Shown piece by piece: positions 1-64,000 of a stretch of 64,000 nt of DNA. The DNA comes from an uncultured Monoglobus sp. (GTDB taxonomy: Bacteria > Bacillota > Clostridia > Monoglobales > Monoglobaceae). Within the stretch, counting starts at the first letter, position 1. Each line of letters begins with the position of its first letter. Below the pieces are notes generated by a model. The model made no database searches, was not told the DNA's origin, and saw nothing but the letters and a program-made list of their open reading frames with translations. The stretch covers positions 124,001-188,000 of the forward strand of contig CANRGH010000002.1 in assembly GCA_947630135.1 (NCBI GenBank), given 5' to 3'. The translations under genes were made by a program, and so were the position numbers.

Positions 1-1053
1 AACCGAAACAGTCAGAGCGCCGGATTTTTTCGCAAGCGTTTGTTTTATCGTTTGTATGCCGCTTTTCATGTGCTTTCGCAGCCACTTGAAAACACGGATC
101 AAGCACTTGCCGCACCACAGAATAACAATGCAGACCGCGCTTGTTTTCAAGAACCTGCCGCTCTTGATTTTACGCACAAGAGACAAGCCGGAGACGAGTA
201 TAACGGCTCCGCCCGCGGCTGCCGACGCGGTGGTAAGGCATTGAAGCATATATACGGGAATGTGCGAGGTCATGTGCGCGTCAAAAATCAAAGCGCAGAT
301 AGCGGCAGCTCCGATTACTGCTGCTGCGATTGCCGCGAGATGCACCTCGCTCCACACCGAATCGATCCAAACAGTCTTTTGCTCTCCATATCGGTTCTTT
401 CCGGCAACACATATTAGATAAACCATAAGCAGCAGAGCGAGAATAGCGCAGATAAGCGCATTAACAAAGGCTTTTCGCACGATCTCCGCCTGTCTGTTCC
501 AATCTTCTTCAAATTTTGCGGCGACCGCGTCGCTGATATTGGCGCAGACAGTGATTATATCTGTTCTGTTAAAGAGTGATATGTCCTCTAAAGTATTGGT
601 ATACATCATGCTTTGCCTTGCTCTGCCGTCATAGGTTATCATCCCTTTCGCGTCTCTCGCCGTGTATTGATACAAACGGACGTTTTTCAGCTGATCTGCG
701 TTTTGGGCGCCGCAGTTTGTGTATATTTTATCATTGACGGCCACAAAATAATTCACCACATCCGGCTCATACAAACAGCTCAGCCTTTCGGTCAGATTTT
801 CGTCAAGAGCCGCGACGTTTTTCACGTTGGCCGTGTCCTGATACGCGCTGAACACGGCGGCAGCCACACTGTTAAGCGCGGTATCAATAAATTGCGAGTC
901 CTCGAACGAGTTTTCAAAGCCGTAAATATATCTCTCTTCATCACAGTATCGAATAAATCCGTTTGTGGCGGTCAGCATACCCGCAGATATCAGCAGAACG
1001 CACAGAACAGCCGCGGCAAATTTTGTGTAACCGGAATATATAAGTCTTTTCAT
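1..1053 (-). CDS. Membrane sensor protein, probable sensor histidine kinase N-terminal part (runs off left edge)
   Basis: Not in ORF track because it is open at the left edge. Reverse strand from ATG at 1053 reads MKRLIYSGYTKFAAAVLCVLLISAGMLTATNGFIRY..., with several hydrophobic segments and an AGGAGG RBS. Adjacent to an OmpR-type response regulator on the same strand. Confidence 0.6.
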   Translation of the reverse strand, partial: MKRLIYSGYTKFAAAVLCVLLISAGMLTATNGFIRYCDEERYIYGFENSFEDSQFIDTALNSVAAAVFSAYQDTANVKNVAALDENLTERLSCLYEPDVVNYFVAVNDKIYTNCGAQNADQLKNVRLYQYTARDAKGMITYDGRARQSMMYTNTLEDISLFNRTDIITVCANISDAVAAKFEEDWNRQAEIVRKAFVNALICAILALLLMVYLICVAGKNRYGEQKTVWIDSVWSEVHLAAIAAAVIGAAAICALIFDAHMTSHIPVYMLQCLTTASAAAGGAVILVSGLSLVRKIKSGRFLKTSAVCIVILWCGKCLIRVFKWLRKHMKSGIQTIKQTLAKKSGALTVSV

Positions 1054-1068
1054 TGTCAAATACCTCCT

Positions 1069-1758
1069 TTAAATTATTTTATAGCCGACTCCCCATACCA
1101 CCTTTAGATATTGGGGCTCCTTCGGGTTGATTTCGATCTTCTCCCGAATGTGGCGGATATGCACAGCTATGGTGTTGTCCCCCACCACAGTGTCCTCGTT
1201 CCACACATTTCTGTAAATCTCGTCGGGCGAGAAAACCTTGCCCCTATTCCTGACGAGCAGCTCAAGTATTCCGTATTCAAGAGGCGTCAGACGCACGTCT
1301 TTTCCTTCAACAGTTACCGTCCGCGTCTCGGTGTTGACCGTCAGACCCGAGATCGTGATAACGCCGTTTTGCTTTCCGATAGAGCCAAGGGCGGTGTAAC
1401 GGCGCAGCTGAGACTTTACCCGCGCCACCAATTCGGACGGATTATACGGCTTTGTCACATAGTCGTCCGCCCCGGCAGTCAACCCTAAGATTTTGTCGGC
1501 ATCTTCCGACTTCGCCGACAGCATGATCACCGGAATATTTCTGGATTTTCTCAACTTCATCAGCGTTTTTATGCCGTCCAGTTTCGGCATCATGATGTCC
1601 AAAATCATCAAGTGCACCTCGTTTTCACTCAACGCATCCAAAGCTTCAATGCCGTTATATGCTTTTATAACCTCGTAGCCCTCGCCCGACAAAAATATAG
1701 CGATGCTGTCCACTATATCTTTGTCGTCATCAACAACAAGTATTCTCATTTCTTTCAC
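1069..1758 (-). CDS. OmpR/PhoB-family response regulator
   Basis: MKEMRILVVDDDKDIVDSIA receiver with LMILDIMMPKLDG and KPYNPSELVARV; C-terminal winged helix TPLEYGILELLVRNRGKVFSPDEIYRNVW. Confidence 0.95.
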   Translation of the reverse strand: MKEMRILVVDDDKDIVDSIAIFLSGEGYEVIKAYNGIEALDALSENEVHLMILDIMMPKLDGIKTLMKLRKSRNIPVIMLSAKSEDADKILGLTAGADDYVTKPYNPSELVARVKSQLRRYTALGSIGKQNGVITISGLTVNTETRTVTVEGKDVRLTPLEYGILELLVRNRGKVFSPDEIYRNVWNEDTVVGDNTIAVHIRHIREKIEINPKEPQYLKVVWGVGYKII

Positions 1759-2108
1759 CTCCCGATTTTATTGTAACAGATACTTATTAAGATTTGACAA
1801 TGAAATTTCTTAAAATTTCTTTATAAATTCAGTATAACATAAAACATAGTTGATCACAACTTGATTGTGGGTAGATAATTAAATGATTTGTGTTCGTTTG
1901 GCGCGTTTACTTTCGTAGCACTGTAATGCGGATATTATCCGCCCGCGGCGGCATGTGGGGACATCACCGCAAACGTTAATGATTTGTGGCCTCGTTTATC
2001 CGTGAAAACGGAATACGGTTGTGCCTCGAACCAGTTTCACGGCTTCGGCCGCAGCCACTTCTCTCGAGGGAGAGGCAGACGGGGTGTTTGCGCTGCGGAA
2101 TAAAAATA

Positions 2109-2130
2109 AGCGGAGCCGGACGGCTCCGCT
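2109..2130 (-). terminator. Hairpin overlapping the stop codon of the GTPase/NYN gene
   Basis: AGCGGAGCC-ggac-GGCTCCGCT perfect hairpin. Confidence 0.6.
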
Positions 2131-4758
2131 ATTCAATATCAATTTCTATGCGATGTTCCAGGTCTCCGCTAAGGTCAAGCGATCTCATATAGTCGGCTAT
2201 CTCGCTCCGGGCCTCGTCGATCTCCGCCTTCAGGTCCGAGGCGGAAATCCGCAGCGCGCCGCCGCCCAGAATTATCAGCTGCTCAAGCCCGTCCGACGTC
2301 GCCACGCGGACGCGGTTGTTTTTGCTCAGCCTGTGTGAGGTCTTTTCGATATACATGTCGGCGGTCTCGCGCTCTTTGGTGTACACTATGTCGATATTGT
2401 GATAGCGCTCGACCTCGCCGGGGTTGTTTTTCACCTTATACGCGTCGTAGACCAGGATCACCTCGCATTTTTTAAAGCCGCGGTAATTGCACAGAATGTC
2501 CGCCAGCTTCATACGGGCGGTTTCCATGCTGTCGTCGGCGTATTTTTTAAGCTCGTCCCACGCGAAAATTATGTTGTAGCCGTCAACCAGAAGATAATTA
2601 TCGTCGTTTTGCCTTCTTTTTTCGGCGGCCGACGCGCGCCTTACGGACGTGGAAGGCATGACCGCGCTTGAGCGGCGCGCGGGCTCGTCATTATTCTCCG
2701 CGCGTCTGATCGGACCGTAGGTGCGCTCGAATATCCGCATAAGCTCCTTGTCGGCGGCAATGCTGTCAACAAATTCCTTGGCCCGATTGCGCCCGTGAGC
2801 CGCGGCGGGCTCCGCTTCGCGCTTCAGCGCGCTCTCAAGATGCATATGCTCCGGGACCTCGTCCCACCGCACCGCGTATCCCGCTCCGTGCGAGCAAAAA
2901 ATCGAGTCCGCCGTATTGTCGGTGTCGGCGTCGCAGTCGTAGCCTATTTCCTCGATCACGCTCTCCGCGTCGGCGCAAGGAAAATATCCGCCCGGAATAC
3001 GCGTCAGCCTGCCGCGGCCTGCTGTATAGGCTGCGAGCTCCGCACCGTAGTCAAGCATTTTTTTACGGGCGCCGCACCCGTCAGCACCGCGGTCTCGCCG
3101 TCGGTCGCGGGCGGCTCGACCCTTCCTCCCGCGGCGATCACGTCGCTCATCGCCCTGCCCACGCACTCGGACGGAACCTCTATCCTAAGGTCGTACCACG
3201 GCTCGAGCAGCACGCTCTCGGCCTGTCTGAGCCCCTGCCGCACCGCGCGGTATGTGGCTTGGCGAAAGTCGCCGCCCTCTGTGTGCTTTTTGTGCGCCCG
3301 ACCCGAGGCGAGCGTTATTTTTATATCGGTGATCGGCGAGCCCGTCAGCACGCCCAGATGAGTTTTTTCCTTGAGGTGCGTCATGATAAGCCGCTGCCAG
3401 TTTCGGTCAAGCTTGTCCTCGCTGCATTTGGTGAAAAATTTCACGCCGCTGCCCTGCTTGCCGGGTTCCAGGATAAGGTGGACTTCGGCATAGTGGCGCA
3501 GGGGCTCGTAGTGGCCAACGCCCTCGACGATGTTTGAGATCGTCTCCTTGTAGGCTATACCGCCGCGCTCAAACTCGACCTCAAGATTGAACCGCTCGAG
3601 AATGACCCGCCGCAGCACCTCGATCTGTATCTCACCCATGAGCCGCATGCGTATCTCGCGAAGCTGCTCGTTCCAGATTATGTCAAGTTGGGGCTCTTCT
3701 TCCTCAAGTATTCGCAGGCTTCGCAGGGCGGCGTGGACGTCCGTTCCCTCGGGCAGCCGCACCCTGTATGACAGCACGGGGTTCAGCAGCGACCCGCCGA
3801 GATTTTCCTCCGCGCCGAGGCCCTGACCCGGATAGGTTTTCGTGAGGCCCTGCACCGCGCAGACCTGACCGGCAAAGGCCTCGTCCGGCGTTTCAAATTT
3901 CTCGCCGGAGTATATCCGTATCGCGTCGATCTTCTCGCTGAACGGCGCACCGCCGCGGTCCTCGCCGCTTATGACCTCCTTGACCTTGAGCGAACCGCCG
4001 GTTATCTTGATATGTGTTAGCCGCGCGCCGCGCTCGTCCTCGGATATTTTGAACACCCGCGCCGCAAACTCGGGCTTGTATTTCGGAGGCTCGGTGTATT
4101 CCGAGAGAGCGTCCAGAAGCTCCTCGACGCCCTCGCATTTTAAGGCCGAGCCGAAAAAGCACGGGAATATCCCGCGTTCGGCGATTGCGCGAATGAGTTC
4201 GGCCTTGCCGATCCCGCCTCCGAGATAGGCGTCAAGCAGCGCCTCGCCGCACATGGCGGCGGCCTCGTCGAATTCCGAAGTTCCGACTTCCGCAAAGTCA
4301 AGGCAGCCGTCTCCGAGCCGCTTTTTAAGCTCCGACATAAGCGCGCCTCTGTCGGTCCCGTCAAGGTCCATTTTGTTTACGAATATAAAGGTTGGCACAT
4401 TGTAACGCTCAAGCAGCCGCCACAGCGTCTCGGTGTGGCTCTGAACGCCGTCTCTGCCGCTTATGACAAGCACCGCGTAGTCAAGCGCGCCGAGAGCACG
4501 CTCGGCCTCTCCGGAAAAGTCGGTGTGGCCCGGGGTGTCTACCAAAGTAAACTCGGTGCCTTTATAGCCGAATACCGCCTGTTTTGAAAATATTGTGATC
4601 CCGCGCTCGCGCTCGATCCTGTTGGTGTCAAGAAACGCGTCGCCATGGTCGACCCTGCCCCTGCGGCGTATCTCGCCGCTGAGGTACAACAAGGCCTCGG
4701 ACAAGGTGGTCTTGCCCGAGTCCACATGCGCCAGTATTCCGAACACGATCCTTTTCAT
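2129..4758 (-). CDS. TetM/EF-G-like ribosomal-protection-type GTPase fused in the -1 frame to a C-terminal NYN (YacP-like) nuclease domain; frame broken at 3058-3064
   Basis: ORF 3004-4758 has G1 AHVDSGKTT, DTPGHTDF and NKMD and EF-G domains. ORF 2129-3166 continues the domain V end (KKMLDYGAELAAYTAGRGRL) then a NYN domain (LLVDGYNIIFAWDEL...). The frames join by a -1 step at A7 (minus strand). Confidence 0.8.
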
Positions 4759-4759
4759 A

Positions 4760-5206
4760 TTAAATCTCCTTCATCAGTCCCTCAAGGCCCAGCATAATAT
4801 CGTCGTATGTAACGTCAAAATTTCCGGTGTACCACGGGTCGGCGACATCTCGCGAAAGGCCCGCATATTCAAGCATGAGCTTGACCTTTCCCTCCGGGTC
4901 GCCGCCGAATATCCGCTTCATGTTGCGGATATTGGCGCCGTCCATGCCGATAAAAAGATCATAATCGTCATAGTCCGAGTTTACAAGCTTGCGCGCCCGT
5001 TTGCCCTTGGCCGAGATTCCGTGCTCGGCCAGCTTGCGCTTTGTGCCCGGATGCACCGGATTGCCGATCTCCTCATAGCTCGTCGCGGCCGACTCAATCA
5101 GAAATTCATCAGCCCGCCCGGCCTTTTTCACCATATCCTTGAGCAAAAACTCAGCCATTGGCGACCTACAAATATTGCCGTGGCACACGAATAATATTTT
5201 TATCAT
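4760..5206 (-). CDS. Low-molecular-weight protein tyrosine phosphatase
   Basis: N-terminal ILFVCHGNICRSPMAE P-loop (C-X5-R-S) and C-terminal DPWYTGNFDVTYDDI. Confidence 0.95.
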   Translation of the reverse strand: MIKILFVCHGNICRSPMAEFLLKDMVKKAGRADEFLIESAATSYEEIGNPVHPGTKRKLAEHGISAKGKRARKLVNSDYDDYDLFIGMDGANIRNMKRIFGGDPEGKVKLMLEYAGLSRDVADPWYTGNFDVTYDDIMLGLEGLMKEI

Positions 5207-5325
5207 TGTTTTTAATCCTCCAAAATAAACGGTTTATCCGAATAACATTGTACCACACCCGCGCCGCAAAATCCACTGTTTTATAAAATATTTTTAATTC
5301 ATTCCGCAGCGCCCGCAAACAGCGG

Positions 5326-5351
5326 AAAGGCGGAGCCAAAGCCCCGCCTTT
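5326..5351 (-). terminator. Hairpin downstream of the GH95-CE8 gene
   Basis: AAAGGCGG-agccaaagcc-CCGCCTTT just 3' of the CDS end at 5388 (minus strand). Confidence 0.45.
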
Positions 5352-5387
5352 CTCTTGGGAAGAAATCTATAATAATTTTTAAAATTA

Positions 5388-8300
5388 TTATTCAAAATCC
5401 TGATACTCTATCGTCAGGTTATCGAAATAGTACTCCATCTTGTTTGCCGTGTTGCCCTTGTTATCCATGTAAATATTGAAGTACAGATTATCGAGGTTTA
5501 CATCTGTGGGATAATCCGCCGAGCCTGCCGCGGCTATGGTAAACGGCTTTTTGTTCAGTATCTCCATGTCTTTGTCGCGGTCATACAGAGTCGATGTTAT
5601 GCTCTTGTTTTCAAGATCGATCAGCGCCTCGATCGTGTACCATCTGTTTTTCATGGTGTTATTTTTGTCAAACTGAGTGTTGTCGCCGTTTATGCGGGCG
5701 TTGCCCGGTCCGAACAGATTTATCTGTCCCCAGCCCTTCATTACAGCCCAGCGGGCGAAGCGCGTTTGATCGGCAATGTTTTGGCCTTTATTATCCGTGC
5801 TTGTCGCCAGATCGAAATACGACTGGTCGGACGGATAGTAATCGGTCGTCTCCATCAGAAAATCATAGCTGAACTTTATTGTCTTGCTGTTGTTTAAAGT
5901 TCCGTTTCCCAAAAGCTTTTTAAGGTCAAAGCTTACGCCGACGTTATTCTTAACGGTCGCTCCTTCGTTTTTGGTCAGCTTATACACAACGTTGCCCGAG
6001 CCGAGGTTCGCGCTCTCGCTGCCGTTTGCGGTGTAAACGCCCGCGCTGAAACCGCTTGCCGCCGTGATCGTCGGATCCATTCCGGCGAAGTCGGTGCTTG
6101 TCTTTGTAATAGTCTCCATCTTTTTCGCGCTCACGTCAAATGTCTTTGTATCACCCTTGGCTCCCGTGATCTCCGCTTCAAGCGTGTCTATATTATACGC
6201 CGTGTCCGAGATCGAGGCCGTCACGGTGTATGTGCCGACCGGGATATTCTCGGCGGTGTAGCTCGCGGTTGTCTGATTTGCGGGAACGGTGACGTTCACG
6301 GTCTTTATCACCGCGTTGTTTTTCTTGACCCTGATAGTGACGGTCTGCTCATTATCGCTCGCGGGATTAAGCGTGACATTGCCGTTCAATGTGAACACGT
6401 TCTCGGTGTCGCTTGTGGGCTGTATCTTAAAGGATATCGACTTTTTGTCGCCGATCGACTTATCGGCCGCCGTTCTCGCGTAGAGTATCACGGTGGCGTC
6501 TATCGGCTGCTCGCCGTTTGCGGGGCGGATAAGGCTCAGCTTGTTTCCGTTAACCGTCGCGAACTCGCTGTCGCTCTCCCATTTAAACTCGTATCCGCTC
6601 GGCGCGGCGGGGAGGTCGATCTCGCTTTTGGTTCCGTCGCTTGTGTCTATATTCGTTGAGGCAAGAACGCCGTCAACGCCCTCATATTTGCTTTTAACTC
6701 CCGCGGGATCCCAATCATCCGAGCCCTTTGTGAAGGTGTAGGGATTGTATCGGAGCATTGTCCACTCGTCAAGAAGCTGTCCGCGGCGCTTTGAAACGTC
6801 TACAGCCTTACCTGAATCATCAACGCTGCCGTACTCGTAAAATCTTGCTTCCTCGGGCTTATTGCCGCTCATGTCGGTCCAGCCGGAACTTGAGATCAGA
6901 TACGGATCAGAACTTGAGCCTTTGGCCGCGTTTCCGATTTTAGTGTTGATATACGCCGCGGCGGGTCCCGGAGGCGCGCCCCATGGTCTGCCCATATTTC
7001 CGGGCTGAGCCACGCTTGAACCTGTGACATAGCAGTTATAGAACAAATAGCCTTCAGACTCTTTGGTGTTGCTGGGAGCCGTTACAGTGGCGGACTCACC
7101 TTTTCCGCCCGCGTTGACATAAAGCTCGCAGTTATCGAACACGGCTGTCGCGCTGCCGCAGATATAGTCGGTTGTTCCGCCGAGCTTGCAGTTCTTGAAG
7201 TACATTCTGCCGCTGTTGATACCTATCGTGTCCTGGGTCGATATAATCTCGCAGTTTAAGAACACAGCCTTGTCCGCCGAGCAGTGAAGCGCGGCGCATC
7301 GCTCTCTGGGACTGCCGTCAACGCCCTTGTATGTTATATTGTCGCGGGACTGCAAATACGCGTTTATCTCATCATCGCTCTTGCCCGCGGCTTTCTGCTC
7401 GTTTATCCATTCCACCCTGTGGAAATTTCCATTGTTTGTGTCCGGATCAACGCCGGTAATATCGGTGAGTTCTTCCTCGGTATAATATCTGTTGTATGAA
7501 TTTTCCAGTATCAAATTCTCGGCTGTAAATCCTGTCGCGGTCTTGTCGACTTTAAGCGCCGGGCCCCAGTCCTTCGGACCGTAACTCTTGCCGTCGCCTA
7601 TCGCTTGCGGATCATAGTAACCGCTTTCGTTGCAGCTGTCGTAAAGCGAGCCCAGTCCGTAATACCATGTCAAAAGCGCGTCTCCCTCGCTGCCCGCCTT
7701 TTTGCGCAGCGTTATGTACGGAGTTTTTACAACGATCTGCTCGCGATATGTGCCGGGGGCTATGTCAATATATACTCGGTCGGCTTCCGATTTGGGATTC
7801 ATTGCCGCGGCCGCGGCTACCGCCTCGGATATGGTGTTGTATTTCGTCTCGCCTATATAAACTCCCTTAGCCGCGGGGTCCGCGGTCGGAGCCGCTGTGG
7901 GCTTTGCCGTTGGCGCAAGAGTCGGGGCGTTGGTCGGATTTGCCGTAGGAGCAGTTGTGGGCGCGTTGGTCGGAGCCGCTGTGGGCGCCGCTGTAGGAGT
8001 CGAGGCAGGAACATCAGTTCCTACCTCGTATACCGCGCCTTTCGGTTCGATCGTGTCTGTGCCGTCCCAGACATACAGCTTTACTTTTCCGGTTTCGGGC
8101 TTTTTGAAGTCGAGATTTTTAACGTCCGTGCCTTCTATGTCGTATACCGCCGAGTCGAGCATGATCTTTTCGTCGCTCTCGTCGTACACACCGACCATCA
8201 GCTTGGCCTTGGGGCTTGCCTCGGTTCCGTTGTAGCTGAGGCTTACGCCGAGAGTGCCGTCCGCGCCGTAAGAGGCGTTTGTGATCTCATAGTCATAGCT

Positions 8301-11300
8301 TACGGGCGCGGGAGGCGTTGTGGGGTCGGTATCTCCGCTGTATTCGGGATTTAAGTATTTGTAGTCATACACAAAATCACCGATATTGCAGAGATATTTC
8401 TGTCCCTCCTTATAAGGCTCGCCTTTCGCGACAATATATAAATCGTGCTTGCCGGTAATGCCATCAATGTTTTTAAGATCAAGAGCGTACGATCCGGTCT
8501 CAGTCACATTGATCTTGGCGATCTCAACGCCGTCTTTTTTGTCAAGTCTCACCGAAACGGTCGGATTTGCGTCATAGTATCTGCTGATTGCCAAAGACGC
8601 GTTTGTGATACCCGTCAGGTCAACGCCTTTAAAGCAGAAACCGACTTCAACATCCTTTCTGTTGTTTACATATCCAACGGCGTTTCCGTCAACAACTTTC
8701 GGAACCGCTCCGTTATCGCTCGCGAAAAAGCCTGTGGCGGTATTCGCGAATACCGTGTTTGTGCCCTCCAGATACTTGGGTATCTGTTTTTCAAAATGCG
8801 TCACGGTGTATGTCTCGCCCGCCTTGCCCGCGATCGTCGCGATATTTGTGTCGGGATCGAACGCAAATTCCACATTGTTTCCGGCAGAGTCGACAATTGT
8901 TCCCAATCCCAGCTTTTCTTCGCGGATTCTGATGTCGCCGTCTCTGACCGCTTTCAGCGAGAGTTCGGTTATCTCGCCGTTTTGCCATGCCGCGGAGACT
9001 TCCGCGTTTTCGCGGGTCATAAATCCTTCAAACGAACCGTTTTTCCACGATGAAGGTATCGCGGGAATAACATCTATCGCTCCGGTATGGCTCTGCAGCA
9101 CCATTTCGGTTATTCCGGATGTCGCTCCGTAATTTCCGTCGATCTGGAAATCGGGGTGCTCGTCAAAAAGATTGGGAGCTGTGCGGCACAGGAAGAGCTG
9201 TTTGAGCATATTCTCCGTCTTGTCGCCCTGGAGAGCTCTGGCGTTCAAATTCATTCTCCACGCCAAACTCCAGCCTTTGCCGTCCGCGCTGTCCTTGGCG
9301 GTCGTTGAGCCTTGGAACGCTTTAAATATCTTTTGCTCGTTTACGTCGCTGCTGTAGGGATTAATGTGCGTTCCCGGGAACAGTTCCCAAAGGTGCGAGC
9401 AGTGTCTGTGGCCCGCTCCGACGCTGTGCTCCTTAATACTGATCTCTTCTCCCGTAAACGGATTTTTTATGTTCTTGTATTTTTCCGCGGTGGGGTTGTC
9501 GTTTTCGGTGAAATCAAACGTGACGTCGCCGCGCACCCATTCCTGGATACCGCCGTTTCCGACCACATCGGGAGCTATTTTGCCTTTCTCGCTCGCGAAA
9601 TAAGTCGAGGGCATCTGCTCGTCGATCTTCGCCAGCAGATCGGCATTTTCTCCGGTTTTGCCGAGTATTTCGCTCGCCTGCCGAACCATGTCATAGAGGT
9701 TTCTTACAAGCTGGGTGTCCATCGCGGGGCCGGGCTGAACGCCGCCCTGCTCGGGCGAGCAAGACGCGGCGGTGATCAGATAGCCTGTCTTGGGGTCGAC
9801 AACCAGGAACTGCGTGAAGAACTTGGCCGCGCCCACCATGTAGGGATAGACCTCGGCGAGATAAGCCTCGTCCTTGTTAAATTTATAGTACTGCCAAGCG
9901 TGGTCGAGCAGCCATGCTCCGCCCGTGGGCCACAGACCCGCCGTGGCGTTGTCTATCGGCTGAGTGCCGCGCCACAGATCAAAGTTGTGGTGCATTACCC
10001 ACGGGTCGCCGGGCTGATATGTCTCGCAGTTTCCTATTCCGTACTGATAATCGGCGGTAATACTTCCGCTCTGGGCCAGCTCCTTGAACGTGTCAATGAG
10101 AGTCTTTTCACTCTCGCCTATATTAAGAGGCTGAGCCGCCCAGTAGTTCATCTCGGTGTTGATATTTATCGTGTATTTTCCGTTCCAGCCCGCAGTCATG
10201 GCGGCGTTCCACTTTCCGGTCAGATTAAGGGGCTGGCTCTCCTGTATCTCGATATCATCGCCGCTTGCGGCGCGTCCGTCGCGGGCGCCCGAAAGCAGAA
10301 GATATTTGCCGTAATTGAACTCAAGCACCGCCAGTTTGTAATCTCCGTCGTCGTATGTGGTCTTTATGCCGTTGGCTGCCGCCTTTGACGCATTGCTGTC
10401 AGAGCCGGTAAGATAGCCCGAATTTCCTCCTATATCCTTGCGCACTCTCTTCTCGGTGGGAGTGTCAGTGTACTCGTAGCCCTCTTTATTGTCTATTGTC
10501 AGACTTGATTTTGAATACTGCTCCGTAAAATCGGCGAGATGACGCGCTTTTATCTGCTCGTAATTTCTCTTTTGAACATTCGCTGAATATCTGTCGCAGT
10601 CACGTCCGGGCTTTGAGTTGTCAAGATTCAGATAATCAACATAATTCGTGGCGCCCACAACATAAACCGTGGCGCTTTTGCCGCCTTTTACCGAGACGGT
10701 CTTGTTATCCTCGCTTACCGAAAACGCTCCGTCTCCCTCAAGTATCATTCTCGCCTCAAAGGTTATAGCGTTCAGTCTTGAGGGCTGTCCGTTGTTAGAA
10801 TTTCCGTTTCTGACACTTGCGGTCAGTTTAACCTCTTTGTCACTTACCTTTGTATACTTTGCAACATCTTCATGGTATGTATGCAGCTCGGCGCTCATAT
10901 TAAGCTCGCCGTCGGTTTCAACATGGGTCGCCACAGTCTGATCGGGATAGCTTGCAAAGCTCTCGCGCTTATAGTGCTTGCCTCCCAGATCATACTCAAC
11001 CGTCACGATACCGGTTTTCATATCAAGACTCTTGGTGTAGTTCTCCGCGTCCTTGTAGCTCTGACCGAAATCAAGATATACCTCGGCAAAAGACTTATAC
11101 GCTCTCTGACCCGTAGGGGTGCCCAAGAATTTCGCTTCAACCAGACTGTGGAGATTCCACCTGTCCTGAACGGCCGACTGCTCCTTGGCGTTGTTTACGC
11201 CGAGCGCCATATTTGAGATGCTCTTGTTCGCGTAATCGGGGAACTGAGTTCTGAAAGCCTCATCACCCACGATCGCGTCGGCCGAGCCTATCTCGGCGGG

Positions 11301-11879
11301 TGTGCCGTCGGCGTTCGCGCCGCGGAAATATTTCCAGCCGCCGTCATTGCTGCCGCCGGTTTGATTTTGAGTGGTTATTGTCTTGGCGTTTGTCGTTCCG
11401 TCAACGGTCGTAACCTTGTTGCCGTTTTCATCGATCAGTTCTCCGTACGGTGAACCGTCCCAGCAGGTGTCCTCGTTGATCTGAATAACGTCCTTGTCGA
11501 TTCCTCCGGCTACCATTGCCGCCATGCGGCCGTTGCCGATTGGATAGAAGTGGGTCCAGAGATATTCAGAATATGCCCAGCCGGTGAAATACTTGCCTTT
11601 CGCCTCATACGGCTTTTGAATATCGTTTCCGTTTCTGTCCTTCGCATTTGATTTTTTGTCGGCATTTGGGTTGATCTTCGCGGCGTTTTCATAAACGCCG
11701 TCGCGCGCGAGCACTTCGTCGATGGTGGTATCGGTCCACATGGTGGTTTCGGGGTCGAATTTCGCCGCCGCTGTTTCCGCCGCGGCGGAGTCAACGCTTT
11801 CGGTCTCCGCGAAAACCGCGGGAGCCGCCGTCAGAACCATTGCCGCCGACAGAGCGGACGCCAACAATCTTTTTAACAT
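5388..11879 (-). CDS. Secreted multimodular GH95 glycoside hydrolase - PT-rich linker - CE8 pectin methylesterase - C-terminal beta-sandwich module
   Basis: Signal peptide [25 protein letters not shown]. GH95-type motifs ([57 protein letters not shown]). CE8 motifs QDTIG, DYICGSA and MGRPWG. ([10 protein letters not shown])n linker. Confidence 0.9.
   Translation of the reverse strand: [2163 protein letters not shown]
7882..8005 (-). repeat. PT/APT-rich low-complexity linker coding repeat
   Basis: Encodes [45 protein letters not shown]. Confidence 0.85.
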
Positions 11880-11957
11880 AAAAATTCCTCCTAACGTAGT
11901 GATTAGCGAACGTAGTGATTAGTAATTAGTGAATAGCGATTAGAACATCCTTTTTTG

Positions 11958-12003
11958 CCTTCCCCTTAAGGGGAAGGTGGGTTTTTGCCCGTACGGGCAA
12001 AAA
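11958..12003. repeat. Two adjacent perfect palindromes (intergenic repeat modules)
   Basis: CCTTCCCCTTAAGGGGAAGG (11958-11977) and TTTTTGCCCGTACGGGCAAAAA (11982-12003), next to (TAGTGATTAG)-type microrepeats at 11895-11943. Confidence 0.8.
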
Positions 12004-12112
12004 GTCGGATGAGGTGTCAATCATTCGTTTCACAAATCACCGAATTTATTATTTCATGATTTTATTTTACATTATAATTTAACATTCAAAAAGAGCCAGT
12101 TTGATATTATTT

Positions 12113-15085
12113 TTATGGGGCCAGATCGATTTTGTAGGTTTCTCCGGCTTTGCCGCGAATCTCGGTTATATTCGTTTCGGGATCAAATTTATGTTCCGCC
12201 GCGTTTCCGAACGGGTCAAAAACGCCGACCGCCTTTATTCTTATTCTTATAACGCCGTCTCTTAACGCTTTCACCGAAAGGTCTGTCAGCTTTCCGTCCT
12301 TCCACGCCGCCGAGACCTCGGCGTTTTCGCGGGTCTTAAAGCCGCGGAACTCTCCGCGTTTCCACGTTCTCGGCAGCGCGGGAAGCGGCTCGATCGCGCC
12401 GGTGTGGCTCTGAAGCAGCATTTCGGCTATCCCCGCGGCCGCGCCGAGGTTCCCGTCGATCTGGAAATCGGGGTGCTGATCAAAAAGATTTGGGGCCATG
12501 CGGCACAAAATAATCTGCCTCAGCATGTCCTCGGCCTTTTCGGGGCACAGAGCGCGGGCGTTCAGGTTCATTCTCCACGCGAGACTCCAGCCCTTTCCGT
12601 CAGCGTCGTCCTTGGCGGCGAGGGATTTGCGGAACGCCTCGAACAACCTTTTTTGACCGCCGTCCCGCGGGTTTAAACGCGTTCCGGGGTACAGCTCCCA
12701 AAGGTGCGAGCAGTGGCGGTGGAACGAGCGATTCGACGCGGCGTGGGCCTTTATTTCAAGCGTTTCACCGCTGAACGGGTTTGTTATGTTCGGAAAACAT
12801 TCCTCGGTCTTGTTCGCCGTGTTGCCGAAGTCAAAGCTCACATCGCCCCTCGCCCATTCGGCTATCAAACCGTTTTCGTCGATAATATCGGGCGCGATCT
12901 TTCCTTTCTCGTCCGCGAAATATTCCGAGGGCATCTGCCCGGCGATCTTTCCGAGCAGCTCCGCGTCCTCGTCCGTTCTGCCCAGAACAGCGGCGGCCTT
13001 GTTCACAATGTCATACAGGCCGCGGATAAGCTGGGTGTCCATAGCGGGGCCGGGCTGCACTCCGCCTTGCTCGGGCGAACACGAGGCGGCCGTGATCAGG
13101 TAGCCCGTCTTCGGATCGGCGACGAGGAACTCGGTAAAGAAGCGCGCCGCGCCCGCCATATAAGGATAAAGCTCCGCGAGATATTTTTCGTCTTTATTAT
13201 ATTGATAATACTGCCACGCGTGGTGCAGCAGCCACGCGCCGCCCGTGGGCCACAGTCCCGCGGTCGCGTTGTCGATCGGCTGGGTGCCGCGCCACAGGTC
13301 AAAATTATGATGCGTGACCCACGGATCGCCGGGTCTGTATGTCGTGCTGTCGCCTATCCCGTACTGAAAATCGGCGGTGACGCTGCCGCTTTTCGCGAGA
13401 TCGGCGAGCACGTCGAGCAGCGGCCTCTCGCAGCCGCTCAAATTCATGATCTGCGCCGCCCAGTAGTTCATCTCGGTGTTTATGTTTATCGTGTATTTTC
13501 CGTTCCAGCCCGCGGTCATCGCCGCGTTCCATTTTCCGGTCAGATTGAGCGGCTGGCTTTCGTGAATTTCGAGCCCGCCGTTTTCGGCTTTCCTGCCGGG
13601 CCTTGAGCCCGACAAAATCAGGTATTTCCCGAAATTGAAGATCAGCGCCGCGAGAGCGCGGTCGCCGCCGTCATAGGACGTTGTTATCCCGTTTTCTGCC
13701 GCCGAGCGCAAGTCCGCTCCCGAGCCGGACATAAATCCCGAATTTCCGTCTATGTCGCGGCGCACCCGCTTTTCGGTCGGAATATCCGAGGCCCCGCCGC
13801 CCAGCGTGAGGCTTGACTTTGAAAATTCGGACGTAAAGTCGGCCATATGGCGCGCCCTTATCTCGCCATAACCGCGCTTTTTTATGTTTTCGGAATACCG
13901 GTCGCAGTCGCGCGCGGGCTTTGAATTGTCAAGCGTCATAAAATCGACATAATTCGTTGCGCCGATTATATAAACCGCCGCGCTTTTGCCGCCCTTCGCG
14001 AATATTTTTCTGCCGTCGTCGGACACGGAAAACACGCAGTCTCCCTCGATCAGCATTCTCGCCTCGAACTGTATCATATTGGTTTCGGCGATCCCGCCGT
14101 CTCTGTTTCCGTCGGTCGCGGCGGCGCGCAGCCTTATTTCCCTGTCGCTTATTTTGGCGTAACGGCACTCGGCGCTGTGATAGGTGTGCAGCTCCGCGGA
14201 AAAATTGAGCTCGCCGTCCGTTTCGATACGCGTCACGACCGCCTGATCGGGATAGCTCGCGAAAACCTCTCTTTTATAATGGCGGCCGCCCGCGTCATAT
14301 TCCGTCGTGACAACGCCGGTCTCAAGGTTGAGGCTTTTTATGTAGTTTTCGGCGCTCTCAAAGCTGTGGCCGAAATCAAGATAAAGCTCGACAAAGGATT
14401 TATATGCCCGCTGTTTATATGGCGCGCCGAGAAATTTCGCCTCGACCAGGCCGTGCAGGTTCTGTCTGCCTTGGACCGCGTCGGCGGTTCTTGAGTTGTC
14501 AATGCCGAGCGCAAGGCTCGATATGCTCTTGTCGGCAATCTCCGGAAAGCTTTTTCTGAACTCCTCATCGCCGACAAGCGCGCCTTCCGCGCCTATCTCC
14601 GCCGGGCGTCCGTCCGCGTCCGCTCCGCGGTAATATCTCCAGCCACCCTTAACGCTGCCGCCCGTGAAGCTGCCGTCTCTCACCCTGATTACGCCCTTTG
14701 TCTCACGGGCCTCGCTCATGGTTCTTATAACGTTCCCGCTCTCGTCCTCAAGCGTTCCGTAGGGCGAGCCGTCCCAGCAGGTGTCCTCGTTGATCTGAAC
14801 GACCTCGCGGTCAATTCCGCCCGCAGCCATCGCCGCGAGCCGTCCGCAGCCCACGGGATAAAAGTGCGTCCAGAGAAATTCGGAGTATGACCAGGCGGAA
14901 AACCGTCCGCCCTCGTCAAGATACGGCTTCTGTATCCCGCCGTTTTTGCCTTGAACGTCCTCGGTCTTTGACGCGTTCGGGTCGATCTCGGCGGCGTTTT
15001 TATAAACTCCGCCGCGCTCCAGAACTCTCTCGACGGGCGTGTCGGTCCAGATTACGGTTTCGGGATCAAATCGTGTATTTTTCAT
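12113..15085 (-). CDS. GH95-family glycoside hydrolase, apparently without signal peptide
   Basis: Closely similar to the GH95 module of the neighbouring 5388-11879 ORF ([63 protein letters not shown]). Likely start MKNTRFDPE at 15085 with AGGCAG upstream; no hydrophobic N-terminus. Confidence 0.9.
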   Translation of the reverse strand: [990 protein letters not shown]

Positions 15086-15200
15086 AATTTCTGCCTCTCG
15101 GTTTTCTTCAAAATAATTACATATCATAATTATACATCCGCGCCGCGGGTCGGTGTAGGGCCAGTTGGCACCAAAATGTATGGGGCCAGATCGTTTTTTA

Positions 15201-15229
15201 TTGACTTGAATGAAAGCGAATGATAAAAT
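15201..15229 (+). promoter_or_regulatory. Sigma-A type promoter for the MocR-like regulator, with GGGCCAG direct repeats upstream
   Basis: TTGACT-N17-TAAAAT. GGGCCAGTTGGCACCAA and GGGCCAGATCG lie just upstream. Confidence 0.6.
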
Positions 15230-15252
15230 AAAAGCATAGTAAATTTAAGTGA

Positions 15253-16638
15253 GTGACTGCAATGAAAGGTTTGAAACACATTCTGAACAAAAACTCCGAC
15301 ACGCCGCTTTACGTTCAGCTCGCCGATCTGCTCACGGAAAACATAATCGCGGGACGGATCGCCGACGGCGAGAAGCTGCCCTCGCGGCGCGGACTTTCGG
15401 AGGAGCTCGGGCTGTCTAAAAACACGGTGGAGCTCGCCTATCAGAGGCTTATCGAGGAGGGCTACGCGGCGGCGCGCTCGCGGAGCGGCTACTTTGCCCG
15501 CCGCACAAGCCCGATAAACACCGACATCTCGGAGCCCGATTTTTACGGCACTCCGGGAATATCATATGTCATGAGCCAGAACGGGACCGACACCGACGCG
15601 GTGCCGGCCGGCGCTATCACCAAGCTGTGCCGCGAGATAAGCTACGATAATCCCGGTCTGTTAAATTACGGCCACAAGTACGGCGAGAGCGAGCTGCGCC
15701 GCGCGATCTCGCACAATCTCTATGATCTGCACGGGATTTCCTGCCCGGCGGGAAGGATCATAATCGGCGCGGGAACCGATTATCTTTTGCAGCAGCTCGT
15801 GAGCGTTATGGGCGACGGCGCGGTTTTCGGGTTTGAGAACCCCTGCTTCGCGCGGAGCTATGTTCCGGTCAAAAACACGGGCGCGAAGACCGAGCTGATC
15901 AACACGCGGATCGACGCTTTTCCGTTGGACGGGCTCAAAAGCAGCGGCGTCACGGTTATGTATGCCTCGCCCGACATGCAGTTCCCCACCGCGCGGAGAA
16001 TGAGCGCGGCGGAGCGGAGCGGCCTGCTTGAGTGGGCGGCCGAAAAGCCCGAAAGATATATAATCGAGGCGGATTTTGACCTTGACTTCGCGGAAAGGCC
16101 CGGACGCACCCTGATCTCGCAGGCGCCCGACAAGGTGATCTTCCTCGGCTCGTTCTACCGCAGCATAGCGCCCGCGTTCAGCGGAGCGTTTGTCGTTCTG
16201 CCCGACGAGCTGAAAAAAAGCTTTGACATGCGGCTGCCGTACTACACCTGCCTTAAATCGAGGCTTGAGCAGCGGGTGATCGCCGAGTATTTAAGAAGCG
16301 GAAAATACCGCAGCCACACCGAAAAGCTGCGGAAATTATACAAAGAAAAACGCCGCCTTTTAAAGACGGCGCTGCTTGAGTCGCCGATAGCCCCGAACAT
16401 TGAGATATACGGAGCCGACAGCGGAACATATTTTATTGTTTCGGTCAGAAACGGCATGAGCGAGGCGGAGCTTAAAAACGCCGCGGCTGCGTGCGGAGTC
16501 AAGCTTATCCCGCTTTCCGCCTGCCTTATAAACACGAGCGAGGCCCTGCCCGAAAACTCGTTCATCGTCGGCTTCGGCCAGCTTACGCCCGAACTGATAC
16601 GCGGCGCGGCCGACGGCCTTATAAAGGCGTGGGGCTAA
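15253..16638 (+). CDS. MocR/PdxR-type GntR-family regulator with aminotransferase-like domain
   Basis: Winged-helix TPLYVQLADLLTENIIAGRIADGEKLPSRRGLSEELGLSKNTVELAYQRLIEEGY, then fold-type I aminotransferase-like region. Confidence 0.92.
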   Translation: MTAMKGLKHILNKNSDTPLYVQLADLLTENIIAGRIADGEKLPSRRGLSEELGLSKNTVELAYQRLIEEGYAAARSRSGYFARRTSPINTDISEPDFYGTPGISYVMSQNGTDTDAVPAGAITKLCREISYDNPGLLNYGHKYGESELRRAISHNLYDLHGISCPAGRIIIGAGTDYLLQQLVSVMGDGAVFGFENPCFARSYVPVKNTGAKTELINTRIDAFPLDGLKSSGVTVMYASPDMQFPTARRMSAAERSGLLEWAAEKPERYIIEADFDLDFAERPGRTLISQAPDKVIFLGSFYRSIAPAFSGAFVVLPDELKKSFDMRLPYYTCLKSRLEQRVIAEYLRSGKYRSHTEKLRKLYKEKRRLLKTALLESPIAPNIEIYGADSGTYFIVSVRNGMSEAELKNAAAACGVKLIPLSACLINTSEALPENSFIVGFGQLTPELIRGAADGLIKAWG

Positions 16639-17255
16639 TCGCCGCCGAGCCACTCGGCGATCTTGAATTTGATTTTAACATCCGGTGAATTTTCGGTTAT
16701 CAGACGGTATTCCGAGTCGGTGAGAATGTTTTTCAGGCTTTCATCATCGGCCTCGGCAACGCCGTCCACAAAGCACAGGGGAGGGTACATGACGCACCAC
16801 CAGTTCGCGCCCGACCCCGAGCCGATCTTGATATTCAGCGCGCTGTACTCACCTCTCGGCAGAGACAGCGCGTTATTTTCCGCGCGCTCATAGCGCTTGG
16901 TTGGAAAGCTCAACCGCGCGACCTCGCACTCCACCGGATAGTCATAGCCGTACTCTTTTATCACGTCTCGCGCCACATATTTGAAAAAGCCGAGGTTGCT
17001 GCGCACTGTGCGCTCCGACTCCTCAAGTGTGCGGCAGTCGCGGAACAGAAATCCGCAGCGCTCTATGATCTCGTCGCGCACCTTGAGCTTCAGCTCCTGA
17101 TCCTCCGGGCTGTCGCTGTTGGCGACGATGTGCAGACGCAGCACGCTGTTTTCGATATCCTCGGTCTCGCGCGACACATACGAGACAAGCGTGACGGCCG
17201 CCAGCGCCAGCGCGCACACAACTCCCGCGAGCCGCATTATGTTTATCTTCGGCAT
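16635..17255 (-). CDS. spoIIR: Stage II sporulation protein R
   Basis: LRLHIVANSDSPEDQELKLKVRDEII and GANWWCVMYPPLCFVD are SpoIIR signature segments. Confidence 0.9.
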   Translation of the reverse strand: MPKINIMRLAGVVCALALAAVTLVSYVSRETEDIENSVLRLHIVANSDSPEDQELKLKVRDEIIERCGFLFRDCRTLEESERTVRSNLGFFKYVARDVIKEYGYDYPVECEVARLSFPTKRYERAENNALSLPRGEYSALNIKIGSGSGANWWCVMYPPLCFVDGVAEADDESLKNILTDSEYRLITENSPDVKIKFKIAEWLGGD

Positions 17256-17314
17256 AATGATCCTCCCAATGAATGATATAGGAGGATTATTGACGCATAT
17301 TCCGCGGATTATAC

Positions 17315-17352
17315 AAAAAATCCACGGTATTATATGATTACCGCGGATTTTT
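17315..17352. terminator. Bidirectional intrinsic terminator
   Basis: AAAAAATCCaCGGT-loop-ACCGcGGATTTTTT with A/T tracts on both sides. Confidence 0.7.
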
Positions 17353-17462
17353 TACATATACGGCGCAGTGTACGTGTAGCCGGCAGCAGAGTAACGGTCA
17401 CAATTACGCAATCGGTTTTCGCGCGCATTGCTCTGTCGCTGTTTCCAGTTTCAGGTGTTGCT

Positions 17463-18224
17463 TTATTCGATAACCAGCTCGACCGGACAGTGGTCGGAGC
17501 CGAATATTTCCTGATGTATGGCCGCCGATCTCAGGCGGTCTTTCAGCTTGTCCGAGGCGATGAAGTAGTCGATCCGCCATCCGGCGTTCTTTTCTCTGGC
17601 GCGGAAGCGATATGACCACCACGAGTACTCGCCCTCGGCGTCGGGGTGAAAATACCTGTATGTGTCGATATAGCCCATATCGAGCAGATTTGTCATTTCC
17701 GCGCGCTCCTCGTCGGTAAAGCCCGCGTTTTTGCGGTTGGTTTTCGGATTTTTGAGGTCGATCTCCTCATGCGCCACATTGAGATCGCCGCAGATTATAA
17801 CGGGTTTTTTGCTCTCGAGCGCGTAAATATATTCGCGGAGCGCCTTTTCCCACTCGATCCGATAGTCGAGGCGCCTGAGCTCGTTCTGTGAGTTGGGCGT
17901 GTAGCAGGTGATCAAATAATAATCCTCAAATTCGGCGGTGATGAGCCGCCCTTCGGCGTCATGCTCGGGAATTCCCATGCCGTAGGCGACGGACAGCGGC
18001 TCGTCCTTGGTGAACAGAGCCACGCCCGAATAGCCCTTTTTCTCGGCGTAATTCCAGAAATCGTGATAGCCGCCGAGCATTTCCGAAAGATTGATCTGGC
18101 CCTCTTGGAGCTTGGTTTCCTGGATACAGAACGCGTCGGCGTCCGCCTCTTTGAAATAGTCGCAAAATCCTTTCTGAACGCAGGCCCGCAGCCCGTTAAC
18201 GTTCCAGGATATAAATTTTTTCAT
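17463..18224 (-). CDS. xth: Exodeoxyribonuclease III family AP endonuclease
   Basis: MKKFISWNVNGLRACVQKGF, FCIQETKLQEGQ, GDLNVAHEEIDL, IDYFIASDKL, SDHCPVEL. Confidence 0.95.
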   Translation of the reverse strand: MKKFISWNVNGLRACVQKGFCDYFKEADADAFCIQETKLQEGQINLSEMLGGYHDFWNYAEKKGYSGVALFTKDEPLSVAYGMGIPEHDAEGRLITAEFEDYYLITCYTPNSQNELRRLDYRIEWEKALREYIYALESKKPVIICGDLNVAHEEIDLKNPKTNRKNAGFTDEERAEMTNLLDMGYIDTYRYFHPDAEGEYSWWSYRFRAREKNAGWRIDYFIASDKLKDRLRSAAIHQEIFGSDHCPVELVIE

Positions 18225-18321
18225 AGCGTTGTTTCCTTTCGTAAAAAATAATGGTTGACGTTTTTTGCGCCGTAGCGGGCGGATAATATCCGCCCCTACA
18301 ATGCATTGTACTATACTTTTA

Positions 18322-19089
18322 CTATATATTAAAAAATCTTATCGCGTTTTCGTAGGTTATGCGGCACAGCTCGTCAAAGCTCACGCCCTTGACCTCGGCG
18401 ATTTTTTCGGCGACGTACCGCACATAGCTGCTGTCGTTCCGTTTGCCGCGGTGCGGCTCGGGCGCCATGTACGGGCTGTCTGTCTCGATCATCAGCCTTT
18501 CAAGCGGGATCACCTTCAGCACCTCTATCGCCCTGCGGGCGTTTTTAAACGTGACAACGCCGGTGAACGAGATCATCAGTCCCATGTTTACCAGAATTTT
18601 CGCTGTCTCGGCGCTGCCCGAAAAACAGTGCATTACCGCGTTTGAGACATTTTTTTCTTTTAATATTCTCAAAACGTCTCCCTTTGAGTCTCTGTCGTGT
18701 ATGATCGCGGGAAGTTTGAGCTCTCTTGCCATGTCGAGCTGGCGCTCAAAGCAGGCGGTCTGCTTTTCCTTCGGCGCGCAGTCGTCATAGTGATAGTCGA
18801 TCCCGATCTCGCCGATTGCCTTTACCTTCGGCTCGGTCAGCGCGAGTTCCCTTATCCGCTCAAAATCCTTGTCGTCGGCTCCGTCGGCGGACTCGGGGTG
18901 AATTCCGACCGCGCAGTATATAAAGTCATGTGCGTTCGCAATCTTAACCGCCTTTTCGGAGCTTTTAACGTCCGAGCCGACCTCCATAACATGGGCGACG
19001 CCGCTGTTTTTTATATTCTCGATCACGGCCTCTCGGTCATCGTCGAACCACGCGTCGTCAAGGTGGGCGTGTGTGTCAAAAAGTTTCAT
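18322..19089 (-). CDS. TatD family metal-dependent hydrolase
   Basis: MKLFDTHAHLDDAWF, GIHPESADG, IGEIGIDYHY, MHCFSGSAE, IETDSPYMAPEPHRGKRN. Confidence 0.95.
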   Translation of the reverse strand: MKLFDTHAHLDDAWFDDDREAVIENIKNSGVAHVMEVGSDVKSSEKAVKIANAHDFIYCAVGIHPESADGADDKDFERIRELALTEPKVKAIGEIGIDYHYDDCAPKEKQTACFERQLDMARELKLPAIIHDRDSKGDVLRILKEKNVSNAVMHCFSGSAETAKILVNMGLMISFTGVVTFKNARRAIEVLKVIPLERLMIETDSPYMAPEPHRGKRNDSSYVRYVAEKIAEVKGVSFDELCRITYENAIRFFNI

Positions 19090-19118
19090 TCGCGTTCCTC
19101 TTTTCGGATAGTAAATTC

Positions 19119-19156
19119 TTCTTGATTATAGCATAAAGTTATGATATAATCAAGAA
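19119..19156. promoter_or_regulatory. Symmetric overlapping divergent promoter (tatD / proA)
   Basis: 12-bp inverted repeat TTCTTGATTATA/TATAATCAAGAA. Plus strand: TTGATT(19122-27)-N17-TATAAT(19145-50). Minus strand: TTGATT(19153-48)-N17-TATAAT(19130-25). Confidence 0.75.
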
Positions 19157-19188
19157 AATACAGGAAAAATTATTTAGAGGTGATTTGT

Positions 19189-20433
19189 ATGCGTGAGCTT
19201 AACGAGAAGGGAAAGCTGGCCAAGGCCGCGTCAAGGCGGCTCGCGGCCCTTTCGACGTCTGTCAAGGACAGGGCCCTGCTTGAGATCGCGGACGCGCTTG
19301 AGGAGCGGGCCGATTATATTATCAATGAAAACAAAAAGGACATTGAGGCGGGCAGGAAAAACGGCCTTAAAGAGGGGCTGATCGACCGCCTGATGCTGAA
19401 CGAAGAGAGAATAGCGGGTATTGCCGAGGGGCTTCGCCAGATCGCGGTGCTGCCCGACCCGATAGGCGAGGCGGTGTCCCGCGTGAAGCGCCCCAACGGG
19501 CTCAAGATAACAAAGGTGCGCGTGCCGCTCGGCGTTATCGGAATTATTTACGAGGCGCGCCCCAACGTTACTGCTGACGCGGCGGGGCTTTGTGTAAAGT
19601 CGGGCAACGCGGTCATTCTTCGCGGCGGCAAAGAGGCGTTTAACTCCAACATGGCGATAGTCAAGGTCATGCAGGAGGCGGGATACGCCGCGGGGCTGCC
19701 CGAGGGCTCGATAAACTTAGTCGAGGACACCACGAGAGAAAGCTCCACCGCGCTGATGCGGCTCAATGAGTATCTTGACGTGATAATCCCGCGCGGCGGG
19801 GCGGGCCTGATCAGGGCGGTCGTTGAGAACGCGACCGTTCCCGCGATCGAGACCGGAACCGGAAACTGCCATGTGTATGTTGACGAGAGCGCCGATCTTG
19901 ATATGGCGAAAAATATTGTAATAAACGCCAAGACCCAGCGTCCGTCTGTGTGCAACGCCGAAGAGAAGCTGCTTGTTCACGAGGCCGCGGCGGGCGAATT
20001 TCTGCCGATCATCCTCAAAGAGCTTGAGGACAGAGGCGTTGAGATCGTCGGCGACGAGCGCTGCAGGGCGCTTTGGCCGAACGCCGGAGCGGCGGAGGAG
20101 GAAGATTGGTACACCGAGTATCTTGATCTCAAGATCGGAGTCAAGGTCGTCGGAAGCGTTGACGAGGCGATCGCGCATATAAACAAGTATAACAGCGGCC
20201 ACTCCGAGGCGATAATCACCAACAGCTACGCGAACGCGCAAAAGTTCCTTGACGAGGTTGATGCGGCGGCGGTTTATGTCAACGCGTCCACCAGATTTAC
20301 CGACGGGTTTGAGTTCGGCTTCGGCGCGGAGATAGGAATAAGCACGCAAAAGACCCATGCGCGCGGCCCTATGGGGCTTAAGGAGCTCACGTCAACGAAA
20401 TATATAATCGAGGGAAACGGACAGATAAGATAA
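19189..20433 (+). CDS. proA: Gamma-glutamyl phosphate reductase
   Basis: [64 protein letters not shown] 19189 preferred over the upstream GTG because of the AGAGG spacing. Confidence 0.95.
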
Positions 20434-20460
20434 AAATATTACAGAACAAGGAGAATAATT

Positions 20461-21735
20461 ATGAGAATTGACACAAAATGCATCCAGTCGGGCTACGCGC
20501 CAAAAAACGGCGAGGCGAGAATTCTGCCGATCTATCAGAGCACGACGTTTAAGTATGAGTCGACCGAGCAAATGGGAAGGCTGTTTGACTTGGAGGAGGA
20601 CGGATATTTTTACACCCGTCTCGCCAACCCGACCAACGACGCGGTGGCGGCCAAGATAGCCGACCTTGAGGGCGGCGTCGCGGGAATGCTGACGTCCTCG
20701 GGCCAGTCCGCCTGCTTTTATTCAATATTCAATATTTGCGAGGCGGGCGACCACTTTGTCTGCTCGACCAGCATATACGGCGGAACATATAATCTGTTTT
20801 CGGTAACGATGAAAAAACTGGGGATCGACGTTACGTTCGTTGATCCCGACGCGTCGGCGGAGGAGATAGCGGCGGCCTTCCGTCCCAACACCAAAGCCCT
20901 GTTCGGCGAGACGATAGCCAACCCCGCGCTTGTGGTGCTGGATATTGAAAAATTCGCGAAGGTGGCCCACGACCACGGCGTGCCTCTGATAGTTGACAAC
21001 ACATTTGCGACGCCGATAAACTGTCGCCCGATCGAGTGGGGAGCGGACATTGTGGTCCATTCCACCACAAAGTATATGGACGGCCACGCCACATCTGTGG
21101 GCGGTGCGATCGTGGACAGCGGAAACTTTGACTGGGAGGCTCACGCCGACAAGTTCCCGGGCCTCACCACGCCCGACGAGTCGTATCACGGAGTGGTTTA
21201 TACCGAAAGGTTCGGCAAGGCGGCGTATATCACAAAGGCGACCGCCACGCTTATGCGCGACCTCGGCTCGATACCCTCGCCGCACAACTCGTTTTTGCTC
21301 AATCTCGGCCTTGAGACCCTCGCGCTGCGCGTGCGCAAGCACTGCGAGAACGCTCAGAAGGTCGCGGAATTCTTAAACAAAAACGACAAGGTCTCGTGGG
21401 TCAGCTTCTCGGGGCTTGAGGGCGACAAGTACCATGATCTGGCGAAAAAGTATATGCCGAACGGCTCGTGCGGAGTTATCTCGTTTGGAGTCAAGGGCGG
21501 CAGAGAGAGCGCCGTTAAGTTTATGGACAGCTTGAAGCTCGCTGCGATCGTGACCCATGTCGCCGACGCGAGAACTTCGGTCCTGCACCCCGCGAGCCAC
21601 ACGCACCGCCAGATGAACGACGAGGAGCTTAAGGCCGCGGGCGTTACTCCGGACCTTATCCGCTTCTCGGTGGGAATTGAGGACGCCGACGATATTATCG
21701 AGGATATAGAAAACGCGCTTTGCGCCGCGCAATAA
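20461..21735 (+). CDS. O-acetylhomoserine sulfhydrylase-type PLP enzyme (Cys/Met metabolism family)
   Basis: LPIYQSTTFKYESTEQM, GGTYNLFSVTMKKLGIDVTFVDP, PLIVDNTFATPINCRPIEWGADIVVHSTTKYMDGH. Confidence 0.88.
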   Translation: MRIDTKCIQSGYAPKNGEARILPIYQSTTFKYESTEQMGRLFDLEEDGYFYTRLANPTNDAVAAKIADLEGGVAGMLTSSGQSACFYSIFNICEAGDHFVCSTSIYGGTYNLFSVTMKKLGIDVTFVDPDASAEEIAAAFRPNTKALFGETIANPALVVLDIEKFAKVAHDHGVPLIVDNTFATPINCRPIEWGADIVVHSTTKYMDGHATSVGGAIVDSGNFDWEAHADKFPGLTTPDESYHGVVYTERFGKAAYITKATATLMRDLGSIPSPHNSFLLNLGLETLALRVRKHCENAQKVAEFLNKNDKVSWVSFSGLEGDKYHDLAKKYMPNGSCGVISFGVKGGRESAVKFMDSLKLAAIVTHVADARTSVLHPASHTHRQMNDEELKAAGVTPDLIRFSVGIEDADDIIEDIENALCAAQ

Positions 21736-21766
21736 GCCTTGACAAATATTTTCAAGAGGTGATTTT

Positions 21767-22537
21767 ATGGATAATTTACAAAGAATAGCAATGTTGATCG
21801 ACGCGGACAACACCCAGCTCGGCAAGCTTGAGGCGGTGATCCGCGAGGTTTCGACTATGGGCCGTATAGTTGTCAAGCGCGCCTACGGCAATTGGAAAAA
21901 GGACCTTCTCAAAAACTGGGAAGAGGAAATAAAGCGCCTCGCGATCAAGGCGGAGCAGCAGTTTGACTATGTGACCGGCAAAAACGCCACCGATATGGCA
22001 TTGGTCATTGACGCTATGGAGCTGCTTCATACCAAGCTCTATGACGGCTTTGTGCTGGTTTCGAGCGACAGCGATTACACGCCGCTTTCGATAAAGCTGC
22101 ACGAATCGGGCGTGTCCGTGTTCGGCGTGGGCGAAAAAAAGACGCCGGAGTCGTTCATCAACTCCTGCGACGAGTTTATTTTCCTTGAGAATATCAGCGC
22201 CGACTCTGAGGCCGATCAAAAGCCCGACAGCGACAAGGCGGCCGACAGCCGGAAGTTCGAGGGCTTGGCGAAGAGCGGACGGAAGAAGAGGGTTGACGAC
22301 ATTAACGAGATACACAAGCTTTTGAGGATCGCTCACGAGAAGTATCAGGACGACGACGGCTATACCAACGTAAGCTCGGCGGGAACATACATAAAGCGCG
22401 TAAAGCCCGACTTTGACGCGCGTACCTACGGCTATATAAAGCTGCCCAAGCTGATCGAGGCGTATCCCTCAAGATATGACATGAAAAAGTACCCCGGAAA
22501 GGGCACCGTGAATATCATAGCGTACAGATGCAAATAA
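21767..22537 (+). CDS. NYN domain (LabA/DUF88-like) protein with C-terminal OST-HTH/LOTUS-like domain
   Basis: RIAMLIDADNTQLGKLEAVIREVSTMG, DMALVIDAMELLHTKLYDGFVLVSSDSDYTPL; C-terminal helical RKKRVDDINEIHKLLRIAHEK... Confidence 0.9.
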   Translation: MDNLQRIAMLIDADNTQLGKLEAVIREVSTMGRIVVKRAYGNWKKDLLKNWEEEIKRLAIKAEQQFDYVTGKNATDMALVIDAMELLHTKLYDGFVLVSSDSDYTPLSIKLHESGVSVFGVGEKKTPESFINSCDEFIFLENISADSEADQKPDSDKAADSRKFEGLAKSGRKKRVDDINEIHKLLRIAHEKYQDDDGYTNVSSAGTYIKRVKPDFDARTYGYIKLPKLIEAYPSRYDMKKYPGKGTVNIIAYRCK

Positions 22538-22541
22538 AAAC

Positions 22542-22572
22542 AGTCGGTTCGTTTTGCGAACCGACTATTTTT
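22542..22572. terminator. Intrinsic terminator (convergent genes)
   Basis: AGTCGGTTCG-ttttg-CGAACCGACTATTTTTT. Confidence 0.85.
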
Positions 22573-22945
22573 TGCGCATCAGCATTTGCCGCTCGGCGCT
22601 GATCTCTTTTATCAGGCGGCCGAGCGTCCAGTTTTTGTTTGTGTCGGTCAGCATCGCCTTGAGGCTTACGTTCATTTTGTTTTTGCGCATAAAGTTAAGC
22701 ACCGCGTCGAGTGATTTTTGATCAAAGCCGCACAGCAGCATGAACTCCTCGCCGAAGTCCTCGCTTACGGTTTCGGCTGCGGTGTTTTCGTATTGCTCGG
22801 GATAGGCGATATAACCGACGTTGTCGCCTAGGCGGCCGCTGTCGATTATTTCTGCCGCGATCCCCATAAGTCCCAGAACCGGACGCATCTTGTTTATTTT
22901 GCTTTCCGGCACGTTCAGAAAAATTATTTTTTGTTTCGCTTTCAT
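22565..22945 (-). CDS. DUF3783-like small protein
   Basis: IIFLNVPESKINKMRPVLGLMGI...EFMLLCGFDQKSLDAVLNFMRKN resembles DUF3783 proteins. Confidence 0.65.
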   Translation of the reverse strand: MKAKQKIIFLNVPESKINKMRPVLGLMGIAAEIIDSGRLGDNVGYIAYPEQYENTAAETVSEDFGEEFMLLCGFDQKSLDAVLNFMRKNKMNVSLKAMLTDTNKNWTLGRLIKEISAERQMLMRKK

Positions 22946-22948
22946 ATT

Positions 22949-24394
22949 CTATTCCTTGTTTTTCTTGTTTTCTTTGCCCTTGTCGAGGCAGAACGTGAAT
23001 TTGGCGTACTCGCCCTCGACGCTTTCGACCTTGATATCCTTGCCGTGGGCCGAGAGCATGCTCTGCACGATGTAAAGCCCGATGCCCGTGCCCTCTTTGT
23101 TTATCGCTCTTGACTTGTCCACCTTGTAAAGACGCTCGAATATGATCTTTTGCTGCTCCTTCGGGATGCCCACGCCGGTGTTGTGAACCGAGATCTGAAC
23201 CTCGCTTCCCTTCGGGCGGGTCTCTATCGTGATGGTTCCTTTTTCATAGGTGAATTTTATCGCGTTGTCGATAAGGTTGGTCAGCACCATTTTTATCTTG
23301 TCGGCGTCGGCGCGAACATAGCTCGCGTCTCGGTCAAACAGCAGGTTGATCTCAAGGTTTTTCGCATCGATCTTGCTGCCGAGGCCGATTATGATAAGCC
23401 TTATCGTCTCGTTGATGTCAAAGTCGGTGATCGTCAGATTGAGCTTGTCCGACTGCATTCTCGTGATGTCGAGGAAGGTGTTGACAAGGCGTGTGAGCCT
23501 CGTGACCTCGTCGCGCACGATCTTAAGATAGGATTGGCTGCGCTCGGGCGGGATTGTTCCGTCAAGCATTCCGTCAATAAAGCCGCCGATCGTGGTCATG
23601 GGCGTCCTCAGTTCGTGCGACACGTCGGATATAAAGCTCATGCGCACATCCTCGGAGCGCTCGATCGTGTCGGCCATGTCGTTGAAGCTGTCGGCAAGCT
23701 CGGTAAGCTCCTCAACGTTCTCGTCAACGCGGTCGATCTCAACGCGCGAGGTCATGTTTCCGCCCGCGAACTCGCGGACGCTGCTGCTTACGCGCTTTAT
23801 CGGGTTGGCGAGCATTTTTGACAGCATATATGACAGTATGAACGATATGATGAAAACTACCAAGGCGGAGAACAGCACGATCTTAAACATCTCAAAAAGG
23901 TTGCTGCGCCGCTGCGGAACGGGCGTGCTTATAAGCACCGCGCCGAAAACCGACTCGCGCCCGCTGCTGAAAATGGGGACCTCAAGGGTGAACATTGTCT
24001 CGTTAAAAGCTCCGTTCATGGTGCCCATGACCGAATTGCGCCTGCCCGAAAGGACCTCGTGCAGCTCCTCGATCGGAATATTCTGCTCGCGGCCCGACCA
24101 ATAGCCGCTGTCGGTCGTGTTCACAAGCGCGGTCCCGTCCGAGTCAATGATTATTATGTGGTTGCCGTTGCTGCGCGAAAAGCCTGTAAGCACCGACGCG
24201 AGGTTTTCCCGCGATATTCCGTTGTTGATCAGGCTCACTATCGAGTCGGCGTTTTTGCTCAGGTTCTCCTCGCTCTGCCGCGATATGAAGTTGTTGATAA
24301 GCACCATCTGCAGCGACGCCAGAATGATTATTCCGATAAGCACCGTCGCTAGATTGGTGAAAAGAACGCGGGAGAATATAGTTTTGCCGAACAA
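22949..24394 (-). CDS. HAMP-domain sensor histidine kinase
   Basis: Two TM segments, HAMP (LANPIKRVSSSVREFAGGN), H-box SDVSHELRTPMTTIGGFID, N-box LIDNAIKFTYE, G-box GTGIGLYIVQSML. Confidence 0.95.
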   Translation of the reverse strand: MFGKTIFSRVLFTNLATVLIGIIILASLQMVLINNFISRQSEENLSKNADSIVSLINNGISRENLASVLTGFSRSNGNHIIIIDSDGTALVNTTDSGYWSGREQNIPIEELHEVLSGRRNSVMGTMNGAFNETMFTLEVPIFSSGRESVFGAVLISTPVPQRRSNLFEMFKIVLFSALVVFIISFILSYMLSKMLANPIKRVSSSVREFAGGNMTSRVEIDRVDENVEELTELADSFNDMADTIERSEDVRMSFISDVSHELRTPMTTIGGFIDGMLDGTIPPERSQSYLKIVRDEVTRLTRLVNTFLDITRMQSDKLNLTITDFDINETIRLIIIGLGSKIDAKNLEINLLFDRDASYVRADADKIKMVLTNLIDNAIKFTYEKGTITIETRPKGSEVQISVHNTGVGIPKEQQKIIFERLYKVDKSRAINKEGTGIGLYIVQSMLSAHGKDIKVESVEGEYAKFTFCLDKGKENKKNKE

Positions 24395-25090
24395 TCAGAC
24401 CACCTCGAATTTATATCCGACGCCCCAAACCGTTTTGAGCGACCATGTTCTGTCCTTGCCCTCGAGCTTTTCACGTATTCGCTTGATGTGCACGTCTACC
24501 GTTCGCGAGTCGCCGAAGAACTCATAGCCCCATATCTCGTCCAGAAGCTGGTCGCGGGTGAACACCTTGTTGGTGTTCTTGGCGAGGAAGTATAAAAGCT
24601 CGAATTCCTTGGGCGGCATCTCAACTTTTTTGTCGTCGATATAGACTTCGTATGTCGATTGATTTATTTTAAGGCCGTCAAACACAAGCTCGTCCTCGTT
24701 CTGTTTTTCGTCCTCGCTGCCCGCGCTGCGGCGGAGCACCGCGCGTATCCTCGCGATCAGCTCTTTTGGCTCAAACGGCTTTACCACATAGTCGTCGGCG
24801 CCGAGCTCCAGACCCAGGACCTTGTCAAAGGTCTCGCCCTTGGCCGTCAGCATGATTATCGGAACGTTGCTCTGCGCGCGTATCTCGCGGCACACCTGCC
24901 AGCCGTCCTTGATCGGCAGCATCACGTCAAGCAGGATAAGATCGGGCTTTTCGGAGCCGAACTTTGCCAGCGCCTCCTGGCCGTCGCCCGCGATAACCGC
25001 CTCGAAGCCCTCCTTTTCGATATAGAGCCGAACGAGCTCGCATATATTTTCTTCATCGTCAACAATAAGTATCTTAGTTTTGGTATCCAT
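24395..25090 (-). CDS. OmpR/PhoB-family response regulator
   Basis: KILIVDDEENICELVRLY, LILLDVMLPIKDGW, KPFEPKELIARIRAVLRR; wHTH PPKEFELLYFLAKNTNKVFTRDQLLDEIWGY. Start probably at the MDTK methionine. Confidence 0.95.
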   Translation of the reverse strand: MDTKTKILIVDDEENICELVRLYIEKEGFEAVIAGDGQEALAKFGSEKPDLILLDVMLPIKDGWQVCREIRAQSNVPIIMLTAKGETFDKVLGLELGADDYVVKPFEPKELIARIRAVLRRSAGSEDEKQNEDELVFDGLKINQSTYEVYIDDKKVEMPPKEFELLYFLAKNTNKVFTRDQLLDEIWGYEFFGDSRTVDVHIKRIREKLEGKDRTWSLKTVWGVGYKFEVV

Positions 25091-25236
25091 AAACCGCACC
25101 TCGCTTTAAATTTTGCTTTAAATATAATTATAACACAGATTTTGATAAATGTCTAAGATATTTTGTTAATTTTTATGAATAATTTTTGAATAAAATAAAA
25201 TATTCTGCCGATAATAAATTCAAAGGAGTGTTCAGC

Positions 25237-25497
25237 ATGAGCAGTGCGGCCGTCAACGCGGAAAACCGGCCCGCCGTTTTGGCGAGAGCGGAAACAAAAA
25301 CGGACAAAAAGGAAGAGGCGTCATATAACCGCCTTAGGAGCGAGGCGCTTGACGCGCTCTCGGAATATCGGCGATGCGTGGAGCTTTTTGACTATGTGAG
25401 CGAGGACAAGCTGATCGACGTTTCGATATACAATATTCAAAGCGCCATGAGCCGATATGAGTATCTTTTGCAAAACTTAAAAAGAATAAGCCGCTGA
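25237..25497 (+). CDS. Small hypothetical protein
   Basis: AAAGGAG RBS then ATG at 25237 (MSSAAVNAENRPAVL...), ended by an intrinsic terminator. Confidence 0.6.
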   Translation: MSSAAVNAENRPAVLARAETKTDKKEEASYNRLRSEALDALSEYRRCVELFDYVSEDKLIDVSIYNIQSAMSRYEYLLQNLKRISR

Positions 25498-25513
25498 GGG
25501 CTTATTCTTTTTA
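25479..25513. terminator. Intrinsic terminator
   Basis: AAAGAATAAGCC-gctga-GGGCTTATTCTTTTT. Confidence 0.8.
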
Positions 25514-25765
25514 ATATTGATTGTATATCTGACCTCTGTTTCCTATGTCGATAACAAGAACGACATATCTGTCGCTTTCGACGGTGTAGAGAATTCTGTA
25601 ATCGCCGACCCTGAGACGAAACATATCCGTGCCTTTTAACTTTTTTATGTCGGTGCCGAAAGGCAGTTTATATATCGCCTTGTAGAGTCTGAGCCTTTGA
25701 GTTTTATCTTGCTTTTCGAGGAATTTCAAGGCCGCTTTTTCAAACTCAATTTTGTATGTCGGCAT
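25511..25765 (-). CDS. RelE/ParE-superfamily toxin
   Basis: MPTYKIEFEKAALKFLEKQDKTQRLRLYKAIYKLPFG...LKGTDMFRLRVGDYRILYTVESDRYVVLVIDIGNRGQIY. Confidence 0.9.
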   Translation of the reverse strand: MPTYKIEFEKAALKFLEKQDKTQRLRLYKAIYKLPFGTDIKKLKGTDMFRLRVGDYRILYTVESDRYVVLVIDIGNRGQIYNQY

Positions 25766-25997
25766 ATGTCAGTCCATCCTTTGCAAGTATTTTTTCAAAA
25801 GGCATTCTCGTGCCGTCATTGATTTTTTGCGCCTCGTCAATCATTTTCAGGTCCCATTCATCAGGTTCGGTTTCCTCATAAGCTGTATCATCCGCGTCCT
25901 CGTCGGCGGTGATTCCCTGAATATACGCGATAACATAGCCGAGCTTATAGGGCGGGACCGTGTCAAGCAGCTTGATCGCTTTTTCTTTTTCGGACAT
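25746..25997 (-). CDS. Cognate antitoxin of the RelE-like toxin
   Basis: Overlaps the toxin start. MSEKEKAIKLLDTVPPYKLGYVIAYIQG... with GGTGAC RBS; acidic C-terminal region. Confidence 0.75.
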   Translation of the reverse strand: MSEKEKAIKLLDTVPPYKLGYVIAYIQGITADEDADDTAYEETEPDEWDLKMIDEAQKINDGTRMPFEKILAKDGLTYADIQN

Positions 25998-26027
25998 ATC
26001 TGTCACCTCACAGTCTTTGTTTATGCC

Positions 26028-26056
26028 ATTATAACATATCCTGAGACGGAAATCAA
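26028..26056 (-). promoter_or_regulatory. Promoter of the RelE-type TA operon
   Basis: Minus strand TTGATT-N17-TATAAT. Confidence 0.65.
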
Positions 26057-26121
26057 GCGGAAATTTAAAGACCTTATTTGACATAATAGAAAAATTTCTT
26101 TAAAAAAGCTCTAAAAAACTG

Positions 26122-26246
26122 TTGACATAGGTTTTCTGTTATGTTAGAATATATTTGGTTGGAATTCGTTGGTTTATTTTTTATGTATCAAAATACTTAT
26201 CCGTTTGTTGGGCGGATAGGCTGTTTTGGTACTTTTTTGTTTTTTA
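26122..26246 (+). ncRNA. Candidate small RNA / terminated leader: promoter TTGACA-N17-TAGAAT plus 19-bp terminator stem
   Basis: TTGACA 26122-26127, TAGAAT 26145-26150. Stem GTATCAAAATACTTATCCG / CGGATAGG-c-TGTTTTGGTAC, then TTTTTTGTTTTTT. Confidence 0.55.
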
Positions 26247-26270
26247 GGGCAGGTATTATGTTAGGCTCTT

Positions 26271-26840
26271 CCGAGGGAGAGGCAATATAAAGGCTCCCCT
26301 TGGGGGGAGCTGGATTTCCGCCGTAAGGCGGAAAGACTGAGAGGGGTACCCTAATTACTATTCGCTAATCGCTAATCACTACGTTGTAGGGCGGCATGCC
26401 TACATGCCGCCGCGGGATGTTGAGGACGAATGTGGGTGGCCGGATGTGGGCATCCGGCCCTACGCCGTAAATAGACGGGTTTATTCCTAGTATCTAGTTA
26501 CTAATCTCTAGTTCCTACGTTAACCCCTCTCCGACGCCTCCGGCGCCACCTCTCCCGAGGGAGAGGCAATATAAAGGCTCCCCTTGGGGGGAGCTGGATT
26601 TCCGCCGTAAGGCGGAAAGACTGAGAGGGGTACCCTAATTACTATTCGCTAATCGCTAATCACTACGTTGTAGGGCGGCATGCCTACATGCCGCCGCGGG
26701 ATGTTGAGGACGAATGTGGGTGGCCGGATGTGGGCATCCGGCCCTACGCCGTAAATAGACGGGTTTATTCCTAGTATCTAGTTACTAATCTCTAGTTCCT
26801 ACGTTAACCCCTCACCGACGCCTTCGGCGCCACCTCTCCC
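26271..26840. repeat. Two-copy tandem duplication, period 284 bp, of intergenic repeat modules
   Basis: ccgagggagaggcaatataaaggctccccttgggggg...cctacgttaacccctc repeated from 26555 with very few substitutions. Confidence 0.9.
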
Positions 26841-26901
26841 TAGGGAGAGGCAAATAAGTAAAAAATAATTAAATATATAATAAAGAAAGAAGGAGTTTAA
26901 A

Positions 26902-28929
26902 ATGAAAACAAAGAGAAAAACAAAAATTTTATCGCTTATTTTGGCGATAACCGTGGTAGCAACAATGATTATGGCCGTGCCAATGGTTAGCTTGGCTAAT
27001 CATGCAGATACCGGCAATGTGTTAATTTGGGATTTTGCAGAATATTCAGTCGCAGGTGATGTTACCACAAACACACCCATTGATTACAATGGCTTAAGTA
27101 TTGTTGGCGGTAACAGTGGTGATACTTTAAAGAGTGATGGTTTTAGAGCAAACAAGCCATCCGGAGAAAATGCAGAGTATATTTCATATACGCCAACATA
27201 TGATGGAACTTTATTTGTTACTTTTGTTTCAACTAATAATGATGATGCAGCAAACAGATTCAGTTCTATCGGAACTGCTATTGATTATGAAAGTGAAATA
27301 GGTCAAAATGGAGTTCTTGACAGACAGGCGGCTTCCAAAGGAATCTTGAGCGCGAATTTAAAAGCCGGAACAAAATATTATGTTTGTACAACCGGTGGAG
27401 TGCGATATACAAGCGTGCAGTATAAATATAATAAAAATTCTTGGTATACTACCGGCGCAGTGACCGAAAACGATGTGCTTGTTGATACATACGCCCTCAA
27501 ATTAACCGCAATTATTGCCGGAAGCGCAGCAAAACAAACCACTGGAAATGTTTATAACAATGTGACATACACATCCTCAACAAATCTGAGAGGTAATTAT
27601 TCAGGTGGAGAATATGTTAAGGATACTGATAGTAAAGGTGCAGAAAAAGATGGTACTATATTAAAAATAGAGCCAAAGCTTGATGGTGAATTTTCGATAA
27701 TTTACAGACGCCAACCAAGTAGTAACAAATACGAAAAAAATGATAATAAGGATTTAATTTTAAATGATAGCTCAGGCGAGCGACAAACTGCCATAAGTTT
27801 TCTTCATGATGACATAAGTTCCTCAGTACCTGAATATTTGGCTGTATGCTCGATTTTTAAATTATCCGCCGGGGAGACTTATTATGCATATTGTCACGGA
27901 TCAACACTTGGACTGTATGAAATCTCATATACGCCCGAATGGGTTGCCAATGACGAGAATGGTACCGTTGAAAAAGATGTCGACGGAATTAAAGTTTCAT
28001 ATCCCGCCAATACGACCGGAAAAGGTTTCAGCTATGATTTGACCGATAAAATCAGCGGATTGGAAGGCAATTTATCCGAAAAGACCGATGGTATTCTGAA
28101 GGTTTCGTACGATTTGTATATTCCGCAGACGGAGAAGGCCACTGCCAATAATTTCTTTGTTGATCTGAGCGGTGATACAACTATAAATGGTTGGGGCGGC
28201 GGCAATGATAAAACATATGGCAGAGTTTCCGGATATGAACCATGGAGCGATATTAAAGCGGTTTACGGAAAAGGCAAGACAAATGATCCTGAAGGAATTA
28301 CAGTAAGCAACATGGGCGATATCCGTAAAGAGGGTGATTGGGCAAAGGTGGAATATGTCTATAATCTTAAAGAAAACACATTTAAAGTGACATATGACGG
28401 AACAGAGTCGGAGACCCTTACCGGAGAGGCTGTAAATAAAACGGACAAACTTTATTTGAACGCGCAGCCTCTTGATTCAATGGAAAATGGTGCGCAGTCC
28501 GAGAACGGAGTATATCTTAAATTCAGAAATATCAGCGCATCATACGAGGCAGCCGAGGCTCCAACTACAAAAGTTTCATTTGGAACACATGAGATCGATT
28601 CGGGATATTATAATGTCTCGGAAGTAAAGAAAGGCGTTATCAGATTTTTACAGGAGATTACCGGTGACGCGTCAGAAGTTAAGAGATTTGGATTTTATAT
28701 TGTGAACAGCAGTGGCGAAACGCTTCTTGCCGCTGTAAGCACTCCGAATGATCAAGATGAAATTGATGGTATTTATGCCGATCTTAAGAATATTGAAGAA
28801 AACGAAGGTAATAAAACCAATATGTTCTACATGAAAGCTTTTGTGGACTACGGAAACGGATTTCTTGATTACGGTAATGCATTCGGAGATAAGGTAAACT
28901 GGGAAAGAGAAGTAAATGAACCTAAATAG
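26902..28929 (+). CDS. Secreted multidomain protein of unknown function (beta-sandwich/CBM-like modules)
   Basis: Signal peptide MKTKRKTKILSLILAITVVATMIMAVPMVSLA; AAAGAAAGAAGGAG RBS; no recognised catalytic motif. Confidence 0.75.
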   Translation: MKTKRKTKILSLILAITVVATMIMAVPMVSLANHADTGNVLIWDFAEYSVAGDVTTNTPIDYNGLSIVGGNSGDTLKSDGFRANKPSGENAEYISYTPTYDGTLFVTFVSTNNDDAANRFSSIGTAIDYESEIGQNGVLDRQAASKGILSANLKAGTKYYVCTTGGVRYTSVQYKYNKNSWYTTGAVTENDVLVDTYALKLTAIIAGSAAKQTTGNVYNNVTYTSSTNLRGNYSGGEYVKDTDSKGAEKDGTILKIEPKLDGEFSIIYRRQPSSNKYEKNDNKDLILNDSSGERQTAISFLHDDISSSVPEYLAVCSIFKLSAGETYYAYCHGSTLGLYEISYTPEWVANDENGTVEKDVDGIKVSYPANTTGKGFSYDLTDKISGLEGNLSEKTDGILKVSYDLYIPQTEKATANNFFVDLSGDTTINGWGGGNDKTYGRVSGYEPWSDIKAVYGKGKTNDPEGITVSNMGDIRKEGDWAKVEYVYNLKENTFKVTYDGTESETLTGEAVNKTDKLYLNAQPLDSMENGAQSENGVYLKFRNISASYEAAEAPTTKVSFGTHEIDSGYYNVSEVKKGVIRFLQEITGDASEVKRFGFYIVNSSGETLLAAVSTPNDQDEIDGIYADLKNIEENEGNKTNMFYMKAFVDYGNGFLDYGNAFGDKVNWEREVNEPK

Positions 28930-29012
28930 CAGCTTAACTGTAAACATACCAAAGGGCGGCGGTGAAATAATTTAATTCTGTTTGCCGCCTGCCCATGACT
29001 TATCGCTTTGTT

Positions 29013-29155
29013 GTTTGCTCCGGCTTAGCGCGAGCTTGAATCCCTTCGCCGGGCGGCATCCCCCAACCAACATACGGGGAGCGCCACTTAATCAACGTAT
29101 CAACCAGGGCGCGCGCGGCCCGGAGTTTTACGGCTCGCGCTAATCCGGAGCAAAC
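29013..29155 (+). ncRNA. Candidate structured RNA / cis-regulatory element with 11+11 bp closing stem
   Basis: GTTTGCTCCGG-c-TTAGCGCGAGC (29013-29035) pairs with GCTCGCGCTAA-t-CCGGAGCAAAC (29133-29155). Inner helices CCGGGC/GCCCGG, CCCC/GGGG, GCGCC/GGCGC. Confidence 0.5.
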
Positions 29156-29192
29156 GGCGGCGATGCTTAAAATTTTTGGAGGTGACTTTAAA

Positions 29193-29360
29193 ATGAGAAA
29201 TATAAAGGAATACAAGGCGCCCACGGCGCAGATCACGGAATTTGAGTGCGCGGACGTTATAACAACGAGTTTAGAACTTAAGAAAAGACCCGATTCGGCA
29301 AAGAGTGATTATGTGTATGCCGGACACATTGACTGGAAGAGCAATTTCGGCCAGAATTAA
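29193..29360 (+). CDS. Small peptide (55 aa) of unknown function
   Basis: TTTTTGGAGGTGAC SD then ATG: MRNIKEYKAPTAQITEFECADVITTSLELKKRPDSAKSDYVYAGHIDWKSNFGQN; intrinsic terminator directly after. Confidence 0.65.
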   Translation: MRNIKEYKAPTAQITEFECADVITTSLELKKRPDSAKSDYVYAGHIDWKSNFGQN

Positions 29361-29374
29361 GATAACAACAACAG

Positions 29375-29402
29375 AAAAGGCGCCGAGGCGCCTTTTTTGT
29401 TG
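29375..29402 (+). terminator. Intrinsic terminator after the small peptide ORF
   Basis: AAAAGGCGCC-ga-GGCGCCTTTTTTG. Confidence 0.85.
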
Positions 29403-29403
29403 T

Positions 29404-30333
<930 letters not shown>

Positions 30334-30429
30334 AAAAATTACCTCTTTTCATAAAATATATATAACCTACATGTTTACTATGTAATAATACACCAAAACA
30401 AAACTTTTGTCAATAGTTTTTTTGAAAAA

Positions 30430-30452
30430 ATTCCCCGCCCGAAGGCGGGGAT
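30430..30452 (-). terminator. Intrinsic terminator of the pectate lyase gene
   Basis: Minus strand CCCCGCC-ttcg-GGCGGGG followed by AATTTTTTC. Confidence 0.75.
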
Positions 30453-30458
30453 AAAATT

Positions 30459-32462
30459 TCAGCGCTTGATAACATCTGCGTAAGGCGCGAGGCTGCCGTT
30501 TGACCAGAGATAGCACCTCACGTCGGCATATTCCTTTGAAAACTCAAGAGATATGCCATGCTTTGTCTCGCCGAGCGGCACAAGCTCGGTCAGAACCTCG
30601 CTCACAATATCGTTTTCATACGCCGCGGCGACGAACAGAGCGCCGCTCTCATCCGACAGGTTCGCGACCGAGGCCGTGATCGTCTTTCCGCTGACCGAAG
30701 GCTCCGCAGCATAGAACACGCCGCCCGGGTTTTCGGTCGGGCCAGCCGTTGGCGCCGGAGGCTCCGTCGGGACGGGAGCGGGCGCGGTTCCGCTTGTCGC
30801 GGGATATTCGGCCTCATCGCCGACGTAGTTTTTGACTACGGACGATTGATAATCCTCAAGCATCTGTTTAAGCTCGGGCACTATATCGTGGCTGGTGTCG
30901 GGACTCTTGGTGTCGGTGGGCGTGTAATTGCTCAGATCAAATTTAATGTCGCCTCCGCCGCTCCTTCCTGCATGGCTTTTGACGTCCGCGGCAACGCTCT
31001 CCGCGGGGTCGGGCTTTGAAGCGAGATCGACCTTTGTGTCAAAATTGCTGTATGTGTCCTTACATGTATAAGTGGTTCCGCTCTTGACATAAGTATTTTG
31101 CTTGGTGGTGACCGACGATGGCACTTCCTCGTTTCTCGAAGAGGCAGAATACGCGTCAAAATCCTTGGTTCCGTTATAGTATGTAATGTCGCCGCAGTCG
31201 ATCATCAGGTTGTTATACGACTTTATTATTCCGCCCGCCTCGCCACTGAATGTTCCGTCGTCGTGGCCCTGTTTTGAAGAGAGCATGGGCGACTTTACGC
31301 CGCGGAAAACATTATTTTCCGCGAACACCGAGGCGCCCGAGGTCACGCCGATGCCGTAGCCGCTGTTGCCATCGAAATAATTGTTATACATATGCACATT
31401 TGAGTATCTGGTTCTGGGGTGGCGGGAATCGGAATGGTCAAACCAGTTGTGGTGATAGGTAAGATAGTCGGTTCCGTCGCCCGATGCGCTATCGCTATTT
31501 GCCTGTATCAGCGAGCATTTTCCGCTGTCCCAGAAATGGTTGTATGAGAGCGTGCAGTACTTCGCGCCTTTCTTGATGTCAAGCGAACCGTCGCCTTTTA
31601 CCTTGTCGTCTGCCTTCGGGTCGGTCTTGCCGTAATAAAAATCGTTGTTGTGGACCCAAATATTTTGGTTCGAGCCGTTGATAGAAATTCCGTCGTCCGT
31701 GAACAGCACGAGGCCGAGATTTCTGATCTCGGTATTTTTGTTTCCGTTCAGGTTAAGGCCGAACCATTTGAGCGTCGCGTCGTCGCCCACGCCCTCGAAC
31801 GTGATGTTTTTTGATTCCTTAGACTCCAGAAACGCGGGTTTGCCGTCCGCAACGCTCAAATCATTTATTTTTGTGCCGTCGATCATGCCGATAAAGCGCA
31901 CGATTAGCGGCCTCGAGTCCTTTCTGTATGACTGAAGAATATCTCTGAGGCCGATGTATTCCTTAATCCTGCTGCCGTCTTTGATACCAAACTTGACGGT
32001 ATTGACGTTCTCATTTGTTATATAGAGAATTTGCGCGTCGGCTTTAACGGTGCCGTCATCGTTATAGCCGCCCGACGCGCTCTTGCTCGGTGAGTTTGAC
32101 GAGAACGCGAAGCCCTCGCGCTTGTATGCCGAAACCGCGATGTTTTTCCGCTCGGCAGAGCCGCCCGCGCTCTCGACCTTAACATCATACTCACCCGCAG
32201 CGAGGCCCAAAGCGTCGGCGCGGTAATAATTTCCGTAATATCTGATAAGCTCCTTGTCGATCGGCTGCTGCGGATAGTCCGCGTCAGACGACTTTTTGAC
32301 ATACACGTTATAGCCGTCCGCCGCCGCGGTGTTCGTCCACAAAACCGCGATCGACTCAAACCCGCCGCGGGCATCCGTGATCTCTAATCCGTCCGCCGCG
32401 CTTACCGCCGCGGCGGGAGTTACCATACACAAAATAAGCAATACGCACAAAAAACGCTTCAT
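30459..32462 (-). CDS. Secreted PL1-like pectate lyase with PT-rich linker and C-terminal module
   Basis: Signal peptide MKRFLCVLLILCMVTPAAAVSA; GDGSLDIKKGAKYCTLSYNHFWDSGK, HHNWFDHSDSRHPRTRYSNVHMYNNYFDG; linker APAPVPTEPPAPTAGPTENP. Confidence 0.9.
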   Translation of the reverse strand: MKRFLCVLLILCMVTPAAAVSAADGLEITDARGGFESIAVLWTNTAAADGYNVYVKKSSDADYPQQPIDKELIRYYGNYYRADALGLAAGEYDVKVESAGGSAERKNIAVSAYKREGFAFSSNSPSKSASGGYNDDGTVKADAQILYITNENVNTVKFGIKDGSRIKEYIGLRDILQSYRKDSRPLIVRFIGMIDGTKINDLSVADGKPAFLESKESKNITFEGVGDDATLKWFGLNLNGNKNTEIRNLGLVLFTDDGISINGSNQNIWVHNNDFYYGKTDPKADDKVKGDGSLDIKKGAKYCTLSYNHFWDSGKCSLIQANSDSASGDGTDYLTYHHNWFDHSDSRHPRTRYSNVHMYNNYFDGNSGYGIGVTSGASVFAENNVFRGVKSPMLSSKQGHDDGTFSGEAGGIIKSYNNLMIDCGDITYYNGTKDFDAYSASSRNEEVPSSVTTKQNTYVKSGTTYTCKDTYSNFDTKVDLASKPDPAESVAADVKSHAGRSGGGDIKFDLSNYTPTDTKSPDTSHDIVPELKQMLEDYQSSVVKNYVGDEAEYPATSGTAPAPVPTEPPAPTAGPTENPGGVFYAAEPSVSGKTITASVANLSDESGALFVAAAYENDIVSEVLTELVPLGETKHGISLEFSKEYADVRCYLWSNGSLAPYADVIKR

Positions 32463-32495
32463 GAAAATACACCTTCCCAAAATTCTGATTATGTC

Positions 32496-33386
32496 TTAAT
32501 TCTTTTCAAAGCCCATATCGTTTATAAAATTCTCAATGTTGCGCCAGTTTTCCTTGACCTTGACCCAAAGCTCAAGATAGACCTTCTCGCCCAAAAAGCG
32601 CTCTATGTCCTGCCGCGCCTGACGGCCTATGTCTTTGAGCTTGTCGCCCTTCTTGCCGATGATTATGCCCTTGTGGCTCTGCTTTTCGCAATAGATCACC
32701 GCCGAGATGTCATAGGTGCCGTTTTCGCGCTGTTTCATCTTCTCGATCTCGACCGCGATGCCGTGGGGTATCTCTTTGTTTAAAAGGCGCAGCGCCTTCT
32801 CGCGGATAAACTCGGCTACGATCTGACGCTCGGGCTGGTCGGTTATAACGTCGTCGGGGAAAAACTTCGGCCCTTCCTCCATCATGTCCTCGATGATCTC
32901 GAGCAGCCTGTCCACATTTTCGCCCTTTTGGGCCGAGATCGGCACAATCGCGGCAAAATCATAAATATGCTGCAGCCTGTCCAAGACCGGAAGCAGGTTG
33001 AGTCTCGGCATTGTATCGATCTTGTTGACCGCGAGGATAACCGGCACGTCCGAAGTCTTAAGGCCGCCCAGAGCTTCTTTTTCCGCCTCAAGCTCGCCCT
33101 CGAAGATGCCCGCGTCGACCATATATATAAGCGCGTCAATATCCTGCGTGGCGGAGTAGATATATTTTTCCATTCGCATGCCCAGCTTGTTGTGGGGCTT
33201 GTGAATTCCGGGCGTGTCGATCAGCACGAGCTGACAGTCGTCGCTTGTGTGAACGCCGAGAATTTTTGTCCGCGTGGTCTGCGGCTTGCGCGAAACGATA
33301 GCCACCTTCTCGCCCACCAAACGGTTGAGCAAGGTCGACTTGCCCGCGTTGGGCCTGCCCGTGATTGCAATAAATCCCGATTTCAT
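32496..33386 (-). CDS. era: GTPase Era
   Basis: MKSGFIAITGRPNAGKSTLLNRLVGEKVAIVSRKPQTTRTKILG; C-terminal KH region VIYCEKQSHKGIIIGKKGDKLKDIG. Confidence 0.97.
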   Translation of the reverse strand: MKSGFIAITGRPNAGKSTLLNRLVGEKVAIVSRKPQTTRTKILGVHTSDDCQLVLIDTPGIHKPHNKLGMRMEKYIYSATQDIDALIYMVDAGIFEGELEAEKEALGGLKTSDVPVILAVNKIDTMPRLNLLPVLDRLQHIYDFAAIVPISAQKGENVDRLLEIIEDMMEEGPKFFPDDVITDQPERQIVAEFIREKALRLLNKEIPHGIAVEIEKMKQRENGTYDISAVIYCEKQSHKGIIIGKKGDKLKDIGRQARQDIERFLGEKVYLELWVKVKENWRNIENFINDMGFEKN

Positions 33387-33844
33387 AAATTCCTCCTGTA
33401 TTTTGATCCGAAAACAAACAGCGCCATGATCACAATATACGCCGCGGTAAGGTACCAATACTTAAGCAGAGTCATTAAGGCCGGTACGAGCCGCGCGGCG
33501 TCGCCGAAAACGAACACCGCCACAACGATCGATCCAACGGCCGCGATAAGCACCGCCCCGGCCGCCGCGTCTTTGGCGAGCCGCGCAAGCTCCGAACGTT
33601 CGGGCGAAGCCAGATCAGCCGCGGCCTCAACCGCGGTGTTGGCCGCCTCAAGGCCCATGACCAAGGCTATGGCAAGCGCGAGAACCGCCGCCTCGATCCG
33701 CGTCGCGCCGTAGAGCGCGGCAAAAATCGCGACGGTCACCGCGGCGCAGATATGTATTCTGAAATTCCGCTCCCTCGCGGCACAGGCAAAGACCCCTCTG
33801 CCCGCATAGCCGAAGCTTTTGATCAGCGCCAATAAATTTTTCAT
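33383..33844 (-). CDS. Diacylglycerol/undecaprenol kinase family protein
   Basis: SFGYAGRGVFACAARERNFRIH, LVMGLEAANTAVEAAADL, AKDAAAGAVLIAA. Confidence 0.92.
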   Translation of the reverse strand: MKNLLALIKSFGYAGRGVFACAARERNFRIHICAAVTVAIFAALYGATRIEAAVLALAIALVMGLEAANTAVEAAADLASPERSELARLAKDAAAGAVLIAAVGSIVVAVFVFGDAARLVPALMTLLKYWYLTAAYIVIMALFVFGSKYRRNL

Positions 33845-34326
33845 CGCTCAAGCCCCATTTGGTCCAAAATTTCTTTCTGATAACCGAACATTTCGTCCTC
33901 ATCCTCGGGCGTCATGTGGTCATATCCCAAAAGATGAAGCATAGAATGCACCGTCAAAAACCCGACCTCGCGCTCAAACGAGTGGCCGTATTCCCCGGCC
34001 TGCTCGCGGGCTCGCTCAAGGGATATGACAATATCTCCCAGCATAATCTCGCCCATCTCGCTTAGCTCGGCGTAGTCCTCGTGGATCTCGCCCTTCTCGT
34101 CATACTCGAACATCGGGAACGAGAGCACATCGGTCGCGCGGTCGATCCCGCGATGCAGCCTGTTAAGATTTCGTATATCCTCGTTGTCGGTCAGCATAAC
34201 GCTTATCTCAACGTCGTCCCTCAGGCCGAAAAAGCCCAAGGTTGACCGCGCCGCGCGCTTGATAAGCTCGCGCAGCTTGCGGCTCACGGTTATTTTGCTC
34301 TGATTATTAAGAATTACGACTTTCAT
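33841..34326 (-). CDS. ybeY: Endoribonuclease YbeY
   Basis: NRLHRGIDRATDVLSFPMFE, LGDIVISLERAREQA, HSMLHLLGYDHMTPEDEDEMF. Confidence 0.95.
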   Translation of the reverse strand: MKVVILNNQSKITVSRKLRELIKRAARSTLGFFGLRDDVEISVMLTDNEDIRNLNRLHRGIDRATDVLSFPMFEYDEKGEIHEDYAELSEMGEIMLGDIVISLERAREQAGEYGHSFEREVGFLTVHSMLHLLGYDHMTPEDEDEMFGYQKEILDQMGLER

Positions 34327-35321
34327 GTCTGTTTCCTGCTTTTCTCCCTGCGCTGAAGCGCCACGCGCTCCCGCTCAAGTGTCTTTTTCTCATACGCCTT
34401 GACTATCTTCTGCACCAGCGGGTGACGCACAACATCCTTTTCGGACAGATACATAAACTCTATGCCCTCAATGTTTTTAAGCACGATCTCGGCGTCCCTG
34501 AGACCCGACTGCTTGTCCCTCGGCAGATCGACCTGTGTTATGTCGCCGGTCACGACGATCTTCGACGCGAAGCCCATTCGGGTCAGGAACATCTTCATCT
34601 GCTCGCGCGTGGTGTTCTGGGCCTCGTCGAGTATGATGAACGCGTCGTCAAGCGTTCTGCCGCGCATGTAGGCGAGGGGAGCGACCTCGATCTGGCCGCG
34701 CTCCAGCACCTTGTGGAACGTCTCAAATCCGAGCATCTCGCCGAGCGCGTCATAGAGCGGTCTCAGGTACGGATCGACCTTTTCCTGCATGTCGCCGGGC
34801 AGAAAGCCGAGGCTTTCGCCCGCTTCGATCGCGGGACGGGTGAGGATTATGCGGTTCACCTCTTTGTTCTTAAACGCCGCGACCGCCATCGCGACCGCGA
34901 GATATGTCTTTCCGGTTCCCGCGGGGCCTATGCCGAACACGATAGGATTGTTTTTTATCTTTTCGACATAGTTTTTCTGGCCGAGGGTCTTCGCTTTGAG
35001 CGGCGTTCCGTTTGACGTGACACATATAACGTCCTTGCCGAGGTCTTTAAGCTCTTCCGCGTTGCCGTCGTCGATCTGGCCCATGACGTAGCGAACCTCC
35101 TGCTCGCCGATAGTCTCGCCGCGGGCCGCGTAGGCCATAAGCTGATTGATCGCCGAGACCGCCTTGTCAACGTTCTCGGGCGCGCCGCCGACCTTTATCG
35201 CGGAGCCGCGGTTTATCACGGCCACGTCAAGCTCCTTTTCGATAATTCTGACGTTCTCGTCAAAGCTGCCGAAAAGGTTGATGACATATTCCATTTTCTC
35301 AACATCAATGTATCTTTCCAT
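34323..35321 (-). CDS. PhoH family ATPase
   Basis: FGIGPAGTGKTYLAVAMAVAAFKNKEVNRIILTRPAIEAGESLGFLPGDMQEKVDPYLRPLYD. Confidence 0.95.
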   Translation of the reverse strand: MERYIDVEKMEYVINLFGSFDENVRIIEKELDVAVINRGSAIKVGGAPENVDKAVSAINQLMAYAARGETIGEQEVRYVMGQIDDGNAEELKDLGKDVICVTSNGTPLKAKTLGQKNYVEKIKNNPIVFGIGPAGTGKTYLAVAMAVAAFKNKEVNRIILTRPAIEAGESLGFLPGDMQEKVDPYLRPLYDALGEMLGFETFHKVLERGQIEVAPLAYMRGRTLDDAFIILDEAQNTTREQMKMFLTRMGFASKIVVTGDITQVDLPRDKQSGLRDAEIVLKNIEGIEFMYLSEKDVVRHPLVQKIVKAYEKKTLERERVALQRREKSRKQT

Positions 35322-35342
35322 TAATTAACCTCTAAAAAGTTT

Positions 35343-36602
35343 TTATTCGGGAGCCTCCGTGTTTGTCGGTTCCCCGCTCTCTATATCATAATCCAAATTT
35401 CCGTTTTTGTCAATCAGACTTTTGTCAATTTTCTTCTCAACGGCGATATTTTCCAAACACTCATATGTGACCGTGACCTCGACCGAGTCTCCCAATATAT
35501 TATGGTCGTTTGTTTTGTTTATTATTTCCGCGTTTTCGGGAATTTTCTTCTCGACCTCGGGGGTCAGCTCGGCGACTCCGGTCTCCACCGCCTCGCGTGC
35601 GGTCCTGCGCTTTTCCTCGAGCGTGTATTCGCGGAATATTTTGCGGGCGCCGCCGAACTCCGCGCCGATTTTCGGGACCGTGAACATCTTTTCCTGCCGT
35701 TCCTCATCAAAGCTGTCCGGCTCCATTGCCGCGGTGTAAAGATCGAACTCGCGCCCGAACAGCTTCACGGCGTAAAGCTTTTTCTCGTTCCCGGTATAGA
35801 CCTTCTCGGTGTAATTCAGCGGATATTCGCGGCTCGCGCTGTACTCGGTCGAGGCGAAAACGTCGCCGTAGGCGTGGACCAGTCTGTAGCCGCCGTAAAC
35901 GCTGTCCATGACTCCGCTGACAAGCACGTCGCCCGCGCGGACGCCGTCGCCCTTCTTGACCATGGTCTGGCCCTGCTTGACCTCAAGCCGCGCGATCACG
36001 CCGTCCTTCGCCGCCACAAGGCTGCATTCCTCGTCGGTGATATGCGGCACGCTCTCGCTGTCAAGCCGCTCCGCGATCTCGATATACACTCTCGAGCCGC
36101 GGACGTTCACGCCGACCCATGCCAGCTCGTCGTTTTTCATGATCATCTCGTTGCGCACCTCGTCGGGCTCGATCTTTCCCGCGTCCGCGCCTATCCTGAC
36201 CCCGCACTCCTTGAGTTGTTCTCTCAGCAGTTCCTCGGGTACCCTTTCGTTCCCGACAATGTCAACGTTCATCACGCGGGTCGAGGTCAGATAGAGTATG
36301 AATATAAACAAAGCGATCCCAACGATCGTCGGCACGGTCCTGCGCCTGTATCGGCGCAGCACAAAAGGCAGGCCGCGCCGCTCCGCGATGCGCGGGCGTG
36401 CTCCCGTTATCCTCGCGATGTCGCGCAGCAGGCAAAAATCCCGCGCCGCGATCCTGCATGTGAATACCCCGCCCTCCGAGCTCACGTCCCACAGCCTTAT
36501 GCCGCGGCGGACGCAGATGTTCACGAACCGCTCCGGGAACCCGCCGCCGATTGTTATGACGAGGCAGCCCCTTAAATAGTTCAGTATTCGAATGAAAAGC
36601 AT
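35343..36602 (-). CDS. yqfD: Sporulation protein YqfD
   Basis: RGCLVITIGGGFPERFVNICVRRGIRLWDV..., position next to yqfC and phoH. Confidence 0.9.
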   Translation of the reverse strand: MLFIRILNYLRGCLVITIGGGFPERFVNICVRRGIRLWDVSSEGGVFTCRIAARDFCLLRDIARITGARPRIAERRGLPFVLRRYRRRTVPTIVGIALFIFILYLTSTRVMNVDIVGNERVPEELLREQLKECGVRIGADAGKIEPDEVRNEMIMKNDELAWVGVNVRGSRVYIEIAERLDSESVPHITDEECSLVAAKDGVIARLEVKQGQTMVKKGDGVRAGDVLVSGVMDSVYGGYRLVHAYGDVFASTEYSASREYPLNYTEKVYTGNEKKLYAVKLFGREFDLYTAAMEPDSFDEERQEKMFTVPKIGAEFGGARKIFREYTLEEKRRTAREAVETGVAELTPEVEKKIPENAEIINKTNDHNILGDSVEVTVTYECLENIAVEKKIDKSLIDKNGNLDYDIESGEPTNTEAPE

Positions 36603-36877
36603 TTAAACCTCCCGGTTATGTAAAGAAATTCCTCGGTCATGGTCTTAAGCTCCATGTTCTTGCCGGTTATGCTCACGTTGACCGCCTTGCACTTTATCCG
36701 TATGATCTCGTCGCCGTACTCAATTATCCCGGCGTAGTTCTCGATCGTCAGCTCGCGGTCGCCGACCATGGTGACAAGCGGCATGCCCAGCACAATGTTT
36801 TTCGATATGTCCACCGCGTCCGCGATCTTTTCCTTGAGCGTGGGAGCCTCGTCCCTTTCGCGCCGCCTTTTAGCCAT
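36581..36877 (-). CDS. yqfC: Sporulation protein YqfC
   Basis: MVGDRELTIENYAGIIEYGDEIIRIKCK, upstream of yqfD. Confidence 0.88.
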   Translation of the reverse strand: MAKRRRERDEAPTLKEKIADAVDISKNIVLGMPLVTMVGDRELTIENYAGIIEYGDEIIRIKCKAVNVSITGKNMELKTMTEEFLYITGRFKCFSFEY

Positions 36878-36928
36878 TCAGTCCCACCCGTTCCGCAATA
36901 TTATAAACTATACATATGACGGTCAGCT

Positions 36929-36958
36929 AAAAAAAAGAACCACCTTTCGGTGGTTCCG
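36929..36958 (-). terminator. Intrinsic terminator of pfkA
   Basis: Minus strand GAACCACC-gaaa-GGTGGTTCTTTTTTTT. Confidence 0.85.
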
Positions 36959-36963
36959 GAGTT

Positions 36964-37941
36964 TTATCTGTAACCGAGTTTTTTCGCAAGCGTCATGCGC
37001 TCTGTCGGCAGTGTTTTCTTGACCGCCAGACCTTCCTTTATGTCAATGTCGGTGATCTGTCCGTTTTTCATGCAGACAATTCTGTTCTGCTTGCCCGCGA
37101 TAAGCAGCTCAACCGCGTAGTTTCCCATTTCGGACGCTATTACGCGGTCGCGCACCGACGGGCTTCCGCCGCGCTGAACGTGGCCGAGAATTGTCGCCCT
37201 CGACTCAATGCCGGTCTTTTCCTCGATCTTTTTCGCCATTTCGATAACCCCGCCGACGCCCTCGGCCACAAGGACAATGAAGCGCTTTTCGCCGTTGGCC
37301 TTGCTGTGCATGATCGGCTTTAAGATGTCCTCCTCAAACGACCACTTGATCTCGGGCACCAGTATAACGTCCGCGCCGCACGCAATTCCCACGTCAAGCG
37401 CCAGATAGCCCGCTGTCCTGCCCATGACCTCAATAACCGAGCAGCGCTCGTGGCTTTCGGTGGTGTCTTTAATGTTGTCGACCGCGCTCTTGATAGTGTT
37501 GAGACAGGTGTCATAGCCTATGGTATACTCGCTGCAGCCTATGTCGTTGTCAATGGTTCCCGGAATGGCGATCGTGGGCAGACCCGCCTTGCACAGCCGC
37601 TCCGCGCCCCTGAACGAGCCGTCGCCGCCTATGACCACAAGGCCGTCAATGTTGAAAATTTTCGCCATTTCAACGCCTTTTTCTATAACGTCGTCACGCT
37701 TGAACTCAAGGCAGCGCGCCGTCTGGAGTATCGTTCCGCCGCGCTGGAGAATGTTTGAAACATCATGGGGCTTCATTTTTTTCATCTCGGCCTTTATCAA
37801 TCCGGAATAGCCTCTCTTTATGCCCACCACGTCAAGGCCGCTGTGGGCCGCGACCCTCACGACCGCTCTGATCGCCGCGTTCATTCCGGGCGCGTCGCCG
37901 CCCGACGTCAATACTCCGATTGTTTTGATTTTTCCTGCCAT
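36964..37941 (-). CDS. pfkA: 6-phosphofructokinase
   Basis: IGVLTSGGDAPGMNAAIRAVVR, VVIGGDGSFRGAERL, IPGTIDNDIGCSEYTIGYDTCLNT, EVMGRTAGYLAL. Confidence 0.97.
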   Translation of the reverse strand: MAGKIKTIGVLTSGGDAPGMNAAIRAVVRVAAHSGLDVVGIKRGYSGLIKAEMKKMKPHDVSNILQRGGTILQTARCLEFKRDDVIEKGVEMAKIFNIDGLVVIGGDGSFRGAERLCKAGLPTIAIPGTIDNDIGCSEYTIGYDTCLNTIKSAVDNIKDTTESHERCSVIEVMGRTAGYLALDVGIACGADVILVPEIKWSFEEDILKPIMHSKANGEKRFIVLVAEGVGGVIEMAKKIEEKTGIESRATILGHVQRGGSPSVRDRVIASEMGNYAVELLIAGKQNRIVCMKNGQITDIDIKEGLAVKKTLPTERMTLAKKLGYR

Positions 37942-38261
37942 TTATATTCCTCCAATTTTTGTATGCTTCCAAATTCCGCCCGCGCGGATATAATTATTTC
38001 AAGTTCATATAAATTCAACAATTTCCGATAATATTTTAATACATTTTGCCCAAAAGTGCAATATTAACCATTAACTAATATATTATGCGTTGATCGTGAT
38101 TTTTTGTACATTATTTATTCACATGCGCGCAAAAACGCCGCAATACCCAATGAGCGGAGCGGCTGCGGCCCGCATATGGCGGCTTCGCGTGCGCCGCGTC
38201 TTTTCGGAACAGCCGAACGTGCGCAAGTAATTTAGAATGAAATATACCAAATTTAGCAAAC

Positions 38262-38271
38262 GGGGGGGGGG
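38262..38271. repeat. G10 homopolymer upstream of the giant adhesin promoter
   Basis: ...agcaaacGGGGGGGGGGtaattg. Confidence 0.9.
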
Positions 38272-38326
38272 TAATTGTTCACTTTTATATATAATAATAT
38301 TTTTTTAGTAAATTTTTTATTATATA

Positions 38327-38355
38327 TTGACATATATAAGTAAAGGTGATATAAT
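38327..38355 (+). promoter_or_regulatory. Perfect consensus sigma-A promoter of the giant surface protein
   Basis: TTGACA (38327-38332) - N17 - TATAAT (38350-38355), about 53 nt upstream of ATG 38409. Confidence 0.85.
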
Positions 38356-38408
38356 ATTGCATAAATAATTAATAAAATTTATACTATTTCGGAAGAAGGC
38401 GTGTTTTT

Positions 38409-41400
38409 ATGAAGAATTTAATTGTTAAAAACAAGCGTTGGCAGGCTCTTTTTTTGTGCCTTGCCATGATCGCGGCAACGCTTTCGGGCGTTTGCGTGGT
38501 GCCCGTTAACGCTGAACCGACCGACGCGGGAAACGCGGCGAGCATAGGCGGGAACGAGTATCCGACCCTGCAGGCGGCGATTACCGCGGTGGACGGCGCT
38601 GCCGATCAGACTATAACTCTTTTGAAAGACGTATCAGAAAATTTGACATCCGAGGGCAAGAGCTATACTCTGGATATGCAGGGCCACAAGATCACACCGG
38701 CTGACGCGGCAACAACGATTTACACGATCAACGGCGGAACCGTGACGATCAAGAGCACCGGCGAGACCAAAGGAACCCTTACCGGCGCGGAATCGGCGGC
38801 AAACGGCGGAGCGATCAACGCGAGCGGCGGCGCGGTTATAACGCTTGATAATATAGACATAACTCAAAACAGCGCGCCTCAGGGCGGCGGCATATATCTT
38901 GCGGGCTCGACGCTCAGCATGAGCAATACCTACGTCAACGAAAACACCGCGAACGGAAATTTTGAAGATATGGGCGGCGGCGGTGGCGCTGTCGCGGCGG
39001 TTGAGAGCAGTGCTGTGACCTTCAATAAAGGCTGTCAGATCAATAATAATAAAGCGGCCTCCGAAAGCGTGTGCGGAACGGCCCTGTATTTTAACGCGTC
39101 CAAGCTTAATCATGCGAGTGATGGTATGACATACATGGACGAGTTAATTCAGGTGCATGGAAACAGCGCTTTAGAGAGCGGCGAGAATACCGAGTATTCG
39201 GCCGCGCTGTTCGCTTGCAACGAAAGCGATATTGAACCCTTTATGTTGGACATTTCCGAAAATGTCAATAACCACGGCGTTGCCGCGGCATACATATATA
39301 AATCAAAATTTATAGCGATAAACTGTAAGTTTAATTATAATCAATCGGGAAGCAGCACGCTGTATATTCACAGAGACTATAATAATGGAACTAATGTTAA
39401 ATTACAATACTGCGATATCAACAACAACAAGTCCAAAAATCACGGAACCGTATATGTGGAGCGCACTACTGTCACTTTTGATGATTGTTACATCGAAAAA
39501 AACGAGTCTGTGCTCGAAGAAAGTGAATCGGTAAGCGAAACCGATGATTTGATACTTGCTCCCGGCGCTTTGGAGCTTTATTCCGACAATGTGTCATATC
39601 CGGCGGTCGCATACATAGAAGGCGGCACGGTCATAACCGGCAATACCGGCCACAAAGTGGGCGGCATAGGTATTGTGGGGATAGACAATATCAGCGCGTA
39701 CGGTCAATATAGTGCCATATTAATGGATACCAATTCCGCAGTGTACGGCAACACTGCCACATACAAAGCCAAAAGCGGCAACCCGCAGGAATTTGATGCC
39801 AATGATCTGTGGATACCGAAATATACCGCAAAGCTTGATATTCCTGTCGCTTCCGCCATGACGGACGAACTGTATGAAAATAACTTCACCGGATATAAAT
39901 GGTATGATTATTCGGGTATTTCTTTCTCGGAACCTATTTCAAGGGATCAACTTTGGAACGGGAGTTACAACAGCGTGTTAGGCCTTACCGCAGATGTCGC
40001 TGCGGCGCAGGCAAACGACACGGATTACAACAGATTATCAAGAGCTATTGAACACGCGGGAAGCTCGGAAATTAAACTTCTGCGCGATGTCAGCGAAAAT
40101 ATAACGACGAATAACAAGAACTACACCTTGGATATGCAGGGCCACACGATCACGCCGAAAGATCCGAGAACAACGATCTTCACGATAAACGCCGGAACCG
40201 TGACGATAAAGAGTACAAGCGAGACCAAAGGAATTCTCACCGGCGCCAACGCGTCCGCCAACGGTAGTGCGATCTTCGTCGGCGGCGGTGCGAAACTGAC
40301 ACTCGATAACATAAGCATAACCGAAAACAACGCAACAAACGGCGGCAGCGCATCTATGAGCGGAACTCCTATATATGCGGAAGAAAGCGCGCTCGATCTG
40401 AACAAAGTCAATGTTTCAAATAATCAGAGCAAAAGCGGCGTGGGAGCGGTATATATAAATAAGTCTGATTTTACCGCGACCGACTGCGAATTTAAAGATA
40501 ATAAATCGAGCGCAAGCACCGTTTATTTGGTAAAAGGCGGAGGTTACGGCAGCTATTTACCGGCCAAAAAGGCGGTTTTAACAAGATGCGTTATTTCGGG
40601 TAACACATCTAAAAGATACGGAACGGTGTATGCCGACGATAATGATATTAATCTGAATCAATGCCGTATTGAAAATAACACCAATAAGAATGTAAGCACG
40701 GAAGATTTTGCCGCGGGCGCTTTGCAGTTGCACAGCAATGACATGTTTAGCGCGACACACGCGGCGTTAAGTGGAACCGTTATTACAAATAATACCGGAT
40801 ATAGAACCGGAGGTATAGCGGTTGAATACAGAAAGTCAAGTGATTTTTCAGACGCGAAGTATGTGTCTTTGGCATTGGATGACAGCTGCGCGGTATACAA
40901 CAACACAGCCGAATATCTCGATGATCCCAATGATGATTATGTCGGATACGCCAATGATTTGTGGTTGTCGCTGCAAATGGCCGATCTTAGCGTGCTGGAC
41001 GCTTCGACAATGCAGGACAGCGATAATCCCGAAGCGGTATTCAAGGACTTTAAGTGGATAGATAACTTGGGCGGCGCTTATGGAAATTTGGAAAAAGACA
41101 CATTTTCAAATGATAATCCGCGGGTGAAAAAGGTATTTTGTCTGACGGCCGGCATACCGACCCGTGAGGTGGCTGAAATTGACGGAACAACTTATAATAA
41201 CATCGCCGACGCTATTCAGAATCTTGGCGGCGACGATAAGACGATAAAGCTGGTTCAAGGCGAAAATGACGACATGAGTAAGACCGTTGTCGAAAATGTG
41301 CAGATCGAAAAAGACGTGGAGATCGACCTTAACGGACGCAAGCTTATGCCTGTTAATACGGACAGTTACGCGTTTGTAATCAGTTCCGGCACTTTGACAT

Positions 41401-44400
41401 TGAGCAATATGGGAACTACGGAAAGCAAAGTTTATTCAATAAAGAATAGCGGTGTTCTGAATATCGGTTCCGAAGGATCGGCTATAAAGGTGAAGGAGAT
41501 CAGTCAGGAGTCTTCGGGCACGACCAATGTTAACAAAGGCGCGGAGATCGACACTATCAATAATTCGTCCGCCGATGTTAACATAACGGACGGCGCCGTA
41601 GTTAAAAATCTTATCCATAGCGGCTCCGGAAAAATTGGACTTTCGGAAGAGAGCGTTTCCGGCGGAAGAGCCGTTCTTTCGGGAAATGTTACCGTGAATA
41701 ATGTCACATTGGCAAAAGACAGCTATTTAACCGTCGGCAGTAATGATCTTGGTCTTACCGACAACATGAACGTAACGCTTGACGGCGAGGTGCTTGCTCA
41801 GCTTAACAGCGACAGTGAAGAGCCGATTAGCGTGATGTTGATCGATGCAGGCGGAAAGACTGTCAATGATAATATTCTCCGTAAGATCAAGATAAATAAT
41901 GCTAAGTCTAATGTTATTGTCACAATGGATGAAAGTGGCAATGTTATCGCTCAAAAGCTTATTCAAAAAGGTGTATTTGTTGGCGGTAGTGGAGCCAATG
42001 ACGGCAACGATGGAACAACGGCAGACAGTCCGGTTCTGACTTTTGCGAAAGCGTTAGAGAAATTTAAGGCAATAGAAAACAAAACAGCCGATGATAAGAT
42101 TTACGTTTTGGGCACGATCGAAGTAACATCAAGTGACACATGGGATATGGGAGATCTTAAAGATTATCCGATTATGCGCGATCCTATGTTCAAGAGCGGA
42201 CCAATGGTTAAAGTCAGCGGATCGGGCGCGGCTCTTACGCTGTCGAACATAGTTCTTGACGGATACAAAGACCAGCGCGTTGAGGCAGAAGGCCCGATAG
42301 TTGAAGTGACGAACGGAGCTAAGCTTGTAATAAACGACGGCACTGTGCTGAGAAACAATGTAAATAACGACAATTATTATTCATTTGGAGGCGCGGTGTT
42401 TGCCGATAACACCGAGGTTGTAATGAACGGCGGTGAGATAAGCAATAACACAGCTTGGCTCGGCGGCGGCGTTGCGGTCAAAGGAGATAACGGCAAATTT
42501 ACCCTTAAAAACGGCACAATTACCGGAAACAGCACTTCGAAATGGGATAAAATCAATGGCGGCGGCGGAATCGCGATAATAATGGGTGCAAGCGCCTTTA
42601 TGTACGGCGGAACCGTTTCATACAATACCGGCGGACAAGGCGGTGGAATTATAGTCGGAGGTACAACCGCTGATCCCGACACTCAGGAAGGCACTGAACC
42701 CGAGCGTTTTGAAATGCACGGAGGAACTGTGAGCGGCAATATATCCGAGCATAACGGCGGAGGCATCTATGTGCAGGCCACCACCGAGGCGGATATATAT
42801 GAAGGTGCAATCAAAGATAATATTGCGTTGGCAGAAGAGGACTATGCCAGATTTAGCGGCGGCGGCTTTTATGTAAACGGCCAGCGCATGGTGGAAGCAG
42901 GGTCTTTTGAAACCGGAGTATTGCGTTTCCATAACAGCACAGAAATCACAAACAACACCTCGGGATCAAAGACCAATGCTTATATTTGGGGCGGAGGTTA
43001 TGCCGGATGTTCCACGTCGACAGCGTATATTTATACCACTAACGGTACTTCGATTCACGGAAATAAAGCGTGTGAAACTGACGGTACGGAACATGTCAGC
43101 GATTTTTATTCGACAACCGAGCCAATGCCAGGAGTAGGCAGTGATATTATACATACAACTTTGAAATACGATATTTCCGGTTATATGTATGACGGAACTC
43201 CTTATAATTGGACGGACGCGGATAAAAAAGAGAGTGTTGATTATTCCGGTCATATAAAGGCAGGCGGAACGATAAGCTTATACACGGAATCGGCGCCCGC
43301 TGAATCCGCCGAGCCCGCCAAAATAATAATCAGTGGAAACAAGGGCTTAAAATACGGCGGAGGCATAGGAAACAACGGTACGGTTTACTTCGGTACGCCA
43401 GATACTACGGCGGAGATCAAGGGTACCAAAAAGCTGACGGGCCGTGACTGGACCGATGCCGACAGCTTTGAGATCACGCTTGAGGAAGTATCGACCGTCC
43501 ATGAAGGATATGAAGCCGTTCCAGACAAAATCGAAACGAGAAAAGTTGAGGTCAAAAAACCCGGAATGGGTGACACAGCGGCGTTTAACTTCGGATCGAT
43601 CATTTATACCGAGCCTTATTCTCACACTTATAAGGTCAAGGAAACGAGTAAGAGCGAAAACGGAATAACAGTTGACACTTCGGTTTACACCGTTACAATA
43701 ATTGTAACAAAAGACGCCGACGGAAATCTTATCTATGAGCAGCTGACCACCAATGATGAAGGAAAGAATGACATTGAATTTAACAACACATACGAGGCAT
43801 CGGGCTCCTTAACTCTTGAGGCGCAAAAGAACCTCACCGGCAGCAAGCTCGTATACGGCGAGTTTGAATTTGAGGTCAAGGAAGGCGAAGACACAGTAGC
43901 CAAGGGAACAAATGACGCGGACGGAAAAATCGTGTTTGACGAGATCAAATACACCGCCGCGGGCGATCATACCTACACTGTTTCCGAGGTAAACAAGGGA
44001 TTGCCGGGCTATACTTACGATGAAACGAAATACACGGTCAATGTGACCGTGACCGACAAAGGTGATGGAACATTCGACTGCACCAAAACTATCACCAAAG
44101 ACGGCGAGCCGGTTGACGGGATGACCTTTGAAAACAGCTATAATTCGGAAGGCACGGGCTTAATTTCGGGAACAAAGGTTCTTGAGGGCCGCGATATTAA
44201 GGCGAACGAATTCAGCTTTAAGCTGTCGGAAGTGAACAGAGACAGCGACGGAAACGAGACGGCAGAAGAGATAGAGACCGTCAAAAATGACGCGGAGGGA
44301 AAATTCACATTCCCCGAAATCAAATACGCCTTGGAGGATGCGGGAGTCCACACCTACACAGTTGTTGAGGTTATACCCGAGGCGAAAGAGCCGGGAATTA

Positions 44401-47400
44401 CCTATGACACCGACGAGTACACGGTTGTTGTAAATGTCACGGATGACGGAGAAGGAAAACTAACAAGCAAAATAATCTCTATAACCAAAAACGGAGCGAC
44501 AGCGAGCGAGATCAAGTTTACCAATAAATATGGTTCAGCGGGAACGCTCGTGCTTGACGGAACAAAGACGCTTGAGGGCAATAAGCTTTCGGCGGGCGAG
44601 TTCAGCTTTACGCTGACTGACGTGACCGAAGCAGAGCCGAAGGTTCTTGAGACCGTGACAAACGACGCGGACGGAAAATTCACGTTTAGCGGAATTGAGT
44701 ATACGACCGCCGACATAGGAAAACCGCGCAAGTATACTATATCCGAGGTTAAGCCCGAGACGGCGCTGCCCGGAATTTCATACGACAAAGACGTTTACAC
44801 GGTTGAAGTGACCGCCAAGGACAACGGAGAAGGCGGACTGACTTTTGAGAAAAAGATAACTGATAACGGCGCGCCCGCGAATAATATAGCTTTCACAAAT
44901 ATCTATAGGGCGGCCAACACACTTGTTATCAACGGTAAAAAGGTATTGAACGGACGCGCGCTTGATACGGGCGAGTTCGAGTTCACGCTGACCGAGACGA
45001 CCAAGGACAAAGTTGATCCCGTTTCAAAAACAGCGAAAAATCTTGCGGACGGAACCTTCGTGTTTGACGGAATTGCTTATAATCTGGATGACGCGGGAAA
45101 GACGTTCACCTATGAGGTAAAGGAAAATAAGGGATCCGCGGCCGGAGTTGAGTATTCCGAGGAAGTATACAATGTTGAGGTACAAGTTACGGACAACCAC
45201 AATGGAATACTGAACATTGCCGAGACGATAACCAAGAACGGCGAGGCAGCCGACGCGATAGTGTTCACCAACACTTACGCGGCGAGCGGAAGCCTTGAGC
45301 TTAGCGGTGAAAAGAAGATCGACGGCGGAACAGCGGCGGCCGGAGACTTCAGCTTCACGCTGACAGATATAAGCGGAGCCGAGCCGAATGTGCTCGGAAC
45401 GGTTCAAAACGGCGCTGACGGAAAGTTTAAGTTCGACGCGATCAGCTATAGCATTGAGGACGTCGGCAAGGAGCATGTTTATATCGTTTCCGAGGTCAAG
45501 GGCGAGAAGCCGGGCTACACATATTCCGAGGAAGTGTACACGGTCAACGTGATCGTTACCGACAACGGCGACGGAACCCTTAATGTCGAGCCGATAATTA
45601 CCAAGAACGGCGAGATCGCCGAAGATATTGTGTTCACCAACAGCTACGCGGCGAGCGGTAGCCTTGAGCTTGCGGCCCAAAAGACGCTTACCGGAGGAGA
45701 GCTCAGGCACGGCGAGTTTGAGTTCGTTGTTACCGAGGCGGTGGCAAGCGGCGGACAGACCGAGACAAACACAGTCGCGACGGGAACAAATGACGCGGAC
45801 GGAAATATTAAGTTCACTCCCATTGATTATACCGCCGCGGGCAATCACACCTACACTGTTTCGGAGAAAAACACCGAGATGCCGGGATATACATACGACA
45901 GCACGGAGTACACGGTCAATGTGACCGTGACCGACAACGGTGACGGAACTTTGAAGGTTGAGGCGGCAACCGCCAAAGGCGGCGAGCCGGCTGAAAAAAT
46001 GACCTTTGCCAACACTTATACGACGCTGGGAACAGGCTCAATTTCCGGAACAAAGGTCCTCGAGGGCCGCGCTCTTAAGGCGGATGAGTTCAGCTTTAAG
46101 CTGGCGGAGATAATCAGAGACGGCGACGGAACCGAAACGGCCAAGCCTATCGGCGAGCCCGTTAAAAACGGCGCGGATGGAAAATTCACATTCCCCGAAA
46201 TCAATTACGTCTTGGAGGATGTGGGCGTCCACACCTACACGGTCGTTGAGGTTATACCCGAGGCGAAAGAGCCGGGAATTATATATGACACCGACGAGTA
46301 CACGGTTGTCGTAAACGTCACGGATAACGGCGACGGAACGCTGAGCAGCGGCATAACTGCTATATCCGAAAACGGAATTCCGGCGAATAATATCACATTC
46401 ACGAACAAGTATGAGCCGGAAGACACGCTTGTGCTTGAGGGAACAAAGACGCTTTCGGGCGCGAAGCTTTCGGCGGGCGAGTTCAGCTTTACGCTGACCG
46501 ACGCGAGCGAAGCAGAGCCGAAGGTTCTTGAGACCGTGACAAACGACGATAAGGGCGGCTTCGCGTTCAGCGGAATAAAATACACCGCGGACGACATAGG
46601 AAAGACGCATACATACAAGATAGAGGAGGTTAAGCCCGAGACGGCGCTGCCGGGAATAACGTATTCCGAGAATGTCTACACGGTCAAGGTGACGGTTGTG
46701 GACAACGGAAACGGCGGACTGAAATTCACCAAGGATATAACCAAAGACGGAGCGCCTGCGGATAATATAGCCTTCACGAATATCTATAAGGCTGACAACA
46801 CGCTTGTTATCAACGGCAAGAAGGTACTGAATGGACGCGCGCTTGATACAGGCGAATTCAGCTTCACGCTGACCGAGACGACCGAGGGCGTGGAAAATCC
46901 CGTTCCCAAAACAGTGACAAATCATGCAGACGGAACATTCGCGTTTGAGGGAATTGCATATGATCTGGAAGACGTGGGAAAGACGTTTACCTATGAGGTA
47001 AAGGAAAACAAGGGAGACGCGGCCGGAGTTGAGTATTCCGAGGAAGTATACAATGTTGAGGTAAGCGTCACGGACAACCACGACGGAACGCTGGGTATTG
47101 CCGAAACGATAACCGATAAGAACGGCGAGAAGAAGGACGCGATAGTGTTCACCAACACTTACGCGGCGAGCGGAAGCCTTGAACTCAACGGCACGAAGGT
47201 ACTGAACGGCCGCAATTTGACAAATAGCGAGTTCAGCTTCAAACTGTCGGAAGTAGTGATAGGCGAGGGCGGAACCGAGACAGCCAATGAGATCGAGACC
47301 GCAACAAACGACGCGGACGGAAACATCAAGTTCAAGCCGATCAATTACAATTCGGTAGGCGTTCACACCTACACGATAGTCGAGTTGGACGGCGGAGAGC

Positions 47401-50400
47401 CCGGAGTTACCTATGACACCGACGAGTACACGGTTGTAGTAAACGTTACGGACAACGGAAATGGAAAGCTCGTATGCTCGGAGATAATCACCAAAAACGG
47501 CACGGCAACGGATAAGATCGCGTTCACGAACAGCTACGGAGCGAAAAATTCTCTCGCGCTCGAAGGCTCAAAGACGCTGAACGGCGCCGAGCTTAAATAC
47601 GGAGAGTTCAGCTTTGCGGTCAAGGAAAACGGAACCGAGGTCGCTAAGGGAACAAATGACGCGGACGGAAAAATCGTGTTTGACGAGATCAAATACACCG
47701 CCGCGGGCGAGCACACCTACACTGTTTCCGAGGAAAACACCGAAATGCCGGGATATACTTACGACAGTACGGAGTACACGGTTAAAGTGACCGTTACCGA
47801 TAACGGCGACGGAACCTTGAAGATCGACAAGGCGGTCACCAAAGGCGGCGAGCCGGTCGACAAGATTGAGTTTGTCAACACCTACAAGGCGGGCGATATC
47901 CGCGCGCTTGAGGGCACAAAGGTTCTGAACGGCCGCGAGCTTAAGGCGGGCGAGTTCAGCTTTAAGCTGTCGGAGATAGTTAAGGACGCGAGCGGAACCG
48001 AGACGGCAAAAGAGATCGAGACCGTTAAAAACGGCGCGGATGATACGGCAGGTAAGTTTAAGTTTAGCGAGATCGCGTATACTTTGGCGGATGTGGGAGT
48101 TCACACCTACACGATAATCGAGATGATACCCGAGGAGAAGGTGCCCGGAATTACCTATGACACCGACGAGTACACGGTTGTCGTAAATGTCACGGATAAA
48201 GGCGACGGAACGTTGAGCAGCGAAATAACAGCGATTTCCGAAAACGGCGTGCCTAAGGACAGGATCGAGTTTGTGAACAACTATGACGCGGAGAACACGA
48301 TCACGATCAGAGCGACAAAGGTTCTGACCGGACGCGAGCTCGCGGACGGCGAGTTCAGCTTTGTCCTGACCGATAAGACCGGGGCCGAGCCCAAGGAAAT
48401 CGGAAAAGCAGTAAACGACAAGGACGGAAATATTGCGTTCGACACGATAAGATACACCTTGGCGGATGTGGGTGAGCATACCTACACGATATCCGAGGTT
48501 AAGGGAGACGCGGAATATGTGACTTATTCCGATAAGGAGTTTGAAGTCAAAGTGAACGTTTCCGACAAGGGCGACGGAACCCTGAACGTTACGGCGGAAT
48601 ATCCCGAGGGCGGAGCGGTATTTGAAAACGCGTTCCTGCCTCCGACGGAGGCGCCTACGGCGGAGCCCACCGCGGAACCGACAGCCGAGCCTACGGTTGA
48701 GCCTACGGCGGAACCCACGGCAGAGCCTACGGAAGAACCGACGACGGAGCCCACGGTTGAACCAACGCTTGAACCTACTGTGGAACCGACTGCCGAGCCT
48801 ACGCTTGAGCCGACAATAGAACCTACGGCGGAGCCCACGATCGAGCCCACGACGGAGCCTACGGAAGAGCCTACGGCGGCGCCGACTTACAGGCTTATAT
48901 ACGACGCGAACGGCGGATCCGGAACGGTACCGACAGATGATTACAATTACGAAAGCGGCAACACCGCGCCGCTTATGGACGGCAATAAACTCAACAGATT
49001 GGGCGCAACGTTTATCGGCTGGAGCCTTACGCCGGTGAAAGATCTTATTACCGGCGCGGACGAAGAAGCGGCGGCAGGAATTGTGGATAGCGTCACCTTC
49101 GCGGACAGCGATATTACGGTATACGCCGTATGGGCGATTGACGAAGTCGGCGGAACCACCGGAGCTTCGCCCACAGCGGCGCCCGGAACGACGCCCGCTC
49201 CCGACGCTGACGTGACATATCCGAACAGCGTTCCGGATTACAGAGAGGTTATTTATGACCTTAACTATGCCACGAACGCTGAACCGCCCGTTGACCCTCA
49301 CGAATATTCAAAGGGCGAGACGGTGACGGTTACAAGCGAGACGCCCTCAAGAGCGGGATATACCTTCCTTGGCTGGGCGACCGATGCGGACGCTAAGACG
49401 CCCGATTATAAGGCGAAGGATACCTTCATTATTCCCGACACCGGTGAAATTCTTTACGCCGTATGGTCAGTAAGGAGCAGCGGCGGAAGCAGCGGAGGCG
49501 GCGGAGGCAGCGGCTGGCTGCCGTCAGCGACCGCCAAGCCCGCGTCAACGCCTAAGCCGACAACGGCTCCCGCGCCCACGGAAGCGCCGACAATGAAGCC
49601 CGAGCCGGAGGCGACTCCGAGCGGCGGAGGCAGCGGCGGTTCCGGCGACGGCACCGAAACGGCAGGCATGGAGGGAACGAAGTACAACGTGCCGCAGCTT
49701 AACCGCGAGGACCACTACGCGTACATTATCGGTTATCCCGAAGGCGATGTGAGACCCGAAAATTACATCGCGCGCGACGAGGTTGCGACTATATTCTTCA
49801 GAATGCTGACCGACGCGTCGAGAGCGCAGAACTGGACGCAAAGCAACGCCTACAGCGATGTTCCGGCGGATCTGTGGTCAAACAACGCGGTATCGACTAT
49901 GAGCAACTGCGGAATACTTACCGGATATCCCGACGGAAGCTTTATGCCGACGGCCTGCATCACAAGAGCCGAGTTTGCGGCGATCGCGGCAAGGTTTGAC
50001 AGCAGCGGCGCTGAGGGCGTGGACGTGTTCAGCGACATCAGCGGCCACTGGGCGGAGGCCTACATCAAGAAAGCCGCGGCGATCGGCTTCATAAACGGCT
50101 ATGAAGACGGAACCTTCAAACCCGATCAGTATATCACAAGAGCCGAGACTATGACCTTGGTGAACAACATACTGAACAGACACGTAAGCGCCGACGGCAT
50201 GCTTGACGGAATGATAACGTTCAGCGACAACAACGATCCGGAGAAGTGGTACTACACGGCGGTTCAGGAGGCGACCAACTCGCACTACTACAGAAGAGTC
50301 GGCGACACATTGTTCGAGAACTGGTCAGCGCTCAGAGACCCGCGTGATTGGGTAGAGCTTGAGAAAGAATGGTCCACGGCCGCAAGCGCCGGCGTCGAAG

Positions 50401-50420
50401 CTTCGGTATACGGCGGATAA
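38409..50420 (+). CDS. Giant (4003 aa) surface adhesin: signal peptide, beta-helix-like passenger, about 14 pilin/isopeptide (Spy0128/FctA-like) repeats, PT-rich stalk, two InlB-B-type repeats, three SLH domains
   Basis: GxKxLxGRxLxxGEFSFxLxE...GxHTYTxxE...YxVxVxVTDNGDGxL...FxNxY repeats; (EPTA)n stalk; LIYDANGGSGTVP and VIYDLNYATNAEP; SLH motifs such as ITRAEFAAIAARF and INGYEDGTFKPDQYITRAE. Confidence 0.93.
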   Translation: MKNLIVKNKRWQALFLCLAMIAATLSGVCVVPVNAEPTDAGNAASIGGNEYPTLQAAITAVDGAADQTITLLKDVSENLTSEGKSYTLDMQGHKITPADAATTIYTINGGTVTIKSTGETKGTLTGAESAANGGAINASGGAVITLDNIDITQNSAPQGGGIYLAGSTLSMSNTYVNENTANGNFEDMGGGGGAVAAVESSAVTFNKGCQINNNKAASESVCGTALYFNASKLNHASDGMTYMDELIQVHGNSALESGENTEYSAALFACNESDIEPFMLDISENVNNHGVAAAYIYKSKFIAINCKFNYNQSGSSTLYIHRDYNNGTNVKLQYCDINNNKSKNHGTVYVERTTVTFDDCYIEKNESVLEESESVSETDDLILAPGALELYSDNVSYPAVAYIEGGTVITGNTGHKVGGIGIVGIDNISAYGQYSAILMDTNSAVYGNTATYKAKSGNPQEFDANDLWIPKYTAKLDIPVASAMTDELYENNFTGYKWYDYSGISFSEPISRDQLWNGSYNSVLGLTADVAAAQANDTDYNRLSRAIEHAGSSEIKLLRDVSENITTNNKNYTLDMQGHTITPKDPRTTIFTINAGTVTIKSTSETKGILTGANASANGSAIFVGGGAKLTLDNISITENNATNGGSASMSGTPIYAEESALDLNKVNVSNNQSKSGVGAVYINKSDFTATDCEFKDNKSSASTVYLVKGGGYGSYLPAKKAVLTRCVISGNTSKRYGTVYADDNDINLNQCRIENNTNKNVSTEDFAAGALQLHSNDMFSATHAALSGTVITNNTGYRTGGIAVEYRKSSDFSDAKYVSLALDDSCAVYNNTAEYLDDPNDDYVGYANDLWLSLQMADLSVLDASTMQDSDNPEAVFKDFKWIDNLGGAYGNLEKDTFSNDNPRVKKVFCLTAGIPTREVAEIDGTTYNNIADAIQNLGGDDKTIKLVQGENDDMSKTVVENVQIEKDVEIDLNGRKLMPVNTDSYAFVISSGTLTLSNMGTTESKVYSIKNSGVLNIGSEGSAIKVKEISQESSGTTNVNKGAEIDTINNSSADVNITDGAVVKNLIHSGSGKIGLSEESVSGGRAVLSGNVTVNNVTLAKDSYLTVGSNDLGLTDNMNVTLDGEVLAQLNSDSEEPISVMLIDAGGKTVNDNILRKIKINNAKSNVIVTMDESGNVIAQKLIQKGVFVGGSGANDGNDGTTADSPVLTFAKALEKFKAIENKTADDKIYVLGTIEVTSSDTWDMGDLKDYPIMRDPMFKSGPMVKVSGSGAALTLSNIVLDGYKDQRVEAEGPIVEVTNGAKLVINDGTVLRNNVNNDNYYSFGGAVFADNTEVVMNGGEISNNTAWLGGGVAVKGDNGKFTLKNGTITGNSTSKWDKINGGGGIAIIMGASAFMYGGTVSYNTGGQGGGIIVGGTTADPDTQEGTEPERFEMHGGTVSGNISEHNGGGIYVQATTEADIYEGAIKDNIALAEEDYARFSGGGFYVNGQRMVEAGSFETGVLRFHNSTEITNNTSGSKTNAYIWGGGYAGCSTSTAYIYTTNGTSIHGNKACETDGTEHVSDFYSTTEPMPGVGSDIIHTTLKYDISGYMYDGTPYNWTDADKKESVDYSGHIKAGGTISLYTESAPAESAEPAKIIISGNKGLKYGGGIGNNGTVYFGTPDTTAEIKGTKKLTGRDWTDADSFEITLEEVSTVHEGYEAVPDKIETRKVEVKKPGMGDTAAFNFGSIIYTEPYSHTYKVKETSKSENGITVDTSVYTVTIIVTKDADGNLIYEQLTTNDEGKNDIEFNNTYEASGSLTLEAQKNLTGSKLVYGEFEFEVKEGEDTVAKGTNDADGKIVFDEIKYTAAGDHTYTVSEVNKGLPGYTYDETKYTVNVTVTDKGDGTFDCTKTITKDGEPVDGMTFENSYNSEGTGLISGTKVLEGRDIKANEFSFKLSEVNRDSDGNETAEEIETVKNDAEGKFTFPEIKYALEDAGVHTYTVVEVIPEAKEPGITYDTDEYTVVVNVTDDGEGKLTSKIISITKNGATASEIKFTNKYGSAGTLVLDGTKTLEGNKLSAGEFSFTLTDVTEAEPKVLETVTNDADGKFTFSGIEYTTADIGKPRKYTISEVKPETALPGISYDKDVYTVEVTAKDNGEGGLTFEKKITDNGAPANNIAFTNIYRAANTLVINGKKVLNGRALDTGEFEFTLTETTKDKVDPVSKTAKNLADGTFVFDGIAYNLDDAGKTFTYEVKENKGSAAGVEYSEEVYNVEVQVTDNHNGILNIAETITKNGEAADAIVFTNTYAASGSLELSGEKKIDGGTAAAGDFSFTLTDISGAEPNVLGTVQNGADGKFKFDAISYSIEDVGKEHVYIVSEVKGEKPGYTYSEEVYTVNVIVTDNGDGTLNVEPIITKNGEIAEDIVFTNSYAASGSLELAAQKTLTGGELRHGEFEFVVTEAVASGGQTETNTVATGTNDADGNIKFTPIDYTAAGNHTYTVSEKNTEMPGYTYDSTEYTVNVTVTDNGDGTLKVEAATAKGGEPAEKMTFANTYTTLGTGSISGTKVLEGRALKADEFSFKLAEIIRDGDGTETAKPIGEPVKNGADGKFTFPEINYVLEDVGVHTYTVVEVIPEAKEPGIIYDTDEYTVVVNVTDNGDGTLSSGITAISENGIPANNITFTNKYEPEDTLVLEGTKTLSGAKLSAGEFSFTLTDASEAEPKVLETVTNDDKGGFAFSGIKYTADDIGKTHTYKIEEVKPETALPGITYSENVYTVKVTVVDNGNGGLKFTKDITKDGAPADNIAFTNIYKADNTLVINGKKVLNGRALDTGEFSFTLTETTEGVENPVPKTVTNHADGTFAFEGIAYDLEDVGKTFTYEVKENKGDAAGVEYSEEVYNVEVSVTDNHDGTLGIAETITDKNGEKKDAIVFTNTYAASGSLELNGTKVLNGRNLTNSEFSFKLSEVVIGEGGTETANEIETATNDADGNIKFKPINYNSVGVHTYTIVELDGGEPGVTYDTDEYTVVVNVTDNGNGKLVCSEIITKNGTATDKIAFTNSYGAKNSLALEGSKTLNGAELKYGEFSFAVKENGTEVAKGTNDADGKIVFDEIKYTAAGEHTYTVSEENTEMPGYTYDSTEYTVKVTVTDNGDGTLKIDKAVTKGGEPVDKIEFVNTYKAGDIRALEGTKVLNGRELKAGEFSFKLSEIVKDASGTETAKEIETVKNGADDTAGKFKFSEIAYTLADVGVHTYTIIEMIPEEKVPGITYDTDEYTVVVNVTDKGDGTLSSEITAISENGVPKDRIEFVNNYDAENTITIRATKVLTGRELADGEFSFVLTDKTGAEPKEIGKAVNDKDGNIAFDTIRYTLADVGEHTYTISEVKGDAEYVTYSDKEFEVKVNVSDKGDGTLNVTAEYPEGGAVFENAFLPPTEAPTAEPTAEPTAEPTVEPTAEPTAEPTEEPTTEPTVEPTLEPTVEPTAEPTLEPTIEPTAEPTIEPTTEPTEEPTAAPTYRLIYDANGGSGTVPTDDYNYESGNTAPLMDGNKLNRLGATFIGWSLTPVKDLITGADEEAAAGIVDSVTFADSDITVYAVWAIDEVGGTTGASPTAAPGTTPAPDADVTYPNSVPDYREVIYDLNYATNAEPPVDPHEYSKGETVTVTSETPSRAGYTFLGWATDADAKTPDYKAKDTFIIPDTGEILYAVWSVRSSGGSSGGGGGSGWLPSATAKPASTPKPTTAPAPTEAPTMKPEPEATPSGGGSGGSGDGTETAGMEGTKYNVPQLNREDHYAYIIGYPEGDVRPENYIARDEVATIFFRMLTDASRAQNWTQSNAYSDVPADLWSNNAVSTMSNCGILTGYPDGSFMPTACITRAEFAAIAARFDSSGAEGVDVFSDISGHWAEAYIKKAAAIGFINGYEDGTFKPDQYITRAETMTLVNNILNRHVSADGMLDGMITFSDNNDPEKWYYTAVQEATNSHYYRRVGDTLFENWSALRDPRDWVELEKEWSTAASAGVEASVYGG
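43420..48630 (+). repeat. Tandem array of about 14 isopeptide-type domain repeats (about 330-380 bp each)
   Basis: Counted by the GTKxLxGR / GEFSFTL / FTNTY pattern in the translation. Confidence 0.85.
48633..48888 (+). repeat. 12-bp minisatellite coding (EPTA/EPTV/EPTL/EPTI)n stalk
   Basis: PTEAPTAEPTAEPTAEPTVEPTAEPTAEPTEEPTTEPTVEPTLEPT... Confidence 0.9.
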
Positions 50421-50428
50421 TGCAACTG

Positions 50429-50458
50429 AAAAAGAGCAGCCCGGCTGCTCTTTTTTTG
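50429..50458 (+). terminator. Intrinsic terminator of the giant adhesin gene
   Basis: AAAGAGCAGC-ccg-GCTGCTCTTTTTTT. Confidence 0.9.
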
Positions 50459-50587
50459 TGCCGTAAGGAAGATTTTTGCCGCGCGCCGGAATTATCGGCG
50501 TTCCGCGCGCGGCGGCTCCGTCTTAACTTTTACCAATCGGCGGGGGTTTCGGGCGGGGATATTTGTTAAAGTTTTTACAAATTCGGG

Positions 50588-50616
50588 TTGACGATTTTAT
50601 GTTTTAGTTATATAAT
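50588..50616 (+). promoter_or_regulatory. Sigma-A promoter of serCA
   Basis: TTGACG-N17-TATAAT. Confidence 0.75.
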
Positions 50617-50670
50617 ATTTAAGTTAGGTTTTTTATAAAACAATTATACACTATTGGAGGAGATATTTTT

Positions 50671-51753
50671 ATGAGCAGAGTATTCAATTTCTCGGCGGGT
50701 CCGTCTATGCTTCCCGTTGAGGTACTCAAGAAGGCGCAGGAAGAGATGCTTGATATGGGCGGCAGCGGCCAGTCCGTTATGGAAATGAGCCACAGAAGCC
50801 CCGAGTATCAGGCGATTATCGACAAGGCGGAGGCGACCTTCCGCGAGATCATGAACGTTCCCGATAACTACAAGGTCCTGTTTTTGCAGGGCGGAGCCTC
50901 GACGCAGTTCGCCATGGTTCCTATGAACCTCGGCGGAAAGTCGAAAAAGGCGGACTATGTTACGACCGGCCAGTGGGCGAAGAAGGCTCTGGCCGAGGCA
51001 AAGCGCTACATTGACGCGAAGGAGATCGCGTCGAGCGCGGACAAGACGTTCTCGTATCTGCCCGAGGTCGACAAGAGCATGCTGACTGACGGCGCCGACT
51101 ACGTTCATATTACATATAACAACACGATCTACGGTACGCATTACAACACGATGCCCGACTTCGGAGACAGAACGGTCGTTACCGATATGTCGTCCTGCAT
51201 CCTGTCCGAGGAGGTCGACTTCACAAAGTTCGGTCTGGTTTACGCCGGAGCGCAGAAGAACATGGGCCCCGCGGGCGTAACGGTGGTCGTTGTGCGCGAC
51301 GATCTGATCGGAAACGCGCTTGACATAACGCCCACTATGCTGAACTATCAGACGCACGCCGACAACGGCTCAATGTTCAACACACCGCCGACCTACGGCA
51401 TTTATATCTGCGGTCTGGTGTTTGAGTGGATAAAGAACATGGGCGGCGTTAAGGTCATGCACGAGACCAACGTTGAGAAAGCAAAGATCCTTTATGATTT
51501 CCTTGACAACTCAAAGATGTTCAAGGGCACGGTCGTTCCCAAGGACCGTTCGCTGATGAACGTTCCGTTCGTGACCGACAGCGACGAGCTCAACGCCAAA
51601 TTTGTGGCCGAGTCCAAGGCTCAGGGCTTTGTGAACCTCAAGGGCCACAGAACGGTCGGCGGAATGAGAGCCAGCATATACAACGCTATGCCTGTTGAGG
51701 GCGTGAAGGCACTGGTTGACTTTATGACTAAGTTTGAGAAGGAGAATTCATAA
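50671..51753 (+). CDS. serC: Phosphoserine aminotransferase
   Basis: RVFNFSAGPSMLPVEVLKKAQEEMLD, SVMEMSHRSPEYQAIIDKAE, FLQGGASTQFAMVPMNL. Confidence 0.97.
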   Translation: MSRVFNFSAGPSMLPVEVLKKAQEEMLDMGGSGQSVMEMSHRSPEYQAIIDKAEATFREIMNVPDNYKVLFLQGGASTQFAMVPMNLGGKSKKADYVTTGQWAKKALAEAKRYIDAKEIASSADKTFSYLPEVDKSMLTDGADYVHITYNNTIYGTHYNTMPDFGDRTVVTDMSSCILSEEVDFTKFGLVYAGAQKNMGPAGVTVVVVRDDLIGNALDITPTMLNYQTHADNGSMFNTPPTYGIYICGLVFEWIKNMGGVKVMHETNVEKAKILYDFLDNSKMFKGTVVPKDRSLMNVPFVTDSDELNAKFVAESKAQGFVNLKGHRTVGGMRASIYNAMPVEGVKALVDFMTKFEKENS

Positions 51754-52919
51754 TGTATAAAATTCAGACACTTAACAAGATTTCCAAAAAGGGACTCGGA
51801 GTGCTCAAGAGTGATAAATATGAGGTTTCGGACGAGTGCCAGAACCCCGACGGAATTATTTTGAGAAGCTTTAAGATGCACGACATGGAGCTGCCCGACA
51901 GCCTCAAGGCGGTCGCCAGAGCCGGCGCGGGCGTCAATAACATTCCCATTGACAAGTGCAGCGAGAAGGGCATTGTGGTGTTCAACACCCCCGGCGCCAA
52001 CGCGAACGCGGTCAAGGAACTGGTTATCTGCGCGCTGCTGCTTTCGTCGCGCAAGGTCGTTCAGGGAATTAACTGGGCAAAGACCTTGAAGGACGAGGGC
52101 GATCAGGCGGGCGCTTTGGTTGAGAAGGGAAAGTCGAACTTTGTTGGCCCTGAGATCGAGGGCAAAACTCTCGGCGTTGTCGGTCTCGGCGCTATCGGCG
52201 TTCAGGTCGCGAATGCGGCGCACCACCTCGGCATGGACGTAATCGGATATGACCCGTATCTTTCGGTCGACTCGGCGTGGAACCTGACGAGATTTGCCGA
52301 GAAGGCCGAAAACCTTGACGACCTGCTTGCGAAGTGCGACTATATCACGATCCACGTTCCGGCGCTGCCTTCAACAAAGGGCATGTTCAATTCCGAGGCG
52401 TTCAGCAAGATGAAGAAGGGCGCGAGACTGCTCAATTTCTCGCGCGACACTCTGGTTGACACGGGCGACGTTATCGACGCGCTGAACGACGGCACGGTTT
52501 CGTGCTACATCACCGATTTTGCCACGGCGGAGCTTTTGAACCACGACAAGGTAATCTGCATGCCGCATCTGGGCGCGTCGACTCCCGAGAGCGAGGAGAA
52601 CTGCGCGGTTATGGCGTCGAAGGAGATCAAGGACTTTCTGGAGAACGGAAACATCAACAACAGCGTTAATTATCCGACCTGCGATATGGGCGCTAAAACC
52701 GGCGAGCGCATAACCGTCGCGCACAAGAATATCCCGAATATTCTGCACAAGATAACGGTTATCATATCCGGCAAGGACAACCTCAATATCGACCATATGC
52801 TCAACAAGAGCCGCGGCGATTACGCCTACACAATGTACGACGTCAGCGATAAGATCGATCCCAAGGTTAAAAAAGAGATCGAAAGCCTCGACGGCGTTAT
52901 CAAGGTAAGGATATTGTAA
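51753..52919 (+). CDS. serA: D-3-phosphoglycerate dehydrogenase
   Basis: VARAGAGVNNIPIDKCSEKGIVVFNTPGANANAVKELVI; KTLGVVGLGAIGVQVANAAHHLGMDVIGYDPY; C-terminal ACT-like region; overlaps serC (TAATG). Confidence 0.96.
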   Translation: MYKIQTLNKISKKGLGVLKSDKYEVSDECQNPDGIILRSFKMHDMELPDSLKAVARAGAGVNNIPIDKCSEKGIVVFNTPGANANAVKELVICALLLSSRKVVQGINWAKTLKDEGDQAGALVEKGKSNFVGPEIEGKTLGVVGLGAIGVQVANAAHHLGMDVIGYDPYLSVDSAWNLTRFAEKAENLDDLLAKCDYITIHVPALPSTKGMFNSEAFSKMKKGARLLNFSRDTLVDTGDVIDALNDGTVSCYITDFATAELLNHDKVICMPHLGASTPESEENCAVMASKEIKDFLENGNINNSVNYPTCDMGAKTGERITVAHKNIPNILHKITVIISGKDNLNIDHMLNKSRGDYAYTMYDVSDKIDPKVKKEIESLDGVIKVRIL

Positions 52920-52924
52920 ATCCC

Positions 52925-53480
52925 CTTCAGCCGCCTTCGGCGGCCCGTCTGCCTCGCCCTACGGGGGAGGGAGAGGTGGCGCCGTAGGCGACGGAGAGGG
53001 AGGCGAACGAATGTAGGAAAATAACTCCCTCTCAGTCTGCTCCGCAGCATTTCCACAAACGTTAATAAATTGTGGCCTCGTTTATCTGAGAAATTGGAAT
53101 ACGATAGTGCCGCGAACCCGCTTACGCGGCTCCGGCCGCAGACAGCTCTCCCCCTTAAAAGGAGGAGAGCCTGACGGGCGGCAATCTGCCGCCCGCGGGA
53201 CGCCGAGGTCGCACATGGCCGCAAATATTACTGATTTGTGGCCTCGTTTAATCGTGGAAACGGAATACGGTAGTGCCACGAACCCGCTAACGCGGCTCCG
53301 GCCGCAGTTCCTTACGAACATAGTATATAAAGTGCCGTAGGGGCGGACGACCCCGGCCGCCCGCAGGCTCCCGAAAAGCACCAGCGGAGTTTTGATATAT
53401 GCCGCTGACGTATGTGTAGGGGCGGCAATCTGCCGCCCGCGGGCGGATAATATCCGCCCCTACAAAGCGCGCCGCGTTTC
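52925..53480. repeat. Cluster of dispersed intergenic repeat modules and hairpins
   Basis: Two copies of the ATTTGTGGCCTCGTTTAtc...CGGCTCCGGCCGCAG repeat, and GGGCGG-N-CCGCCC hairpins. Confidence 0.75.
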
Positions 53481-53737
53481 ACGCGAAAGCGAACAAGTGT
53501 AGGGATCAAAAAAGCGCCGCAAGGCGCATAGGGCTCCCGCAAAGCGCCAACGAAGTGCAGACAGGGTTCCCGAAAACGCTTGCGTTTTTGGGAAGAAGGA
53601 ACAAATTCGCAGCGATGAGCAAAAGGCGTTTGCGCCTTTTGTGATAAGCGAAGAAATTTGTGACGCGGGAAAGAGGAGCCGACCCGAAACGGGTGAGACT
53701 TTCGCGTTTCACGCGAAAGCGAACAAGTGTAGGGATC
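53473..53737. repeat. Hairpin-rich segment bounded by 35-bp identical direct repeats, abutting rnpB
   Basis: CGCGTTTCACGCGAAAGCGAACAAGTGTAGGGATC at 53473-53507 and 53703-53737; strong internal hairpins. Confidence 0.8.
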
Positions 53738-53743
53738 GGCGAC

Positions 53744-54081
53744 GACGAGGATAACTGATGATTGCGCGCGTAATGCGTGAGGAAAGTCCGAGCTCCATAG
53801 GGCAGAGCGCAAGCTAACGGCTTGTGGAGGCGACTCCAAGGATAGTGCAACAGAAATAAACCGCAGTTATTTTTAATAGCTGTAAGGGTGGAAAGGCGAG
53901 GCAAGAGCTCACCCGGCGGTCTGGCGACTTACCGCTGATGTAAACCCCGCTCGGAGCAACACCTGAATCGAAGATTAAGCCGGCCCGGCGCCTTCGGAGA
54001 TTGGTGGCTTGAGGCGCGCGGTGACGCGCGTCCCAGATAGATAATCATCTGATACAGAACTCGGCTTATGTTATGCTCGTC
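53744..54081 (+). ncRNA. rnpB: RNase P RNA
   Basis: GAGGAAAGTCCGAGCTCC, AAGGGTGGAAAGGCGAGGCAAGAGCTCACC, 3' ACAGAACTCGGCTTATG. P1 GACGAGgATAAC / GTTATgCTCGTC sets the ends. Confidence 0.95.
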
Positions 54082-54121
54082 ACAAAACAGGACAGCCCCA
54101 ATCGGGGCTGTTCTGTTTTGT
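54082..54121 (+). terminator. Intrinsic terminator of rnpB
   Basis: ACAAAACAGgACAGCCCC-aat-cGGGGCTGTtCTGTTTTGTT. Confidence 0.9.
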
Positions 54122-54233
54122 TATCAGCGATTAGTGATTATGCTGAAATAATTTTGCGAATATTTTTGGCGGGCCTCCGCGAGTGGTTGTCTTGTTACAT
54201 AATGATTTTTCATTAATTAATATAAATTTCCTC

Positions 54234-54262
54234 TTGTAAAATTAGCATAATTGTGCTAAAAT
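54234..54262 (+). promoter_or_regulatory. TA-operon promoter with spacer palindrome (candidate autoregulatory operator)
   Basis: TTGTAA-N17-TAAAAT with TTAGCA-taattg-TGCTAA inverted repeat across spacer and -10. Confidence 0.65.
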
Positions 54263-54295
54263 TTAATTGTTAAAATATTTGCAGGAGGATTTTTT

Positions 54296-54574
54296 ATGAA
54301 TACGATAAGACCTGTTTCTGATCTGAGAAACAATTTTGCTGATATTTCCAAAACCGTGCACGAAACAAAGCAGCCCGTATTTTTAACAAAAAATGGATTT
54401 GGCGATATGGTGGTTATGAGCATGGAGGCATATGAGGATCTTCGCTTTGAAAGCGAGATTTACTCAAAACTTAAGGAAGCGGAATACGAAGCGGAGCTTT
54501 CAAATAAACGATTTTCATCAAAAGAAGTTCTGAAAAGCATGCGCGAGGCGCTCGGAGAAAACAGCGATGTATGA
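54296..54574 (+). CDS. Phd/YefM-family antitoxin
   Basis: MNTIRPVSDLRNNFADISKTVHETKQPVFLTKNGFGDMVVMSMEAYEDL. Confidence 0.93.
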   Translation: MNTIRPVSDLRNNFADISKTVHETKQPVFLTKNGFGDMVVMSMEAYEDLRFESEIYSKLKEAEYEAELSNKRFSSKEVLKSMREALGENSDV

Positions 54575-54878
54575 TTTGGAATTCCAGCCTCTTGCCCGAC
54601 AGGACATGATAAACATAGTGACTTGTATCGACAAAACTCTGCATAACCGCGCCGCGGCGCTGCGGCTTGCGGAGAACATGATAACGGAAATCGAGAATGT
54701 CGGAAGCTTTCCGTATTCCGGGGCAGTATATCATCCTTTGCGCGCGCTTAAATATGAGTATCGCAAACTGCTTGTCGGCAATTACCTGATTCTTTATCGC
54801 GTTGACGAGAAAAGAAAAATGATAACTGTAGCGAGAGTTGTTTACGCCAAAAGCGATTACGGAAAAGTTTTGGAATAA
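54567..54878 (+). CDS. RelE/ParE-superfamily toxin
   Basis: MYDLEFQPLARQDMINIVTCI...LRALKYEYRKLLVGNYLILYRVDEKRKMITVARVVYAKSDY; overlaps the antitoxin. Confidence 0.92.
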   Translation: MYDLEFQPLARQDMINIVTCIDKTLHNRAAALRLAENMITEIENVGSFPYSGAVYHPLRALKYEYRKLLVGNYLILYRVDEKRKMITVARVVYAKSDYGKVLE

Positions 54879-55176
54879 GCCGCCGGCTTTGGCCATAGTG
54901 TGTAAAATGCCGTAGGGGCGGATATTATCCGTCCGTGCCTTGCCCCTTGGGGAGAGGTGGATTTCCGCCAAAGGCGGAAAGACGGAGAGGGGTTAACATA
55001 GATACTAGTGATTAGTAACTAGGGACTAGGATTGAAAAAATCACCGTGTGATATTTCTAATCTCTAGTACCTATTTCCTAATCTCTGCGTTGACCCCTCT
55101 CAGTCTGCGGACAAGCCGCAGCCAGCTCTCCCCAAGGGGCGAGCCTTATAGCCGCCCGCCCCTCGGATTTAATTCA

Positions 55177-55249
55177 AATGAAGCGCTTGGTCAAAATTGC
55201 GAGCAATTTTGAAAGGTCGCTTTGAACCCGCAAGCAAGCTTGCTGATTA
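55177..55249 (+). repeat. 73-bp dispersed repeat, copy A
   Basis: AATGAAGCGCTTGGTCAAAATTGCGAGCAATTTTGAAAGGTCGCTTTGAACCCGCAAGCAAGCTTGCTGATTA; inverted copy at 60881-60953. Confidence 0.85.
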
Positions 55250-55267
55250 GGGAATAATTATTAATTT

Positions 55268-57346
55268 TTACAAACTCATTTCGGCGGGTTCGGCCAGTGG
55301 TTTAGCGCTGTCCATGTCGCTCCAAAGCATGACTTTTATGTTTGTGTTTTGCAAGTTTGTACTGAAAAACCAGACCTCGTCCCAAGCATAATAATTCTGC
55401 ATTTCGATCAGCGCGCCGTTTTTGTTGTATACCGCCAATATTACTTGAGCTTCAAAATCATCATAGTTATTCACTTTGGCTGTGACAAGATAATCCGAAA
55501 CCTCCGTTATCTCAATCGACGGCGCATTCGGGTCTGCGGTCGGCTTTGCCGTTGGTACGGGTGTCGGCCTTTGAGTGGGCGTCGGCTTTTGCGTAGGTGT
55601 CGGCGTGGGCTTTGCCGTCGGCGTCGGCGTGGGTTTTGCGGTCGGTGTCGGAGTCGGTTTTGTTTCACCCGGCATAGACGAGTTATAATGAATAGTGGCA
55701 TTGAGAAGCGAGTCATTACCATAATCAACCGTTACTTTTTCCCAATTTTCCTTGCTTCCGCCATAATATACATCGGTTAAACTTTCACATCCATAAAATG
55801 CGTCTATGTCTATGCTTGTCACACTGCTTGGGATAAATATATCTTTTAAGTTTTTGCAATCTGAAAACGTGTACATATTAATCTTTTCAATTGCGTTAGG
55901 TATTATTATGGTTTTTAAATTTTCGCAGTAGGCAAACACCTCATAGCCAATGTATTCAAGATTTTTCGGCAGATTTATATTTTCAAGATTTTTGCAATTG
56001 TAAAAGGCGTTATCGCTGATATAATTAACACTATCGGTAATCGTATATTCCAATATATTTTTCCCTTCGGGAAATTTAATAAGTATCGTTTTATTTTTAT
56101 CAAATAAAGCACCGTTTTCCGAACTGTAATTTTTGTTATTGGTTTCAACGTTTATTTCTTTAAGATCACTGCATCTATAAAATGCCTGATCGCCTATGTA
56201 ATTGACACTGCTTGGTACATTTATAACAGACAATTTTTCGCAGGCTTCAAAAGCGTTGAAACCTAAATATGTAACGCTTGAAGGTATATTAATATTATTA
56301 AGTTGACTACATTCAGCAAACGCACGATTTCCGATATATTGCAAACCATTTGATAATGAAACACTTTTAAGGTTAATACATTGTTCGAATGCTGCGTTTC
56401 CAATATGAGTTACACTGCTTGGTATTACTACTGATTGTAAATTTGCACCGCTGCCGCTGTATGTCGGTCCATATCTTTCAACAATAAATATGGAATCAGC
56501 AATAACGGTTGTTCCTGATTTTATTGTTAAATTACTCATATTAAAGTTTTTGTTTGCGGCTAATAAATATTTCCCTAAATATAGCAGATCGTTTGACCAA
56601 TTGTTTGAATTATTATAAAATCCTGTATTATAGAAAGCGTCACTGCCAATGCTTTTTATGTTATCAGAGAGCTTTATTGAATTAAGAGAAGAACAACGGA
56701 GAAACGAAGAACTGCCTATTGAAACTATGCTGTTTGGCATATTGATTCCGGTTAGTTTATCACACGCAAAAAAGGCCATTCCCGCAATAGTTTTTGTTCC
56801 ATCTTTAACGGCATATGTTCCGCTTATAGTATCCTTTGCTTTAAGCAAACATTTATTTATATATAGAACATCATTTTCCCAGTTATTTGGGTCATTCTCA
56901 TAGGCAGTTTCTGAAAATGAATGTGAAGATATTGCTTCGATATTATTTGACATCGTTATATTTGATAATTTTGTGCAATAGTCAAACGCATAATCTCCAA
57001 CAATCTGTACCGTATCAGGAATTATTACTGTTGTGAGATTTTCACAATTTTGAAATGCGGCGGTACTTATTAATGTTAGTCCGCTGTTAATTACCACTTT
57101 TTTAATATCATTTTTGTAAATATCCCAAGGATATTCATACCAATCTTCACCCAGTTCTCCTTTCATCTCGCCATTACCGCTGATCATTAAAGTTCCGTCT
57201 TGATCAAATGTCCATTTTACATTATCACCTTTTCCTTGCGCGCCGCAGGTTCCGCTGTCTATTATCGTTGCGGCGGATGCGGGGGTGAATGTGAGCATTG
57301 CGCAAAGCATAGTCAATACCAGCCCCAAAATTAAAATCCTTTTCAT
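55268..57346 (-). CDS. Secreted leucine-rich-repeat (BspA/LRR_5-like) protein with PTPTP linker and C-terminal module
   Basis: Signal peptide MKRILILGLVLTMLCAMLTFTPASA; repeats such as VVIPSSVTHIGNAAFEQCINLKSVSLSNGLQYIGNRAFAECSQL; linker PTPTPTAKPTPTPTAKP. Confidence 0.92.
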   Translation of the reverse strand: MKRILILGLVLTMLCAMLTFTPASAATIIDSGTCGAQGKGDNVKWTFDQDGTLMISGNGEMKGELGEDWYEYPWDIYKNDIKKVVINSGLTLISTAAFQNCENLTTVIIPDTVQIVGDYAFDYCTKLSNITMSNNIEAISSHSFSETAYENDPNNWENDVLYINKCLLKAKDTISGTYAVKDGTKTIAGMAFFACDKLTGINMPNSIVSIGSSSFLRCSSLNSIKLSDNIKSIGSDAFYNTGFYNNSNNWSNDLLYLGKYLLAANKNFNMSNLTIKSGTTVIADSIFIVERYGPTYSGSGANLQSVVIPSSVTHIGNAAFEQCINLKSVSLSNGLQYIGNRAFAECSQLNNINIPSSVTYLGFNAFEACEKLSVINVPSSVNYIGDQAFYRCSDLKEINVETNNKNYSSENGALFDKNKTILIKFPEGKNILEYTITDSVNYISDNAFYNCKNLENINLPKNLEYIGYEVFAYCENLKTIIIPNAIEKINMYTFSDCKNLKDIFIPSSVTSIDIDAFYGCESLTDVYYGGSKENWEKVTVDYGNDSLLNATIHYNSSMPGETKPTPTPTAKPTPTPTAKPTPTPTQKPTPTQRPTPVPTAKPTADPNAPSIEITEVSDYLVTAKVNNYDDFEAQVILAVYNKNGALIEMQNYYAWDEVWFFSTNLQNTNIKVMLWSDMDSAKPLAEPAEMSL

Positions 57347-57349
57347 AAA

Positions 57350-57541
57350 AATGTACCTCCTTGAAAAATAAAAAGTGTTTAGCCTCAATCGAAGCTAAAC
57401 ACGAAAAACACATAGCTCCGATTGCTGCCACACAAATTTCGATTCCATATAATAGTATGCGAAAATAGAGCTTGTATTTTTGCCTAAAGGCATAAAAATA
57501 CATACTATAAATATGAAATCAATATTAAATTCATGTGGCAA
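57350..57541 (-). promoter_or_regulatory. Riboswitch-like structured leader with antiterminator/terminator
   Basis: Minus strand: P1 UGCCACAUGAAUUU/AAAUUUGUGUGGCA, P2 AUAGUAUG/CAUACUAU, P3 UAUUUU-UGCC/GGCA-AAAAUA, antiterminator CAAUCGGAGCUA/UAGCUUCGAUUG, terminator GUGUUUAGCUUC/GAGGCUAAACAC + U-tract. Confidence 0.65.
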
Positions 57542-57546
57542 GGTTA

Positions 57547-57575
57547 TTCTATCACAATATCTCAAAAAGGTCAAT
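57547..57575 (-). promoter_or_regulatory. Sigma-A promoter of the LRR protein leader
   Basis: Minus strand TTGACC-N17-TAGAAT. Confidence 0.75.
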
Positions 57576-57591
57576 GAAAATTTTACAAATA

Positions 57592-57630
57592 AAAAACAGG
57601 GGCACAGTTTTTGCTGTGCCCTCTGTTGAT
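57592..57630 (-). terminator. Intrinsic terminator of secDF
   Basis: GGGCACAG-caaaaa-CTGTGCCC with T-rich tail on minus strand. Confidence 0.8.
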
Positions 57631-57651
57631 TTAGGCATATTTTGCGGAAGA

Positions 57652-58758
57652 TTATTTCTTCTTTGAGTTGCTCTTTCCGTTGCCTGCGGCGGCTCTCTTG
57701 GCGTTCACGGCCGAGTCTCTCCATGTTGCCCACAGAGGACCGGTGATGAATACCGAGGAGAAGAAACCGACAACGATACCGATGATGATCGGCAGCGCGA
57801 AGGCCTTGATCGACGCCACGCCGATGATGAATACCATGCCGATCGTGAGCAGCGTGGTGATCGTGGTGTTGATCGAGCGCGTCATGGTCTGCCAGATACT
57901 GTTGTTGGCGATCTCGCCGTAAGTCTCTTTTCTCGAGTTGCGTGTGTTCTCGCGAATTCTGTCCATGATAACGATCGTGTTGTTGATCGAGTAACCCAGA
58001 ACCGTGAGCACGGCCGCTATGAAGTTGATGTTGACCGAGATCTGAAGGATCGAGTAAACGCCGAGCAGGATCAGAACGTCGTGAACAAGCGCGATGATCG
58101 CAACGCAGCCCGATGTAAACTCAAATCTGAACGTTACATAGAGCAGGATCGCTGCGCATGCCAGCAGCGACATCCACAGAGCGCTTCTCGCCAGCTCGCG
58201 GCCGGACGAGGGTGAAATATCATCCATGCTCTTGAGTCTAACGCCGCTTGTGAGCTCGCCGTCCGCGTTAGCCGCGGGAGCTTCGGTGGCCACTGCCTCC
58301 GCAGCGGCGGGATCGGTTGAAGCCGCGGGATCGGCTGTGGCCTCGGTGGCCGCCGTCTCGTCGGGAGCCGCAGTCGCCTCGGCGGCTGCCGCGCTGTCAA
58401 CGACCGGAGCGCCGAACTTGCCCTCAAGAGCGGTCGTTATGCTGTCTCTTACAGTGTTCGAGAACTCGGTTCTCTCCTCGTCGGTGATGTCTTTGTCATA
58501 TCCGACCTTGATGATAACGTCACTGCCCGATTTCTGTACCGACGACGCGGCCTTGCCGGCGCCGAGGGCCTCGCTGACGAGCGCGCTCATATCCTCGGTC
58601 GAAAAGTCGTCGCCTTTGACCTCATAGGTAAGAGCGATACCGCCCGAGAAGTCGGTGTCGAGGTTAAATCCTCTGAAAATCAGTGAAACAATACTGATCA
58701 AGCATAAAGCGAGTGAAATGCCAAAGAAAATCCATTTTTTCTGTACTATATCAAACAT
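57652..58758 (-). CDS. secF: Protein translocase subunit SecF
   Basis: FDIVQKKWIFFGISLALCLISIVSL; YSINNTIVIMDRIRENTRNSRKETYGEIANNSIWQTMTRSINTTITTLL. Confidence 0.95.
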   Translation of the reverse strand: MFDIVQKKWIFFGISLALCLISIVSLIFRGFNLDTDFSGGIALTYEVKGDDFSTEDMSALVSEALGAGKAASSVQKSGSDVIIKVGYDKDITDEERTEFSNTVRDSITTALEGKFGAPVVDSAAAAEATAAPDETAATEATADPAASTDPAAAEAVATEAPAANADGELTSGVRLKSMDDISPSSGRELARSALWMSLLACAAILLYVTFRFEFTSGCVAIIALVHDVLILLGVYSILQISVNINFIAAVLTVLGYSINNTIVIMDRIRENTRNSRKETYGEIANNSIWQTMTRSINTTITTLLTIGMVFIIGVASIKAFALPIIIGIVVGFFSSVFITGPLWATWRDSAVNAKRAAAGNGKSNSKKK

Positions 58759-60068
58759 TACGCTTTACCTCCTTTCACGCTTTCAGAGCCTGTTTTTGAT
58801 TTGTTAAGGCCGTAAAGCCAAGGGTTCTTAACATTCATTCCGATCATCTGCTTAAGCAAAAATCTGGTAACGAATATTGCGGAGATCATCGAAACAACGA
58901 TACCCATGAACAGTGTGATACCGAAGCCCTTGATCGTTCCTGTTCCGAGCCACCAAAGGATGACCGCCGAAATGATCGTGGTGACGTTCGAGTCGATAAC
59001 CGCGGAAAGGGCTCTGTGGAAGCCGGCGTCAACGGCGCTTCTTACCGTCTTGCCGAGCTTGAGCTCTTCCTTGACGCGCTCGAAGATAACGACGTTCGCG
59101 TCAACCGCCATACCTATCGCAAGTATGATACCCGCGATGCCGGGCAGCGTGATGTTGATGTGGAAGTTAGCCAGCAGAATGAGGACGACCGCTACATAGA
59201 ACATGAGTGCGAAGTCCGCCATGAGTCCCTGCAGACGGTAAATCAGGAGCATGAACAGCAGCACAAGGATAAGACCTATGATACCCGCTGTGATCGCCTT
59301 TGAAAGCGCTTCCTCACCGAGCGTGGCGCTGACAACCTTAACCTCGTCAACAGCGAGAGAGAAGGGGAGCTGGCCCGACTTGATGTTGGCGGCGAGAGCG
59401 CTGGCCTCGTCGGCTGTGAACTCGCCCGTGATGATACATGAGTCGCTGTCGATCTGCTCGTTAACTCTGGGAGCCGTGAGGACGTTGCCGTCCATCTCGA
59501 TCGTGATGTAGTTCATGTTGCTCGATTTCGCGGCGGCCGCTGTTCTTGTGGCCTCCGAGAACTTTTGCTGACCCTCGGGAGTGAACTCCATGCTGATGTA
59601 GTACGAGTTCCTTGAGATACCCTGCTCGGTCTGGCCGTACTCCGACGAGGCGTTCGTAACCTCGCTGCCGGTCATGATCGTGTTTCCGTTGGCGTCCTTG
59701 AACTCGAGCTGTGCGGTGGCGCCGAGCGTCTCAACCGCTGTGTCGGAATCCTGAACGTCGGGGATCTCGACTCTTACCTTGTTTGAACCCTGCATAGTAA
59801 CGCTTGCCTCGGTGTAGCCCTGGAAGTCAAGACGTCTGCGCAGAAGGTTCACTACGTTATCCATATCCTCTTCGGACGGGTCTGTTGTCGCCGCCCGGAA
59901 CACGATGACGGTGCCGCCCTTGAGGTCAAGACCCTGGGTGATGCCGTCGCTGTCCATAACGCCGGGAATTCTGTACTTGTCCGTGAAATCCAGACCGTAC
60001 ACTCCGACGTACAGGAGCGCCGCGATAACCAGAATTATAGCGGCAAATTTAACTAAGCTTCTGGACAA
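58758..60068 (-). CDS. secD: Protein translocase subunit SecD
   Basis: GLDLKGGTVIVFRA, NLLRRRLDFQGYTEASVTMQGSNKVRVEIPDVQD, GMAVDANVVIFERVKEELKLGKTVRSAVDAGFHRAL. Confidence 0.97.
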   Translation of the reverse strand: MSRSLVKFAAIILVIAALLYVGVYGLDFTDKYRIPGVMDSDGITQGLDLKGGTVIVFRAATTDPSEEDMDNVVNLLRRRLDFQGYTEASVTMQGSNKVRVEIPDVQDSDTAVETLGATAQLEFKDANGNTIMTGSEVTNASSEYGQTEQGISRNSYYISMEFTPEGQQKFSEATRTAAAAKSSNMNYITIEMDGNVLTAPRVNEQIDSDSCIITGEFTADEASALAANIKSGQLPFSLAVDEVKVVSATLGEEALSKAITAGIIGLILVLLFMLLIYRLQGLMADFALMFYVAVVLILLANFHINITLPGIAGIILAIGMAVDANVVIFERVKEELKLGKTVRSAVDAGFHRALSAVIDSNVTTIISAVILWWLGTGTIKGFGITLFMGIVVSMISAIFVTRFLLKQMIGMNVKNPWLYGLNKSKTGSESVKGGKA

Positions 60069-60136
60069 ATCTGTTTCCTCCTTTAAATTTATATGTGTTA
60101 TATTTGGTTAATTATTTTTTCGTGATCAACGTGCGT

Positions 60137-60490
60137 TTAGCAAAGCATGACCTCGCTGCGCTTTGAGCGGACCGAGGCGACGCTCGCGCACGCCGCGGCC
60201 GAAAGAAGCGCGATCATGATCAAAACGCTGTTTAAAGCTCCGCCCGACGCGGCAGCAGAGTCCTCTCTGAACTCGCCGTCGGCCGACGCGCCGTCCGAAG
60301 AAAAGGCGGTTTTGGCGCCGCTGTTTTCCATGTTGGGAGGCATAGCCGGGGCAAGGCCTGTCCCGCTGAGCCCGGTCTGTTCGGGACCGGGAGCGCGGCT
60401 CAAGAGCGCCGCCCGTGAAGCCGGCGAAAGCAGGCCGGAAATCAAAATAAAGCATGAAACAAAAACCGCTAAATATCCGTTCCGCCGCAT
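60137..60490 (-). CDS. Small secreted/membrane hypothetical protein
   Basis: MRRNGYLAVFVSCFILISGLLSPASRA signal-like N-terminus and a second hydrophobic stretch ALNSVLIMIALLSAAACASVA. Confidence 0.45.
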   Translation of the reverse strand: MRRNGYLAVFVSCFILISGLLSPASRAALLSRAPGPEQTGLSGTGLAPAMPPNMENSGAKTAFSSDGASADGEFREDSAAASGGALNSVLIMIALLSAAACASVASVRSKRSEVMLC

Positions 60491-60880
60491 CGCCGCGCCT
60501 CCTTTACACATAATTATCACAGCATACCAAATTATTATAGTTCAAGCGTTCATCAAAGTCAAGAAAAATTTGTAATTTGTTATTAAAAAGTAAAAATAGC
60601 TATTAGTGATTAGCGAATAGCGAATAGTAACCCCTCTCCGTCAACATAGTTATTAGCGCTTAGCTAATAGTGATTAGGTTTTCCCCTCTCAGTCAGGCTG
60701 CGCCTGACAGCTCCCCCCAAGTGGAGCCTGATTTAGGGCCACAAGCAAACTTGCTGATTATCCCCAAGAGGACGAGGCAGACGGGCGGATAATATCCGCC
60801 CCTACGGCGTTTTGCGCACTTTGGCCGTAGGGGCGGACGACCCCGGCCGCCCGTTTGGCTTCCCTGCCTTTAGGAGGGGA

Positions 60881-60953
60881 TAATCAGCAAGTTTGCTTGC
60901 GGGTTCAAAGCTATCTTTCAAAATTGCTTGCAATTTTGACTAAGAGCTTCATT
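60881..60953 (-). repeat. 73-bp dispersed repeat, copy B (inverted relative to 55177-55249)
   Basis: Reverse complement matches copy A at about 67 of 73 positions by eye. Confidence 0.85.
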
Positions 60954-61113
60954 AATGCTGCCGCCAAAGGCGGCTGAGGGGGTCCCTAGTACCTAGTGAC
61001 TATTCCCTAGTCCCTACGTTGGCATCACATGGCACTGTTTGTCTATTACAATTAAGACACAGGGAAATTATTGCACTGTTTAATTACAAATTTTAATGAA
61101 AGGAGGCATTTTT

Positions 61114-61977
61114 ATGCCGAACTTAACAACTCCCGTTCCGGCGCGGCTCACTGGGGATACGTCACGGGACATCGGCGCAATAAAGAAATGGGGGACCGCG
61201 CTCATTGACGAGCTGAGCTATATCCTTGACAATCTCGACTCGGGAAACGTGATCGAGGCCTCAAGCGTCAAGGCCGAGAACATTGACACCACAAGCGCCA
61301 GGATCAGCAACGCACAGATAGGGAACCTGACCGCGGATAAGCTTCGCGCGGGAACGGTTGACACCGATCTCGTCGTGGTGAGAAGCGAAAGCGGAAATCT
61401 CAGCATCAGCGGAAACTCGATCAGGATCGACGACGGCCTGTTCAACCGCTTTGTCGCCGAGTATGACAAGGAAAGGGATATTTTCAGATTTGAGCTTTGC
61501 AACTCGCAGGGCGAGCCCACCGTCAGCATCAACAGCCTGGGCAACGCGGTCTTTACCGGAAAGATCGACAGCTCGGAGATCTATTCCTCAACGATCGTGG
61601 GAACCGACAGCTTGTCATACGAGGCGGAGGAGGGCGGAGTTTTCGCCATGATGGACTCGCAGGGAATTAAGATCATGCGCGACGCCGAGGAGGGCCGCAG
61701 CCAGAAAATCGGAATGTCGGTTGGCGACGACGGCACCGCCTATATGGTGCTCGGCTCGGGCGACGGGACCGACGAGCACACGATAAACGGCGTGCGCTAT
61801 TCCCGCGGCAGCTTCCTTATCAAAAGGGAGGACGGGTCGGCGACGCTGAACATAGTGGGCGGAAACGGGATAATAGCGTTTATGGACGACGGCGGGCTGT
61901 GGCTCAGCGGAGACAAGGTGCTTGTCAACGGCCGCGATATACTCGCCGAGATAGATCAGTTAAAAGGAGGAAATTAA
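61114..61977 (+). CDS. Phage tail/fibre-like structural protein
   Basis: AAAGGAGG RBS then MPNLTTPVPARLTGDTSRDIGAIKKWG...; SVKAENIDTTSARISNAQIGNLTADKLRAGTVDTDLV resembles phage tail proteins. Confidence 0.55.
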   Translation: MPNLTTPVPARLTGDTSRDIGAIKKWGTALIDELSYILDNLDSGNVIEASSVKAENIDTTSARISNAQIGNLTADKLRAGTVDTDLVVVRSESGNLSISGNSIRIDDGLFNRFVAEYDKERDIFRFELCNSQGEPTVSINSLGNAVFTGKIDSSEIYSSTIVGTDSLSYEAEEGGVFAMMDSQGIKIMRDAEEGRSQKIGMSVGDDGTAYMVLGSGDGTDEHTINGVRYSRGSFLIKREDGSATLNIVGGNGIIAFMDDGGLWLSGDKVLVNGRDILAEIDQLKGGN

Positions 61978-61981
61978 AATA

Positions 61982-63676
61982 ATGAAACCGCAGAATTATA
62001 ACGGAAAAATAAGCTCCGAATTTTTCGGAAAGGTGCAGGACAGCTTCAAATTATATAAGGAACATAAACAGTTGTTCGACCGCAGGATAATCGACAACAA
62101 CAGATGGTACAAGAGCAGGTATAGCAGCGACCCCGACGCTCCGATACCCGAGCCGGCGACGCCGTATTTATTTAATGTTATCGCCAACAAGCACGCTGAC
62201 GCCATGGACAACTATCCCGAGCCGAATATTCTGGAGCGGGACGAGCTCGACAGCGGCGCGGCCGAGAAGCTCACCAAGATATTGCCGATGCAGCTTGACC
62301 TGTGCGATTTCAGGCGCACATACAGCCGTGCGTGGTGGTACAAGCTCAAAAACGGCGCGTCGTGCTACGGAGTGTTCTACAATCCGGCTTTGGCCGACGG
62401 ACACGGTGATATCGACATCAAGCGCATCGACCTTTTAAACCTTTTCTGGGAGCCGGGAGTGATCGACATTCAGGACAGCCGATTTTTGTTCCTGACCGCT
62501 CTTATCGACAACGACGATCTTAAGAGACAGTACCCGCACCTCGCGGACAAGTTCAGCGGGAGCGGAGCGATGGACATTCTGACCTATGACGACATGCAGA
62601 ACACCGCGTCGCGCGATTTGCTCCGCGATAAGACACTGGTCGTTGACTGTTATTACAAGCGCCGCGCGGGCGGACGGCAGACGGTTGAGCTTATCAAGTT
62701 CACCGACGACTTTATCCTCGAGGCTTCGGAGGATATGGGCGACGAGGGACTTTATGATCACGGAATGTACCCGTTTGTGTTCGACGTGCTCTATCCCGAC
62801 GAGGACAGCCCGGTCGGGTTCGGATTTGTGGATATAGTGAAAAATCCGCAGCTTTATATAGACAAGCTTGACAGCCTTATCTCAAAGAACGCGCTGATCT
62901 CGGGCAAGATAAGGTTCATGGTCAAGGACAACGGAGGCCTTAACGAATATGAGCTGTCCGACGTGAGCCGCGACGTTATTCATGTCGCGGGCTCGGTGGG
63001 CGACGAGAACATACGCGAGCTTCAGGCCAAGCCGATGCACAGCTTTATCATTCAGCACCGCCAGAATAAAATTCAGGAGCTTAAGGAGATCGCGGGCAAC
63101 CGCGACTTCCAGCAGGGCGACACCCACGGCGGAGTCACCGCCTACTCGGCGATCGTGGCGCTTCAGCAGGCGGGAGAAAAGCTCGCCCGCGACATGCTGG
63201 TAACAGGCTATGACGCGTTCCGCGACGTGGTTTATCTTTGCATTGAGCTTATACGTCAGTTCTACACCGATCCTCATTCCTACAGGATAACCTGCGACAA
63301 CGGCAAGAGCGAGTATGTCACCCTTTCCAAAAAGGATCTCGGAACGGGCTACCACAGGGCCGAGTTTGACATCAGTGTGAGCGCCGAGAAGAATAATCCA
63401 TACAGCCGCATAGCGCACAACCAGACCTTGACGGAACTGTGGCAGATGGGCGTGTTTGACCCGTCAAAAGCGGACGCGGCGGTTCTGATGCTTGAGGCTA
63501 TGCACATAGACGGCAAGGAAAAGCTGATCGAGGGGATAAAGAACATGAAGGCGGAATTTGAGGCAAATGGCGACGCGGTCATAAGCGCGGGCGGAGAAAA
63601 AGCCCCCGCGCGGCAGACAAGCGCCGCGGCGGAGGCAAGGGATAAGGCTGTTCACAAGGCGACCGAGATCGCATAG
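61982..63676 (+). CDS. Phage portal protein
   Basis: 564 aa portal-like: NRWYKSRYSSDPDAPIPEPATPYLFNVIANKHADAMDNYPEPNILERDELDSGAAEKLTKILPMQLD... Confidence 0.75.
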   Translation: MKPQNYNGKISSEFFGKVQDSFKLYKEHKQLFDRRIIDNNRWYKSRYSSDPDAPIPEPATPYLFNVIANKHADAMDNYPEPNILERDELDSGAAEKLTKILPMQLDLCDFRRTYSRAWWYKLKNGASCYGVFYNPALADGHGDIDIKRIDLLNLFWEPGVIDIQDSRFLFLTALIDNDDLKRQYPHLADKFSGSGAMDILTYDDMQNTASRDLLRDKTLVVDCYYKRRAGGRQTVELIKFTDDFILEASEDMGDEGLYDHGMYPFVFDVLYPDEDSPVGFGFVDIVKNPQLYIDKLDSLISKNALISGKIRFMVKDNGGLNEYELSDVSRDVIHVAGSVGDENIRELQAKPMHSFIIQHRQNKIQELKEIAGNRDFQQGDTHGGVTAYSAIVALQQAGEKLARDMLVTGYDAFRDVVYLCIELIRQFYTDPHSYRITCDNGKSEYVTLSKKDLGTGYHRAEFDISVSAEKNNPYSRIAHNQTLTELWQMGVFDPSKADAAVLMLEAMHIDGKEKLIEGIKNMKAEFEANGDAVISAGGEKAPARQTSAAAEARDKAVHKATEIA

Positions 63677-63710
63677 AGAAGGGCATTTCAGACGGCCCGC
63701 GCAAGAAAGG

Positions 63711-64000
63711 CTAAAGCAGAACCTTGCCCACAGTCCGTATATCCTCGCTCTCGTTTATCGGGATCGGGAGATATTTGGGGTTGATCGAGACCAGATAGGG
63801 CTTGCCGTTGATCATATCAAGCTTTTTGCAGTAGGCCTCGCCGCGGTACACAAATATCCCGATGTCGCCGGGTGAAACGTAAGGCATGTATTTTATGCAG
63901 ACGATCTCGCCGTCGCAAATCTCGGGTTCCATACTGTCGCCCGAAATGCGGATGCCCGCGTCGGTGTCGGGCGGGGCCGCGATCGACATGATCTCGACGT
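63711..64000 (-). CDS. S24/LexA-like phage repressor C-terminal domain (runs off right edge)
   Basis: ISGDSMEPEICDGEIVCIKYMPYVSPGDIGIFVYRGEAYCKKL: S24 peptidase Ser (SGDSMEP) and Lys (YCKK) pattern. Confidence 0.85.
   Translation of the reverse strand, partial: VEIMSIAAPPDTDAGIRISGDSMEPEICDGEIVCIKYMPYVSPGDIGIFVYRGEAYCKKLDMINGKPYLVSINPKYLPIPINESEDIRTVGKVLL

Follow-up and report, generated by a model that had tools for sequence, protein, structure and literature searches.

A repeated structured RNA element of gut Monoglobus operons and its predicted antisense pairing with the operon leader

The window unit and its genes

The window analyzed here comprises 64,000 nucleotides of an uncultured Monoglobus sp. 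genome (assembly GCA_947630135.1, contig CANRGH010000002.1, positions 124,001 to 188,000, forward strand) and harbors a unit in which a leader element (LE), a gene for a secreted protein, a structured element of 143 nt (RE), and a gene for a small peptide follow one another on the plus strand (Table 1). The order in other units is LE, secreted protein, peptide, RE; in the window unit and its orthologues in the congeneric genomes G003, G007, and G006, RE separates the two genes. The LE promoter is the best promoter found between 25900 and 29420. No promoter lies directly before RE, and the plus strand from 28929 to 29013 contains neither a promoter nor an intrinsic terminator, in keeping with a preliminary description of this DNA that saw no clear terminator after the secreted protein gene. 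Window positions 26240-26860 and the intergenic DNA of all units carry dense short interspersed repeats (CCTCTCCCTAGGGAGAGG, TAATCACTATTCGCTAATCGCTAATCACTACGTT, and GTAGGGGCGGATATTATCCGCCC) in their spacers. Just upstream of LE, two small overlapping genes on the minus strand (25511-26084) resemble by eye a RelE/ParE-type toxin and its antitoxin, and a bacterial class A RNase P RNA is encoded at 53746-54083 on the plus strand (266.7 bits).

Table 1. Features of the window unit, in order along the plus strand
Feature	Positions	Strand	Description
LE promoter	26122..26150	+	TTGACA-17-TAGAAT with extended -10; near-consensus (11/12); conserved in units
LE 5' tail	26156..26176	+	UGGUUGGAAUUCGUUGGUUUA; complementary to RE P4 loop
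LE hairpin H1, terminator type	26185..26238	+	GUAUCAAA-nnn-CUUAUCCG (UUUGUUGGG) CGGAUAGG-nnnn-UUUGGUAC, then UUUUUU; apical loop holds UGUUGG
Secreted protein gene	26902..28929	+	675 aa, signal peptide; paralogue in other units
RE structured element	29013..29155	+	predicted antisense RNA module of the cassette; basis: fold z, covariance model, covariation
P1 closing stem, 5' strand	29013..29035	+	GTTTGCTCCGG-c-TTAGCGCGAGC
Motif 2	29037..29048	+	UUGAAUCCCUUC in the window, UGAAUCCCUUCUCC as consensus of the family; complementary in most units to the ribosome site of the leader ORF
P3 hairpin	29059..29080	+	loop CCAACA (29067-29072), complementary to UGUUGG in the LE hairpin loop (26206-26211)
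P4 hairpin	29081..29112	+	loop with motif 1, AAUCAACG-UAU-CAACCA (29090-29106), complement of LE 5' tail
P1 closing stem, 3' strand	29133..29155	+	GCTCGCGCTAA-t-CCGGAGCAAAC
Small peptide gene	29193..29360	+	55 aa, MRNIKEYKAPTAQITEFECADVITTS...; conserved N-terminus, hypervariable middle

The secreted proteins of these units carry a MRKRRILSLLLAVAVTATMLVAVPLTASA... signal; no confident Pfam or NCBIfam domain was found in the window protein, and an AlphaFold model from its single sequence is uninformative (pLDDT 38). The small peptide belongs to a family of 11 members in the source genome (G000), usually encoded just 3' of the secreted protein gene and sharing the motif MRxxKEYKAPxAxITEFECADVIT. 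A conserved N-terminal half (EYKAPxAxITEFECADVITxS) is followed by a hypervariable C-terminal half in the window gene and the 10 others, so that the family, which matched no family model, looks like a leader joined to a variable core.

The closing arms of RE pair over 11 + 11 bp around one mismatch and enclose 97 nt, and the minimum-free-energy fold contains each of the inner helices proposed in the preliminary description, CCGGGC/GCCCGG, (T)CCCC/GGGG(A), and GCGCC/GGCGC. The plus strand folds at -87.7 kcal/mol versus a shuffle mean of -63.1 kcal/mol (z = -5.2; none of 200 shuffles was as stable), and the minus strand is also well folded (-81.2 kcal/mol, z = -2.85). A tRNA-like appearance of GGGTTTGAATCCC was dropped, because this sequence is not conserved.

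Copies, covariation, and strand of RE

RE is a previously undescribed repeated RNA element of a few related gut Monoglobus genomes. The source genome has a 70% match on another contig, and a search for relatives with the region flanking RE returned many copies of the small-peptide gene, around which diverged RE copies were seen. A covariance model (R1) built from ten RE copies retrieves 8 full copies in the source genome, among them the window copy at 136 bits, and 16 in its congeners (9 in G003, 5 in G007, and 2 in G006, scoring 87-147 bits); no copy was found in the other 34 genomes of the family that were searched. All eight source-genome copies lie 34-937 bp from a small-peptide family gene on the same strand, a linkage with a chance probability of about 1e-16 (taking 1% of the genome). 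Searches of Rfam, which the preliminary description had proposed, gave only chance matches at gathering and relaxed thresholds, with nothing over RE or LE that reached the gathering score, and plasmid and phage collections contained no match. A pattern scan of IMG/VR for the loop core returned at least 120 stretches, approximately the chance expectation for 14 fixed bases, and was not used.

The fold is maintained across these diverged copies. In an alignment of 24 copies, 92.4% of cells pair and 24 of the 32 pairs show double-sided changes; the covariation score is 0.458 versus 0.175 for shuffled alignments (0/500), and structures slid along the alignment reach at most 0.132 as their paired fraction falls from 92% to 32-43%. 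The P1 stem alone has changes on both sides in 18 of 23 pairs over 22 distinct copies. The compensatory changes that the preliminary description expected of a functional RNA are found, and RE is not single-copy; the many identical copies with target-site duplications that it regarded as the mark of a MITE are not what we see. The copies differ in sequence and accompany a single gene family, although they may be mobile.

One further argument of that description has to be given up. It held that G-U pairs in an outward extension of the closing stem favor RNA over a simple DNA inverted repeat; this extension is indeed present in the window copy, but the argument fails over the family, where P1 contains 6 G-U and 2 A-C versus 466 Watson-Crick cells and 17 of 22 copies fold with slightly greater stability on the minus strand. 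Because RE lacks a strand signal, palindrome correction could produce the P1 covariation: template-switch correction of palindromes, or a role as DNA, would also preserve the closing stem.

The leader and its complementarity to RE

In terms of sequence LE clearly reads as a sense-strand RNA: its stems contain 70 G-U versus 2 A-C cells over the family, and 22 of 22 copies are more stable on the plus strand (mean 14.7 kcal/mol). The tail takes the form UGGUUG..GUUGAUUA in the units. Downstream of LE, most units harbor a ribosome site (GAGAAGG) and a leader ORF of ~48 codons (about 43-50 aa) with a poly-G tract, mostly G9; this ORF is lost in the window unit. A tract of 7 or 10 G, or of 8 or 11 G in type-2 units, brings the stop codon of the ORF, a TAG, into the 5' arm of a terminator (ACGGCATAGGGAC...GTCCCTATGCCGT), the arm that receives the stop being ACGGCATAG in most units, and three units are already in frame for this stop. 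Leader ORFs of sister LEs (e.g., L039:5940-6100, plus strand, and L045:13440-13600, minus strand) usually miss the conserved frame downstream by one base. The ORF product is polar, without a hydrophobic stretch by inspection, and has no Pfam or NCBIfam match. The poly-G leader ORF of the sister units is a candidate phase-variable or slippage-controlled attenuator.

Three exposed segments of RE are complementary to LE, namely the P4 loop to the 5' tail, the P3 loop to the H1 loop, and a CCCUUCUC stretch to the ribosome site of the leader ORF. These contacts are collinear and antiparallel, with motif 2, P3, and P4 running 5' to 3' in RE opposite the ribosome site, H1 loop, and tail running 3' to 5' in LE. 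The first contact pairs the P4 loop with the first nucleotides of the LE transcript. Of the 17 genome-wide matches to the motif 1 complement, GGTTGN{3,10}GTTGATT, 16 fall in an LE or RE; a control pattern gave 1 match. The tail duplex of the window unit is worth -17.5 kcal/mol, with 17 of 500 shuffles as good, and other units do better, although the duplex is only modestly above shuffles in 3 of 8 units (17, 34, and 28 of 500). Type-2 units and unit G006_C53 use another second helix (CGCGAAAAUU with AUUUUUGCG, or 16 uninterrupted pairs, 3 of them G-U), and their tails pair at -23.6 and -25.5 kcal/mol (0/500 shuffles). A locus-wide scan for tail duplexes by energy alone was not discriminating. 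The spacing between the half-motifs varies from 4 to 11 nt.

In the second contact, the P3 loop and the LE hairpin loop are exactly complementary over 5-9 nt in every one of the 18 units compared, and the loops fall into four classes: UCAUGG/CCAUGA, UCUUGG/CCAAGA, UCAAGG/CCUUGA, and the UGUUGG/CCAACA class of the window. Over 14 distinct units the kissing-loop matches sum to 88, versus a mean of 63.7 and a maximum of 83 when partners are permuted (0/5000 permutations); type-2 units show no clear kissing loop. The stems around these covarying loops are unrelated between LE and RE, so descent from an inverted copy does not by itself explain the loop match. For the third contact, the duplex of UGAAUCCCUUCUCC with the ribosome site of the leader ORF is worth -13 to -17 kcal/mol versus about -7 kcal/mol for shuffles (0-8 of 300 as good) in the 10 units with CCUUCUC, and in nearly all type-1 units motif 2 fits this site better than either of the unit's two other ribosome sites, those of the secreted protein and the peptide. 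No such pairing holds in units of the L041/L081 type or in L084, and type-2 units show a weak one; motif 2 has drifted in the window unit, where the leader ORF is lost, so that only contacts 1 and 2 are left there.

Finally, three loci designated type 3 (L085:4790-5060, plus strand; L262:4820-5090, plus strand; and L267 around 5064, minus strand) harbor an RNA of ~250 nt that precedes a secreted protein gene and has a TTGACA/TATAAT promoter to itself. This RNA has a long closing stem, with CCCUUCUC in a hairpin loop, AAUCAACGnUAAUCAACCAACC unpaired, and AAUCAACG-UAAUCAACCAACC; the two shared motifs and their order suggest that it is related to RE.

An antisense reading of RE, its alternatives, and known systems

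On this comparative evidence, RE is probably an antisense RNA that is cotranscribed with the cassette and represses the cassette leader in cis and/or in trans within its class; the reading draws on the covariation, the linkage to the peptide gene, the compensatory loops, the exclusivity of the motif, the collinear contacts, the sense-strand character of LE, and the type 3 loci. Cotranscription with the neighboring genes, which the preliminary description had suggested, gains support as a prediction from the covariation over 24 copies and from three segments matching a leader RNA 2.9 kb upstream with compensatory loop changes. RE would be transcribed as part of the secreted-protein/peptide mRNA, intercistronic in the window unit and at the 3' end elsewhere. 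Its P3 loop would kiss the LE hairpin first, with pairing then zipping to the tail and the ribosome site, and the resulting complex would block the leader ORF and/or keep the LE terminator closed. Where the leader ORF stops inside the 5' arm of a second terminator, blocked translation would mean less read-through into the cassette, and the net effect would be negative feedback on the operon itself plus class-specific silencing of sister copies.

More tentatively, and with the balance somewhat against it, these operons may form a family of secreted-protein/peptide units in which each member's own mRNA carries an antisense RNA that silences phase-variable leaders of the same kissing-loop class, so that at least four distinct loop classes in the genus (all four in this genome) would provide an RNA-based choice of the members expressed. 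If so, antisense kissing RNA, a phase-variable leader peptide, and multicopy secreted proteins, each known separately, would be joined in one circuit of a gut commensal genus, and RE would exemplify an antisense regulator carried by, and traveling with, the operon under its control. The natural loop classes are ready-made compensatory mutants, which makes the pairing specificity directly testable.

LE and RE might alternatively be the two ends of a nonautonomous mobile unit of ~3-5 kb; they would then be complementary as diverged terminal inverted repeats, and the palindrome of RE would be a recognition structure for a recombinase or for single-stranded DNA. We consider this unlikely, although several observations would fit it. 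Homology between units ends just outside LE and RE, and units are absent at collinear congener sites in the pheT, spoIVA, and ispG neighborhoods, the pheT and spoIVA sites being empty in most congeners; the MreB-like and L,D-transpeptidase genes are adjacent in G007, while G000 has ~4 kb with a unit between them. A spoIVA-ABC transporter segment is inverted between G000 (C23; L043/L044) and G003 (C11; L069/L070), and its two breakpoints coincide with outer edges of cassette units, one at an LE and one at an RE. At what seems the same LE/RE site, species differ in the secreted protein and peptide enclosed, and the RE closing stem is almost purely Watson-Crick and free of strand bias. Given the presence and absence of units, the inversion, and the differing cargo, LE and RE may also serve as mobile-unit ends. 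However, no target-site duplication (by inspection) or transposase was found, the ends fit the promoter and terminator of a transcription unit equally well, the stems around the covarying loops lack the LE-RE complementarity of true inverted repeats, the half-motif spacing is variable, and selection for RNA sense on LE is clear. The intergenic DNA around the empty ispG and pheT sites retains no residual homology at which unit borders could be read.

The roles of the partners could also be reversed, with LE, released by termination as a short RNA of ~100 nt, binding RE as a target or sponge within the secreted-protein/peptide mRNA and controlling the stability of that mRNA or the translation of the peptide. 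It is LE that has the strong promoter and the hairpin followed by U6, RE lacks its own promoter in the window and is placed within the mRNA or at its end, and the same complementarity fits; we nevertheless judge this arrangement rather improbable, as motif 2 significantly prefers the leader ribosome site over those of the secreted protein and peptide in most units, and the LE terminator hairpin precedes the site of the third contact. Least probable, and very unlikely, is a purely structural hairpin, stabilizing or processing a 3'-UTR or intercistronic region, with its loops kept for a protein partner and no pairing to LE. Every unit does have a very stable RE hairpin with a conserved loop core (AAUCAACG..CAACC), but such a role predicts neither the compensatory LE/RE loop changes nor the genome-wide exclusivity of the motif complement. 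Other candidates appear less likely: integron attC sites have core ends of the form RYYYAAC/GTTRRRY, and RE has no such conserved ends; no reverse transcriptase, which a retron msr/msd would call for, was noticed beside the units; and the idea that hairpins just after RE are always its own terminators is weakened, as several are bidirectional and one (L039) looks like that of a neighbor.

Among known systems, antisense RE would work like RNA II in the RNA I/RNA II pair of par(pAD1), a type I toxin-antitoxin of the Fst/Ldr group in which the RNAs first kiss at a terminator loop and then pair where translation of a small ORF begins (PMC7472228). RE-LE pairing would likewise start at a terminator-hairpin loop and spread to the translation start of a small ORF, and complementarity of RE to both sites is computed, although not in all units. 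The par/Fst paralogues are, moreover, insulated from each other by sequence differences at their pairing sites (PMC7472228), as the RE/LE loop classes would be. In contrast to par(pAD1), RE and LE are 3-5 kb apart on the same strand rather than convergent across a shared terminator, with real genes between them; no promoter-like site directly precedes RE in the window, and in place of a small hydrophobic membrane toxin there is a polar leader ORF that is not known to be toxic and is lost in the window unit. RE/LE is not a member of Fst/par: its ORF is not hydrophobic and its promoters are not convergent. The leader ORF of most units has the layout of pil1 of Streptococcus gallolyticus, where a repeat tract sets by its length how long a leader peptide is, and translation of this peptide opens the terminator that follows (PMC3894217); here the poly-G tract of the LE ORF stands in place of GCAGA repeats and the stop would, in the right frame, lie inside a terminator arm. 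Attenuation at LE is proposed from this layout, the window copy lacks the ORF, and antisense RNA is no part of the pil1 mechanism as outlined in that source.

As dispersed palindromes of ~150 bp with a conserved fold and diverged sequence, RE copies resemble MITEs or REPINs, from which they differ in showing no target-site duplications and in occurring only beside one gene family, one per unit and in fixed orientation. Finally, the multicopy LhrC sRNAs of Listeria use CU-rich UCCC motifs to bind Shine-Dalgarno sequences (PMC4132741), and RE would similarly aim a C-rich unpaired motif at a Shine-Dalgarno site and exists in several genomic copies; unlike LhrC, it has no promoter directly before it in the window, is embedded in the very operon whose leader it matches, and displays copy-specific kissing loops.

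Follow-up and report, generated by a model that had tools for sequence, protein, structure and literature searches.

The BspA-type LRR gene of the window (the whole 64,000-nt stretch of uncultured Monoglobus DNA analysed here) was found to be preceded, on the minus strand at 57574-57364, by a structured leader of about 165 nt together with a promoter and a terminator. As far as sequence alone can tell, this leader is not a one-off and is one member of a widespread RNA family. We consider it probable that the leader is a cis-acting riboswitch-type transcription attenuator in a large family outside Rfam, with a small molecule as the likeliest signal; there are no ligand-binding or switching data.

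Architecture of the leader

The regulated gene encodes a 692-aa exported protein whose first 450 aa match LRR_5 (E 3.6e-64). The elements of the locus are as follows, from 5' to 3'.

57574-57546, minus strand: promoter, with -35 box TTGACC (57574-57569), 17-nt spacer and -10 box TAGAAT (57551-57546)
57540-57527, minus strand: P1 5' strand, UGCCACAUGAAUUU, pairing with 57439-57426
57520-57501, minus strand: P2 5' strand, about 20 nt, from the sequence and family covariation
57500-57475, minus strand: capped P3 hairpin, UAUUUUUAUGCC-UUUA-GGCAAAAAUA, strands 57500-57489/57484-57475
57481-57467, minus strand: pseudoknot strand, AAAAAUACAAGCUCU, with the tail as its partner and an A-run common to P3
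57460-57441, minus strand: P2 3' strand, about 20 nt, from the sequence and family covariation
57439-57426, minus strand: P1 3' strand, AAAUUUGUGUGGCA, completing a P1 of 14 bp including two G-U pairs
57424-57413, minus strand: antiterminator 5' strand, CAAUCGGAGCUA, pairing over 12 bp with UAGCUUCGAUUG
57419-57404, minus strand: tail strand, GGAGCUAUGUGUUUUU, the pseudoknot partner, its 5' part doubling as antiterminator strand
57402-57364, minus strand: intrinsic terminator, with a 12-bp stem (57402-57391/57386-57375), GAUU loop and U-rich tract
57397-57386, minus strand: antiterminator 3' strand, UAGCUUCGAUUG, which shares positions with the terminator 5' strand
57361-57356, minus strand: Shine-Dalgarno sequence AGGAGG, ahead of the LRR gene
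57346-55268, minus strand: the LRR gene, with its ATG at 57346

In the window copy the -10 box and P1 are separated by 5 nt, a CUC-containing linker lies between P3 and the P2 3' strand, CAAUCGGAGCUAUGUGUUUUUCG lies between the P1 3' strand and the terminator, and the terminator stem is followed by UUUUUAUUUUU. Most of this layout had been anticipated. The original prediction proposed a TTGACC-N17-TAGAAT promoter, a 14-bp P1 with two G-U pairs, a P3 capped by UUUA, a 12-bp terminator just before AGGAGG and, exclusive with that terminator, a 12-bp antiterminator joining 57424-57413 to 57397-57386, and each was borne out. The helix that it called P2 is present, but its strands are about 20 nt long and the proposed length of 8 bp was wrong. 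Likewise, the proposed pseudoknot between AGCUCU and GGAGCU does pair, but these 6 bp are only the end of a longer helix, which in the window copy extends beyond CUC/GAG to AAAAAUAC/GUGUUUUU. Elsewhere in the window, 38409-50420(+) is taken up by one open reading frame, 4003 aa long.

Distribution of the family

By blastn, the window's genome and many relatives proved to contain more copies. With a pattern of the conserved tail we recovered 76 stretches in named genomes, nearly all of them gut metagenome-assembled Clostridia, the hosts being uncultured Monoglobus, Oscillospiraceae and Ruminococcaceae. A covariance model built from 12 distant copies scored the window copy at E 6e-25 and detected 24 copies in the window's genome at E <0.01, tandem pairs included. 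Matches to the model were found in 100 of 391 sampled Clostridia genomes (about a quarter), representing at least 20 families. All 289 genomes searched outside Clostridia but within the phylum lacked a match, which also provides a specificity control for the model.

Some genes are preceded by leaders in tandem, each of which has a terminator of its own. Examples lie on contigs C1 (47029/47245), C13 (48193/48427) and C30 (17412/17616) of genome G000; tandem copies were also seen at loci L109, L168, L174 and L181. This arrangement resembles that of some tandem riboswitches.

Plasmids contained no matches to the leader family, and the viral contigs searched gave 0 and 1 match; origin from a phage, plasmid or mobile element was thus not supported. 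A copy at 2076-2231 of MT835845.1 (L223), a record from human faeces named 'Bacteriophage sp.', lies before a lipoprotein gene and adjoins Clp ATPase and YicC-like genes. The open reading frames of this record read as bacterial housekeeping genes, and it looks like a fragment of a bacterial chromosome rather than a phage, so that the family is present in human gut material too.

Covariation of the helices

We aligned 109 copies and scored 40 modelled pairs in P1, P2, P3 and the terminator. Over these pairs 96.0% of cells held standard pairs, compared with 81.5% after shuffling, and two-sided changes were found in 37 of the 40 (0/500 shuffles), amounting to 508 cells versus 119 in the shuffled alignments. 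Sliding the partner by 1-3 columns collapsed this signal. All 12 modelled pairs of P1 covary (97.9% of cells paired), as do the top 10 pairs of P2 (10/10) and the nine of the terminator (9/9; 99.3% paired), and P3 is 93% paired across the family. Because the alignment was fitted to the covariance model, it is biased towards the modelled pairs, and the shuffle statistics take no account of relatedness among copies.

The pseudoknot and antiterminator are absent from the covariance model and were assessed separately. The family pseudoknot helix joins an A-run, YRY and GCUC to GAGC, YRY and a U-run (AAAAAYRY..GCUC with GAGC..YRYUUUUU). Pairing in it reaches 97.1%, and two-sided cells number 53 versus 20 in shuffles. 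Its helix 1 is 99.0% paired with three covarying positions; an anchor-based count independent of the covariance model agreed on the pseudoknot. For the antiterminator the figures are 91.9% pairing and 37 two-sided cells, versus 16.5 in shuffles. In slid controls pairing of these two elements fell to 14-63%. Thus P1, P2, the terminator, the antiterminator and the pseudoknot, whose covariation in homologues had been named as the check on the regulatory proposal, are all conserved with covariation. Given its E-value, the 24 genomic copies and covariation in 37 of 40 pairs, the window leader lies far beyond chance.

Conservation of unpaired letters is thin. An AUA in the P1-P2 junction is present in 97 of 108 copies, and the other conserved unpaired letters are RRCAA after P1 and part of the P3-P2 linker. 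This thinness counts against a small-molecule pocket, and with so few invariant unpaired letters a protein factor remains possible. The same attenuator might be governed by a protein or another RNA binding in trans to the P1-P2-P3 hairpin or the tail, without any small molecule. The conserved letters do lie mostly in the exchanging strands, with no obvious pocket, and exported proteins forming a regulon could be served by a regulator of their own; however, all the alternative pairings that a self-contained switch needs are present in the RNA alone, and we regard a trans factor as unlikely, though not to be set aside.

Promoter and downstream genes

A -10 box with no more than one mismatch precedes P1 in 91 of 104 copies, at a gap of 5 nt in 67 of them, and the promoter spacer is 17 nt in 75 of the 104. 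Since the -10 box sits at a fixed distance from P1, P1 is very probably where the RNA starts, a site predicted without RNA-seq data.

Of the 117 copies that could be evaluated, 71 have the start codon of a good open reading frame no more than 60 nt from the terminator. About one-fifth of copies have no obvious gene directly behind them, which counts against a cis-acting attenuator. LRR_5 was detected in 25 of 83 downstream proteins and the copper-amine-oxidase-N1 (stalk) domain in 8; the remaining targets include CHAP, SLH, dockerin, RCC1 and AbrB/MazE-like proteins. A simple hydropathy rule assigned a signal-peptide-like N-terminus to 44 of 50 long targets, compared with 51 of 283 other open reading frames, and the targets are predicted to be mainly exported proteins. 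When positions were compared by eye, about 9 of the 18 LRR_5 genes of the window's genome were preceded by a copy.

Leaders also stand before genes for small DNA-binding proteins that resemble AbrB, MazE or MraZ and have a zinc-ribbon-like CxxC pair (L194, L205, L206 and L110), and further AbrB/MazE/MraZ-like targets were seen at L052, L054, L057, L076 and L077. At L052, L054 and L057 this gene is followed by one for a short putative DNA-binding protein. Such targets are a possible second regulatory layer.

The terminated RNA of about 165 nt might also be a trans-acting sRNA whose position before genes is secondary. Nearly all copies have their own promoter and terminator, and some are solitary, about eight of these with a complement of the P1 3' strand and tail after the terminator. 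We nevertheless give this explanation little credence: most copies are immediately followed by a gene that is on the same strand and has a ribosome-binding site, the bias in targets is strong, and the antiterminator, needless for an sRNA, is conserved.

In the solitary copies concerned (L176:1501-1660(-), L085:4200-4349(+), L080:3835-3989(-), L181, L191, L135, L092 and L139), the complement of the copy's own P1 3' strand and tail lies 20-60 nt past the terminator and is clearest in L176, L085 and L080 (for example, TACATGGCTCTATTGTCGCCAAACAAA in L176). It could form a larger hairpin or be a degenerate inverted copy. Being limited to about eight solitary copies, it was rejected as a feature of the family as a whole.

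A model for switching

In silico, the leader has three conserved alternatives with common strands. The A-run can pair with the 5' U-run of P3 or with the tail; the tail with the A-run and CUC or with the 5' half of the terminator; and the terminator 5' half with the tail or with the terminator 3' half. The pseudoknot is thus predicted to compete both with P3 and with the antiterminator. Transcription would start at P1, and the long P1-P2-P3 hairpin could form. In the inferred gene-on state, P3 would be formed and the tail left free to make the antiterminator with the terminator 5' half, allowing readthrough. In the inferred gene-off state, the P1-P2 domain would capture the tail through AAAAAYRY..GCUC; with the tail held in the pseudoknot the antiterminator could not form, and the terminator would fold. 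A signal stabilising either fold would set the outcome. That the pseudoknot is the off state is itself an inference. The strict U5/A5/U5 conservation would allow a U.A-U triple, which is speculation, no structure having been modelled.

For the window copy, ViennaRNA gave helix energies of -14.9 kcal/mol for the antiterminator, -16.1 kcal/mol for the terminator and -15.3 kcal/mol for the pseudoknot duplex, so that these three are calculated to be nearly isoenergetic; P3 was calculated at -5.0 kcal/mol. Such near-equal helices would suit an attenuator without a ligand, in which balanced folds, together with polymerase speed, temperature or ions, give fixed or noisy readthrough and cell-to-cell variation of the surface. 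A fixed attenuator, however, would have no use for a P1-P2-P3 domain that covaries and a long-range pseudoknot, both retained in at least 20 families, and we think this improbable.

Comparison with known RNAs

Searches with Rfam 15 (4227 models) at gathering thresholds, covering the window and 16 diverse loci, gave no family match at the element, and when single copies and 7 further loci were scanned at a permissive E-value, only chance matches appeared there. The T-box model RF00230 was not matched. The only Rfam match in the window was a class A RNase P RNA at 53746-54083(+). That the leader is of no recognised class, as first suggested, therefore held for the window copy and for more than 20 others. 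The proposed logic of a transcriptional riboswitch is likewise supported by the lack of an Rfam match, the covarying helices and the position of the leader before genes and behind a conserved promoter.

The leader shows two features of a riboswitch: a structured domain that is conserved with covariation and lies in the 5' UTRs of genes of various kinds and, in silico only, an expression platform with mutually exclusive states. The leader appears to work like a terminator-type riboswitch, although membership of that group cannot be claimed without shown ligand binding. Terminator-type riboswitches (c-di-GMP-I/II, ZTP, preQ1 and SAM) similarly have their own promoter, a structured domain and an exclusive antiterminator and terminator, and they too sometimes occur in many or tandem copies per genome. 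The leader differs from them in matching no Rfam model, in a P1 that does not overlap the antiterminator, and in the capture of its switch strand by a pseudoknot in competition with P3. SAM-II and preQ1-II are pseudoknot riboswitches with a U/A-rich long-range helix. The tail of the leader similarly folds back on an A-run beside a U-run, which makes a U.A-U triple conceivable, whereas its strand order, long P1-P2 hairpin and terminator platform are different. T-box and protein-controlled attenuators also choose between antiterminator and terminator before genes. The leader shares this choice; unlike them, it is unmatched in Rfam and its targets are exported proteins rather than amino-acid genes.

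The Rfam sRNAs Gut-1, Clostridiales-2 and skipping-rope have similar gut Clostridia hosts, with no match within the element. Gut-1, described from human gut metagenomes, was found on both strands beside a leader copy at L166:1795-1977. It was rejected as a relative, being there a separate neighbouring RNA of GUGAAAU repeats.

Literature searches for a Monoglobus riboswitch, a BspA/LRR riboswitch and orphan riboswitches found no description of the family. Nor is it described in PMC8040213, PMC11109978 or PMC7266159, a statement that does not extend to supplementary motif lists, notably that of PMC8040213. We conclude that this RNA class is apparently undescribed; its logic is of a known type, and its exchange of strands by way of a pseudoknot is unusual.

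Nature of the signal

In the absence of binding data, the signal is most likely a small molecule reporting the general physiological state, because about 24 copies occur per genome, mostly before exported proteins. A small molecule is our first choice since the switch is contained within the RNA itself and its targets are many and unlinked.

In other Clostridia, c-di-GMP riboswitches occur in many copies per genome before surface proteins. The abundance of the leader ahead of surface proteins would fit a c-di-GMP sensor that has diverged past the Rfam models. We find this hardly tenable, however: the c-di-GMP-I/II models (RF01051 and RF01786) were unmatched, at E 1e-10 a GGDEF match was missing from 11 of 40 carrier genomes, and GGDEF matches were as frequent in carriers (29/40) as in non-carriers (29/40). 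The GGDEF counts disfavour c-di-GMP as a general ligand.

A more far-reaching possibility, which we hold only tentatively and as somewhat less likely than not, is a new, widespread orphan riboswitch class in which a common intracellular signal other than c-di-GMP, acting through about two dozen leaders per genome, sets which proteins gut Clostridia export and display on their surface by way of the pseudoknot, with the A-run exchanged between two U-runs, possibly in a U.A-U triple. The family defines a regulon of LRR/BspA, stalk-domain, S-layer-domain, amidase and AbrB-like genes, and its leaders are ready-made reporters for finding the signal. That so abundant and strongly covarying a switch RNA has no place in Rfam suggests an unknown signal by which many gut Clostridia control their surface.
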